Under the pieces are notes generated by a model. It saw nothing but the letters and a program-made list of their open reading frames with translations, made no database searches and was not told the DNA's origin. Positions 1-64,000 of a DNA stretch of 64,000 nucleotides are shown one piece after another. The first letter of the stretch is position 1. Every line of letters begins with the position of its first letter. The translations under genes and the position numbers were made by a program. This DNA comes from Pagrus major (lineage: Eukaryota; Chordata; Actinopteri; Spariformes; Sparidae), in contig NC_133232.1 in NCBI RefSeq assembly GCF_040436345.1, forward strand, positions 28,273,315-28,337,314, written 5' to 3'.

Positions 1-115
1 TGTCATGTTTTCAGGTAACAGCTGTTTGAATGTCGGATGTTTTGAGGTCATTGAATGGAGCTTGAACGGGTTACAAGTTTTATCTTTCATGTTGAGTTAC
101 AACATCAAAAAACTT

Positions 116-450
116 AAAGGGGCACTATGTAGTTTTGGAGAAGAAATTCAAACTCAGAAGTCTAATATTTACATGAGGAATGAGGTAATAATACAAACTC
201 AGAAATATCCATCCTTTCCATAACTGAACAAACAAGCTGTTCAGAGGAAAATAAGGTCCCCAGAACACTGTTTGAAGCTGGAAAGGTGGCAGGGTCCGCC
301 ACATATAAACCAAGTAAAGCAGTATGAAATTGTGTTCTTTAGGGTCAGTTTGTTCATTTAGCTTGTTCAGGCATAAAAAAAAAATCAGTCAGTGAAGATC
401 TTTCTACTCTGATTAAAATTTCTTCCTAAAAACTACATACTGTGCCTTTA
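116..450. repeat. MITE-like inverted-repeat element, family A copy 1
   Basis: The left end reads AAAGGGGCACTATGTAGTTT and the right end is its near reverse complement (AAACTACATACTGTGCCTTT), so this is a short element with terminal inverted repeats. It is about 335 bp and has no coding capacity. Related copies lie at 34710-35064 (opposite orientation, judged by the internal sequence) and at 59462-59702. Ends of this kind are frequent in teleost genomes. The superfamily is not assigned because no clear target-site duplication was seen. Confidence 0.75.
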
Positions 451-1558
451 AAAATAGACATTATTCGTAACCTTTAAGTGCTTTCTGGGTTGGTTACAGA
501 TTTACTTATTAACTTTAATTGCAGCCGAGCGTATGTTAGTCTCTAAATCCAGTGTACAGGTGCCTCATTCCTCACCTGCCTCTCAGAAGCGGCACTCCCT
601 CCACATGACCGTGTTATATAAGCCCGACCCAGTCAACTATCTGCAGGGGTCAGTGTGTCAGAGGGCCGGAGGGATTATTTTTAGATTCACAGTCAGAGAG
701 GACAAATGTGACCCAAAAACACAGAGACAGGGGGGTTAGAGAAAGAGTAAGAGGAGTGACGGGAATCCAGATGAAGAAAAACAGAAGCAGAAAAACAAGG
801 AAAGAAGCTCTCTGTAAACAGTGGAAGAGGAGGGGGAGACAGAGAGGACGACAGGAAAAAGGAAACAGTGTATAAGAGAGATATACAGTGAGGGGGAGAG
901 AGCCAGCTATCTAAACACAGTGTACAGAAACACAGTCATACCTCCGCTCACTTCACGCCACCATGGCCATTCCAGCAGCTCTCTGTCAGTATGTTATCGT
1001 ACCAGAACAAGAGGAGTCCTGAAGCTCCTGCAAGCTGTAAATTACCTGTTGTGACCACAGATGAGCTCAGTCTGCAACGCTCTTTACATAAACTGCTCCT
1101 CATTTAGGCCTCGAGAATGATGCTGTGAATATAAATCATGTTGTCAAGTGGAGTGAAGTGGAGTAAATCACATGTTCCTACACAGAAAAATGATCATTTT
1201 GACTGAACTGTAATGCATCTGTCTACTTTCCTGTTTCTTTTTAGTCAAGGCACCACACCTCACAAAATTTCAACCACAGTAATAATGTGGAGAGCATAAT
1301 GACGTTTAGCTACAAGTTAGACTGCAGGAACCATCATTGGTAACACTTTATGTCAAGGTGCTTGCGTTAAGCATTAGTTTATAGGTAATGAGGCCCTCAT
1401 TTGTCCTTATAAGATACTTATTAACATTATTTGACGTGATTTAAGAAGTGTTAATAATAGACAGTTGATTTTATTTACTATCAGTGTTATAAACCTCAAC
1501 AACATGTAGTGCTCATTCCCGATGGGGGAGCGGTGACACATAAGTGAGTTATTAACCC
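451..1558. other. Intergenic stretch, no supported gene
   Basis: Apart from the speculative promoter at 615-988, this stretch has no recognised coding sequence. From about 1338 it reads GGTAACACTTTA and continues with TTAACA-rich sequence resembling a common teleost dispersed repeat, but its ends could not be defined. Confidence 0.5.
615..988 (+). promoter_or_regulatory. Possible TATA promoter and first exon, plus strand
   Basis: TATATAAG stands at 615-622. A MEF2-like site, TTATTTTTAG, is at 675-684. An ATG in a perfect vertebrate Kozak context (GCCACCATGG) is at 963-965, and a possible splice donor GTATGT is at 989-994. Without splicing the ATG opens only 19 codons (stop 1020-1022). With splicing it could join a good polypyrimidine/AG acceptor ending at 1243, but that reading frame also closes soon. 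The peptide is not recognised, so this may be a gene start or a coincidence. Confidence 0.2.
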
Positions 1559-2137
1559 TTAAAGGAAAAGTTCACCCAAAAATTTAAATTCAGTCAATCT
1601 ACTCACCCCGATCCTGATGGAAATTTAGGGTTTAGGTTTCGTAGTCCACAAAACATTTCTGGAGCTTCACAGCAAAACAGCGTTGCAGCATTCTCCTAAA
1701 CAACTGAAGTAAATGGGGACTTATTATAAAACGTAAATAAACAACCAAAAACAACATTAAATGGCTCCATACAGCTCGTCTGGCGTTCCAAGTCTCTGGA
1801 AGCCCTGAGATCTCCACTGATTTGAAAATCGTTACTTAACCTCAACACCTGTAGACTTCAGACGGGTGCGTGCTAACGTTTTAAACTTTGCAGCTCCAGT
1901 GAAGATTTGATCTTTAAAAATGATGTAAATAACCTCTTTTCAAATCAATTTGGGATCTCAGGGCTTCCAGAGACTGGGATTACGCTGGACGAGTTGTATG
2001 GAGCCATTCTATGTTTCTTTCTATGTTTTATTTACTTATTTTAAAAAGTCCCTATATCTACTTCAGTTGTTTAGGAGAATGCTGCAACACTGTTTGGCTG
2101 CGAGGCTCCAGAAATGCTTTGTGGACTATAAAACTTT
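1559..2137. repeat. Long foldback element, family B copy 1 (3' truncated)
   Basis: The left end reads TTAAAGGAAAAGTTCACCC. The body is nearly a full-length inverted repeat: the arm reading AGTCCACAAAACATTTCTGG at about 1640 is mirrored by CCAGAAATGCTTTGTGGACT near 2110. The right terminal segment is missing after about 2137. Copies at 27745-28283 and 31010-31547 share both arms. Open reading frames inside it are by-products of the palindrome. The ends resemble TTAA-flanked or Angel-like teleost MITEs; that family name is inference. Confidence 0.75.
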
Positions 2138-3877
2138 ATTTGTTGGGAGGGCGAGGGCCTTATTACTTTATAACTGATGCAGTGGTTATCAAACTTTCTT
2201 TGTTGACGGTACACCAAAGGGCAAGCCAAAATCTCAAGACACACCTGTATTCATATACGTACAATATAGCCTCCATAACACGTCACTCTGTTCACGTTTA
2301 TTTTTGGTTTTAGGGTATAGTATTTGCCTCTGTATCATGTATATTGTCAAAAACCTGATATAGAAAATTAAAAACTCATTTATTACTTGTTGTATAATTG
2401 TATATTGCAATAATAATCTCTGTTTGTAATGAAAAAATCTACAGCACACCTGGACTTGCTTCATGGCACACCGTTTGGGAACAACTAATTTTATCTCTAG
2501 AGGCCTCAAAAAGCCTTCAAATGAAAGCATCCAAGAAGGAAAATTACTCTTGGTTACAACTCACATCCACAATGAGGACATAATCTGTGGTGAAGGATCA
2601 CAAATAGACTTTATTTTGAAGGGGTCAGTACTGAAAAAGATTTGGGAACAGCTGGTGACAGTGTTTACAGTGAGCAGCAGGCTGTACTGTAGCTGCAGCA
2701 GAGACATAAGAAAAGATACGACTACGCAAACCAAACACATTATCTGTAATAACTAATCAGGACACAAGAGAGCGCCTCTGGGCTTTATCAGGGCTGAAAT
2801 CTGCTGCCACTGTGATAAAAAAAAGAGAAAGAAACCAGCTGGTGAACATCATGTGTACCTGATGCTGACTGATAATCTAGTGAATCAGTGTGCTGAATTT
2901 CAATCAGTCTGTGCTGAGCTGACGCATGACACATGAGTCTAACGTGATAATGAGGACTTGTGCTCTGATTCAGGGCGTCAAAAAAAACTGGAAGAAGACC
3001 AGGTTTTGGTACCAGGCTGATGGATGAACAACAGTGAGGAAAAATGTAAACATACATGACCATACATGAAGTGAAAGATCCAGCATGTGGCTGTGTTTAC
3101 ATGATTCTTGGCTGTGCATCGATCATTCAAGGTTCACATGGGAGAAGAATCATATAATTGCTACAAATTTACCATCAACTGTTGATGTGCATCTGATTTA
3201 CATTTCAGTTTCTCATTTGAATTATGCAAACAGACGTCAGAGCAGATTCAGACTAGCTCAGGTTTGAGAACAGTGCAGGGTGAATGTCACCAGTAGCTGA
3301 CTTCATCTCTACCCTCTCCAATGTGTCTTTAATAAAGCTACAGCTTCCTGTCTTACATTTTTATGATTTGTGCTCGTCTCAGTGAGCCTGTAGTGAATTT
3401 CTCGCTTTGCAAATTGTCTCCATGTGTACTCGAAAATGTTCCAGAGAATGTCACAAGTGTCTGTCTCCACCGCTGTTTTCAATTTGCCCTCAGAAATATG
3501 CAGAGGCGACTTGTTTCAGGGGCAGATGGCCTTATATGTATGTGCTGCTGCAGTGCTGGCAATGACTCTTTCTGTCCTGCAGAGGGCAGTAGACTGCATT
3601 GAAACAATCAAAATGTGGGCATTTCAAAATAAAAGTGGATGACCTCAAGCTGACTCAGTCCTTGACATGACCCTCAATGTCAGATGACTACAAATTAAAA
3701 GCATACAACTCTGATTCAGTTCAGATTTATGGAGGGAAAATAATTTTAGTTTAATAGTTTTGAATAAGCAGCTCTTCCACGGAAACCTTCTTCAAATTCA
3801 AATCAGCGTTATGTATCATTGAAAGAGATTCAATACAAACTCCACATAACCACAATTCAGGTGGTACAGTATTCCTT
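2138..3877. other. Intergenic stretch, no gene seen
   Basis: No exon, RNA gene or complete repeat was recognised on either strand. Two plus-strand AATAAA hexamers occur (near 3331 and 3628) but no gene upstream explains them. Confidence 0.5.
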
Positions 3878-3883
3878 TTTATT
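3878..3883 (-). terminator. Candidate ehd1 poly(A) signal
   Basis: TTTATT on the plus strand is AATAAA on the minus strand, about 570 bases after the ehd1 stop. Other minus-strand AATAAA hexamers lie near 4188-4196 and could be used instead. The real cleavage site is not determined. Confidence 0.35.
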
Positions 3884-3991
3884 TATCTGGCAAAATAATA
3901 AAAAGGGAAGCATTTGGAAAGAGTCAAAGTTAACAGTCAGGAAATACAAAAATATAGATAAAGCAATTCTAACAGCTGTTTCGATTTATTT

Positions 3992-4010
3992 CCTCTCTCT
4001 CTCTCTCTCC
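3992..4010. repeat. (CT)n microsatellite
   Basis: A run of CT dinucleotides lies in the presumed ehd1 3' untranslated region. Confidence 0.9.
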
Positions 4011-4450
4011 AAATGGGAAAAAACTATATTTCTTTGGATCAACATATAATAATATGGACTGTATATTTATAAGACATCTTTTACACAGGATGCACAAATC
4101 CATGATCAGTCCCATCACACTACCTCCAACTAACCCTGTAGAGTCCTTTCATCAGTTTTCAAATCAGCCCCCCCCTCCCCCCATTCATTTATTTATTTCT
4201 AATAGATTATCCCCTAATGCACAAAGATGGACTTCCCCTCCCTCCCACCTCCCCCCGAACCCCTCCAGTCTCTCTCTGGTGAATAAGATCACAGCGTCGC
4301 CTCCTCGTGGTGCGTCAGGAAGCCTGGAGACTTGCAGCTTTGATGGAGGATGATGCTGTTGGTGGTTTTGGTTGGACTTCTGTCTGGAGAGTCCTGAACA
4401 TGACGATAAGCGTTGACACTGCTGGTCTCCACAGGCTGCTCGGCCTTCCT

Positions 4451-7400
4451 CTAGTCCTCCGAGGCCGAGACCATTCCGCGTTTGGACGGGGGCACCAGGT
4501 GGTCGGGCAGCGTGGGCGGCAGCTCGTGGCCCTCCAGCTTCACCTTGATGAGGTGGTTGGCTAGGGCGAACTCCTCGTCATCCAGATAGCCATCATGATC
4601 CACGTCTGCTAGCTTCCAGATCTTTCCCAGGACCGTGTTGGGCAGCTTGGACTTCAGCATCTCCTTCTTGACTGCGTTGCCGGACACTTTGCCGTTGATG
4701 GGAGAGAGGGTGTAGAAGATCTCATCATATGAAGGCTTGTCGCGACCCACCACCCACTCCATCTCGTCGATGCCTTCGCTGGCACCCTCTCCATAGCCGT
4801 GACCGAAGGGACCAGTCATGGTTCCCTCGAAGGCTCCTCCCTTGACGATCTGGCTAGGCATGGTGGCCTCTTCCTGGCGCACCATGGCCATGAGACGGGC
4901 GATGTCGTTGGCGAGCATGTCCTCCACCGCCTCCAGCAGCTTGGGCTTCAGTACTACGAACTTAGAGAAGTCCTGGCCATTCAGCAGCTCCTGAAGGGAT
5001 GGGGGGTTGAGAGAAAACAGGAATTGGTGATAGAAATAGATCAGTCGTCAATGGCTACCAACAGGAGTAGCGTACAAGAAGCAGGATTTCCTGACAAACC
5101 AGGAAAAATAAATCTCATCCCCGTCCTGGCCCATCCTGGAGGGCAAGTGCAGGAAAGAAGGGCAAAGATGTGAAGAGAGTAAAGGTTGGAAGGTCATTCT
5201 ACTCTGAACCTTTGTTTCCTACGATTTGTATAACAAACCAAGAAGTCAAACACAGTCTGATGTGTAGGCGGCTCGATTTATCTTCATTTTTTTCTTTAAC
5301 TCACCTGCATCTTGGCGAGGTTGGGGAAGTCTCCAGGTGAGATCTGGTGCTCCTTCTCGATCTTATGGTAGATCTCTCCCAGGTTGGCTATCAGCTCCTT
5401 CTTCTTGGAGTCCTTTCCAAACACACTCGGCATTTCCTTTTTCAGAGAGCTGATGATGTAGGCTTGCACCTGGACACCAGAAATTAAATGGGACACACTT
5501 TCAGTTAATATTGTACTGCGCTATTGTAATTACTATAACATTATTAGTTCAGAGATCTTCAGGGGCTTTCTCATGCTACCAAGAAAATGTTCAGTCACTC
5601 TTCACTCGAGGATTGTCTGGATGTTTGAGCTTCACTGTGTAGAGTGGTGTATGTGCAGAGTTTGAAACTAGAAGTTACTAGAAGCCTTAAATTAAAGTTA
5701 AAGAAAGTTTAAGATGTTTGTACAATTGTGTGACATCACACCTATTTTAGAAGCCAATCAGGGTCCTGTATGCAACTCCAGTATACATACAGAGAATGAG
5801 ACTTTTCTGGTATGAGAAACCACACCAGGCACAGATATCTTTTAAAGCAGAGTATTTTTGTATGTCTTAAAACACATCTAGGGGATTTTTTAAAGTTAGG
5901 AAATTACAAAAAATTTACATTGCAGCTGAGCAGAAATAACACATAATCCCTCTTCTCTTTTCTTCTCTTAAGTGTTTCAAGGTCAGTGGTTTATCAAATT
6001 GCTAAAATCTTTGCTCACTTCTGTCTTTGGTTATTTAAGAAACTAAACACAAACACAGTTGTGTAAATCAGATTTTTGTTTTTTGCATAATCCTCCTCCT
6101 GTTGAGCGGGAGGACAGGGGGTAGTGGTCAGAGAATGAGGAAGAAAGAGAGTTAAAATAAGAGTAATGAGTAATAACATGAGTTGATGCTTTTCTAGCAG
6201 CACAGCTCTATAGATGGCAATGTTGGTCTGCTGGTCGATCCACCACTTTGGACCTGATGGACACATCTCAACAGTCAGACGGATTGGTGAGAAATTCTGT
6301 GGCTGCACTGCTGAGGGTTCTATTCTGTGTACGTTTGCTAAAGAAACATCATTTTGTTACGGTCAGCCAAGTTTTTTGTAAACTTTTGCCGTTGTAACTC
6401 TTGGAGGTCAGAATCTGCACATTTCAACGACGACATTCCAACGTCCGACTTTGACTTGAACGTAGCATTAGTCTCTTTTCTACTGACCTTAGCGAGTCGA
6501 GCTCGTTTGATGAGGTCATTGAGTTTGCGTAGTGCTGCATTACGCGGCAACGACTGGATGTCCAAGAACAGGTCCTGCTCCTCTGCCTCAAACAGCTTTC
6601 TGTTGTCTGGGACCAACAGGGGCTGGGCCCAGAATGACCCGATGTATACGCGCACCACCTGGAAAAAAGTTAACACAAGTAAATCATCACTGTACATCAG
6701 GTTAGACTTTACTGCCCACACCCACACGAGAGAAATTCTTTCACAGGTCGCATTCATGACACTGCAACGTGGCTAGAATGAGTAAGCAGGCACACAGGAT
6801 GTGTGACAATGCAATACAGGACAGTGAGGCTGACAGTGACACAACAAAAACACTTTTTAAATATATCAGTTCTTTGTTTCACATCCTGTGGAGAGGCTTC
6901 ACAATATAATGCACTGTCAAAGTCAATGAATAATTCTCTACATGATCCAAAGGTTCCTCTGGAATCAGTTTATGAATATGGCCCCGGATCAAACATTAAC
7001 TAAACAGTCAAGGAAACATCATAAGACAAGCTGGGTCACACAGTATCAGGTTATAGGGACTGAGACAGATGGTGTAAGAACTTCCCTTTCATTATCTCCA
7101 TATATTGGAGTTTTTACACATTTTTTGTTACAAAGACAAACTGAGAACATTAGCTCAATAATATTAAAACCTGTCCAGATCTACCTCGGACTGAATCGGA
7201 TTGAAATTTTGTCCATTTAAATACTGTGTTGATTACACAGAAGCATATATGTGAAAAACAAATGCTTTTTACCTCAGGCGTATTAATGATTTTTCCCAAA
7301 GACCACATCAGCGCTCCGTAGACCCTCATCAGCTGCTGAGTGCTGATCTGGTCTGCTTTGTTCAGCACCACGCGCATTTTGTCCTCGTGGTTCTTCAAAG

Positions 7401-10400
7401 CTCGGATCACCTCGGAGAACTCGTCTGAGATGTCTAGCTTGTGGGCGTCGAACAGGAGGATGATGCGGTCCACACGCTCTGCGAACCACTCCAGCACAGC
7501 GGCGAAATCGTAACCTGGAGAGAGAAAAGTAGAGGGGCTGATTAAAGATGGGAGCTGCACACACACTGCTGTGTCCATTAATGACTTGCTGTGTTACTGC
7601 CCTGTTAGTGACTTAACAGTCGATTCACTTGATTTTTTCTCAGTCTGAACTGACTGACACAAGCTCAAAAGAACATTAAAATGTATTTTGGCTGGATAAC
7701 TGTCTAACATTTGTTTTCCAAAGGGATGCTAAATGGCCGTTACACAATGTGGGTGAGAACAGGTAGTATGTAGATTTAGCATGCAATGTTTTGTCAATAC
7801 ACTTTCTTTGTTGTCTAAATATTGAATTTGACAGTTGCTCTGAGTGTATTTGGAAGCCAGTACTGACATTAATATTTTGGAGTTTGATAGTAACCGTTTC
7901 AACATAAAGCAACAATCTTGATCCCTTAGATCCGTTTTTCAAAGACACATTTGAAGCCGGACTTTATACAGTTAAAAAAACTGAACTCGCAATGTGCTCT
8001 CAAAACCAGTTTAGCATTTCTGGGATACAATTTCTTGTTAATTATCGGTGGATATTTACATCTATAGGATATATTCACAGTAAGTAAGTTAACCTGGAGC
8101 CTCATTTAAAATAATGTTTTTAGATTTGTACTTACTTGATCTTAACATCATTCCTGACTGTGTGCTTATGTTTGATTCATGAAAGATACTGAGCATAAAA
8201 AACTTTTCTTAAGCAGGTTTTAAGAATCCTATTTATAACTTAGGCACCTGTGAACTATGACTCTCAAATCAGCTTAAAATGACTAGTCATTTCCTCTCGT
8301 ATCATTTTGTCTGTTCAGGAATAGCCATGAAGAGAAAATCAAACTTTGTGGAAGACAAGATCACAGCGATGATAGAGGAAATTGAAGCCAGGCAACACAT
8401 ATCACTCAGTGGTGTCAGTCGTGGGTTGACAATCAAAGCCAAACACGCAGCTTGGGAGTGTGTTGCTGCTGCACATTTTTCACAAAACTCATGTAAAGTT
8501 TGCCAAAGCCTCGACACACATGGATCCCAATCTGTTATACCTCCTACATAACCAGCTGGTAAATCACTTAAGTCTGGTTTAGAGACTTTGCTTAGAGAGA
8601 AGATCATTTCTATATCAGAGTACGGTTCTATAAATAACTACTCATATGTGGTTTTCTACTTAAGTCATACATAAAATCTAAACTGATTATAAGTCTCTTT
8701 TATGAATAAGGCCCCTGGATTAGTAATTTCTTTTTATTTCTTTGAGTTTTGAAGGGAGCTTGCTGGTTTGCAATCTTGTTAAATGTGTGACAAACAAATT
8801 CTGTGTATATCTGAATTATAAAGATCAGACATGAATCCCTTCACAGTACGTTGCCTGATGTTTCTTGAAGTGATAACTCGACCTTTACATGTTTTGATTC
8901 TGGCTTTCCTTGTACGGGTTACTGCACAGTGTTCACTGATATCTCATGCCTATACCGCAGCAGTTCAGCTCTGGAAAGGATCATTTGTCAATAGGTCTCT
9001 TAGTGTGGAGCATAATGGAGTCCTTATATGAAACCTTGTTGGTTTGTTAATCAGCTGAGTAAGATTCAATTCAGAACAGAGCTGTTTCAGGCCTCGTCCA
9101 CACGTACACGGGCATCTCTTAACACAAAGCTTTTTTGTGTTTTGGTCTTTCAAACACACGTTAACAGCGTTTAAGGTCACTGAAAATGGAGCTTCAGGAA
9201 AACTCTTTAGGAAAAGACATACACATTTGCTTAAAATTGCGTAATTGGGCTTTTTCAGTGTATATAGCACCAATGGCAAAAGTGAACTCGGGGTATGTGT
9301 AATGATATTGGAGCTTACATTGAAAGAATGGATGTTATATTGTGCATATTCAGAAAGACAGGAACAAGCATTGGATTTCTTAAACAGTGCTAAAATGCTC
9401 GTCTGGACAGATATTGTTGTTGTCTTAAACCAAAAATACCCGTGTACGTGTGGACTCGGCCTTTGTTAATTTGAACTGTTACAGATTCAGTCAATGTCAA
9501 TACCACCCGTGATAAAAAGCTCTTATTGTGAAGAGCCTCACTGTTTGCATGGACGGTGATAAATTCCTGCTCTGATCAGACGAGAATCACCAGTGAAACA
9601 TAAACCAGTACAATGGTTTCCGCATTCATGTCAGTTTGGAGGCATATCTGACATTTTGCATCACTGTTGCACTTACAAACAGCACACACAGCACACTGGT
9701 CTGGAGAAATACAAGAGTTCAACCTGACAAAGAGCTCGATGGCTTCAATCAGTCAATAAATTGTGTTGGAGCAGGGTTAATTGTGGGTTCTCTATTCATA
9801 TCGATCCAATAATGTTTAGATAAGAGCTTTCAAGAGTCAGGGCTTTCTGCACTGGTTACATATTAACTAACTTTACTGAGACAGCAGGAGAGGCATTTGA
9901 AGGTAAAGTTTGGACCCTTTTGAAAAAGCCTGACAGCGTGTAGAAATGACCTCTATCAGGGACTGTTTTCAGAAATGTGCCCTATAAACAACAAGCCTGC
10001 CAGAAATGACAGATAAAAAAGAAGCAAGAGGGAAAACATTTGAGACAGACTGTAAAGACGAGGGTTGAGATAAAAAAGCAAAAGCATTGCTGGAGTGCAG
10101 ACATTCACTGTACTACTCACTTCCTTTAGTTATTAGAGAAACAAGGGGTCTAACTCAAATTACATAAAACAGGCCTTTTTCTCTCTGAGCCTCGAGGAGC
10201 TGGGGAGGAAGTGAGGAAGAGAGAATTATGGTTTTGATTAGAGTCAGTGGATCATCTGATCAGAGAAGAATGCAGTTGCTCTAAACGCTCATCTCGGCCG
10301 TCGGACAATCAGCGCCAGATCTGCTGCACATGCATTCCAACATGGCCGGCTTTTGTCTGTGTCTGAGCACATGTATACAAAAGAGAGACACAGTCGGTAG

Positions 10401-13400
10401 ATGGAGAGTGAGACTAAATGCGACGGTGATATAGATAGATGATGGAGGAGATGGAGAGAGGAGAGAAAAGGGAAAGAGAAAGGGAGAGAAAGATGGGGGG
10501 GGGGTAAAAGTGAAAGTAAAAGAAAAATATGAATGTAACTAGAGATGGACACAGAGGATGGATGAAGGAAAACACCCCACGAGCTGAAAGGAGTTCTTGT
10601 CCGTTTGTGTCCAAGTCGTCATGTGAAAGTAGGGAGGGATAAAAGGGGAAATTTTAAGTCTCAGATCCCTGTGGGAGGACGCAGAGGACATTTGCTCATT
10701 CTTTCTTTAGTCTGTTTTTAACGCTCACGTCAGGGAATCAGTCAGAGAGACAGCTGCTCAAGCTTAGACTTACTTATAGCACATAGCATCAACAACTGCT
10801 ATGTCTCTACCATGTGCAGTGATACACCCACTCACTTGCTCATGACAGATTTAGATAGGCCTCAAAATCATCTGCCAATCATTGAGAGAGAAGTGGGAGG
10901 ACCAGGCTGTGGATTTATTTTTCTGGACATATCAGAAAACACATCGTCATTCAAGTCTCCTGGATAATCAAAGGAATAGTTTTAGTTGGGATTTAGATGA
11001 GATCCTTACCACTCTCATGTTAGTACAGTAAATATGAAGCTACAGCCAGGACCAGATTAGCTTATTTTAGCATGAAGACTGGAGAAAGGGGGCCTTGTTT
11101 TTACTAAACTACAACCAACAACCGTATCAATGTGCAGAAGGAAGGTGCGTCTACTCGAGGACAAGAGGCTCATGCTTGTAACAGCATCGGATGTAAACAT
11201 TAATGGTGCCTCCTCAGCCACGCTGTAATGTTAGCTAACTGAGTTTGCTAGCGTCTGGTCCATGAGTAGATGCATGCTTCCTTCTGTGCAGTGATACAGA
11301 GTGAAAACAGTTCCTACATTAAACTGCTCACAACAAGGTCTCATTGTCGTGAGGATTATCATTTTATACATGTGTTAATTAGTGAGTTTAAAAGGTACTT
11401 TTGATTTTGTGTTTCGTTGAGTTTTTATTTGTCGGCTAGCTGTTTCCAGTCTTTATGCTAAGCTAAGCTATGCTATTGTCTCTAGCACTAGCTTCGTATT
11501 TAGCATAAAGACATGAGAACGGTATTAATTTTCTCATCTAACTCTGGGCAAGAAGTCAAATAAGTATATTTCCCTAGACGTCAAACCTTGTCATACACTG
11601 CTACAGAGCTATGTTATGGCCACATGTTCTAGAAGTTTCAACAAAGCTTCTGAGAGGTCTTTTTTCCCCCGTCAGCAAAATTTGCTGAATGCCAATGAAC
11701 ATTCAACGTTCACGTCCGGTCATCAGCAGTGATTGTGGGAAAGCCGCCAACTAGTTCTGCAAATTCAGTTTCATTATAGTTTTCATCACTTCATGGTTCA
11801 TAAAGGAAGAAGCACTGAGCCATACTTGCTGACTCAATCAAAAATAAATCCACTATCAGAGTATTATGCAATGAAAAAGGGTGGTGTCCATGTAAGGACA
11901 ACTATATTTCATTGTTTCTGAATGTAAAGCTCATTTAGACCTGTAGTAGTACAGGCAGTACTAGTATGCAGAGCACCTCCACACGCGTGCACACACACAC
12001 ACACACACACTCACACACATGCCCGTCACACTTCAGCAGCACAATCCAATCGGTCCTGTTTATATATGCCACAGTCAGTACAGTATGTCTGGGTACTACA
12101 GTATTGTGTTTATACAGAAACAGTTACGATGATAATGTGTGTGTGTGAGAGTGCGTGTGAGCTTGATAAAGAGTGTGTGTCTTTGACAGTAAGACTGTAT
12201 AAGTATGTATGTACAGAAACAAAACTGTCTGAGGTATGAGGCGTCAGATTTCCTCTGCTCCTCCTCTCTGTGGACAGGGTCACTTCGACATGAACCTATG
12301 TTTTCATTCACACACACACTTTTTCTGGTTTCTTATCAGATGCCACTTATTTACGCTTGTATGTTTACAGTCGCATCTTTGGCCTTTTCAGTGTCTTTGG
12401 CAACCATCCGTACTGTGTCTGTTTCTCCTATGGCTTCTTATAAGAACAGCAACTAACAAATACTTTCATCTATAAAAAGGTGCAAAATGCCTGTAAAAAC
12501 CTCCTGGGAAAAGTAATGACTTCAAATAGCTTGTTTGTTGCACCAAAAAGTCCAAAACTCAAAGATTTTAAATTTATAATGAGAAAAGTAGCAAAAATCA
12601 AAAAGAAAAACTGTCTTAAATGATCAAATAATTATCAAAATAGGCTGACATTTAAGCTCTACGTCATAGTTTTCATACTGCTGTGTCTCGTGGGAAATCA
12701 GTCTCCAAAGAGCAGATTAACTGACTGTGTACGAGCTCTCTGTCCAACATAAGCGGCATTGGGGGGGTGGGTGGGGGCAGTCTTGGGAAACTCTCTGCAA
12801 TGTTTGCCATTTTACTCCACATCCTTTCTCTAGAGTACACAGAAACCCTTCTGCATGTATGTGCGCTTCCTCTTAAAGGGGCTCAAGTCAGGTAAAAAAA
12901 GCAGAAGCTGCATTCAGCTCCACTGTTACCTTCTGCTCTGCATTCTGTCACATCATCAAAAGTAAAACTGTGGATGTGGCATTTCAGAAGTGACCCTGCA
13001 GGTCACAGAACCGTGTGGTGAAATGGATAAAATTATGAATTGATTTATTTCCACAGAGCACAGGGAAATGACTCAGATATAAAGTGATGAATGAGGGCAC
13101 GCAGCTACATAGCGGAAATATTTTCGACCTCTTTTAATATAACCCTTGCTACAAGCTGAACTGAAAACAGTAGGAAAGTAAAAACCAAAAAGAGGGAAGG
13201 ATGTGAAAGAAGACGGTGCGACAGGAAACCAAGGTGCAGAGACAGAAAATGAAATTGAAGGGCTTTGTGCCTTCTCTTTGCTACTTTCAAGCTGTGAAGG
13301 CCTCCAATAGATTTACATGACCTGTTTGGTTAGCGCTGACCTGAGGGTGTTAAGAGTTAAATACGGGTTTGACAGCGCTATGAGCCGGACTGCTGGAGTT

Positions 13401-16108
13401 GACTTTGTAGAGCGCATGCCAAACAGAAATACCAGAGTGAGACTTAAGGACAGGAAGAGCATGTAGGTTGTTTTATCATGTTTCCTTCTTATATTTGAAC
13501 ATGTGGCTTCCTGTGGGTTTATTTTGCATGCACGGAAGGCTCTCTGTTTAGCAGTATTTCACACTTTTTGAGCAGGCTGGGCGTGGTTCTGTTAAACAGT
13601 AGTAGTACTAGTGAGTAGATGAGTGAGCGAGTGCTTAAAAAAAATGGAGGTGTTTACGTCAGACAGACCTCTGCTTATCCTCTGTTTCTCCCCGGACAGG
13701 ATTCCAGGAGTATCGATGATACTGATGCTCTCCAGGACAGGGTTAGGCATCTGGGCACACATGAACCTGGGTGAGAGAAGAGACAGTGCAGAGGACAGGG
13801 AGGGAGAAACAGAAAGTAAAAGAGAAAGAGAGAGTGGGTAGAGTGTGGGGTGTAGGGGCAGAGAGGGAGGGTGAGAAATACCAGTCGGGTGAGTGTTTAT
13901 ACATAAGCTTGGCATTAAACAGACATTATTTTGGAGGTTTGCAGTATCAACCTTCATGCTCTCAGGCACTAACATTAGTGAAACACCCTTGCTGGGAAAG
14001 ATACACAACTAAAACACAAAGCAGCAGTGGGAGGAAAGGACAAATGTGGGTTTCACGAGGTCCGTGCAATGACAAATTGTTCATGTTGATATAATTAGTT
14101 GATAATAGTAGGTAACATTTAAAATAATAGTGCCACACAGCACGTCAATAGGGTTGTTCTGATACCTATACCAGTATTGGAAGAGCCTCAAAAACTGCCC
14201 ACAATGCAGGAAATTCTATTGATGAGTGAGGACGTCTATGCACTGATATGATACCACTTAATTTATTTATTAGAAACAGGACCCAGCTACCTAGACCTAG
14301 CTTACCAGTAGCGTCCTGTACACCTGTAAACAACTTAACTGATTTATTTTACTGCACAAGTAGCCAATATCCATAAACAACACAACAACAGCAAATTTAA
14401 AGTAGTATTAAGCCTTTTGTAACTCAGTGGCTGAGTTGCATTTTGGGTAATGTAGGCACCAGGTTTTGAAAAGCAGACCACTGTTGGACTCAATTTAAAA
14501 ACAAATGATCAGAATCGATACAGTAGAACCAGAGATAACATCTTTTATTTCCATACTTTCTTCTTCCTTTTCAAAACCTGGTAATCTGCCTCCTGACAAC
14601 ATCGGAGGCAGATTACATGCAGCTTCCTCTGGAGCCAGCCACTAAAGGCTTTATACCATTTTTTAAAATATATATATGCTGTAGTACTCCTCACAACCTG
14701 TAAACACTTAAAGTTGGTGGAATTACCCTTTAAGTCCAAGGTGACTCTTCAGATTGCTTGTACTGTCTGACCAAGAGTAAATAAATGTAAGATATTCAGT
14801 TTAATATCACAAGAGACAACTAAAATCCCGTAATTTTTAAGCTGGAATGTTTTTTGTTTGAAACTGCCTTAAATTAACTTATTGATTAATTGTTTCAGCT
14901 TTTGTTCAAGATTCAAGATTCAAGATTAACTTTATTGTTGACATGTTTTTACTAATAAAACAGTACAGGACTACATGCTCATAGTCAGGTTTATGTCAGT
15001 GTGTGTGTGGGTGAACGGGTGGGGTGGGTTTCTTGTTGGAGGTCACCATTGATGTAAGAATGTAAGGGAAACACTTGGACAATACATTAAAAGTTATGAA
15101 CTGCAGGCCTGAGTCATTCCCAACGCAACATAATTCAGTACACAATGGTCTCCTTGAAGCCGGGTTACTGGTGTTTAAACTTTAAAAGGGGAACGCTGCT
15201 CTCAAGACACACACACACACACACTTTCACACAAACACAGACAGATATACACACAGTATAAAGCGAGTGAGGATGAGTGGTTTTGCATAAACCCACGACG
15301 TCCCACTCAGGACAAAGAAGGGGATTGTTAAGAAAGCCCACAGCTCAGAGTACTACTTCTCGCTCTGCTGCCCTTTTCACTCAATCTGAACCGATACTCC
15401 CAACATGAGCTCTGAGGCACCGGGTCATAAGACCAGGAGAACCGTGCTTTTACATTCCTGCTGCAACCACACTGAGGGTGCACACACACACACACCAAAC
15501 CCTAACAGAGATCCCATACCTCACGCAGGGAGGAAAAAGGAAAAATCCAAGGACAATGAACAAGTCAAAGAAATATGAGAGAAGGGAGATCCTCTGAATA
15601 GTATAACATTACAGTAACAGTGACTGCCAACGATAACAAACATGCAGATCTTTCCACTCCCTCTCATAGATGATGGCGTATGATATCCTGTTGGAATTTT
15701 GGCAAAAGGTTTTCCATTGAACTATCTACCCCTACATTTTCCACATAGAGCTTGTAGGAAAAAATGCTCTGATGGCCTCAAGCAGGAATTCTTAGAAACA
15801 GAGGACCCTACCAGGAACAGGGGCCCCAAGAGCCCTGAACTGAGACCCTTCGCTATAGGATTATGTCTCGACAAAGTGAGAAACCCATCCTGGCTGTGAG
15901 GCCGCTGTCCTGGCGTGAAGACCACGTCAGACCCCCATGTGATTGGAGGTCAGACTCCACCTCCTGACCTATGACCTCCCCTCACATCGTAACCTCAACT
16001 TCCTGCAGAGAAGAGGAAACAGGGCGGCTGTTGCTAGCACTGAAGATGTGGACAGGGAAGTCACAACTGTGTCACTTTTCCACGTTTGCTTCCTCTAAAA
16101 TCTTCCCT

Positions 16109-16139
<31 letters not shown>

Positions 16140-19100
16140 AAATTATATACATATCTTATATATTTCTATCAAAACACGACGTCCTCAAGTGTATTTGTTG
16201 ATGAGCTCTGTAAGGATGCATATGTGTCAACCACTATCTCTGTAAAGTGCAGAGTCAGTGTCCCGGAATAACAGGCCATGAGCAGGACAGGACGGAGCTG
16301 GACAGTGTGGGCCGGGGTGGGCCTGTGCGGAACTTAAGCTTTGCTGACTAATGGTTTTACTGAGTAATGGCTTACAGAGAGCAGAAAACACACTGAGGCC
16401 CTCCGACTGCAATGGTATTTTAACTAGAATGCAAAAAAAAAAATAGGCAGGTTTATATGGAGGTGGAAGAAGTCACTTTTCAGGAAACATATGTGGTTTA
16501 GACCTTCTGAAACCAGGCTTGAAAAAAAGAAATTAGGGACAGACTGATTATCAGGGCTGATAATCAGCTTTTTGCATTTACTGGCTCTCACTTTTTTGTG
16601 TCCAATTGGCACTAAAATAAACTAGAACTGTTCCGATTCCGATACCAGTACTGGAAGTGCCGCCAATACTGCCGAAAATGCAGGTATCGATATCAGCGAG
16701 TCGTGAGTCTATGCACCGATCCGATACCACGAAATTCAGATGCAGCTTCCTTTCTCTGTCTGTAGTTATCACTCAATGTCCCGCCCACAACACTATTTGA
16801 TTGGTTACACGTCACAACTAATAGCCTTTCAACACTGAAAAATATGAATCTGCAAAGTACCTGGTAACTAAAGTTATCAAATAAATGTAAAGGAGTGGAA
16901 GTATAAAGGGAAGGATCCAGGAATGTTTTCTCTTTCTTTAACAAAGGGTGTTTTTTGACATTATCATTAATTTCTCAGGGAATAATGCAAAGGTGTATTT
17001 AGGTAGCTGTAATCTGAGTGAGTACAATTTCTTGCAGATCTGGATTTTAATTTTTTCAGCCACTGTACCGTAATAAATAGGGATAGAGACCTTCAAGTGA
17101 CGCCAATATACAGCTGAGAAATGGGGATTCAGAGAGATATTAATAGTTTTTCCAAACAAATATGATGGATCATATCAGCAGCTTCACGCTTTGCAAATGT
17201 TTTAAATCTTATACCCAATGAGATCTGCTGAAATTATGATTAAGCAGTTATGGGTGGTTTGAAATTTAGAGTGATACAGGGCTTTGTAGTTTGATATTGA
17301 ATTATGCTTGATTGAAATAATAGGAACTGTTGGGCCTTGGTGGATGTATTCACTCTACTGAGTGCCATTCTAGTTTTACTGCAAATGTATATCAGTACCA
17401 AAAATCAGTCATTAGTCTCCGTGATTACTAATAATTTGTATTGGCCCTGAAAGAAACATATTGGTCGATCCCAATAAAAATAATGGAAAAATGGTGAAAA
17501 TTAGCAAGCTAGTAGACTACACCAAATCCAAGAGCAAACTGTATGTGTATGCATCAGATGATTTCTGTTTACTCTCCTCATAAATAACTGATTACACTGA
17601 GGGTAAGTCCTCTCTGAGGCTGGTAGTTAAAGGCTAATCTGCAGGTTGAATGACTATGGTTAAAGAGCGACACACTGGAGCTGCCATCACGCTTAACAAG
17701 GTGTTGTGTGCCCCCCTGACATGGTATTTTCTCCTCCACCTTTAAATCAGGTAATCAACTATCTGATCCTCACTATCTCCAACCTGCTTTCATGAGCAAA
17801 AACACATTCAACCAACAGCTGAGGGCCAATCCAAATACTTTTGGCCTCCTGAGGGGAAAGTGGAAAACTGGCCCTGTCTGGGCCAAAAACAGCCTGGTTC
17901 CAAATGTTTGCCTGGATCTGGTTCTTGACAGAAGTTTTATCAACAGTAGGCCTGCTCGAGGCAAAGTGCCATCACAACTGATTAAATATGTACTGGGTCG
18001 ACACAAACACAAAGCTGTTCAAACAGATTGTGCACCTGCTTTTCTCATCCACACATATTCTGCTATGTACGATCATGTGAGCCAAAGTGTGACCTCTCCA
18101 GCCTGAATATGCTCCTGAGACAAAGATGCAGACTGAATTCAAAAGAGAACCACAGGTCCCATGATACCACAGGATTGTCTCCAACAGTTTGACAAATTAT
18201 GCTACTATGGACAATAGCCTTTGTTTATCCACAATCTTATCTGGTTTCCCCTCAAGCCTGTAATAAACTCCAGAGGGGTGAATCGTGGTCTATGAAGTCA
18301 AACACCTCTACCCCCCTTCAAGTATTATCTAAACTGCATGACTTTATGTTCCTCAGTTTGACTGATGCTGTTTGGCAGACGCTTCCACTCATTCAAGATA
18401 AGGCAAACACTCCACATAATTAAGGGAAGGGACCTCAATAGAAAATATGGGCAATCGGCCTAACTGTGTGTCAACTTGCAACATATGGCCAGACAACCCA
18501 CTTGATAATCTGAAGCTAATAACAGATTAAGATAAACACTGTCCACAAGTTAATTTGTGTGTTCTTTGTCCATCTGTTTGGCTGGCTATCCCTCTGCAGG
18601 GTGACACCACACGGCCACTGCGGAAAGAGGAGATATATTCCCACATCCTCTACAGGAAGTGACACGATCAGCGATTGGATGTTAGTCATCTGATGTCATC
18701 ACAATAGCTTGGCTTAAGATGTTTTAGCTTTCACCAAGCATCGTCACATTGGCTCTGACTCATAGTGCCTTGCTTGTGCAGTCTCACCTTGCACTCTTTG
18801 TTTGAGAGAAGCTAATTTCATAATCTCAATGATTCACTGGTAGAGCCTGAGCAAAACACTGGATTTTGGGGGGCTAATCCTGACACCAATGTCAGGGAGA
18901 AAATAATTCTGATACATATATCAGTTGATTTTCTTATGAAAACAGAATATATGCATAAACACACAATTTTTTTTGCAATAATCCCTCAACTGTGTTTATC
19001 AAACACAAGTGCAGGCAGGATATTTACAGTTCAACAATATACTTTATTGTCCTAAATGACAGTAAACTGCACTTGATAATGAATAGTTATAAAGCCTCTT

Positions 19101-20769
19101 TTTCTACATAATGTTCTGGGGAAAAAAAGTTTTCATATTGGTGCATATTGCACAATATACTTACAGTTTTTGATATATAATAGGCCCATATCATTTTATA
19201 TTATCACCTGATCAAATTATCAGTTGGGCTCTTGATACTGGCAGTCTTTCCACTGTCCTTCTCTGATCTCTCTTGGTTTCAAAGTACATCACCAACCAAG
19301 CTTTCCCTCTATACTATTTGTCTGTTTCACTTTCTCTTCTGCTCTTATTTTGCTGTTGGTGTTTTTGCCAGGTGTTTCCCCCCCACCTGAGCAACGCTGT
19401 AGTTCTGACTCACTACAGGGTTTTTTTCCATGAGAACATTTTGACTTCAGGCTGAATTACAGACTTAAGTGTCAGTCCAAGTGATTCACAAAACTTCAAG
19501 AAGTGCAGTGGGAGTTTCCACAGAACGTCTAGATCATCCGGCATGTGGATCAAAATCCAATGAGCTGAATCATGTCTTGACACTAACTATAACCTTAGTG
19601 AACAACTGCTGACTCAATGAAACAATACTACAGGAAGAGACACAGTCACACAAAAACCTTTAACCCTTTGTGATAAGATTTCACAAGGCCTACGCACAGG
19701 TAGGGAATAAGGGAGTTGGCTCGTCGGCTTTTACTGATGAAGTAACACTTATATGACCGGGGGGTACAAAACTTATGGCACCTACATCCGAGGACAGGAC
19801 AAGGTCAGCTTGTTGCCTAGCAACATCACCTACAACTATTTCTATACTCAAGGGGCCACATTTGACACTGGGACAAAACGATCTGTCACCAGTGACCCTG
19901 CCGGACGGTATTGGTAAGGTGTGCCTGATCAAGGGCAAGTTGCAATGTTAATTGGTAGGTTGTGGTCCAAAGTGAAAGAACTTCATACTCAACGGAGTAA
20001 GGCGTTGGAAAGCACCTTTCCTGTCATTTGCTTTGGCATACACCATTGACACTTAACATCCACATTCTCTCAGGGTGATGAAAGACACTGGTGGGAGCAT
20101 TGTGCAATAGCACACCTTGAAAAAGAGTGGTAACAAGTAAAGACTTGTATGTAGGCCATTTAAATCATGGGTGATGTGTTGTTATGACACGTCTCCTCAC
20201 AACCAGCTGTATTATAAATGACATTTCAAGACAAGCATAACGTAGATATTGATATTAATCCCATTCACACATTAATGAATAAACGCAAGGATCAGACCCT
20301 ATAATCCTAGTGCATTACATAGTTCACATTGCTCAGTTTAAGCTCTTGGATGTGGTCTGGGGACTTGGCAGTGGCTTTACCTGTTGAGGAACGCGTTGCC
20401 GAAGGCGTTGAGTTTACGGAAGGGCTTCTTGGGGTCGACAACCAGCGCGTTACCCGGCACCACCCCCTCCTGTTCACCGTGCATCACCGCGATGAAAGAG
20501 TCCGTGGTCGGCTCGGGGCCAATCCGCATACCGGGGAAGTCCTGTTCCATGAGGTGCCGGATGAATGTAGTCTTCCCGGTGGAGTACTGACCCACCAGGA
20601 GGAGCATGGGCTTGTTGTCGAAGTCGGCATCTTCGAGCGCAGGAGAGTGGAAGTCGTGGAACCGATACGTGTCCTCCAGCGGGAACAGTTTGGTCCGGTA
20701 AAGCCGCCGTAGCCCCTCCGACACGTTCTGAAACAGCTCCGGGTCCTTCTTCATGTTTTTCCTGAACAT
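4451..20769 (-). CDS. ehd1: EH domain-containing protein 1 (dynamin-like ATPase)
   Basis: The protein binds ATP, oligomerises on endosomal membranes and drives exit of cargo from the endocytic recycling compartment. Coding exons in transcript order are 20381-20769, 13669-13766, 7273-7514, 6488-6658, 5305-5469 and 4451-4990. All have GT-AG junctions and matching phases and give 534 codons plus TAG, the same length as human EHD1. The P-loop GQYSTGKT is at residues 60-67, DTPG at 148-151 and NKAD at 214-217. The helical region follows, then a C-terminal EH domain with GKIWKL and the EF-hand loop [12 protein letters not shown]. The start is the only ATG before an in-frame upstream stop. The N-terminus reads [11 protein letters not shown] instead of the usual MFSW type and is about 5 residues shorter; the C-terminus has 5 extra residues (GMVSASED after PPSKR). 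EHD3 and EHD4 are close relatives. EHD1 is preferred from overall identity and from the neighbouring mir-194 and 11q-type genes. The ehd1a/ehd1b assignment is open. Confidence 0.93.
8092..8719 (+). mobile_element. Harbinger-like transposon with decayed Myb/SANT ORF
   Basis: The ends are imperfect inverted repeats (left ACCTGGAGCCTCATTTA; right end, reverse-complemented, TCCAGGGGCCTTATTCA). They are flanked by TTA at 8089-8091 and 8720-8722, the 3-bp duplication typical of PIF/Harbinger. Inside, plus-strand frame from 8330 reads [20 protein letters not shown], then SGLT-like [19 protein letters not shown], which resembles the Myb/SANT-like DNA-binding protein these elements encode. The rest of that protein and any transposase are absent. 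It lies in ehd1 intron 2, antisense to ehd1. Confidence 0.7.
8782..9089 (-). mobile_element. Non-LTR retrotransposon endonuclease remnant
   Basis: Minus-strand translation gives [18 protein letters not shown] and then, after a frameshift near 8963, [15 protein letters not shown] and [15 protein letters not shown]. This order and spacing match the C-terminal half of the apurinic endonuclease domain of L2/CR1-type LINEs (TQLI..PTR, D.SDHC.V, R....F). The 5' side is cut off at 9089, where an inverted-repeat element begins. It lies in ehd1 intron 2 in the same orientation as the gene and is not functional. Confidence 0.65.
9090..9464. repeat. MITE with GGCCTCGTCCACACGTACAC ends
   Basis: The left end GGCCTCGTCCACACGTACAC is mirrored at the right end by GTGTACGTGTGGACTCGGCC, giving terminal inverted repeats of about 27 bp with few mismatches. 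The element is about 375 bp, non-coding, and directly abuts the LINE remnant. This suggests that it inserted into, or next to, that older sequence. Confidence 0.8.
10970..11592. repeat. Foldback repeat with AAAGGAATAGTTT ends
   Basis: The left arm contains AAGGAATAGTTTTAG, GAGATCCTTACCACTCTCATG and TTAGCATGAAGACTGGA. The right arm contains their reverse complements in degenerate form (CTTTATGCTAAGCTAAGC, CATGAGAACGGTATTAATT, TCATCTAACTCT). This is a well-known kind of teleost dispersed palindromic repeat. It lies in ehd1 intron 2. Confidence 0.65.
11990..12019. repeat. (CA)n microsatellite
   Basis: A CA dinucleotide run lies in ehd1 intron 2. It is potentially length-variable. Confidence 0.9.
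14153..14530. repeat. Dispersed repeat sharing sequence with 16626-16900
   Basis: Both places carry a GATACC..TACCAGTA(C/T)TGGAAG segment followed by AATGCAGG and GCAC(T/C)GAT(A/C)(T/C)GATACCAC at similar spacing. They are therefore two diverged copies of one family, both in ehd1 intron 1. The ends are approximate. Confidence 0.5.
15206..15224. repeat. (CA)n microsatellite
   Basis: A short CA run in ehd1 intron 1. Confidence 0.85.
16109..16136. repeat. (TG)n microsatellite
   Basis: About 14 TG units in ehd1 intron 1. Confidence 0.9.
16626..16900. repeat. Second copy of the GATACC dispersed repeat
   Basis: It shares CCGATACCAGTACTGGAAG, AATGCAGG and ACCGATCCGATACCAC with the 14.15 kb copy. 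The downstream part (GGAGTGGAAGTATAAAG) also matches a piece of the dispersed sequence seen at 49330-49615. The ends are approximate. Confidence 0.5.
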
Positions 20770-21180
20770 GCTTGCTGATTTTTGACACGACTGGTGCCGG
20801 CCTCCCCTTTGAATAATTAGCTGTTTTTACTGGTGTGGCTTCTCTCACACCGTCAACAGAGTAGCTGCCTGCTGGAATGAAGCGACGGCTGGGCGAGGTC
20901 TTGGGAAGTTTTTTGTCCCCACCCTCCTCTTCGCTAGCTAGCCACACACTGCGAGGCGCTCATGCAGGGAGGACTCCCACTCCGGCTGACGTTGGCAAAC
21001 CTGATACAGTCAGCCACAGTCCACCACGAACACTTAGCTCTAGATAATCTAGATATCGCCTGATACTACACGGCTCCGGCTGTGAACCCGTTTAAAACTC
21101 CTCTTCGCAGTCGGCTAACTCGCTTAGCAACCGGCTGTCAGTTGGTGAACCCACCGAAGAAGGCTGGTGTACGTATACCG
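20770..21180 (-). promoter_or_regulatory. ehd1 5' untranslated and promoter region
   Basis: This is the sequence immediately upstream of the ehd1 start codon. An in-frame TAA lies upstream with no intervening ATG, so the start is fixed. CpGs are visibly more frequent here than in the introns, and GCTAGCTAGC occurs near 20932-20942. No TATA box was evident. The transcription start is not resolved. Confidence 0.5.
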
Positions 21181-21348
21181 GAAAAAGTCACGCATTTTTC
21201 ACAATAAAAGCATCAACGCTGCCAGCTGGTCGTGAAGGATGTTTATAGCTCCTAATTTTAAAGAATCCACAATTTCTCAGTATATATTTATTTGCAATAT
21301 CCTTCACATGTAAAGGACGACAATGTTATATTAATTCTCAATTTACAC

Positions 21349-21979
21349 TAGGGGTCGACTGATATGGTTTTTTTGGGGGGCTGATACTGATTATTGGAAA
21401 TCAAGGAGACAGAAAACCGATATTTGGGACCGATATTCATTCGCAGTAAAAATGAATCTTTTTGTGTCAAAACTTCTAACTACCAGTGATGAAATAAATT
21501 GAGCACAATTTACTCAAGCACCCTTCTTAAGTATAATTTTGAGGTACTTTATTTGAGTATTTCCATTTTCTGCTACTTTATGCTTCCTCTCCACTACATT
21601 TATTTGACACATTTAGTTTCTAGTTACTTTGCAGAATCAGATTATTTGATTGTTTATAGGCTCTTAATTATGACGTGTTACCAATCAGATATTGTTGTGG
21701 GCAGGACATCATGTTGCATCAGCGCGACAATAGCACATTTTTAAATTAATTCATTTTATCAGCTATCTGACAGAAGAATTACAGACACAGATAATCGGAA
21801 AATGCTGAATATCTGCCCCGATAATGGGCCAGGGCCGATAATCTGTCTACCCATACTGAATACTTTCACTCCACTTCATTTATTTGATAACTTAAATAAG
21901 CAAATTCAGATCATTTAGTGCTGATTGGCTACTACTCGTGGCCCTGATAATCTGCCAGACCGATAATCAGTCTACCCCT
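21349..21979. repeat. Inverted-repeat element with TAGGGGTCGACTGAT ends
   Basis: The left end AGGGGTCGACTGAT is mirrored at the right by ATCAGTCTACCCCT, giving an element of about 630 bp. Internally it contains GAGTATTTCCATTTTCTGCTA-type sequence that also occurs, in opposite orientation, at 49330-49615. It lies just upstream of the ehd1 promoter. Confidence 0.6.
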
Positions 21980-22780
21980 CTTTTACACAGTAATATTGTG
22001 TATTTTCCAGCCACAATGTTTCAGTTATTGACCCTCAAAATATAAACAGTTCTATTTTATGGGTATTAAAAAGAAAATATACACATGAATTGACCTTTTA
22101 TTATAAAAACATAAATAATCATGTATTGATTATCTGTCTTAGGCCAAACATCCTTTCACAAATACTTTTTTCCATACTGAGGTATTTAAGTTTCTATGTG
22201 ATATACTTTGTCTTGGCCTATGGAAACTATGGAAACTCCAAGCATCCATTCAAGTCAGTGCAACTTCCAGTAACTTTTTACCCTTACCAGAAATGGCCCT
22301 TCAGGGTTCAAATGTGGTTTCGGTTTTCATTGGCTGTATCTAAGTACACACTGATATGGTCATAATGACACCTTTCCTTTTGCTTTCTGTTGCCTCTGTA
22401 TGTAATGTTAGTATGTAATGTCATTCATTCATTCATTCATACTCTTAACATTGAAACAGAAAATGTCATTTATCCATCGGGGCGTTGTATGCAAGCATTT
22501 TAATGTTGAATTTGTTAAATACATTTCTGATATTATATATTTTGATATACAATTTATAAATACAGCTCCACAGGTTTTATTTGTTTTTAGTTTTAACTTG
22601 CCTCTAGATCTAAAAGGCCTGTAGGTCATGACATTTAAATAAAAGTAGTCATTCATTACATTTCTTTCTCGCACTCAAACGATATAATGATAAACTAAGG
22701 TGTCCCTCAGTGTCATCTTTGTGTTCTCTCTGCACAAACAGCTCAATAAAAACACAGAAAAACAGCTATTAAGGGATCAG
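21980..22780. other. Intergenic stretch, no gene seen
   Basis: AT-rich sequence with an (ATTC)n run near 22421-22438. No exon or structured RNA was recognised. Confidence 0.5.
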
Positions 22781-22782
22781 CT

Positions 22783-22788
22783 TTTATT
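22783..22788 (-). terminator. Candidate poly(A) signal of the mir-194 primary transcript
   Basis: Minus-strand AATAAA lies about 150 bases downstream of the mir-194 hairpin on the same strand. It could end the primary microRNA transcript. The link is inference. Confidence 0.35.
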
Positions 22789-22933
22789 TGAAAGAACAGC
22801 CTGTGTAGAAATAAGCATAAAAAGAGCACGGAATGAAAAAAACAACAACAAATAGAAGTTATTTACTGTACACAACCCAGTATCTTTTGAACGTCAGATG
22901 TGTGAACTGTCCTAGCAGCTTTTCGATGACAAG

Positions 22934-23018
22934 AGGTGTCCCTCCACAGATAACAGCAGCTCCACTGGAAGCCAGAGTTTTTCCATATGGAGATGCTGTT
23001 ACAGCTGGTGAGACCCAC
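22934..23018 (-). ncRNA. mir194: microRNA precursor mir-194
   Basis: The 5' arm (22982-23003, minus strand) matches human miR-194-5p except at positions 11 and 18, and the seed GTAACAG is intact. The 3' arm (22947-22968) matches human miR-194-3p of the MIR194-2 locus except at position 8. The arms pair with each other across a short loop (AAAACTCTGGCTT), and the flanks GTCTCACCA and TGGAGGGAC extend the stem. In human, MIR194-2 with MIR192 lies just upstream of EHD1 on the same strand, the same arrangement as here. miR-194 is known in gut, liver and kidney epithelium under HNF factors. A 62-codon ORF overlapping it is incidental. Confidence 0.9.
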
Positions 23019-26000
23019 AGAAACAGCACAGCTGACGTGGAGACCATGAGAACGTGGAGGTGGTGGGATTCATTTCACCAAACAGTTTTCTGCTGACTTG
23101 AACCATTCAGTGATACAAATAGACATCAGTGGCCTGTAAGCGTTTGACAATATTTATTAGGCGTGATTGTAAAAAACATTTTCCCTTTTGTGATTATGCT
23201 CATTTGACAATTGAAATGCATTTTAAAAATGCTTGTCATGCCTTCGACGAGTGCGATATAAGTGTGACTTTTTCCCAGCAGCGGCCAGATTCATACAACT
23301 ATTGTCACAAAATCTTAACAAAAGTGCAAAGATAAGACTTTCATAATGTTACATATTTAAACAACATGGCACCAGTGTGATAAAAGTTTCCCGCATATGT
23401 GATAATACTGCCCTCTTTTGGTCAAACCTCACCGATTACATTACATTATTTTACAGCTTATTCTTTGTTATCTGAGTCCTCATGTAATAATACCACCCAT
23501 CCAATAAAGAGAGATATCATTTACCATGTCCTCATGACTCCCTTTTTTAGTTTTTACTGCTTCTAAGTAACAGGTTAACCTTATGACCAATAAAATCAGC
23601 GTCATTCACTCAATCAAAGTGGGCAACGAGTCAGGCGAAAGCATCATCCCTGCAAATAAATCGTAACCTTTAGTCCGTTTAAATTAATCTTTTACATACA
23701 GGCATTGATATGGCTTTGAGCACAAGTTGTAAACTGAGCGTGCATCATTTCCTTCTGTCCTCTCCTTAGTTTACCAGAATCTCCCGACTGAGCTTTGACC
23801 CTTAACCCTCTCTTTCTGTAACAAACAGCGCCATAAAGCAATTTAAGGGTGTACTAAAGAGACCTTCACCCCGACTGTCTCCTTCGACTTTGCCCACCTA
23901 GGTATATTTTTTAGCTGATTACTCCACAGTGAAAATGTTATCAGTACCAACCTCAGAGCTCACGTTATAATGAAAGTGTTTATGATGAAAGCACCTCAAT
24001 ATAAAGTCTGGACGGAGAATCTGGTCAGTCCTGCATCAGGAAATGAAGTTTGAGAAAGAAATATGATAAATTAAATGTAGACATCTTCACTCTTACAATT
24101 CTGACAGAAGTTGGGTTAACTTTAGAGACAAAATCTACCTTTTCTGCCCTGAACAGATGATATTTCAGTCTTAAAATCTCCTTTTGAAAACAGTTATTAT
24201 TGTTTACAGATGGATATAACAGGTTTAAGGTTTTTGAGGAAGGAGAACCACGAATGAAGTGTGAAATTTGATTTTAGCCCCATTAACAGCTGTGCAAATT
24301 GATTTCTCGGTTAACACAATCATCCAACAACTTAATTTACAGAATGGAAGCATGTTTGTTGCCTAGAAAGCACTAATTTAATCAGGAGCTCAATTCGGTT
24401 TTGACTCAATTAATGAACTTTCCCAATAGCCACTTTTGGTCTCTCTTCACAGCCGTTTAGTTCATTGCTCAAAGGAGGATCTGAGTGACTTTTTACTATT
24501 TGAAGAAATGAATGCACTTCCAGTTACTAGGTGCTCAAGTTGCTAGCAGAGTGGGTGCACAGTTAATATGTAATCAATACAAAACACAAAACAGATTACA
24601 CGATCATCTTGGTACAAATGCCGTCTGTAAATGAAACGTAAATTTGCTCAAAATGATGAAATCAAACAGTTTACTTGATTGTTTTTCAGTTCATGAGCCA
24701 CATCGAATTAAAAATTCATACTCACCAGGAAAATACTGCAAATGAGGCTCGTTTGAGTCATTAATTCTGTGAGAAAAGTCAGAAAAGTGGAAAAAGAAAG
24801 ACCAAATGAGAGTGTGAGGAAAAGCAAGCCAAACAAATACATGGTAAACAGGAGAGAAAAACAGATAGTGGGCGAGCTTTTAAAAGAGAAGTCAGACAGA
24901 AGAGAGCAGGCTGAGACTGAAGTCTGTCCCGGGGGAATGGTGGACTCCGTGGATGAGGGCTGCTTAAGACTGCGTAGGGGAGAGAAAGAAATTAATCATT
25001 ACACTTACTGTAAATATGTAACAGACCCAACCTGGCCATAAAACTCAGCAAATTGCATTGTGTTTGAACACCCACAGACACACAAGGATGTATCCCATCC
25101 TCACACAATCATCACAAGATGCAGAACAGCCAATAGAAACACCATCCGGCCTTCAGAGCACTTAAGCCTCTTCACACATTTAGGCCTCTTCATTCAGTGT
25201 AATGGCTTCCTGCCTCGGCTGTCTGGTTCACAAGAACTACATAGAGATATACTTTTCATGGGGCAGACGCAATTATAATTGATTGATTAAATAACTAAAT
25301 GGAGAGAGAAGTAATCGCAGCTGATGCACACAAGAAGCATAATCACTTCTCTTTCTGTCTCTTTAGAACCTGTACTTGTTTGATTTCCACATAATTTAGA
25401 GCAAAGGTCCCTAAAAATCTGATATAACTATCAAAACTTTTATGACATCTACTCTTTTGACCTTTGCTCATTACCTACCTTTGTCCTTGTCGTAAAGTAA
25501 GGGACAATAAAGTCCTGAGGTAGCTGTACTGGTCTATAAAAACAATAAACATTAGCAGGCTAAACTATATTTCTGAAAGGCAGTGGAGTCAAATAATCGA
25601 CATTTACTTCAGTTCTGTACTTAAAGAGCCTAAATTTAACAGTGATTGAACTTTACTGGGTTATTTCCATTTGTGGTGCTTTACAATACAGCTCCTCTAC
25701 ATTTCATAAATTAATGTTGTATATCACATACCTTATTTTATTGAACATTTTTATGGTCTCGCTACTAAACAGTGCATAAAGTCATTAAGATTGACTCTGA
25801 CTCAACTAGCTACAGAATTAAAAAGCTGCTTTTTTACATTCTTGCATCAATAATAATCTAATTTTATAGACTATTTATAACTATTAGACTCAAACACACA
25901 TTTTGAGTTTTCACAGAGAATGTCTGAATAATGTTAAGTGTCATGATTATAATGTATGGTGGGTCTCAGATATATTAAACACATACATTTACAGATACTG

Positions 26001-26220
26001 CCGTCAAAACTTGACAATGTACTGATATTGCTGTTGCTGTGTTATAGGTCTGAGTGTAAGGTGAACCATGTACACCTTTAGGGTGTCATGCGAACTAATT
26101 CAAATATTACTTGAAGAAATATCAGCCTATGAGGGCTTGAATGTGAAAGGCTGTTATATTCAATATGTTATGTACAGAGTATATTTCATTATAATAGGCT
26201 ATTTACTTTGAGAAATGGTT
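23019..26220. other. Intergenic stretch, no gene seen
   Basis: About 3.2 kb between mir-194 and the minisatellite repeat. It was searched for a miR-192 hairpin (seed TGACCTA and its complement) and for exons without success. If mir-194 has an upstream host exon or promoter it should lie here. Around 25600-25700 there is a piece of the same dispersed repeat seen at 21490-21660. Confidence 0.5.
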
Positions 26221-26221
26221 A

Positions 26222-26545
26222 GAAGTCAAGATTATGAGATAAAGTCACAATTATGAGATGTAAAGGCGAAATAATGACATAAAAGTCAAAATGATGAGAT
26301 AAAAAGTTAAAATTATGAGATACAAAGTTAAAATGATGAGATAAAGTCATAATTATTAGATAGTAATATTTAAAAGTTAAATAAAGAGTTACAAATGTTG
26401 ACGTTTATCTCATAAATTTGACTTTTGATGATTAACTAACTAACATGATTATGGGATTTATTTCATAATTATGATTTACCATGGGAATATTTTTTCCATC
26501 AAGCCTAGTTTTCATTTTATTATCTGCTTTAACTGGTGGAAATGT
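26222..26545. repeat. Minisatellite-bearing inverted-repeat element, copy 1 (left end missing)
   Basis: The body is degenerate tandem copies of a roughly 21-bp unit near AAAATTATGAGATAAAAAGT. The right end reads ACCATGGGAATATTTTTTCC, then TTTAACTGGTGGAAATG. The second copy at 41989-42713 has the same unit and the same right end plus a matching left end. Here the left terminus is not evident. Confidence 0.65.
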
Positions 26546-26619
26546 TCAAAGAAGGGGAAGCTTTTTCTAAATATTCCCAGAAAGCATGACAAAAAAAAGG
26601 GAAAAAAAATCGCTTTCCT

Positions 26620-27265
26620 CATGCGGTTCTGTTTGACCTGTGCTGGCTCCCGTACTGTTGAAGCGGTGTTGACTGATGTGTGAGTAGCTAGCTAACGTTG
26701 TCTTCATGAATATATTAAATGATATTACTTCTATTAGAAATAAAATGACACCTCTGTGTGCCTTTACATGTGACATACAAACAAACATTAATATCTTAAG
26801 TGACAGAGAGCGCAGGAGAGTTTCTGATCGTTTTTAATCGTGCTAGCCAGCGAAGCTTCACAGCTAGTTTCGAAGCTAATTTGAACGTTAGCCACATTTA
26901 TGCTAATTTTAGCACTCAGCATAACGATAGCTTTGATATTATATAGCTACTGCTAGAGAGCATGGGTAAACACGGATTTTGTCAGGCTGCTAGACAAGAC
27001 AAAGTTGAGTATTTGTTCACGTAGAGTTATTTTCGACAGTGCTAATGTGTGTTTAGCTCGTTCACACATGACTGAGCTAAGTAATGAGCTCTTGTGCAGA
27101 CTTTATGTAGCAGTTTAACTCAGGTTTGCCTCCTTGTCCATTATCTTGACTCACCTTGAATTAACTGCGAGTAACTGTAGTGTAACGATATGTCGAAATG
27201 AAAGTTGAGAAATGTAATGTAATGTAATGTAATGCTGGTAATTGCACAATCTGTTTCAGGTCAAA
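26620..27265 (+). promoter_or_regulatory. ubxn1 promoter and 5' leader region
   Basis: A splice acceptor (CTGTTTCAG ending at 27259) precedes the ATG by 6 bases. The leader is therefore probably interrupted by an intron, with a non-coding first exon further upstream, roughly 26.6-27.1 kb. The donor was not identified. Several GCTAGCTAACGTT / GAACGTTAGC motifs occur between 26687 and 26900, similar to those near the ganab start. Confidence 0.4.
27211..27234. repeat. (AATGT)n microsatellite
   Basis: About five AATGT units just before the ubxn1 coding exon. Confidence 0.85.
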
Positions 27266-30200
27266 ATGGCAGAGCAAACAACACTAGAGAGCCTGCTGGA
27301 GATGGGCTTTGACAGAAACAGAGCGTGAGTGAAATCCAGAAAATTTCCACATGGAGTTCCCAGATTTGAGACTTAAAACATGAGACTGAATCTGTGTGAC
27401 CTGTGTCTCATGTTTTCAGGGAAAAGGCGGTGGCCAAGACAGGAAACCAGGGAATAGAACAAGCAATGGACTGGTAAGACTGAAATCAGTGCCTGGATGG
27501 ACATGGCCCTCTTTCTTCTTGTAATCAACGAAGTGTGATGTGCTTTCCACAGGTTAGTGGAACATGAGGACGACCCAGACATCGATGAGCCCTATGTGCC
27601 GCCTGTAGCGAACGTCCTGGGAGGAAATGCAGACAGCCAGTCCACCACAGAACAGCCGACACTAGCAGACACCGCTGAAGGTCCGGGCATGTTGTGCTTT
27701 TTAGGAGGCAGGAAGGGTTGTGATAGCATGGTAGAAGCATGCCATTAAAGGACGAGTCCATCCAAAAATAACAAAGACAGCCATTATCTACTCATATGGA
27801 AAGTTGGGTGAAGTTTTGTAGTCCACAAAATATTTCTGGAGCTTCACAGCAAAACAGCGTTGCAGCGTTTTGGTAGATAGGGACTTGTTTTAAAACGTAA
27901 AAAACAACATAAAATGGCTTCATACAGCTCATCCGGCATAATTCAAGTCCCTACCACTGCCAGAGATCCCAAAGTGATTTGGAAAAACATTTCTTGCACA
28001 TCGAAGGTTTAAATAACATCTTTTCAATTAATTCAGACTTGGATTACACCAGACAAGCTGAATGGAGCCGTTTTTGCCAGTGTTTTTTTTGTTTATTTGT
28101 GTTTTTTTATGATTTAAAACAAGTCTCCATCTACTTCAGTTGTTTAGGAGAATGATGCAACACTGTTTTTTATGGATGTCCAGAAATGTTTTGTGGAGTA
28201 CGAAACTTCAGCTGACTTTTTATCGGTATGGGGATGAGTAGAAAATGACTGAATTTTCATTTTTGGATGAACTTATCCATTAATGTCACCAAGGGATGTG
28301 TTAGATGTTTATACTGTATATCATAAGAAAGTATACATTTGCTTCTTGTCAGAATGTTTTATATACCGTTAGGGTCATCGCTTTGTTATCTCCAAGTGTA
28401 ATAAGCTTTGCTTTGCTTGCATTAGCTGCGGTTACACGGACAGTATTTCTCAATCCAATTAAAATTGATTTCAGCTGTTCCACCTTAGCATGGATGCTAA
28501 ATAAATTGATCTGTTAAACAAGCATTTAATCAGAATAGACCTTTTTGACATGCGCACGGTGTGAAGCGTATAATCTGCTGAAACTAAACAGATTGATAAC
28601 CTTAACGATAGATAAACTGGGTGGGTCAGAATCACTTTTGCCGTCGTGACTTTTAGCCTTACTTAAAACTTTCAAACTGTTGTTTCTTGTATGAAGTTTC
28701 TTGATTGTTCAGGTGTATAATATACATGATTAGACAAAAACAGACATTACTATCTTGTAGTTTCATCCAAAAACAGTTTCTAAATTGATTTTTTCCACAA
28801 AATTTCCAACATCTGGATAAAATTGCATATACCGTCACAGAGGTGTTTCTCCATATGGTCCACTCTTGCTCAGTAACGTGTATTTTCTATCTATAAACAA
28901 TATTTAAAATCTAAATTAGCTCAGTTTAATTAAGTGGAAGTCACTGCTGATTTACACTGAACATGATATGAGTTCAGTGAGTAAGTTTCTCTTTCGCTTT
29001 GTGTGTTGTTGTTTTGACAGAATGCGACTTCTTTGATTTGTGCTTGACCATAAAACATTTCAATACCACTCAAAACATATCGCTTGATCTCTTATTGTGT
29101 TTCTTTCTGTTTCACTTTCTCATGTATGTTTGTTTTGGCTTCAGGGATAGAAGATGCAGAAAACACCTGCATTGATAGTGAGACAGGTGCGAGGAGGCCA
29201 CTGACGGAGGAGGAGAAACTTGAGCAAGTTAGAAGGTAAGAGCACACACACAGATCCCTCCAGCGTTGGATGTGACCATTAGTTTAGCTTGTAGACAAAC
29301 ATAATTTAAAAATACGACCTAAACTACTTCTGTTCATCAATTTTTCATCCTGTTAGAAAGATTGAACACCTCCAATGTTTAAGTAAAACAAGGATTGTCC
29401 TTCTTGTCTGTAAGCTGATGCCTGTGTTGGCTGTTTTTCAGGCTAGAGGAGCTGATGCGGGTGAAGCAGGCGGAGAGAAGAGAGCGAGAGCGGGAGGAAG
29501 AGCTGGAGAGGGAGAAGCAGCGAAGGAAACAGGGCCAAGAGCTGCAGCAGATTCGCCAAAAGCTGCAGGATGACGATATGAAAAAACTCGCCGAGCAGCG
29601 CAGGAGAGAGAAGATGGAGGACAAACTGGCAAGGTAAGATATTCATTATCGCACATTTATTCGGATAATGATGCAGCAGATGATCGGGCTGCTCGATTAT
29701 GGGGAAAATTGTGAACAGATTATTTTGCTCAATATTGAGATCATGATTATTTAATATGATTTCTGATTTGCTTTTGAATCATATCAAACTTTTATAAGAA
29801 CGTATCTTTGTAACAGTGGATTTCCTTGATCTTTAAACGTAATAAAACTGAGGAACAAATAAAAACATCAGTACACTAATAATACTATGTTTTATCATAT
29901 AATATGTAATATAATAAATATTAATATTCAATATACGATGATGTTTTTATTTGGTATATGAGAAGTGAGAAAGTATTGCTGAAATGCAACTTTCTCTTCC
30001 TTATTGGCTGCTCCAAGCACTGGTACCATAACAACATGTATAGATTTGCATCAAGAACCAAGCAGCAGGGATTTCTGTGGCACAGTACAAGATAACAAAC
30101 TCATAATAAGACCAGACATGAAAAACAAATCAAATTAGACTGTCAAAGTTTGCTAAATCATGGAGCTAATGTTCATTCTTTATGGCTCTCACTGTGTTGT

Positions 30201-31688
30201 TTGTCTTTGTTCCCATCAGGCAGAGGGTTAAAGAAAAGATAGCACGAGACCGAGAGGAGAGAGCACAAAAGGTAAACTTCCTTTTTAACGGTTTACGTCT
30301 TTTTTTTTTCTTATTGAATTTATTACCACCTCTTCCGTTGGAAACAGTCACAACTTAGATGTTTTTTTTTCCCTGTTTAGTTCGGAGGCGGTGGAACACC
30401 GAGCACAGCCGCAGCGTCCCAACCTGCCCAGCCCAGCCCCTCGTCGCCCACCAGCCACGGCCCTCCACCCACTAAGAAGGAGTATGATGAGTCCAGGATA
30501 CAGGTACAGGCTTCACTTACACTCGTACATCTACATGATAAAGCACAGAAAACACACTGGGGATATTTTACATCCTTTGTTTTCTGTCACAAGCCTGTGT
30601 ATCAAAATAGCACAAGGAATGTCCCATCACCAGTTATTTATTTTAATGAGACATTTTTTTTGCATGAGACGACAAAAAACATTACCCTTTCCGTCATTGT
30701 TTCATCTCTCCTCCTCCTTCACTTGCTCTTCCCTCCTCCTTACCGTAAAGGTCCGTCTGCTGGACGGCTCGACCATCGCCACAGTCTTTAAGGCCCAGGA
30801 GCCGCTGGCGGCAGTGCGCGTCTACGTGCAGATGAACAGCAACGTGCCCGAGGGCCAGGACTTCACGCTGCTGTCGCTGTACCCCCGCCACGTATACACC
30901 GAACTGGACATGGAGAAGCCCCTTAAGGAACTGGGTGAGCACTGGACTGGGAACTACGTTAGAATATGGAGCACATCTCTGTAGTCAGCATTCGAAGAGA
31001 ATAATGTGAATAGTGAAGCATTGTAGTCCACAAAACACTTCTGGATTTCCACAGAAAACCGTGTCGCAGCATTCTCCTAAACAACTGAAGAAGACAGGAA
31101 CTTGTTTTTAAAATATAAAAAAAACAACCAAAACAAAAACATAATATGGCTCCATACAGCGCATCTGGCAAAATCCCAGTCTCTGGGAGCCCCAAGATCC
31201 CAAATTTGTTTGTCAAGATGTTATTTACACCCTTATTTAGGCTGAACTCTTCACTGCAGCTGTGAAGCTAAAGGTTAGTGTGCACACCATCTTAAGTGGG
31301 TGCACAAGCTCGACTGCACGTTGAGAGTGTAAATAATGTCTTTTCAGTTTGTTATATTGTGGCTTCCGAAGACTTGGATTACACTGGACGAGCTTTATGG
31401 AGCTATTTCATGTTATTTCGGTTGTTTTCTTAGGTTTTAAAAGTCCCAATCTGCTTCAGTTATTTAGGAGAATGCTGCAACACTGTTTTGCCCTGAAGGT
31501 TAAAAGTTAATATCTAAATTTTTTAATTTTGTGAACATATCCTTTAACATATTCCCAGTGTTTTACTGTCCGTATGGACTTATAACTGTCCAGTCAGCGG
31601 CTCTATCTGATCGCCTTTCATGACTTTCCCCTCCCTCTCTTTTGCAGGTTTGGTGCCTTCAGCTGTGCTGGTTGTTACCAAAAAGTGA
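27266..31688 (+). CDS. ubxn1: UBX domain-containing protein 1 (SAKS1)
   Basis: This is an adaptor that binds polyubiquitin through a UBA domain and the p97/VCP ATPase through a UBX domain. It acts in protein degradation and in damping some immune and stress signals. Coding exons are 27266-27324, 27420-27473, 27553-27680, 29145-29235, 29442-29633, 30220-30271, 30381-30503, 30751-30934 and 31648-31688, all GT-AG with matching phases. They encode 307 residues (human about 297). The UBA spans residues 1-41 with the loop [12 protein letters not shown] highly charged Arg/Glu coiled coil spans about 95-192. A Gly/Ser/Pro linker with [14 protein letters not shown] follows, and the UBX domain spans about 228-305. 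The p97-contacting loop reads YPR where human has FPR, a common conservative variant. Two foldback elements sit in introns 3 and 8. Confidence 0.95.
27745..28283. repeat. Foldback element, family B copy 2 (complete)
   Basis: The left end TTAAAGGACGAGTCCATCC and the right end GGATGAACTTATCCATTAA are inverted repeats, and the arms stay complementary over most of the 540 bp. It lies in ubxn1 intron 3. A long hairpin could form in the pre-mRNA. Confidence 0.8.
29684..29930. repeat. Possible dispersed repeat (GGGCTGCTCGATTATGG start)
   Basis: The start GGGCTGCTCGATTATGGGG followed by GATCATGATTATTT resembles a dispersed teleost repeat. No inverted partner end was identified. It lies in ubxn1 intron 5. 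Confidence 0.35.
31010..31547. repeat. Foldback element, family B copy 3 (left end degraded)
   Basis: The left arm starts near TGTAGTCCACAAAACACTTC and is mirrored in the right arm. The right end GTGAACATATCCTTTAA is the reverse complement of the TTAAAGGA.A.GTTCAC terminus of copy 1. It lies in ubxn1 intron 8. Confidence 0.75.
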
Positions 31689-32258
31689 GATCAGGAGGAT
31701 CCGCTCTGTGAGCCTACCTCACCACCTCCACTGCATCAACACATGAAAGATATCGATCCAGGAACAGAGCCGCCACCGTTCAGTATCACTCAATAAGCCA
31801 GCTAACTGAACTGAAGCAGACAAGACGCAGTTCGAAGCTTCGTTCAGATTGTGTTTTAACTAATTTTAAGATGTTTTTGGAGAGTAATAGTGTAATACAT
31901 TTTGGGTTAACTCACTGAATGACGCCTTACACCATTCTGGGCTGATTGATTTGTTATGGCTTGGTTTGTGTGCAGTGAGATGGACTTTTACAAAGTGAAG
32001 ATAGCTGGCTTCTGATGGATACTGCTTCATGGTTTTCAGCAACTCATTTATAAAAACGATAAAGTACAAAATCGTTGAATTTTAAGATGATCGTTACAAA
32101 GCAAAGTACAACACTAGACACACTCGATCGGTTCTTGAAGGGCCTTAAATTTAATCCCCGCAATCTTCCTGATTTTGTGACATTCTACTTTGCCAGTTTT
32201 TTTTATAAGTTAAATATATTGACAGTTATGTCTGCATAATCACCAAGAATCTACTTAA

Positions 32259-32264
32259 AATAAA
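32259..32264 (+). terminator. ubxn1 poly(A) signal
   Basis: Canonical AATAAA lies about 570 bases after the ubxn1 stop, before the convergent prpf39 gene. It is the most likely 3' end signal. Confidence 0.6.
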
Positions 32265-32312
32265 GCTGACTCAGAGAATTATAATGGTGGACTGAATTTT
32301 CTACATATCATA

Positions 32313-32850
32313 CATAAAGCCGCATTTCCGCCTAAAGTACCTGGAACTTTTAGTCCATGAAACTACATTTCAAGGAACTAAAATGTCCCTTCGGCATGGT
32401 CAAAGGACCCATGAAGATTGGGCAAATTAGTCCGCTGACTTAGAAAAAAGTGATGCTGTTTTTAAGTGTAATTTTTGCCGCTTTTTGCTTTTTTATTAAA
32501 CAACAGGGCCTGGACTTCATCTTTGTTTCATCTGTCTTACGCTTTTTTTTCTGAAACTCCATGTTGACGTGTCGAAGCACAGCGAACAAAAACTGGTTTG
32601 TGGCTGCAGATTTGTTTTAAAATGGTGGCTGAAATTAAAATGCTGCAAGTACTCGACAAATCAGAACTGCTTAGCCATCAAGCCCAAACCCTCAAAGCTC
32701 ATATACTTTTTGAGCAGGGACTTTTTAAGAGGTGAATAATGTCCCCAGAACTTAATTTAGACCTTTGTCCTTGCGGTAGAAATGCACCGAGTTCCTCCAA
32801 AGGTTCCTCGTGTCTGGCGGAAGTTCCTGTGGTGGAAACGCGGCCTATGT
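32313..32850. repeat. Inverted-repeat element with GGCCGCGTTTCC-type ends
   Basis: The left end CATAAAGCCGCATTTCCGCC is mirrored at the right by GGTGGAAACGCGGCCTATG. Inner segments (GTACCTGGAACTTTTAGTCC; GGAAGTTCCTGT) are also related in inverted orientation. It is about 540 bp, non-coding, between the 3' ends of ubxn1 and prpf39. Confidence 0.65.
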
Positions 32851-34441
32851 AACTTTCCTTACAGCAAGGCAGGTGATTTCTTTTTTAAAACTTTGTCAAA
32901 AAATCCCATGAAATGAAAAGCAACAATGAACTGATTCTGTTTGTGTGGCCAAAGCTTGATAAATCTTCCTTTGTGCCATAGACCTTCATTGTTGTCCAAA
33001 ACTACAAAGATGAACTTTTTTTTTTTTTTTTAAAAAGAAACAACATTTGTGACACATTTTGTTGCCACAATAGGGAAGCTGAACAATTCTGTGACATGTT
33101 GACACATTGTTGTCGTCTTTTCATATGATGTGTTGACAATAAGAGAACTAGAATATTGGCAGCCTCAACCTTTAAGAGATACAATCACTGCATACAACTA
33201 CAGTGAACTGAACTAGTGCACATATAATGAGGTTGTGTAGGAACTGTAAGAAGGTCCTGGTTTCACTGGCCATTGCTCTTATTATCAGGACTGGTCAAAC
33301 TCAAGAGGATTGATTTCAAAAGGGTGATTAATCAAAACTGACTCGACCTCTTCAACAGAATTTTCATTATAAGAGTTGTGTGATGTGGTCAGTTTCAGGG
33401 ATTTTATTGAACCAATCCAGCGTATTTAGGTGGCTGGTATCTATGAGTGATTCTGGTTACTGTCAGAGGGGGAAAGAAACTAGAAGATATTCACATTTCA
33501 GAACCCTCAGTAAGACAATTTGGTCTTTCTTTCCTTAAAAAAAGAAAAATACTGAAAACGATTTAGTGATGATCAAAAAACACCTGAGCTTGTCCTGCCA
33601 TGACATGTGAAAATATCTGCTGTGAAAATGGCCTGTTGGTTTATTCAGCCAGTGGCTTTCAGAGGCTCTAGTCCTCAGATTATTAGACTAATGGACAAAA
33701 ACAGGATGAATTAAGCTCATTATCTTTATCCTAAAAGTCCATTAAAATTCACTATAACTTTCTTCACCAGAGCGTGAAACATGTCCATTGCGTCTTTTGC
33801 TTTTGGATGGTAACGCCCTGAATGATTTTAAAAGATTTAATCTAAAAGAGAACCGGTAGAGGCCGTTCCTTCCTTTGTTTTGATCGAGAAGGACACATAC
33901 CAGAGCCTTTCCTCGTGTACAGACCAGAGTTCTGTGTGTTCTGAGTTGATTTTTTCACTCTCATAATGGAAGTGTGAGTAAAAAGACACGTGACACAAAA
34001 CGGTTCTGTTGTGACACACTATAAAACACCTTTATATACATTAGAAAAACAACAATTAGCCTACTCTGGAATGGTACAAAATGTCAATCGTACATCAGCT
34101 TGCAGAGTTTTGATAAAACTGGATGACTTTAAAACAGGAGCAAACAAATACAAAAATATTTCTGATTAAAATGGAGACACTGATGTGCTGAGAATGGGTG
34201 TTTCCTTCCCTCATGATTCCACCTGTTCCTCAGAATCAACACTGAATGACACGACATGCTAAAACCCCGCCGACCTCTTGTGACTCCAGGACAGTGAGGT
34301 GACTCAGAGGAGGACGGAGAGGAGAGGATGCTGGGATGTTTTAGCACGACCGGCTGGTTCAGTTTGTCGTCTGGTTGAGAAGTCACTAGGGGTCAAACTG
34401 CTTCCTGTGGCCATTTTGTGTCACAGTCACTGTCGCCCACT
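32851..34441. other. Convergent 3' intergenic region, prpf39 3' UTR side
   Basis: No coding sequence was seen. Minus-strand AATAAA occurs at 33640-33645 and again near 33400. Either could end the prpf39 transcript. A poly-T tract lies near 33018-33030. Confidence 0.45.
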
Positions 34442-37400
34442 TTAGCTGGGAGGATAGTAGCCCTGGTTGTAGTTCCAGGTGTTCTGGTAGCCGTAGCTGC
34501 CGTACTGCGGTTGCTGGAAAGAACCACAACAAACAGGTGATGATAAGTTTCACAGAGCATCTCAAACTGTTCTTTGTCAAAATGAACCCAACCTAACCCA
34601 ACTATAGAGTCGGTTTACTTTCAGTGAAACCATTTTAGATACATATGGACCCTGTTTTAGTTTACATAATATATAATTTGTAATAATAATTGTAACAACA
34701 GACCAGAATAAAGGTGCACTATGTAGTTTTGAGGAAGACATTGTAATCAGAAGAGAAAGATCTTTATTGACTGATTTATGCCTAAACAAACTAAACAAAC
34801 TCTCTTTGTTTTGATCACTGAATAAACAAACTGACCTTAAAGGACAACACAGTTTCATACTGTTTTACTTTGTTTATATTTGGCGGACCCTGCCACCTTT
34901 ATAGCTTCAAACAGTGATCTGTGGATCTCATTTTCCTCTGAGTATAGCTCGTTTGTTCAGTTATGGAAAAAATATTTTTGAGTTTGTATTATTACCTCAT
35001 TAATATTGTAACTATTTTAATTCTGAGTTTGAATTTATTCTCCAAAACTACACAGTGTGCCCTTGAAGGAAAAGTAAAAAGGTTCAGATAAAAATTTAAC
35101 AAGACAAAAGATAGAACACAAAATGTCAATATAAATAAATACAAATAAAAGGATAAAAACAATGAAAAAAAAAGACCACATCACATTAGACCAAATAAAT
35201 ATAAGAAGAAGAGCAATAAAAAAAGAAAACAATCTTTATGACTTTATGGACTCTGGTTTTCCTGCACCTCATTAAAGCAAACTTCCTCCTCATTCTTTCG
35301 CAGTGTTGGTTCATTTTTCATCAAAACAGCCATCTTCAGTTTTGAAAATATCGCCGTCTGTGTCAAAATCTCAAATCCTACCTGGTACCAGTTGCTGTAT
35401 CCTCCGTAGCCGGCCTGTGCGCTCACGTCTGCGCCCATCACAGGTGGAGGGGGTGTGGTGATGGGGACGTGCGGCATGGTAGGTGGGGCCGTTGCAGACA
35501 CGGCAACAGCAGAGCCGTCGTCACTTTTGCTCAGCTTCTCCGGGTCCTCATCCCTATAAATCACATTTTTACAAAACAGAAGCATGCATGATGTTCCCAT
35601 TCATTACTGATGTTACAATACTAACATGTACATACTTCATTTTCATACGTTGAACTCATGAATGGGTTTTTAAAGAAAATTTGATGTAGGAGCTGCAATT
35701 ATGTCAGTTTTCAAAATGTTGCTGACAGAATAACATTTAAAAGCTTTCAATTATTCTAATAGTGCTGAAAAAATCAGTGTAATAACTTGAAACCAGTCAG
35801 TCATACTAATTATGACGTTCTTTTATTTTTTTTTTACTTGATTAACTTTAAGCTGGTTCTTCCTCCCCCTCTCACCCGTTCTCTGCTCCTCTCTTTGTTC
35901 CACCGAGCTCCTGCAGCAGCTTCTGGTGCTCGTCGTACACAGACAGCACACTGTCGAGGACAGACACACAGTGAGGAACAAAAAGTCGATGAATGGTTTA
36001 CGTGACCCATTGGATTTAAGATATCTGCCAGTAAGACTGTTGTTGACCTCTGACCTCTGGATAGAGTTGCTGTAGTCCTCGGCGAACTGCAGGCCTCTCT
36101 GTGAGAAGAGGATCTTGGTGTCTGGGGTGAGGGGAGCTGCCAGGGCTCGGGTCACACACTCCTGCACCGCCTCAGCTGAGGCCCAGGGGTCCCCCGACAC
36201 CTCCAGCTCCAACAGGTTCATGTGTAGTTTATCGTTATCCTGAGGGAGGACACATAGCCAAACTAGATTCATTATGCGTCTTCAGTACAGAGTCTTGGCA
36301 ATTTTAATTTGCTAGTACCACACAAAGTAAATGGGATCTGAGTCATAGTGTTCAGCATATCATATTTTTATTTATTTATGTGAAAAAACTATCGACCATC
36401 TTGTGGAGCAAAGTCTCCTCTAGGCGGATCACATTCGTGTTATGGTTGAGAGTGACCGTAAAATAAAACACGCCCGCCCTGCTGTTGCTACACTACAGTC
36501 TCTATTCCTCACTGATTTTTCGTGGATTTTGAAAAAAAAAAAAACTCTCATTTAAGACTTGTATTTCAGAATTGTTGTGGTGGATTTATATCTGTGACTC
36601 CTTCCTGAAAAATAAAGAAATTCCAGCGACTGGTACGTAAATTGTCTCATAGAAAATGAGCAGGATTTTGCAGCTGAACTACACCGACATTCTTTAACTT
36701 TTAAATTAAAAGTTTTTTGGACGAGAAGATGAGAGGGCTTTGATCAAAAGCCTGTGATTTTCATATTAGCTGAAATATTTGCGGCTGTTAGTAACTTTTC
36801 TCACCGGACTGATCTCCAACGCCTCCTGTAACACCCTGCGGGCTCTGCTCGGGTTCCTGCCCAGTTTCAGCAGCAGACGAGCCAGCTTGATGGAGTAGAA
36901 GGCGTGTAGCGTGGGCTTCTCTTTGGATTCGGCCACCGCCTCCCGCAGCAAGGCCTCTGATTGGTCCAGCTGGCCCGCTCGTCTCTCTAAAGCCGCCCTG
37001 CGAAGACGGACCACTGCCAACCCTGGTAGGGTTTTCTCCAGAGCCTCCAGCACTCGCCGGGCCTCGGTTAGGTCACCTGATGGAGAGGATGAAGGAGTTT
37101 TAATGAGTGGGGTGGATGCAAAATATGGAGAGAAGCCTCTAATCGTTTCCTTAAAAGGACTCTGATGTGAAGTTTTGAGGCTTACTCCATTTTTAGAAAG
37201 ATACCCTGTGTGTAATGAAGTAATATTTTTCCATGTTTCGTTTGTTCTGTTGCACGTTGAAGCGCAAGATACACTGTCCTGCAGATGGTTTTTACACTAT
37301 TCCACTGATCTACATGCAGCTGTAATGCACCAAGAAACACGGACTGATTGAGGATTGAGATTGAGAAGAATGTTGATCAGTGTTCCAAAAGCTGAAGAAG

Positions 37401-40400
37401 ATCCACAAATATCTTGTTTTGTCCACATTCCAAAGATATTCAGTTTATTATCAGTGTGTTCAGTGTGTTGTGTCGTACCGTGCCTCTCCTCGAAGGTGGC
37501 CCAGTGCATGTGGATGTTGGGTTTGTACGTCAGGTGGACCTCACAGGCTCGTTTGTAAATCGCCCGAGCCTCGTCCACACTCTGCAACTCCAGGTACTGA
37601 GTGTACTGATCGACACATACACACGGGACATTAATACACACTGAAATATGCTCTTGTGTATTCTTTCTCTAAATTTTAGTCACACACAAACACCCTGTTC
37701 TCCTCACCCTGGTCCAGAACTCCTCATACAGAGCGCAGGCGATCAGGCAGCGCTCGAAGAGGATTCTAACCCTGTGGTCGTCACGGGCAACCGCAGCATC
37801 CTCTGGTGCTTCTTGAGGCTGTGCTGTGACCTCCGACCCCTCTGTGGCTGCCTGGTTTGGATCTAATCGGAGAAAATGGTGTCAGAGCTGTGGACGCTTT
37901 AGACAGTAACACAGATGTCTAGAATCACTATTATAACGTTGACAGCGGGCAGTATCTTCACATAGTCACCTTGGTCGGAGTCTTTGGAGTCGATGCTCAG
38001 CTGAGCGATCTCCCAATCCAGGTAGGAGTGCCAGGCCCGCAGCTGGAGACGGTCGAGTGGCTTAACGTGGAAGTACGGACGTTTAATCTACAGATCAGAG
38101 AAAAAAAAAAAGATTCAGTTTCTGAGGTAGAAAGTGATGAAAGACCAATAATTATAAACAGAGACAACAGAATATTTACAAGAAAATAGAAACTAACGCT
38201 GAATCAATTCCTGTAAAACCCAAAACAATAACATTAAAGGATACTTGGGATAACTTAACATGAAATAACATTAAGAAGGGTTGGCAGATATGTCCCAAAA
38301 AAATAAATATCATGATCTATTTAATCACCAATCCAGAAACTATGCAATCTTTTTTCTCAAACTTGAAATGCCTTGCAGAAGATTATCAGCAGACTTGAAA
38401 TTGTTTATGAATTTCTCCATTTGCACAATTAAAACACAATATTGCTTTAAAGATTGTTCTGTTTTGGCACAAGAATCATGAATACTGTCTTCAGCCTTGT
38501 GCACACAGGCATATTGAGAATTTGCCTGAATGAGAGAGTGAGGGAAAGCACAAAAAGTTTAGAGAGAAATCATAAACTAACAGAGTTGAGTAGGAAGAGA
38601 AACTCACAGCGTCTTCAAAGTGCCATCTCTTGCGGACTTCTCCCTCGTTGTCCTGGTAAACTTTGTCCCTGTGAAGAAGCACCTGTTCCCTGATCTTCTG
38701 CATCAATTCCTCCTGGACACAAAATCATAAAAATAATCTCTTTAATTTACATCTCATTTGTATCTAAATTTAAAACGTGTCATTACTCTGAAATCCTGTC
38801 AGGGTTGAATGTGTTACTCACCGTGTCTGTGCCCTCGGGTGTGGCGGGCTCTTCCTCCCCCGGCGGCCTCTCCTCCTCCTCCTCCTGGGCTTGTTCGGCA
38901 CGCTCCGCCTTCTGACTCTGACGGCACGACGCCCTCAGCTCCTCGTACTCCTCCGGGGGGAGAATCTCTTTGGGCTCTTGGCTGTTGAGGTGTTCCTTGA
39001 ACCTGACGGAGAGGGCGGGCGGGAGAAGATGGAGCAGGACGCATAAAGAGATTAATGGAAGAAGAAAAGAGCGAGAAATTGAGAAAGGCAAAGATGAGTC
39101 TTTCCTCAATACGATTTTGATTGGTCTGATCTTACTTGTCGTAGTGTGTGTTGTAAAGCTGGGTGGGGACTTTGAGGACTCTGTCCAGTACAGCCGTTGC
39201 GTTCTTCATGTTCCCCTGCTCTTTCTCCCACTCGATATAAAGATCCCAAAGCCGGTCCGAGTGGAAGTCCAGACCTGCTGCCTGAACCGCATCCTCAAAC
39301 ACTCTGCGGGTTGGAAAACAACTTTCACTTTTTCGTTGTATTCTCTCTTCTTTTATCTGTGCTACCATGCAAGAGGTGAACTGGCAGCTTTTAAATGTGT
39401 GTGTGAATGTTAATCTACCTGCGAATCCGCACGGGCGACTCGGGCAGGTTCATGTCCAGTGTTCCCAGCAGCAGATTGATGTAGTGGATCCACAGATCTA
39501 CACTCAGAGGGATCACCTGCAGACCCTGGATGCACACCTGACACAACACACCACAAACGTGATCATAAGCTCATAAAAACCTGTGGAAAACACTTCTTTA
39601 ATGCACATCTAATTGTGGCTACTTTCTCTCCCGTTGTACCTCCTCTGCTTTGTCGTTGTACCCGGCGCGGCGCTCCAGATCGGCAAATTTCTTCCAGTAG
39701 CCGTAGCAGAGCGGGTAGCGGACGAGGAAGGCCTCGAGCGCTCTGCGGGATGCTGTGACATGACTCTGAGAAGAGAAGAGAAATATTATACCCTACAGCT
39801 TCCAGACCTGCATGGTTTGTGGCCTCATGGGGGCGACAAAAGTCAATGCACAAATGCAACACACACACACACAAACACACCTCTTGCTCGCAGTACTGCA
39901 GCAGGTCAGTCCAGCTGGTGAAGTCTTGTGGATTGTCGTGGGCGGCCTTCCAAAGACGCTCAAAGTCGGCAGGCAGCTCTCCCTCCTCGTCTTCTGCAGC
40001 CGGGGGCATGGAGAAGGACTCAGGGTGGGGGCCTACGGGGGGTTCAGGGGCTTCAGGGGCCTCATGGACCTCAGAAGCACTGCCATTCTCTTCTGACATC
40101 TTCACCACCTCAGTCGGAGGCGATGCAGGAGCCTCAGAGGCCTCCATAGCTACAGAGGGGGAATATCGAAGGTAAATTTGTCAGTCTCATAACAGAAGTG
40201 AACTGTACAGGTAAGCCTCTGTTGTTCACTAACACTTATCACAATAACTTCAGACATTTTCCGTGAAGCTTCAAGGAACATTACAAAAGCAAGAAAAATG
40301 TTACAGTCAACGTTTTTTAACAAATCTTCATCTTTTGGATCAAAATCAAGATCGTCCTAAACAGAAAGTGAAAGTTGTTGTGTCTCGACTTTAAACCTTT

Positions 40401-41807
40401 ACCTTTCTTAAACGTTCCCCTTAAGTTGCTTTATTTTCTTAAGGTGTGGTGGCTAGAGCTTGAATTGATTAATTGGTCCTTTTTGAAGCAAAAATGTCAC
40501 ATATTTTTTTCTTAAATGTAATAATTTCCTGCTTTTCTTTGTCATTTATGATATTAAATGAAGAGTATTTGGGTTTTGGACTGTTGGTTGGACAAAAGCA
40601 ACTTAATAAAAGCAACTTAAAGATGTCACTTTGGACTCTGTGCTGAGGATTTTCTCTTCTTTTGTTTGACATTTGATTGAACCTTTAATCACGAAACTAA
40701 TGGGCAGATTAATCAATAATGAAAACAATCGTTCGTTGCAGCCCTCGTGGTGGCAAAAGAAAGACAGAGACTTGAGTGCTGCCGTTTTCTTTTTCGCTGT
40801 CTTAGTTTGTAAATGATAAAGACAAGCAAAACTACAGAGGCAGTGAATATACTCTGTTTGTTTGGGGGGATGATGACATCTAGCTGTTTTTTTCCTTCTA
40901 AAAATTCTATGAACCTCTACAGGAAACAGTTATTGGCCGCATGAATGTAATGTGATGTAATTCATTAACTTTACAGATTCTCTGCTTCCTGTACAGTTTT
41001 GGGAACAAGGGCCATGATGTCCTAAACAACAACAACAACCATGTGTGAAAACCCCAAACGTTTGCATGTGCAGACTCAGATGTAAAAACAATCTCGCAGT
41101 AAATCAATCACAGACTGTAAGCAGTGCTCTGATTTTAGGCTTCCAGTCAAATCCATATAGGTTGTGGTTTGACTGATGTAGAGATTACTTTGAGCAGTCA
41201 TACCAATAATGCAGCTGAAAATGTAAGTACACTAACTATTACCAGCAGCCTGTGATCCACACATGACTAAAACATCCAACAAAACAAGAACAAAGTCGCT
41301 ATTTCTCGGCTTTTATTCTTAAAACACCTGTTTACACCTGCAGAGGTGTGTTTCATTCATACAAAGCTCAGTACACAGAGTACAAACGGGGCTGACTTCA
41401 CTACATCTGAATTGTTATTAACATTATTCAACTAAATTGTGACGAAACGCGATAAGTAGCCGCGAGGCACGTATTCAAAAACAGGACAGTAAGTGGATTA
41501 AAGTTAGTGAGCAGAACACTGTGCTGTTTCGTGGTGTGTTGAAATCACGTTAGCCTAGCCTAGCTTGTCATGCCTGTCCTTAAAACAGGTGCAATCGGCG
41601 GCGTTATTTAAAATCCCTGCAGATGAATGAAAAGTTCAACGATATCTGTGAAAAGACGAAACTGTGTATAATAAATTCATTAACGTTAATGAAACTACCT
41701 GAAGACTCTTCGAGCTCCCCGTTGCCGCTCATCTCCTCACAGCCTTCCGCCGCCATGATGGAAAACGTCGCGTTTACGTCATTCATGCGCGACAACACGG
41801 CGTCCAT
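34442..41807 (-). CDS. prpf39: Pre-mRNA-processing factor 39
   Basis: This nuclear HAT-repeat protein associates with U1 snRNP and helps 5' splice site recognition. Coding exons in transcript order are 41699-41807, 39881-40149, 39640-39765, 39419-39537, 39136-39303, 38822-39002, 38608-38712, 37970-38087, 37708-37862, 37479-37605, 36805-37076, 36055-36239, 35876-35950, 35382-35553 and 34442-34513. Phases agree throughout and give 750 residues from the first ATG, or 733 from the ATG at 41756 (MAAEG). An acidic, Pro-rich N-terminus is followed by HAT repeats from about residue 100 ([67 protein letters not shown]). The C-terminal Tyr-rich tail ends [17 protein letters not shown], like human. Human PRPF39 is shorter (about 669), mainly in acidic linkers. 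Some fish carry more than one prpf39 gene, and which copy this is stays open. Confidence 0.93.
34710..35064. repeat. MITE-like element, family A copy 2
   Basis: The left end AAAGGTGCACTATGTAGTTT is mirrored by AAACTACACAGTGTGCCCTT at the right. It is the most complete of the three family A copies (about 355 bp) and is inverted relative to copy 1. It lies in the last intron of prpf39. Confidence 0.8.
37384..37470. repeat. Fragment of the GGGCTGCAAC element
   Basis: The segment ATCTTGTTTTGTCCACATTC followed by AAAGATATTCAGTTTA matches the interior of the element at 56048-56367. Only this internal piece is present, in a prpf39 intron. Confidence 0.6.
40453..40745. repeat. GGGCTGCAAC element, degraded copy
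   Basis: The right end, reverse-complemented, reads GAGGGCTGCAACGAACGATT, the characteristic terminus of this family. It continues as TTTTCATTATTGATTAATCT. The other end is degraded (TAGAGCTTGAATTGATTAAT). It lies in prpf39 intron 1, in opposite orientation to the copies at 53.2, 56.0 and 63.3 kb. Confidence 0.65.
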
Positions 41808-41988
41808 GCTCAGCTGTCACGAAAACACAACAAATTTATTATTTTGTATATAATAAGCCGATGGTTTGGCACGGAGACTGTGGTAATCAATCCTGGAAAT
41901 CTTTTTGAAATTTAAATGTACTTTCTTGTTGCCAGGTGTTCATTTTCTAATGACTCTTAGGGTTTGTATGTTATATTAACTTTAAATC

Positions 41989-42713
41989 TTATGGAAGGCC
42001 ATTTCCGCCAGTTAAAGAAGGAAAAAATAACAAATACTTTTATGAGATTATAAAAGAAAAGAAATTATAAAAAATTGAAATTAACAGATTACAATTTCCA
42101 GTCTAAATTATAGACACATAGTCAAATATGAGCTAAAAAGTCAAAATTATGAAATAGAAAGTCATGAATATGATTTAATAACTCGACATTATGAGATTAA
42201 AGTCATATTGATGAGATGAAAAGGCAAAGTTATGAGATGAGAAGTCGTAAATATGAGATAAAAAATTTGAATTATGAGATTGAAATTGAAATCATGACAG
42301 AGTCACGAATATGATAGAAAGTCAATTATGAGATAATGAATGAGCTAAAAAGTCAAAATTATGAGCTAAAAAGTCATGAATATGAGATAAAAGGTCGACA
42401 TTTTTAGATAAAATTCATAAATATGAGATAAAAGGTTGACATTTTTAGATAAAAAGTCATAAATATGAGGTAGAAGTCGTGAATATGAGATCAAAAGTAA
42501 TGAACATGAGATAAAAGGTTGAGATTTTGAGATCAAATACAAAATTATTAGATTCAAAATCATAATTATGGGATAAATAGTTGAAATTATGAGATACAAT
42601 TTGTCTTTTTATCTCATAATTGTGACCTACCATGAGAATTTTGTCTTTTAAAATCATGGCTATGTTTTCATCAAATCTTTTTATTTAAACTGGCAAAAAT
42701 GGGTTTCCATAAT
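41989..42713. repeat. Minisatellite-bearing inverted-repeat element, copy 2
   Basis: The left end TTATGGAAGGCCATTTCCGC continues as CAGTTAAA. It is mirrored at the right by TTTAAACTGGCAAAAATGGG continuing as TTTCCATAA. Between them lie about 25 degenerate copies of a roughly 21-bp unit such as AAAAGTCATAAATATGAGAT. Copy 1 at 26222-26545 has the same unit and right end. It lies upstream of prpf39. Confidence 0.75.
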
Positions 42714-44516
42714 ATCTCAACCTTGTAGTAAAAAAGTTATTGAAACAAAGTCATACAAGTACAGCATTTGTCCACATGTAATTATTTACATATTCCCTCT
42801 TTGTGAACAAAGGACTTCTAAGGGAAACCTTTTCAGATTCCTGTAAAGAAACCATGGGCACACCCACAACATCAATTTTTAATATTTCTGCTTGTTTAAA
42901 GATAAAGAAAGGCCCTGAAAAGATGGCACAATGTCTAAAGAAGATCCAACAATTAATAATAATCATTTACATTCTCTACTAGTCCAAGACTTCACTAAGT
43001 TATTACCTCCTGAGATGTGACTGTGACAAATGTCTAGAAAACACAATGAATACAGACAACAGACGTCTCATTAATGAGAGAAACGTAGTAAGGAAGGAAC
43101 TCTTAACTTAATTCAATCAAAACCAAACACTTCTTTCACATTTGGTCAACTTTATTTTCACTTGGTCTCATCTTTTAGTAGTACATCTGACAACTTTGAT
43201 TGACAGCTGAAGTCTTTTTCCTTCACTTCCGTTTTCCACCAATTCAAGCCATCACCAACAAAACTGAAGCAACATGTACATTTATAATCATAAAAACAAT
43301 CAAGGAGACAAACTCATAGAACAAAACTCCTAAAAAGGCCCAATGATTTGACTTGTCAGGACTCCAGAGTCTCCAGAGAATCATTTGAAAGTTCACGACT
43401 GCTCGGTGTCATTAAGGATTTACTTTCGTATAAACCAGCAGAAATGGATATCTGCTAGTGAAACACCTTTCAAGAATTAAATCGGACCTGTTCGTTAAGC
43501 TCCAAACGACACTCCGGAAATTCTAGACAGTCCCGACATCTAGTAAACACATGAAAGTCTAAACATCTTTTAAGTTCTCACTTCCTCAAGTGCATTAAAA
43601 ATAATCTAGTAAACGACGCTGAGAAAAAGGACTCGATAAAAGAAAGAAAGCACATCGACAGGATGATCCACAAACACCAGTGGTTTAGTCCCCTGAAGCG
43701 ATTCCCCAGTTGCAAAGTTTCTTCCAAAGAATAGCTGAAAATCCCCTCTCGGTGCAGCAGTCACCCGACCTGATCGCTCCCACTGTGAAGCGATGATAAT
43801 GAATCAAACTCATCACTGACGTTCTCTGGGAGAGGCTAAACAGGAATTAACGTGCCATGACGATTTTCTTTTGACTTTGTGGCAGAGCCGCAGGATGAAT
43901 TGATTGTTGGCAGGCTCCCCCCAAATATATGAAATGTGGCAGAAGTAAAGACGGTCGAGCTCTTAGCTGATTGAAGTGCTTTGTTTATAGAAGGGATGGA
44001 ATGATTTTTATCAGAAACAGATCGAGGGAATCACCAGCAGGTGGAGCATGTGCTTTGAATGTGAACCTTCATTTTGAAATCACAGTGATCTTTCTTCGGA
44101 GGGAGACAGGATGGACGATTAAAAAAACAAAGAGTGTCTGAATGTTTTCTCCTCAACCCCACAGATTCATTACAATGACGTGATTCGAGTTGCTCAGTTG
44201 CCATCTATCTGAATAACCTGACAAACAGAATTATCTATCTAGCAGTAACCATTCTTGTTAGGTTTTACAGTGTGACTGAACATAAGAAGGACATGGCAGA
44301 GACGTTACGTGGCTCAGCTCGACTAACAGGTCTACATGGGTTTATGCATGTGTGTGTGTTTTAATGCGTTTATGTTCTTTATTTTCCACGGTGGCTATCC
44401 TGTTGTCTTTGCTTTAGTTAGTCGTAGGCATCAGCCCTCCTTTCTCGCCCTCTCTGTTCAGTCCAGTTCAGTCATTTTCTCCTCCTGCTCCTCCTCATTG
44501 TCTCCCATCTCCATGG
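42714..44516. other. ganab 3' UTR and prpf39 upstream region
   Basis: No coding sequence was recognised. Minus-strand AATAAA hexamers at 44378-44383 and 43151-43156 are candidate ends for the ganab transcript. The actual UTR length is unknown. Confidence 0.45.
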
Positions 44517-47500
44517 TTACTGAAGTGTGACAGACCAGTCTACCCCTGCGTTCATGCCGGGCTTGCGGAGCGTCAACATGGACATTGAGGCGTCGAATTC
44601 AAACTCCACCTGGCTCTCCTGACCACCTGCAGGACAGAAGAAGAGACAGTCAGTGAGAGAGAAAAGAGTGACAATCTCATCTCAGACAAGAATCAGAAAA
44701 TCTCACACTCAGGATCAGTGTTGGGGGTAATCACTTTTCAGGAGTCATTACTTTGTTGTGGTAACGGGTAACGTAACACGTTAGTTTTGCAATTAAAGTA
44801 ATACGTATTTTAGTTATGTTTTCAAACAAGTAATCCGTCACTGTAAGGCTGAAGATATACTTGCAGCTGGATGTCTGCGCGAATATGTGGTTCAACAGCC
44901 AGTGTATCTCCGGCCTTACAAGTTTCACTGCATTTCCCGGTTTCTTTTGTTTCCACAAAAAATAAAGACAAATCACTGATGCATTTGCACTGTTTGTGTT
45001 TCTCTCCTACGTCTTGGCAAGCGTAAGCAGCCACCTGTGGATGTGTAAGTGTGGTTGTGTAGGCTACGTGAGCCTGCGTTTCTTGTTTTCAAAGCGGCAG
45101 CCGCATAAAATGTATCCCTCGGCTAAGTTTGCTGTCTGATTGTTGGCAGCCAAAAAGCAGCTGTTACACGCCAGGTACCCTTGGTTTCAGTTTCCTTTCA
45201 TGAACATTAAGTGATTCGTTCATTTTCATTTCAGTTGAAAGGCAAAATAAAGACCAGTAGTCCTTATGCTGAATAAAGAAAGAAATTCAAAGACATTTTC
45301 TAAAAAAAAAGGTCACACTTGAACTTCTCCAAACCTGGGGGGCTCAAATGCGCACAAAGTTCAGTCGTCCACACAAAATGGCTTAATTTAAAAGCACATT
45401 CAGTGTTATACCTCGAGGAAGTGTGATCTGGCAGCAGTTGACTTGTTCGTACATGAACAGCTAAAAATAAAGTAACATGAGAAGCCGTGATAATATTCAT
45501 GAGTAATAAATCATCAGGCTCTCCTTTTCCTATGACCTGTATGAACACTATTTACTTTAGCACAAAGAGAGGCACAGATACACTTACACACTGCTTTAGT
45601 CACTGTAAAAAGAGAAGATTAAAAACTATTTCTACATCCTTCTCTTGAACTTTGTTCACATGAATTCGATTTAAGTTAATGGGAAGATTGTTCAATTGTA
45701 TTCAATACTATCTAATGTCAGCTCAAACCTACTGAGCAGCATTCAGTCTCAAAATAAATCAACCTGTGAGAATTGACATGAGACAGATGTTGTTATGTCA
45801 CTCACCAGCAGTCTTAAGAGTAACCTTGCTGGGCTTACTGGCTCCCAGTATGATAATGCGTTCGATCCAGGAGCGGGTAGAAAACTGGGCATCCGGAGCC
45901 ATGTTACTGTGGACCAGGCAGAGACATGGATTTAATATTTAAGAGGTTTTACAAAATTAAAATTATACAGTAACACTATAATAAAAGAGGCAGGTTTTCT
46001 TAAATGAGAGATATTATTCATCACTCACACAGAGGAGAGGATGTTTTTGGCGAAGGAAAGCTTCCTGAGGATGAACTCCTTCTTTTCATAGTTGAAGGTG
46101 TGGCCATCGTCTATGTAGAGCTCGCCCTCTGCAGTTCTCTGTCAGACAAAACAAAAATGAAAGGTCAGAACTTCATGGAAGACAATCGCACTTGCAAACA
46201 TATCAAAATAGCAGTGGGTGACGGTTGGCTCTTGTAGCCGTCATAGTGGTTTGTGCAATTGACTTACCTGGGGGTTAAGAGCCACGTGTAGAGTGTAGGG
46301 ATCGTGCTCCATGCAGGTGGAAGACCTGCGAACTCGTAGCTTCCTGGGAATAATGGAGCCGCCACGCTGGAACACAGGGATCTTAAAAGAAAGAGAGCGC
46401 TCCATATTAAAACAAGAGGAACAATAAAAACTATGAAAGAATGTGGAAGGCCTCGAACTGAAGGAGTTTGTGATTGTAGGTGAAATCATTGAACGGGCAT
46501 CTTAGTGTCTTACAGAGCTCATGGTGACAGGAATGTAAAGGTTCTGGGCTCCATTGTGCTTCTGGAAGGTGTGGACGTCAAACCAAAGCTGAGGAACACA
46601 CACAAGTTCAGAAAAGGTTTCATCAAGACAAAGAACTCCTGAGTGTTGTTACTGACACAGTCGGTGCAGAAAGATGAGTAACTGTGTTCTCTTACCTCAT
46701 CTTTGCCAGGCAGGTAGGCGGTGACTCCCCTGGCTCCCTCCTCAGTAACCGGGTGCACCAACAAGTCTCTCCCTGCAGGACAGTTGAGTCACATCAGCGA
46801 GTCTGATACTCGTTTTGAATCACTCCTGCCTCACTAATGCCTGATATTCAGGTTTTCATTCTAGTTTGTCCGCTAGTAACTCGGCTGTTTCCACAATAAA
46901 CAGACATGATCCACACCCAACACATCATCAGTTTCACAACAATATCTGCAGTGCAACAGATCTGGAGAACTCGGCTGAGATTTTGCATTTAATTAAATCG
47001 ATAATTGGAGGCTAGTTTTAACATCAGACATTGAGGTTTTTAAGTAGATTCGTATCTAAAGTCATAAACAGATCTCTTGGAACAAAGCACATTAGAGTTT
47101 TAATGTTCTGTGTCTCACCGATCAAGAACTCGTCATCGATAGCAAAGGTAGCAGGATCCTGAGGATACTCCAGCCACAGAGGTCTGCAACAGAGATACAA
47201 GTGTCAGCTGAGTGACATGAATGCACAACATTTTTATATGTATGAAAGGGGTAAATGTGAGGATATTCACCAAATCTCCCGATTTTGGTAATCGGGATAT
47301 TGCGACCAGAGTGTTTTTATCATGATCTGCAGTAAAATCTTATATTCTCCCGTCCCCACTCAACACCACAGGAAAGACGACATGAAAGAGACACAAACAC
47401 AAATGGTGTTTCTTCGAGTCCTCACCTCATGATGGGCTGTCCAGTCTGGTGTGCTTGGTAGAACTGCTGGTACCAGTAAGGCAGGAGGGTGTAGCGCTGG

Positions 47501-50500
47501 CGCACCACCTCACGGATCAGCGCTGTGTTTTCAGGACCGAACAGCCAGGGCTCGCGGCGGGGTGTGTCCAGGTGAGCGTGGGCCCTGAAGAACGGCTGGT
47601 ACGCCCCAGTCTGGTACCAACGCACCAGCAGCTCAGTGCTGGGAGACTTGAAGAAACCACCGACGTCAGCTGTGAGACAGACGGGGTCAGTGTTAAGAGT
47701 TAGAGTCAGGCAAGGTGCTTTTAGAGCCTGATGTAAAGCAAACAGCCAGAAACAACATCGTCTTGAGATCTGCCATTTTTAGAACTTTTCCGCAGGAACT
47801 GGAGGAGAATTAGATGTTATTTATTTGTACAAAATAAGCTTTATTTAATGTAGATGCATTGACATAAACACCTGATCTCCTCATGAATGTGAACTTCATG
47901 CGATATGAGTCAAATGTTTGAAGTTGTGTGACTCTGGCAGATGATTTTTAGAGTGGCGTGCTAAACAAGTTAAAGAGGGAAATGATGCATATTCTACACT
48001 TCTAGCGGTGTAACAGTAGACTGATCACACTCACCACCGCAGAAAGAGATTCCAACCAGGCCCAGGCTCAGACACATGGGGATGGAGATTTTCAGATGGT
48101 CCCACTCAGCAGCATTATCTCCGGTCCACACAGCACCTACAGACACAAACACACTTCAACACACTTGGTCCTGCACTAAAATAACCTGACAATAGGTTTC
48201 TAGCACATAACCAAACAGACTTAGAGTTCAAATCACTACAGGATCTCAATTTCTTCTCAACATATCTTACTTCAATCGTAATTCTGTTAGGTACTGGTTT
48301 TTGTATTTACTTCTTACACACTTTATATTTTTTATATTTCACTAATATTTAATATTCCATTGTCTTTATCCTCATAAAAACCTACTCGTTACCGGTTGTA
48401 CTGTACAATTATTTTGAGAATTTCCTTTGGGATTAATAAAGTTCTACCTCTAATCTTATCTAATCCAAGTTTCATTGAAGAACCAAAGGTCTTACCGTAG
48501 CGCTGTGACCCAGCAAAGAAGGCTCTGGTCAGGACAAATGGTCGCTCGACTCCTCCTGACCTCTGGATCAGACCCTCCGCCGTGGCCATTTGCTGCAGGT
48601 TGTACACAGGATAATCATTGAAGCAGAGGGGGGATTTTTATGCAAATCATCTGATTTTATAGAGGATATTTTGTTTCTCTTTCAAAGCAATTTGTGAGCT
48701 CTGACAGTGTGATCATATCACTAAGATTATTTAAATTTACTAGACTAAGATTATGTTGAAGGGCTGCTGTGTCATTTTGTTTTACTAATATTTCATAATT
48801 TGTGTTGTACTGGTTTCTGCTTGGTGAATGCATAAATACTCAACCAGACCAAAAAACAACAAAGTCTGAAATAAAAATATTGAACAGAAAGCTTCGGTTC
48901 TTTCACACAAAGAAACAGACGACCTGTGTGCACTCACCACATAGAAGCCATACAGGTTGTGGACGTCGCGGTGCTCCCAGGCTCCGTGCATGGCGTCCTT
49001 GTGCATGGTGACCTCTGGCCCATTAAAGACTGATGGCTCATTCATATCGTTCCACGTATACAGGTTCTCCATGGAACCCTGGAGAGCAGACAGGGATTGT
49101 GGATATCAGTCTCAATGCCGGACTAATTACAAAATTACTAATTAAACTTGTGAACAGATTCAATAAACCTCAGTGGAGACATTACAAAAAGACAGTAGCC
49201 AATAGCAGCAAACTGTGGCTGTAGTGGGCAGCTCCTGAGTCAAAATATGCTAATGACACTCTGTGAATAGTTGCAGTGAGCATTGAAGATTCATAACAGA
49301 GAAAGAAGTGTCCTTGATACCAGGGTTGTAAAAGTCATACTTGAGTAACAGTAAAGATAGTATTTAAATGTTACTTTGGAAAAATTGAAAGTCACCCATC
49401 ATGACTCTGATGCAGCATGTAATCTGTAAAGTTACTAGTAACTAAAGTTTTTAAATCAATGCAGTGGAGTAAAAAGTTAAATATTTGTCTCCAAAATGTA
49501 GCGGAGTGGAAGTATAAAGTAGCAGAAAAAGGAATTACTCAAGTATAGTACAAGTATTTCAAAATTGTAATTAAGTACAGTTCTTGAGTAAATGTAGTGA
49601 CATTCCATCGCTGCTTAAGACTCACCTCATACTGGTCGTAGGCGAACATGCTGGCCCACCAGGCCCTCATGTCTGCACGGGTGAAATCTGGATAGCCGGC
49701 ACTACCTGAAAAGATGTCATGCGAAAGGGAAGTAAGAGAAGTGTTCCTTGTTAGAATGAAGATCTCTGCACACCAAGAAACACTTTTTCCTCAGTGAAGA
49801 TCCAGTTCAAAAAAGTATATTTAGAGATACATTTTCTACACATTGATGTTGAGTTGTCAGTCGTCTCTTACCAGGCCAACACCAGCCCTCGTAGTCTCCC
49901 CCATCTTTATTCTTGATATAGAAACCCCGAGAGCGGATTTCATTGTGGATCTTGTAGTTGCTGTCTACTTTGATATGAGGGTCCACAATGGCAACCATCT
50001 GTAAAAACAACGGAACAAAAATTAGTAGAAAGTAAACTTTATTTTCTATTATTTCAGGTAAAGTGAGATGATATCAGCAGAATAGACACTGAAGAACCCT
50101 AAAGTTGTGGATCCTAACATTATACCTTGCGTTTCTTGTCCACCAGACCCTGCAGCATCTCCTTTGGTGATGCAAACTTGTGTGGATCCCAGGTGAAGTA
50201 ACGCTTGCCATCCGTGTGCTCGATGTCGAGCCAGATAAAGTCATAGGGGATGTCGTGCTCGTCAAAGCCTGCATCCACCGTCTGCACGTCCTCCTGGTCA
50301 TTGTAGTTCCAGCGGCACTGGTGGTAGCCCAGAGCAGAGAGGGGAGGGAACGACTGGGTGCCTGATGACGACATGAGGAGAAAAGCTGAGTGATAGGATA
50401 CTTCTATCAGGTAGTAAAACATGTTCAAATTTTATCTTGACTTTAGCATCCTAGTTAGAGATTTGACTTGTTAAGACACGTTAAAAACTGAGCGAATACC

Positions 50501-53500
50501 TTTGTGTTTAATGTCTGCATGACCAGAGTTCTATATGATTAACCAGCATTTTATTTTACGTACTGTCAAGAGCAATATGTACTACTGGTAGCACCTGGGG
50601 CTTTTCAAGGCGCGTGCTAGCTTGGCTTCACTCTGTTTCACTCGTCACGACAGCCCAGCACTGCAGGGATTTGCATTTTGACTACATCAGGGCTACCTGC
50701 TCGAAGGTGTTTCTTTAGCCAATGAGGCACTTGTTTTGAATAGTGGTCAGAAGAGCGGCTGTAAATACTCGTCGGTGCAGTATTATTGAAGAATAACAAC
50801 AGGTTTCTTAACAGTTATTTAATTTCCTATTAATTTCTCACAATAAAAGTCCCCCGATATCTAGTTATTTAAATAAAAGCTTTAATCATGAGGAAGCAAA
50901 TCCAAATGTTGGGTTTTCACCAGCAGCAACTTAACAGGACTCCTTGTAGTACAGCTGAAAGCGGATACGATGAAAGTAGCAGAATATTAGGATACAAGTC
51001 ACAAGATTCAGGTAGAAGCTACCAAAGTACTAAGAGATGAACACAGAGACTCTCTCTGATCTCCTGCACAGACAAACAAGAACGGCACAGTTTGACTCAG
51101 AGCGGCCAAAAGTGCCAATGTAAGGTATGTCCTAGAAAAAACATGGTAAAGAAAGCATTATATCTTCATATGAATGGCAAGTTGTCCAACTTCCTACCTG
51201 TGAGGGAGGCATACTGAGAGAAGATGTCTTTGGGTGTTGGTCCAAGCATAATGAAGACGTCGATGATGCCGCTTTCAGAGATCCAACGCACATCCGTCTG
51301 TGGTGTCTCACTCGAGCCCTGCACATAATCCAGCATTTTCCCAAACACAGTCTGGAGAGAGAGGAAAGTATGTGAGTGATGGACTGGGCCGGCTATTTGT
51401 GACAAAAACAGTTCAAGGAACTCAGGTGGAAGAAGAGACTTACCTTTCCAGCTGTGTTGGAGCTGATATCCACCCAGGTCTCAGCAGCATTGAGCCAGAA
51501 GATGCCCGTGGTCCGCTGGGCGTTGTGGGCCAACATGACAGGGACAGCGCCGTAAAGGGCCATGGGGTTATAAAGCTCGTACTGGAACACATCCAGGTTG
51601 TAGAGCCGATATGGATCACCATTACTGAAACAGAAGAACACTTACTCAGGCTTGATTCAATGAAGACTGTAGAGAAGACAACACTCTATGTAAAAGAACC
51701 CCTCAAATATCTTCATTTTGTATGCGAGATACAACTTGCTATTGACACTCACTCTGTTGTTTTGAGTCTGAGGGTGTCTGCGTGTTCTGGGATGCCGTAG
51801 ACGTGCTCAACCCCCGGCAACGAAAAGTCTAAACTAACAGCAGAAGGACCTGAGGAGAGAGAAACCCATGATCAGTTAGAGGAAACAAAATGGAGAGAAA
51901 AAGCCACGTAACACACAAGACTTATTTCAGAGATGATACAAAAACACAGTTCAGTTAAAATGAACCGTGACTGATAATATACGTAAGTAGGACTTACCAC
52001 TAGGTTTACTATCTGCATGCGATTTAAACGATTCCTCCCACATCCCATCTTCTACTTTCTCTTCCTCTTCTTTTGCTGTCTGGCAGGCGAACAGGGGGAA
52101 CAGACACATCATTTACAAGAGAAGAATAAGGCTGAGAGCATAGAAATGTAAAATATAGAGGAACAGAAAAGAAAGTATTTCAGAGTGTTGTACCTCGGCC
52201 TGATTTGCCGGCTCAGCCTCCTCTTTCTTCTCGCCCTCTGGGTCTGCCTGACTGCTCCATGGGAAAAAGAACGGAGGGGGAAGGGGACACAGGAGAAAGA
52301 AAGAAATGTCACCTTGGCATAGTCATGCTATCTTGTGACGACTAACAAAATGTGGGGAGTATAGTTAAACTATGACAAAAAGGAAAAGGACGTACAAACA
52401 GGGAGATTGGTGAATGCCCCCTGACTCCAAAATGACAACTAAAAAATACACTACATGGTCTTACATTACTTTAATGACAAAAGGGACTGAGCAACTCCCT
52501 ACCTTGTGGCTATTTAAAGCTAGGCATTTTGGGACAGGACCTCTTGAGGCTGCGACACGTAACACCCACAATGCTCCTTACAGAATCAAGTGCTACCCAG
52601 TGGATCCCCCGTATAACATGATGTAAAGGTGGCCATGGCATTGCACCAAAGACCCACTCAAACAAGCCTTCAACCGACAAAGGTTTGGTGCAGGATCTGC
52701 AGCAGGCAACGCACATGCAAGAGGCAGTGGAGCCAAAATGGGTTGTCGAAAGCTTGTTATGCCGTATTCATATTAAAGCGGAAAAACAAGGTTCCTGTGT
52801 CACATGTTCTGTGTTGCAGGATTCTTAGGGCAGACTCACAATCAACAATTTTAGACAAGAGATAAAAACCTTGCTGCAAAACCAAAGATATATTTTGTCC
52901 TTATTCCATACACTCTTCCTCCTTGTCACATCCTGGCGCCTACATTACCCACAAACCAGCAATGAAGAAGATCAGCTGAAGATTTAAGTGTGTTATGCTA
53001 CTCACAGCTAACCTCAAGCAGAGATGAGAAACGGGCTGCAGAGGGCCCAATCCCAATGTCCCCGCTAAAACCTTAAGCCCTGAGCCCCTCGTGGACTTAG
53101 CTGACGTCAACTGCTAAGTGTTTGAGTAAGAGAGTCTTCAAGGGGCTGAAATGGTATAAAATGAATGGGACAGCATTCAGACATTTCGCTTTACCTTGTA
53201 GGCCCTAAAGATCCCTACTAGGGCTGCAACTAACAATTATTTTCATTATCGATTAATATGTTTATCATTTTCATGATAGTAAAAAAAAAAAATACTCCAG
53301 ACCAAAAGTGACATCTTCAAATTCCTTCTTATATCCAACCAACGATCCAAAACTAAAAAACGACTCTTCATTTAGATGCTCTGATGAAGGCTCCCAGGCC
53401 AAAGCATTAACATGTTGGTTGACATGGCTAGAATAAATTGGTAAGACTGAGATTTGTCAAATCTGTCCTGAAGATTTGTGTGTGTTACCTTTACACCTTT

Positions 53501-56500
53501 GGGTATTCAGCAGTAGGGACGTATGACTTTAGTTTAGCACCACAATATAAAAGACTGGTAAGGCGCATCCTCTCAAACAATAAAAGTAGCAAATCCTGAC
53601 ATTTAAGAAGCTGGAACCAGGATGTGTTTTTGCTTGAAAAGTTACTGAAACGACTATTACTGATACTCAAACTGTGTTTTTGTAACAAACCTGGAAACAA
53701 ATGGCTCATACTTTCCCCAGGAAATGTTTTCAGTTTTGTCTCAATATGACTCACTAACACTACTCATTAATTTAGTTGCCCTCCATCTTAAATTGCAGCT
53801 ACACCACATAAATCAGTGTGGGATGGTCACAATACACCACACACACACACACAACAATATGGAGGGCTCCTACAGAACCTGTTTTTCCGCAGTAATGACA
53901 GTACGGTCAGCAGAAAAAAATGTCCCAATTTAGAGAATTATTACCTCGAAAACTGGAACGCAAACTAAAGCATAACCACAAAGAGAGATGTTGCTGTCCG
54001 GTTTGGGAACTGGGCTTCTTTGTCTGAAAATTAGACACAAACTAGCTGGTAGGAGGCAGACTACGTGTGTGTGAGGACAGAAAAGCTTTGGGTTGATGCA
54101 CCTTCTGCGACTAGCATTATTTTTCATCTACCGCGGTTAGCTCTCACTGGAAACTGAGCAAGCGTGACGAATCATTTCAGTTAACATAACTGTTCGAGAA
54201 ACAGTCAGTCATGCAGCTACAGTGTTAGATCTACTCTACGGAGATGATTTAGTAAATCAGACGCTGATTGGACAAAACAGTGGTGCACAGTTAAATCACT
54301 GGTAGGCACAGCAGACCCTACATCATTGGGTTGTATGTGTTTTTTCATGATCAGGATGATTTTTTCTTTGTTTCATGAAATAAGACAAAAAAAATCAAAC
54401 ACCTAAGTGGCTATTATTGTTTAAATGATCCTTTGAAAACATGAGGATGATAACAAGGGGCTGGACTGACCCCTTAATTCTGGTTCGAATTAAACACAGA
54501 CATGCACACACACTCACCCACGCCCCTCTCTCACTCTCAGTCACATTTATTTCAGGGTGCTTGGTGTGATGGGAGTCCCTACACTTTTTGACACTATTGG
54601 CAGCATTAGCACAAGGAACAGAATACACACTTACAAATCTTAAGGGTCTTTACCTAGAGAATACCCTCTTGATATTATCCCACACGCTAGCCACTGTGCT
54701 AGTTACTTTATAGGAGAAACTAGGATGATAGGGGAGAAGAGGACAGAACAACGAGTCAGAGACAATACTCAAAAAACAAACCATTTCATGGGAACAAAAA
54801 TAGAAAATCATCCACTGAGTGAGGACGTGGATTAAAAGAGACGGCTGGCATTTGGAAATGTGTGTTCATGCGCGGCTTCTCACGTGTCCTTGCGCATCCT
54901 CAGGTGCTCAAAGGCCAGCAGGCCGCGAGAGTTCAGCGACATCAACACGTCTCGCCCTTCCATGATGTCCAGCCGGAATGGCCTGGCGCTGACGATGACC
55001 CTCTGAGACTCCGCCCCCAGGGACAGCACAACTCCGTTCTCGTCCTGAGACAAGAGAGACAGGCTGGGGCCGAGAGAGAGAGGAAGGGGAGAGAAGGTTA
55101 AAGAGAGGATTTAGTTAGAAAAACTGAATTATTATCTACTCACTATCTGCTCCAAACTTAGAAGCTCATTTCAAATGTTGAGTTCGGCTTCACAAGAATT
55201 TAATAAAGGTAAAATGACAGCATTTCTGAGAGATGAAGCCAGAAAGCAATTATCTTAAAAGGCTGGCTCTTTTTCAAATGGGCTCCTTAGTTTCACTGGA
55301 CGAATTTATAATCAGATTTTTACACAACACGTCTTTGTCACAGCAGATATTCTGACCGATTGCAGTAGGAAAAGCACAGGTGTTCTTGTTATTTTACACC
55401 TGTACCCTCCTGAGGACCCTGACACATCAACTGTAGGCCAACGTCATGGCCATCAGTGAGCCCCTGTGGCCCTCCTTGTTGCAGTGTGTCCAGTAGCTGT
55501 TCAACTAATCAGTGCACGAGAAGAGAAGTGGAAAAAGAGCCTGTTGCCATAGTATCCATTATTTTTTTCCCTCCCAACTACATTAATGAGACATTATTGA
55601 TTAGAAGCGACTATATCAGCGATTTAGCGGTGTGCAAAAATTCTGCTTTATCTCTACAACGGTTTGGTTTCCCTTTATGAATGTCCAATACCGACTAACA
55701 CTACCTGGTGGTGTGGAGAGGGATTTTTTCTCACGCAGATGCAGGAAGTATGAGCTAGTTGGCTGTGTGCTTTAGCCTTTGAGGCGTGTTCAACTGTAGC
55801 TTTTAGGCCGAGAGGAGATGCAACAGTCAGCTTTCACCACCACCAGTTCTCTGATGTTGGTTTGGTGTATCTGGGCCTGAAAGATGACCTATTGAAATGT
55901 CTGCTGTGAGAAAGGCCTATATTATTTTTCTCTTTCTCTACTTAAACACAAAAAGGTTCCCATTTTTTCCTTGTAAAAGCAATTTTTTCTATCCAAATGT
56001 AGTTTTCAGAATATATTAGTGATTCTGGGCTAAATTAATAAAACTGACTAGGTCTGCAACTAACATTGTCAATCAATCTGTTGTTTTTTCATGATTAAAT
56101 CGATTGGTTTGGTTTAAGAGGTCAGAAAATGGTGAAAAATTACGATCAATGTTTCTCAAAGCTCAAGATGACGTCCTCAAACATCTTGTTTTGTCCACAA
56201 TCCAAAGATATTCAGTTTACGGTCATAGAGGAGTCAAGAAACCAGAAAATATTCACATTTATGAAGCTGGAATCAGAGAACCTTTCCCTTAAACTTGATG
56301 AGTCAATTATCAAAATAGTTGGCAATTTATTTAATAGTTGAAAAATAATCAAATAGTTGCTGCTCTAAAACTGACACACACAACTGTTAGGACTGCACAC
56401 AGAAAAGACCTGCCTTTTCAGTTTGACATATCAAAACCTACACCCAGCCACCCACCACCGCCACACTTTTATTAGCACCCTTGGGAGACTTACGGCTCAG

Positions 56501-58459
56501 TAGGTGGCTCCCTGATGAGCACGTCTGGGACCTCATAGCGAGGCTTCAGTGGCTTCAGCTCGTTAATCTTCACCCTCGTTATGTTTCCCTGGAGACGGTA
56601 GAGCTCGAGCAGCAGACGCACCTGAGAGGCAAACACAGAAAGAGGGGTGAGAGGGGGATGAAGGAGAAGCAAAGGAGAGTACATAGGAATTTCATTGTGA
56701 TCTCAAACACGGCAGCAGAGATCTGCACATGGGTTCAGCCAAGGGCTAGGATTATTTTAGCATTACACTTTGTTTGCCATATTAGGCATTTGGTTTTGAT
56801 ACCACAGAGAAGGGAAGCTGTTAACTTGGGCTTTCACGACAGCATGTGTATGTTCACTGAAATGTGGGAACAGACTCATCATATGGCCATAATCATAAAG
56901 ACGTAATGTTAATAAGGAGTTAGTTCTCTATGTGTGATTTACCTTGTTGTTGTCATTGATGAGCTGTAAGGTGAGTCTGGTGTTGGTCAGCTCCATGGTC
57001 TCCAGCAGGGCTCGATAGGGAGACTCGCCTGGCTTCAGAGCTCGCTGACGCCTGTTGAAAGTTTAATAACAAGAGTGGACACCAGTGATACATCAATACC
57101 TGAACGCTTTTCTTTGACCAACACTAAATTTTAATAGGTCCCATATTGTAGAAAGTTACATTTCCAGTCTTTTTTATATTATAAGGAGGTCTAGCTGCTA
57201 TTTCAATACTGTGAGTGTGAACAGATCAAAACACTCAGTCCGTATTCAGAAAATGTTCATTTAAGAGTTGGGGCAGAAACACAGTAGGCGGTGCTTGCTC
57301 AGGCCTACAAGAGCTGACCAATCAGAGCAGACTGGGCTTTTAAGGAGGGGCCCTTAAAGAGACAGTAGCTTAAATGAAGCGTTCAGACAAAGGGTGAATA
57401 AATGTTCTGCAGCAACCTGAAAATGTGCATAATATGGGACCTTGAGAGGAAGTAAATGTATTATTTTTCCATCTTCTTCTGTTGCACACTCACTTGCAGA
57501 AGGCACTCTGGTCACAGGTCTTGAAGTTGCCCTTGTCCACGGCCCATGTCCCACTGAGGCACACGGCCAGCCAGAGCAGCAAGACAGACGCCATCCTACA
57601 GAGAAAATCAAGGAGACAACCCAAGTTTAAGATGGTTCAGACCGATCACCTCTCCAGTTCATTGACTCATACATGGTTGAGTAATCGCCAAAGAGGCCCC
57701 CGGTCAAACTATAGCACGTATACAGGAGTTAAACTTATACCGACACACACGGACTTTGATCTCTGCGTGGTGGTAAAATGTGTCCTCAAATGTGAAGCCA
57801 GCGCCAGAAAATGTCACAGGCAGCTAAACCCATTTCCCGTTTCCTCATCCTGCTGCAGCCACACGGTGTTCAAAAATATTAAAACTTGTTTTTCATGTCA
57901 GAGCGGACATGTAAGGACTTATTTCTAGCCGTCATGCTCCTGTCAAAGCCGTGTGATGTGGTGTGTTTGAACTGATGCCAGGTGACAGCATTAACTAGCT
58001 AACGTATCAGCTAGCTAATGCGGGCTAAAGTTAGCTAGCATTCAATCGGAAATCTGGTCAAATACAGGAGGAAAATGGGCACACATGATTCATTTGAGGA
58101 TAATAATGTATTAGTCTTTTACAGACGGACTTATTCTTGTTTGTTTGACAGCATTGTTATCGTTTATCACATCTTCGGATAGGGAGGATGTCGAGCTAAC
58201 CTTTGCTGACAGCGGTAACGGAACAGGGAGCCTGTCAAGCCGCTAATTCAATTGGGGGGTGATCTCGACTTTTCCATAATGATTTTCCGTTGCGGCCATT
58301 AAAGCTTGAAACAGTGACTTTGCCTAAACGCCCACTAAGTGTGCACCCACAGCGATAATCTCTGGCCTCTCACACGCCGATAATAAATCAAATAAATGAT
58401 AAAAATTCACAATGAAACTGCGGACCTGCTTTGTCTTACCTCTCAGTGAAGGCGGCCAT
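44517..58459 (-). CDS. ganab: Neutral alpha-glucosidase AB, glucosidase II alpha subunit
   Basis: This ER-lumen GH31 enzyme trims the two inner glucoses of N-glycans and feeds the calnexin cycle. Exons in transcript order: 58440-58459, 57494-57595, 56943-57051, 56494-56621, 54884-55063, 54654-54719 (cassette), 52194-52251, 51998-52079, 51753-51849, 51444-51624, 51198-51351, 50126-50361, 49872-49998, 49626-49705, 48938-49078, 48496-48592, 48035-48136, 47426-47669, 47119-47183, 46696-46772, 46514-46588, 46268-46381, 46029-46138, 45806-45906 and 44517-44626. All phases agree. They give 951 residues, or 929 without the cassette (human 966/944). A signal peptide ([20 protein letters not shown], cleavage near TWA-VD) and the Cys motif TCDQSAFC lead the protein. 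Nucleophile Asp551 lies in WNDMNEPS and acid/base Asp626 in [11 protein letters not shown]. There is no KDEL tail; the family is retained through the beta subunit. Confidence 0.96.
44720..44850. repeat. Fragment of a dispersed GTAATC/GTAACG repeat
   Basis: The sequence TTGGGGGTAATCACTTTTCA followed by GGTAACGGGTAACGTAACAC and AAGTAATCCGTCACTG has the look of a common teleost repeat. It lies in the last ganab intron. The ends are approximate. Confidence 0.4.
48405..48470. repeat. Possible LINE 3' tail fragment
   Basis: TTTCCTTTGGGATTAATAAA followed by GTTCTACCTCTAATCTTATC resembles the 3' ends of teleost non-LTR retrotransposons, which finish in a GGGATTAATAAAGT motif and short tandem repeats. 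It lies in ganab intron 16. Confidence 0.4.
49330..49615. repeat. Dispersed repeat (ACTTGAGTA / TACTCAAGTA type)
   Basis: Segments CAGTGGAGTAAAAAGT, GGAGTGGAAGTATAAAGTAG and ATTACTCAAGTATAGTACAA form a common teleost repeat. Its reverse complement is recognisable inside the element at 21349-21979. It lies in ganab intron 14. Confidence 0.5.
53219..53675. repeat. GGGCTGCAAC element, copy interrupted by other sequence
   Basis: The left end AGGGCTGCAACTAACAATTA continues to about 53365. The later interior segment of the family (ACATTTAAGAAGCTGGAACC) reappears near 53598. The 230 bases between do not match the family, so an insertion or rearrangement is likely. It lies in ganab intron 6. Confidence 0.5.
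54654..54719 (-). other. ganab: Conserved 66-nt cassette exon of ganab
   Basis: The acceptor CATCCTAG and the donor AG|GTAAAG flank 66 bases. These add 22 residues, read as [18 protein letters not shown] plus VFSR. Human GANAB isoform 2 differs from isoform 1 by a 22-residue insert at the same place with a similar sequence (FSDKV...SIWDKIKNLFSR). Inclusion and skipping both keep the frame: the preceding exon leaves two bases, completed as Ser or Thr by the next exon. Confidence 0.85.
56048..56367. repeat. GGGCTGCAAC element, most complete copy
   Basis: The left end CTAGGTCTGCAACTAACATT and the right end GTTGCTGCTCTA are inverted repeats. The interior contains TCAGAAAATGGTGAAAAATT and CATCTTGTTTTGTCCACAAT. 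This is an abundant teleost non-autonomous element, usually classed with hAT; that class is from memory. It lies in ganab intron 4. Confidence 0.75.
57136..57442. repeat. MITE with perfect AGGTCCCATATT ends
   Basis: The 12-base terminus AGGTCCCATATT is exactly mirrored by AATATGGGACCT. The 307-bp interior is non-coding and includes TGACCAATCAGAGCAGACTG. It lies in ganab intron 2. Confidence 0.85.
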
Positions 58460-58820
58460 CTTGACTATGTTCCCGTTTGACTCCGCCCATTTCACTCCGC
58501 AACAAAGATCGTTAAAAAAGTAAGATTCTCAACCGAGATTCTCAAAAAAAAAAAGATCTCTCTAAAACCTTTAAATGTGAATTAAATCATCCAGATTGCA
58601 ACATTTACTTTGTGTAGTTTTATTTTCTTTCTTTATAAAGACGTTATCTTGTTATCAGATTGGGGATAAAGGGAGGATTTATGTGAACTTCCTATGAATA
58701 TTCATCCTCTCAGGCACGGACACGTCATCGCCGAGCTCCAGTCAGTGAAGTGCACACATTTGTCCTGGATTGATTTCCAACCAATGCAACGTAGAAGTGG
58801 TGGGAACACGTGTACAGTCT

Positions 58821-58841
58821 AATGCAATGCAATGCAATGCA
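58821..58841. repeat. (AATGC)n microsatellite
   Basis: Four consecutive AATGC units between ganab and ints5. Confidence 0.85.
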
Positions 58842-59461
58842 ACGAATAAACCCTGCAATAAATCTGAAGAATATTTTAAAATATTAGTCTTATTTTGTCC
58901 TTCCTAATTATGACCAAGGGTGTTTCCATTATTCTGTCCAAACCCTCAGTGGTTTACAAGGACTCCTATAAGGGGCTGCAAGATCATTACCAGGATGTAA
59001 AATACAGAAAAGACAGATTCTCTTACACATTATTGTGCTTATTTTGTAGTATTTTCTTATGAACTATGGTATAGTTTTACTTTTCGAAAAACCTCTGAGG
59101 TTTATTCGAATGCAACTGGCTCGGAGGAATAAACAGTTCCCAGCAATTTAGATCTTAGTGTTAAAGTATTAAGGAATAACAAACAAAAGAGGTTGGAAAC
59201 CACTGTCTTAGAGGATTTACAGGCTGTACATTTAAACAGGCTCTGATCACTTTAATCACCAACAGAGACTTTAATCGCAAAGAGAGTCCTGTCATAACAC
59301 ATTTTAACCTCAACACGGTTGCTCAATTCATGACACATTCTAGTAACAGATGAAGATTTATTTGTAAAGTGGTTGAAACAACATAAGAAATGCAAAGCGT
59401 GTTTGTGGCCACACATTAAGAACATGAACAGTCTGAAAATGATGCAAAACAGACAGAAAGT

Positions 59462-59702
59462 TAAAGTTGCACTTTGTAGTTTTGGGGAAGACATCTTAAT
59501 CAGAAGAGAAAGATCTTCATTGACTGATTTTTTATGCGTCAACAAACTCTTGGTTTTCATTACTGAATAAACCGAGAACAGCTTGTTTATTCAGTTACAG
59601 AAAAAATAAATATTTCTCATTTTGTATTATTACCTCATTAATATTGTAAATATAAAAATTCTGAGTTTGAATTCGTTCTCCAAAACAACATAGTACCTCT
59701 TC
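59462..59702. repeat. MITE-like element, family A copy 3 (internally deleted)
   Basis: The left end TAAAGTTGCACTTTGTAGTT continues AGATCTTCATTGACTGATTT as in copy 2. The right half (GTATTATTACCTCATTAATA) also matches copy 2. About 110 bases of the interior are missing. Confidence 0.75.
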
Positions 59703-59854
59703 AAGTTGTTATTTTCTAACCGATATGACACATTAAGGCTTTATTTTGTGTGGAGCAAATTCTGTTTTCACAGAATATACGTGTGGCATTTCTTTTGTCC
59801 AAATAACAAATAGTTAGAAATGTATCATGTCTACAAATATGGTACAAAAAGGTA

Positions 59855-59874
59855 TACACACACACACACACACA
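59855..59874. repeat. (CA)n microsatellite
   Basis: About ten CA units just downstream of ints5. Confidence 0.85.
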
Positions 59875-59964
59875 TGCATACAGCTATACTTGTATGAAAC
59901 TGAACTACAGTGATGGCAACTTTGCAGTCCACTCATAGAGCACACAGACATTGAATAGTCTCTA

Positions 59965-59970
59965 TTTATT
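59965..59970 (-). terminator. Candidate ints5 poly(A) signal
   Basis: Minus-strand AATAAA lies only about 31 bases past the ints5 stop codon, which would give a very short 3' UTR. A later signal is possible. Confidence 0.4.
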
Positions 59971-60000
59971 CCCTCTTCAAAGTTTGCTCCCCATTAACCT

Positions 60001-63000
60001 TCAGAGCTGGAACCGCCAACACAGGTGTCCCAATCTATCTATGTTTTTATGCAGGACGCTGTGGATCGGTGCCACGTATCTTGCTACGTCACCATCCCGT
60101 GAGAAATCCCTGCAGAAGAGGCCCTTCTCTGAGCTGAAGACAAACTTCTGGGGCATTGGCCCGTTTCCTCTCACATACTCCCACACAGCCAGGAGCAGTA
60201 GCCTCACCTCGAAGGGAGTGAGGTGGGGGAAGGCTTCGTGGACATTGGCCAGCACGGGAGGCAGGAGCTGGCCCTCTCCCATGCAGGACACCAGGAGGCA
60301 GGAGGCCTGGAGGTGCCATGGGGAGTCTGTGGACAACGCCTCACGTGACGCCTCCCAGTGAGCCAGCAGAGTGGCCAGGAGGCCTCTGAGCACAGCTGAG
60401 CAGTAGCAGAGAGCCGGACGTCCAGCTGCCACAACCTGAAGAAGAGGGAAGAGCACGGGGTGGGCCTCGAAGCAACGCCGGATGTGGATGTCTCGCTCCA
60501 CTGTGGTGCGGGCGTGCTCTTCTGGGGGCCAGGACAGCTCACCATTGGCCACATCTGGACAGACGTTTTCCACCAATGTGACTGCAATGACCTTGGCTGC
60601 CTCTGCGTTGATGGGAGCTGGCTCGTCAGGGTCAGATGGTGGTCGTGAGCCGTTGATAGAGCCATTGAGACCAGAGGAGCTACAACACTGGACTACGACA
60701 GCCAGAAGAGTCTGGACATTCTGCAGACAGGAGAAAATGATGGTGACACATTTTCAGTGTTTTCTGCTGCAACACATCACACAAATCTACCTCCACCCAA
60801 TCAGTTAAATGTTTACGTGAAAATGTAGTTTCAAGTTCAAACAAATTAAAAGGCCTGATAAAATGTACATCCATAGAAGAGCTTTGACTGTACTGGTGCT
60901 ATCTTCTATATTCCACATTTTGCTTGAAAGTATGCTCAACTACTTTGCTTAAGGAGGGAGCAAGTGGGGGGAAGGGAGATGCGAATTTGTCGGCTAATGT
61001 TACTGTATTAAAATCCAATTTAATTGTATTGAAACTGTGCTCTCAAATTGTGCAACTTACCTGGATGACCCCAGATGGGTCAGGCAGCTTGGCAGCAGTG
61101 CGGACCTTCAGCCCCTTGCCAATCACCCCGGCATGAAACACAGACCACACGCTGCCAGAAAAGTTGACTGTGGTGCCAAACCGACAGTTGATGTCCAGCA
61201 AAGAGGCTCCGAGGTCGGGGGATACCGATGGCGAAGTCACAGGTGCGCCAGACATGTCCGCGATCTGCCCTCCAAACAGCTCAGCGTTGCCTTTGTGCAG
61301 CGCTCCCTCAACCAACTGCTGAAGAACTGCTTTAAGAGTGAGCGGAGAATACGCTGCGAAACGGGACAGCAGCAGGACTGACCAGTTCACCGCCTCCCCT
61401 GCTTGTCCCCCATCTCGCCCCACCTTCCCCCCTTCTCCTCGTCTCCTCAGTGCCAGAAAGAAATGTGTCACGGCAGCACGGGAAAGCAGGAGCAGGTGTG
61501 CTGGGGAGGAGGTGCGAGGGAGCGGGCTACAGGACAGGAGGCGCACTGCAGCGTGAGATACAGCTGGGTCACCGTGGAGAAGGAGCGGACCAAAATCATG
61601 GAGGTGCCCTGAGACCGCTGAGCCCACCTGGATGGCCATGGATGACTGAACACCTGCTGCTCCTCTTCTCTCCTCATCCTGGCTCTGGATGGCTGCGGCC
61701 AGGTTCAGCAGCAGCTGTCTCAGCTGACGGGGCCCCAGAGTGTGTGTATGGATCTGGGCCACACAGCGAGTCACAGCGGCAGGAATGAGTCCTGCTATGC
61801 AAGAGGAGAGCGTTGTGTGGAGCTGCCAGGCCAGAGCCAACTCCTCCGGGTTGCGGGCCTGGGTGAGAAGCTGGCAGAAGGCCTCAGTGGCCACACTGGG
61901 ACCCCCATACACCGACAGCAGACACAGCAACTGGTGCAGCCAGAGGTGACGTTTCCTCTCCAGTCGCAGCGTCTCGGCACAGAGCTCACCTATGTGAGAC
62001 TGCAGCTCCTCCAAGAAGGGGATAACCCTCTGGGGCTGAGAGGAAGCTGAGTGGTGGGGGTTGACCTCAGTTCCATCCAAGCGGTTGAAGACCAGTTTGT
62101 GGAGATGAAGAAGCAGCATCTGAAGAAGGCGATCGCATCCTTCTCTGACTCCTTCATGAGGGGAGGGTGTAGGGCCGGAGATGATGACTGAGGCCGGGGT
62201 GGCTGTGTCTGCCAGAAAACGGAGGACCCGGGCACCTCCTGATGGACTCTGGCTTATGAGGTGGACAGCCAGCCCTAGCATGTTATCTAGTTCTTCTCTG
62301 GGGAGGCCCTGCAGCAAAGCCTGCAGGTGGAGCAGGACAGGAGGGCGTAGCAGCTCTACCAGTTCTGCAGACACGGCACCAAAGAGGTTGGGGGACATTG
62401 CAGCCAGCTGCAGCAGAAATGGTACTGCAGCACGACGGAGTTGAGGGGAATTCTCCCAGGACGTTGAGGATGAAGTGGGAGACATAGGGCTCGATGGAGT
62501 CAGGCTCTCCTGAAACATCCTGAGCAGCTCCTTCCTGATGCTGTCTGAATGGTGCGCTGCAAGGTGTCCGAGGATTCCCACCACTGAGCCAATCTTGGGC
62601 ACTCTGCTGCCTTTATCTGCTCCCATCACAAGAAGCCCTTGGTCCTTAGCGCCATGAGAGCAGAAGTCCTTGAGTCCGCATGCCAAGACTCGGCTGATGA
62701 TGGTACCCGGGAAGGCAGAACCGATGTGAGCCACCACCCAGTCAAAATGCGGGGAGTGCTGAACGGAGGTGTCCAACAGCGCATCCACACAGGCGTCAGG
62801 GCACCAGGCCAGCATGGCGGCCAAACACTGGGAGTAGGCCTCCATGAGGGAGCGGGTGGCAGCACAGGACATCCAGAGCTGGAGCAGCTCATTGAGGCTG
62901 GAGGAGTGAGGGGCCACCCTGCGGCCGGCATGCTTGCTGCTCAGCTGACCCAGGAGGTCCACAGCCCAGGCAGATACCAGAGGGGCCCAGGCCCGGGGGT

Positions 63001-63796
63001 TGAGGCGGATGAACTCTGACAGGACACCATGAACCTCCTACAGACAAATCGAAATAATTAAGAACATTTACTGGGTCGTATTTTTATTAATGCAAGAAAA
63101 CAAAGGTAAGGTTAGTGAGACATGGTGTGGTCTCGATACTGATGCTCTTTGAGTTTATAAAAACAATTCAGACGTTTTGATTCAGAGTAAGAAAATAACA
63201 CAAAAGTTATATCAAAAGTATTGAGTTAGTTTTTAGCTCAACACACAAAATACTGGGGCTGCAACAAACAATTATTTTCTTTATTCAGTGATCTGCCTAT
63301 TATGTTCATGATTAACTGTTTGATCTGTTAAAAAAAAAAGGTGGAACATGCCCGTACAATATCCGAAAGCCCAAGGTAACATCTTCACATTGCTTTTTTG
63401 ACTAAAAGTAATAAATATTCAGGTTTATGAAGAAAAGCAGCAGCATGGCCTGTTATGTTTTAATATTTATTAGTCAGTTATAATTTTCATGATAAGGTTC
63501 TTGTTTAATAAGAAATCCTATGTGTGTTCCTGTGTCATCACACCTGTATGATGTCCTCCAGGTTGGAGCTGACCCCGGAGCTGGCATCACCCTCTGTCTC
63601 TAGGTTGTGCAGGAAGGCGGAGACGTGCTCGTCATAAACGCCCCTCAGATGCTCCAGCACCGCCCCTCGACAGGCCGGGACGGAGCGCAGCAGGCGCACA
63701 GCACAGCGGGCGTGTTCCCGCACACTGAGCTTCCGGCCCTGAACGGTGTCAACGCCACTGATGAAGGACTTGATCTCCTGGGACAGTTCCTGGGCG
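60001..63796 (-). CDS. ints5: Integrator complex subunit 5 (5' end outside window)
   Basis: This is a helical-repeat scaffold of the nuclear Integrator complex, which cleaves nascent RNAs (snRNAs, paused mRNAs) and carries PP2A. INTS5 forms part of the shoulder with INTS8. Exons seen are 63544-63796, 61061-63037 and 60001-60720, joining in frame to 982 residues. The first visible exon begins with the last base of a split codon, so at least one upstream exon lies beyond 64000. Human INTS5 has about 27 residues before the matching AQELSQEIK, so only a short N-terminus is missing (total about 1010, human 1019). Conserved stretches include [78 protein letters not shown] and [19 protein letters not shown]. 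It ends [20 protein letters not shown]. It lies tandemly 1.5 kb upstream of ganab, as in human. Confidence 0.95.
63254..63480. repeat. GGGCTGCAAC element, degraded copy
   Basis: The left end GGGGCTGCAACAAACAATTA is followed by degenerate interior (CCCAAGGTAACATCTTCACA, TAAATATTCAGGTTTATGAA). The right end is not well defined. It lies in the ints5 intron between the 63544-63796 and 61061-63037 exons. Confidence 0.6.
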
Positions 63797-64000
63797 CTAG
63801 ATGAGAGGGACAGACAAAGGATGGAAATTTAGCACAAGCAGAACATGATGAGGAAAGGGATGAGAAAAGAGAGTGTGACTGTGCAAGAAGGAAACGATCA
63901 TTTCAGACTAGTTTTGCATCACTAAAAAAGCGATGTCCTTAAAATATATCATATATGACAAAGTCAAGCAGCAAATCCTTCTGTATAAGGAGCTAGAACC

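What the first reader, a model, noticed from the sequence alone, without database searches (positions are those of the whole stretch)
22934..23018. mir-194 hairpin upstream of ehd1, without a recognisable mir-192 partner
Both arms of miR-194 are nearly identical to human (two changes in 5p, one in 3p), and the locus sits upstream of ehd1 on the same strand, as MIR194-2 does in human. In human, MIR192 lies within a few hundred bases downstream. Here the next 400 bases on that strand contain an AATAAA but no TGACCTATGAATT sequence, and I found none elsewhere in the window. Fish have duplicated ehd1 loci, so this could be a copy that kept mir-194 and lost mir-192. An open reading frame annotation here would be wrong.
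Basis: partly seen in the sequence, partly recalled or inferred. Interest (0 to 1): 0.75.

Follow-up and report, generated by a model that had tools for sequence, protein, structure and literature searches.

The report
Solo mir-194 gene beside fish ehd1
This is a well-formed microRNA-194 gene lying just upstream of ehd1 in a fish genome; its usual neighbour microRNA-192 is missing here but sits beside a second microRNA-194 on another chromosome, an ordinary-looking result of gene duplication and loss.

Summary
The hairpin is real: Rfam mir-194 at 22937-23016, minus strand, 73.1 bits, E 1.7e-15, one stem-loop, 2.2 kb upstream of the ATG of an ehd1-like gene on the same strand. No mir-192 is found in the window or in 30 kb beyond it on the ehd1 side. 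The same genome shows one other mir-194 locus over the cut-off, on contig C13; there mir-192 follows 86 nt downstream at 80.1 bits, so the search can see a fish mir-192. The two mir-194 copies share 20 of 22 bases in each arm and one pairing register; their flanks align no better than shuffles. "Second ehd1 locus" is not supported: tblastn finds no ehd in 220 kb around the C13 cluster. Solo mir-194 is not new: a 2008 zebrafish table lists mir-194a with mir-192 as a cluster and mir-194b in no cluster (PMC2427041). Expression, other mir-192 copies and other ehd1 copies could not be tested.

The parts
22937..23016 (-). mir-194 precursor hairpin
   Evidence: Rfam RF00257, 73.1 bits, E 1.7e-15; fold -39.5 kcal/mol, z -4.17
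22982..23003 (-). predicted miR-194-5p; differs from medaka miR-194a-5p at positions 11 and 18 only
   Evidence: ends taken from recalled human mature form
22947..22968 (-). predicted miR-194-3p; the predicted duplex with 5p leaves a 2-nt 3' overhang at the base
   Evidence: ends recalled
22783..22788 (-). AATAAA 148 nt downstream of the hairpin, possible poly(A) signal of the primary transcript
   Evidence: sequence and pattern scan; function inferred
4451..20769 (-). ehd gene, ehd1-like, six coding pieces located, downstream of the hairpin on the same strand
   Evidence: Pfam EHD_N, Dynamin_N, EH; EH region 235.5 bits to EHD1, 201.4 to EHD4, 153.8 to EHD2; piece positions

Best explanation
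The window holds a working, intergenic mir-194 gene, one of two found in this fish genome. Both arose from one ancestral mir-194/mir-192 unit next to ehd1, most likely through the teleost genome duplication. The C13 copy kept mir-194 and mir-192 but has no ehd found beside it; the C18 copy in the window kept mir-194 and ehd1 and lost mir-192. Mechanism, inferred from the family: RNA polymerase II makes a primary transcript that ends shortly after the hairpin, Drosha and Dicer release the duplex, and miR-194-5p with seed GUAACAG represses target mRNAs, here without miR-192 from the same transcript. Shown: hairpin, arms, seed, neighbour gene, no mir-192 found nearby, intact cluster on C13. Inferred: transcription, processing, targets, and the genome duplication as the cause.
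For: Family score and fold. Two mir-194 loci over the cut-off in the genome, C13 82.2 bits and C18 73.1 bits. mir-192 80.1 bits, 86 nt after mir-194 on C13. 20 of 22 bases shared in each arm; 5p bases 1-10 identical; three of the four differences fall on positions unpaired in both and the fourth turns G-C into G-U; the pairing register is the same. The 13-base loops share 6 bases (my count on the letters), and four flank comparisons are no better than shuffles, so the arms look kept by selection. In sheep mir-192 is adjacent to mir-194 and lies between EHD1 and ATG2A (PMC4958965, passage), so an ehd1 neighbour with both miRNAs is likely ancestral. C13 carries an estrogen-related receptor and a TREK/TRAAK-type channel gene about 13 kb apart; recalled tail motifs make these esrra and kcnk4, neighbours on human 11q13.1 near EHD1 (recalled).
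Against: By the calls alone the C13 genes are not settled: receptor pieces score ERR1 104.8 against ERR-gamma 102.3 and ERR2 106.5 against ERR1 100.2; channel pieces score slightly better to KCNK2 than to KCNK4, 86.3 to 84.9 and 90.4 to 88.3; the adenylosuccinate synthetase is nearer isozyme 2, 59.8 to 52.6, whose gene I recall on human 1q44. tblastn of the C13 frames of 45 residues or more against the window plus 30 kb gave only short recurring pieces that look like repeats, no shared gene. No small-RNA reads were seen. The genome search for mir-194 scored 56 of 108757 candidates, so a third weak copy could be missed.
Confidence: 0.62

Rival explanations
1. The C13 cluster is the fish counterpart of human MIR194-1/MIR215 on 1q41, so the two fish loci date from the early vertebrate duplications, and the ehd1 copy simply lost mir-192.
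For: A DUSP10-looking piece (by eye; Pfam DSPc) and an adenylosuccinate synthetase nearest isozyme 2 lie on C13 near the cluster; channel pieces score marginally better to KCNK2; human 1q41-1q44 holds such genes (recalled).
Against: The channel's C-terminal tail and the receptor's last residues look like recalled KCNK4 and ESRRA; the two genes lie about 13 kb apart, close neighbours as I recall for 11q13.1.
Confidence: 0.22
2. mir-192 was never at this place: a stretch with mir-194 alone was copied or moved next to ehd1.
For: No trace of mir-192 or of shared flanks was found.
Against: mir-194 next to ehd1 matches the mammalian neighbourhood, which a random insertion would not reproduce.
Confidence: 0.08
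3. The hairpin is a decaying, unexpressed copy.
For: Score is lower than that of C13, 73.1 against 82.2 bits, and its fold weaker, -39.5 against -45.2 kcal/mol; no reads available.
Against: 5p bases 1-10 equal to C13, same pairing register, loop and flanks diverged while arms did not.
Confidence: 0.06
4. mir-192 is missing through an assembly fault.
For: Only one assembly could be read.
Against: The window has no N and the contig is 38 Mb long in a 25-contig assembly.
Confidence: 0.02

Closest known systems
mir-194 family, Rfam RF00257 (human MIR194-2 at EHD1, recalled)
   Same: Hairpin, both arms, seed, position upstream of ehd1 on the same strand
   Different: No mir-192 partner found within reach
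Zebrafish mir-194b
   Same: A mir-194 gene outside the mir-194a/mir-192 cluster; in no row of the table of miRNAs within 3 kb of one another (PMC2427041 Table 3)
   Different: Its position and sequence were not seen in any call, so orthology is not shown
mir-194/mir-192 cluster of fish (zebrafish chr10; pikeperch; Atlantic salmon; here C13)
   Same: Same mir-194 family; C13 copy shares 20 of 22 bases in each arm
   Different: The C13 cluster has mir-192 86 nt downstream; the window locus has none found

Membership tests
mir-194 (RF00257) | Covariance-model score over the curated cut-off of 52 | tested here: met
   73.1 bits
mir-194 (RF00257) | Seed GUAACA | tested here: met
   Seed as printed for zebrafish miR-194a/b; 5p bases 1-10 equal to C13 copy
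mir-194 (RF00257) | Single stem-loop with both arms in the stem and a 2-nt overhang at the base | tested here: met
   arm ends recalled, not measured
mir-194 (RF00257) | Small-RNA reads with fixed 5' ends | not testable with these tools
   No reads on hand
mir-194/mir-192 cluster | mir-192 hairpin on the same strand within 10 kb | tested here: not met
   None among 9 matches up to E 10 in the window, which covers more than 10 kb on both sides; none among 10 up to E 1 in 30 kb further downstream; positive control 80.1 bits on C13
EHD1 neighbourhood (as in mammals) | ehd1 downstream on the same strand | tested here: met
   no EHD3 chain is among the hits, so ehd1 against ehd3 rests on recalled sequence
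Teleost-duplication pair | Shared neighbour genes at both loci | tested here: inconclusive
   No shared gene seen between C13 220 kb and C18 94 kb; both look like parts of human 11q12-q13 by recalled gene positions

The most novel reading that the evidence does not exclude
The solo copy has a new role: freed from miR-192, it is driven by its own or ehd1-linked control elements in other tissues, and its strongly paired opposite strand (41.9 bits, -33.5 kcal/mol) also yields a mirror miRNA.
Probability: 0.05. Interest if true: 0.5.

Novelty: new member of a known kind. Interest (0 to 1): 0.2.

Why it matters
It gives a clean natural case in which miR-194 and miR-192, normally made from one transcript, are uncoupled: one genome with one joined copy and one solo copy. 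That allows a test of whether the joint transcript matters for dosage in gut, liver and kidney. Otherwise it mainly matters for correct annotation of this locus.

Tried and rejected
Relic of mir-192 near the hairpin: rejected. Local alignment of recalled human arms to 22000-23100 gave one result that looks positive, 10 bases of 192-5p at 22085-22094 with 0 of 50 shuffled queries as good; but it is on the opposite strand, the medaka form gives 1 of 50, the 215 form 3 of 50, the full hairpin 9 of 50, and the best 192-5p match within 10 kb gives 7 of 50 and in the whole window 9 of 20. Twelve bases like 192-3p at 22214-22225, minus strand, had 2 of 50. The fish mir-192 from C13 against the 600 bases downstream has 84 of 300 shuffles as good, and against the window scores 24 with 46 of 60 shuffles as good, while mir-194 from C13 scores 64.

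Precise deletion with readable edges: rejected. Four flank comparisons (downstream 600, spacer, after mir-192, upstream 300) have 176, 96, 175 and 74 of 300 shuffles as good. A forced end-to-end MAFFT alignment of the two loci was made too; it carries no chance level and I draw nothing from it outside the hairpins.

Fish relatives in other collections: exact scan for the 5p arm gave 0 in viral contigs and 0 in genome contigs. The bacterial promoter and terminator scan has no bearing on an animal gene. A paper search for the window's 5p letters listed one lung-cancer paper, seen as a listing only.

Solved-structure searches to name the C13 receptor and channel: not decisive.

Papers with no useful passage: PMC6408482, PMC4159003, PMC4647824, PMC4774146 (passages); PMC3728263, PMC3005926, PMC4177693 (no occurrence of the terms); one paper not held.

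Full report
What is there. Rfam finds one match over its cut-off in the 64-kb window: mir-194 at 22937-23016, minus strand, 73.1 bits, E 1.7e-15. The strand folds into one stem-loop of -39.5 kcal/mol, z -4.17, with 0 of 200 shuffles as good. Predicted 5p is 23003-22982 and 3p 22968-22947; the predicted duplex leaves a 2-nt overhang at its base (ends recalled from human). The plus strand also scores, 41.9 bits, below the cut-off, because the stem is nearly palindromic.

Surroundings. On the same strand, 2.2 kb further on, lies the ATG of an ehd gene (ATG 20769, stop 4451). Its EH region scores 235.5 bits to EHD1, 201.4 to EHD4 and 153.8 to EHD2; over the full length the best chain is EHD4, as neither a full EHD1 nor an EHD3 chain is among the 16 hits. 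I gave 15 of the 63 listed open frames of the window to Pfam; besides ehd they show pieces of a UBX protein, a PRP39-type HAT repeat protein, a glycosyl hydrolase family 31 member and integrator subunit 5. In sheep, mir-192 is adjacent to mir-194 and lies between EHD1 and ATG2A (PMC4958965, passage), so the place of mir-194 is the conserved one. That the host is a bony fish of the percomorph type is my inference from gene content and the 25-contig, 786-Mb assembly; no call names the organism.

mir-192. A permissive Rfam scan of the window lists 9 matches up to E 10 and none is mir-192; 30 kb beyond the window on the ehd1 side list 10 up to E 1, none mir-192 (315 bases between that stretch and the window were not read). 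The scan can see a fish mir-192: on C13 it scores 80.1 bits. There are no N in the window.

The second locus. The window is C18:28273315-28337314. A mir-194 search of that genome lists four matches: two over the cut-off, C13:1655595-1655675 (82.2 bits) and the window's own (73.1), and their two opposite strands below it (56 of 108757 candidates scored). On C13, mir-192 follows 86 nt after mir-194 on the same strand. Within C13:1565000-1784999 tblastn finds no EHD. Between the two loci the arms share 20 of 22 bases each; differences are 5p 11 and 18 and 3p 10 and 19; 5p 11, 5p 18 and 3p 10 are unpaired in both, and 3p 19 changes G-C to G-U; the register is identical. Outside the hairpins, four flank comparisons are no better than shuffles. 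Such a pattern is what selection on a miRNA leaves.

Origin. C13 carries, by eye and Pfam, a dual-specificity phosphatase, an estrogen-related receptor, a two-pore potassium channel, adenylosuccinate synthetase, a kinesin and a ligand-gated channel. Recalled tail motifs make the receptor ESRRA and the channel KCNK4, neighbours on human 11q13.1, close to EHD1 (recalled); solved-structure scores do not settle this and in part lean to other members, and the synthetase is nearer isozyme 2, which I recall on 1q44. No gene is shared by the stretches read at both loci. The teleost duplication with reciprocal loss is therefore the likeliest, not a shown, history.

What is known. Zebrafish: miR-194a and miR-192 are listed as a chr10 polycistron, and miR-194b is in the same seed family but in no row of that table (PMC2427041, parts 1 and 2 of 3 of the main text read). 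Pikeperch: miR-192 and miR-194b are called clustered, and miR-194a is in the table of larva-enriched miRNAs (PMC10778745, 12 of 19 passages shown); the letters a and b are thus not used alike. [quoted passage not shown] None of the passages read says where the solo gene lies. A fish ehd1 locus with mir-194 alone was not met in ten paper searches; these cover open-licence main texts only, one search showed 20 of 343 papers, and of the listed papers I opened passages of a few. Fish miRNA databases and supplements were not searchable.

Verdict. A true mir-194 gene, a new member of a known kind, whose missing partner is best explained by duplication and loss. Ordinary, with modest value as a natural uncoupling of miR-194 from miR-192.

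Noticed in passing
window 22934-23015, plus strand: The opposite strand of the hairpin also folds (-33.5 kcal/mol) and scores 41.9 bits to mir-194, under the cut-off; the C13 copy does the same with 49.4 bits.
   Followed up: partly
L015:2962-4902 (C13:1667961-1669902), minus strand: A 647-residue stop-free frame that looks like a piggyBac-type transposase by eye, 12 kb upstream of the mir-194/mir-192 cluster.
   Followed up: no
window 21835-21977: CCGATAATC-type words between mir-194 and ehd1 (two 18-base copies 94% alike, 125 bases apart), perhaps a degraded mobile element.
   Followed up: no
window 122-324, 34858-35058, 59571-59702; L029 near 5511-5734; C13:1603083-1603325: Short repeat shared by several places in C18 and C13 (55 to 88% in translated matches), probably a dispersed repeat.
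   Followed up: no
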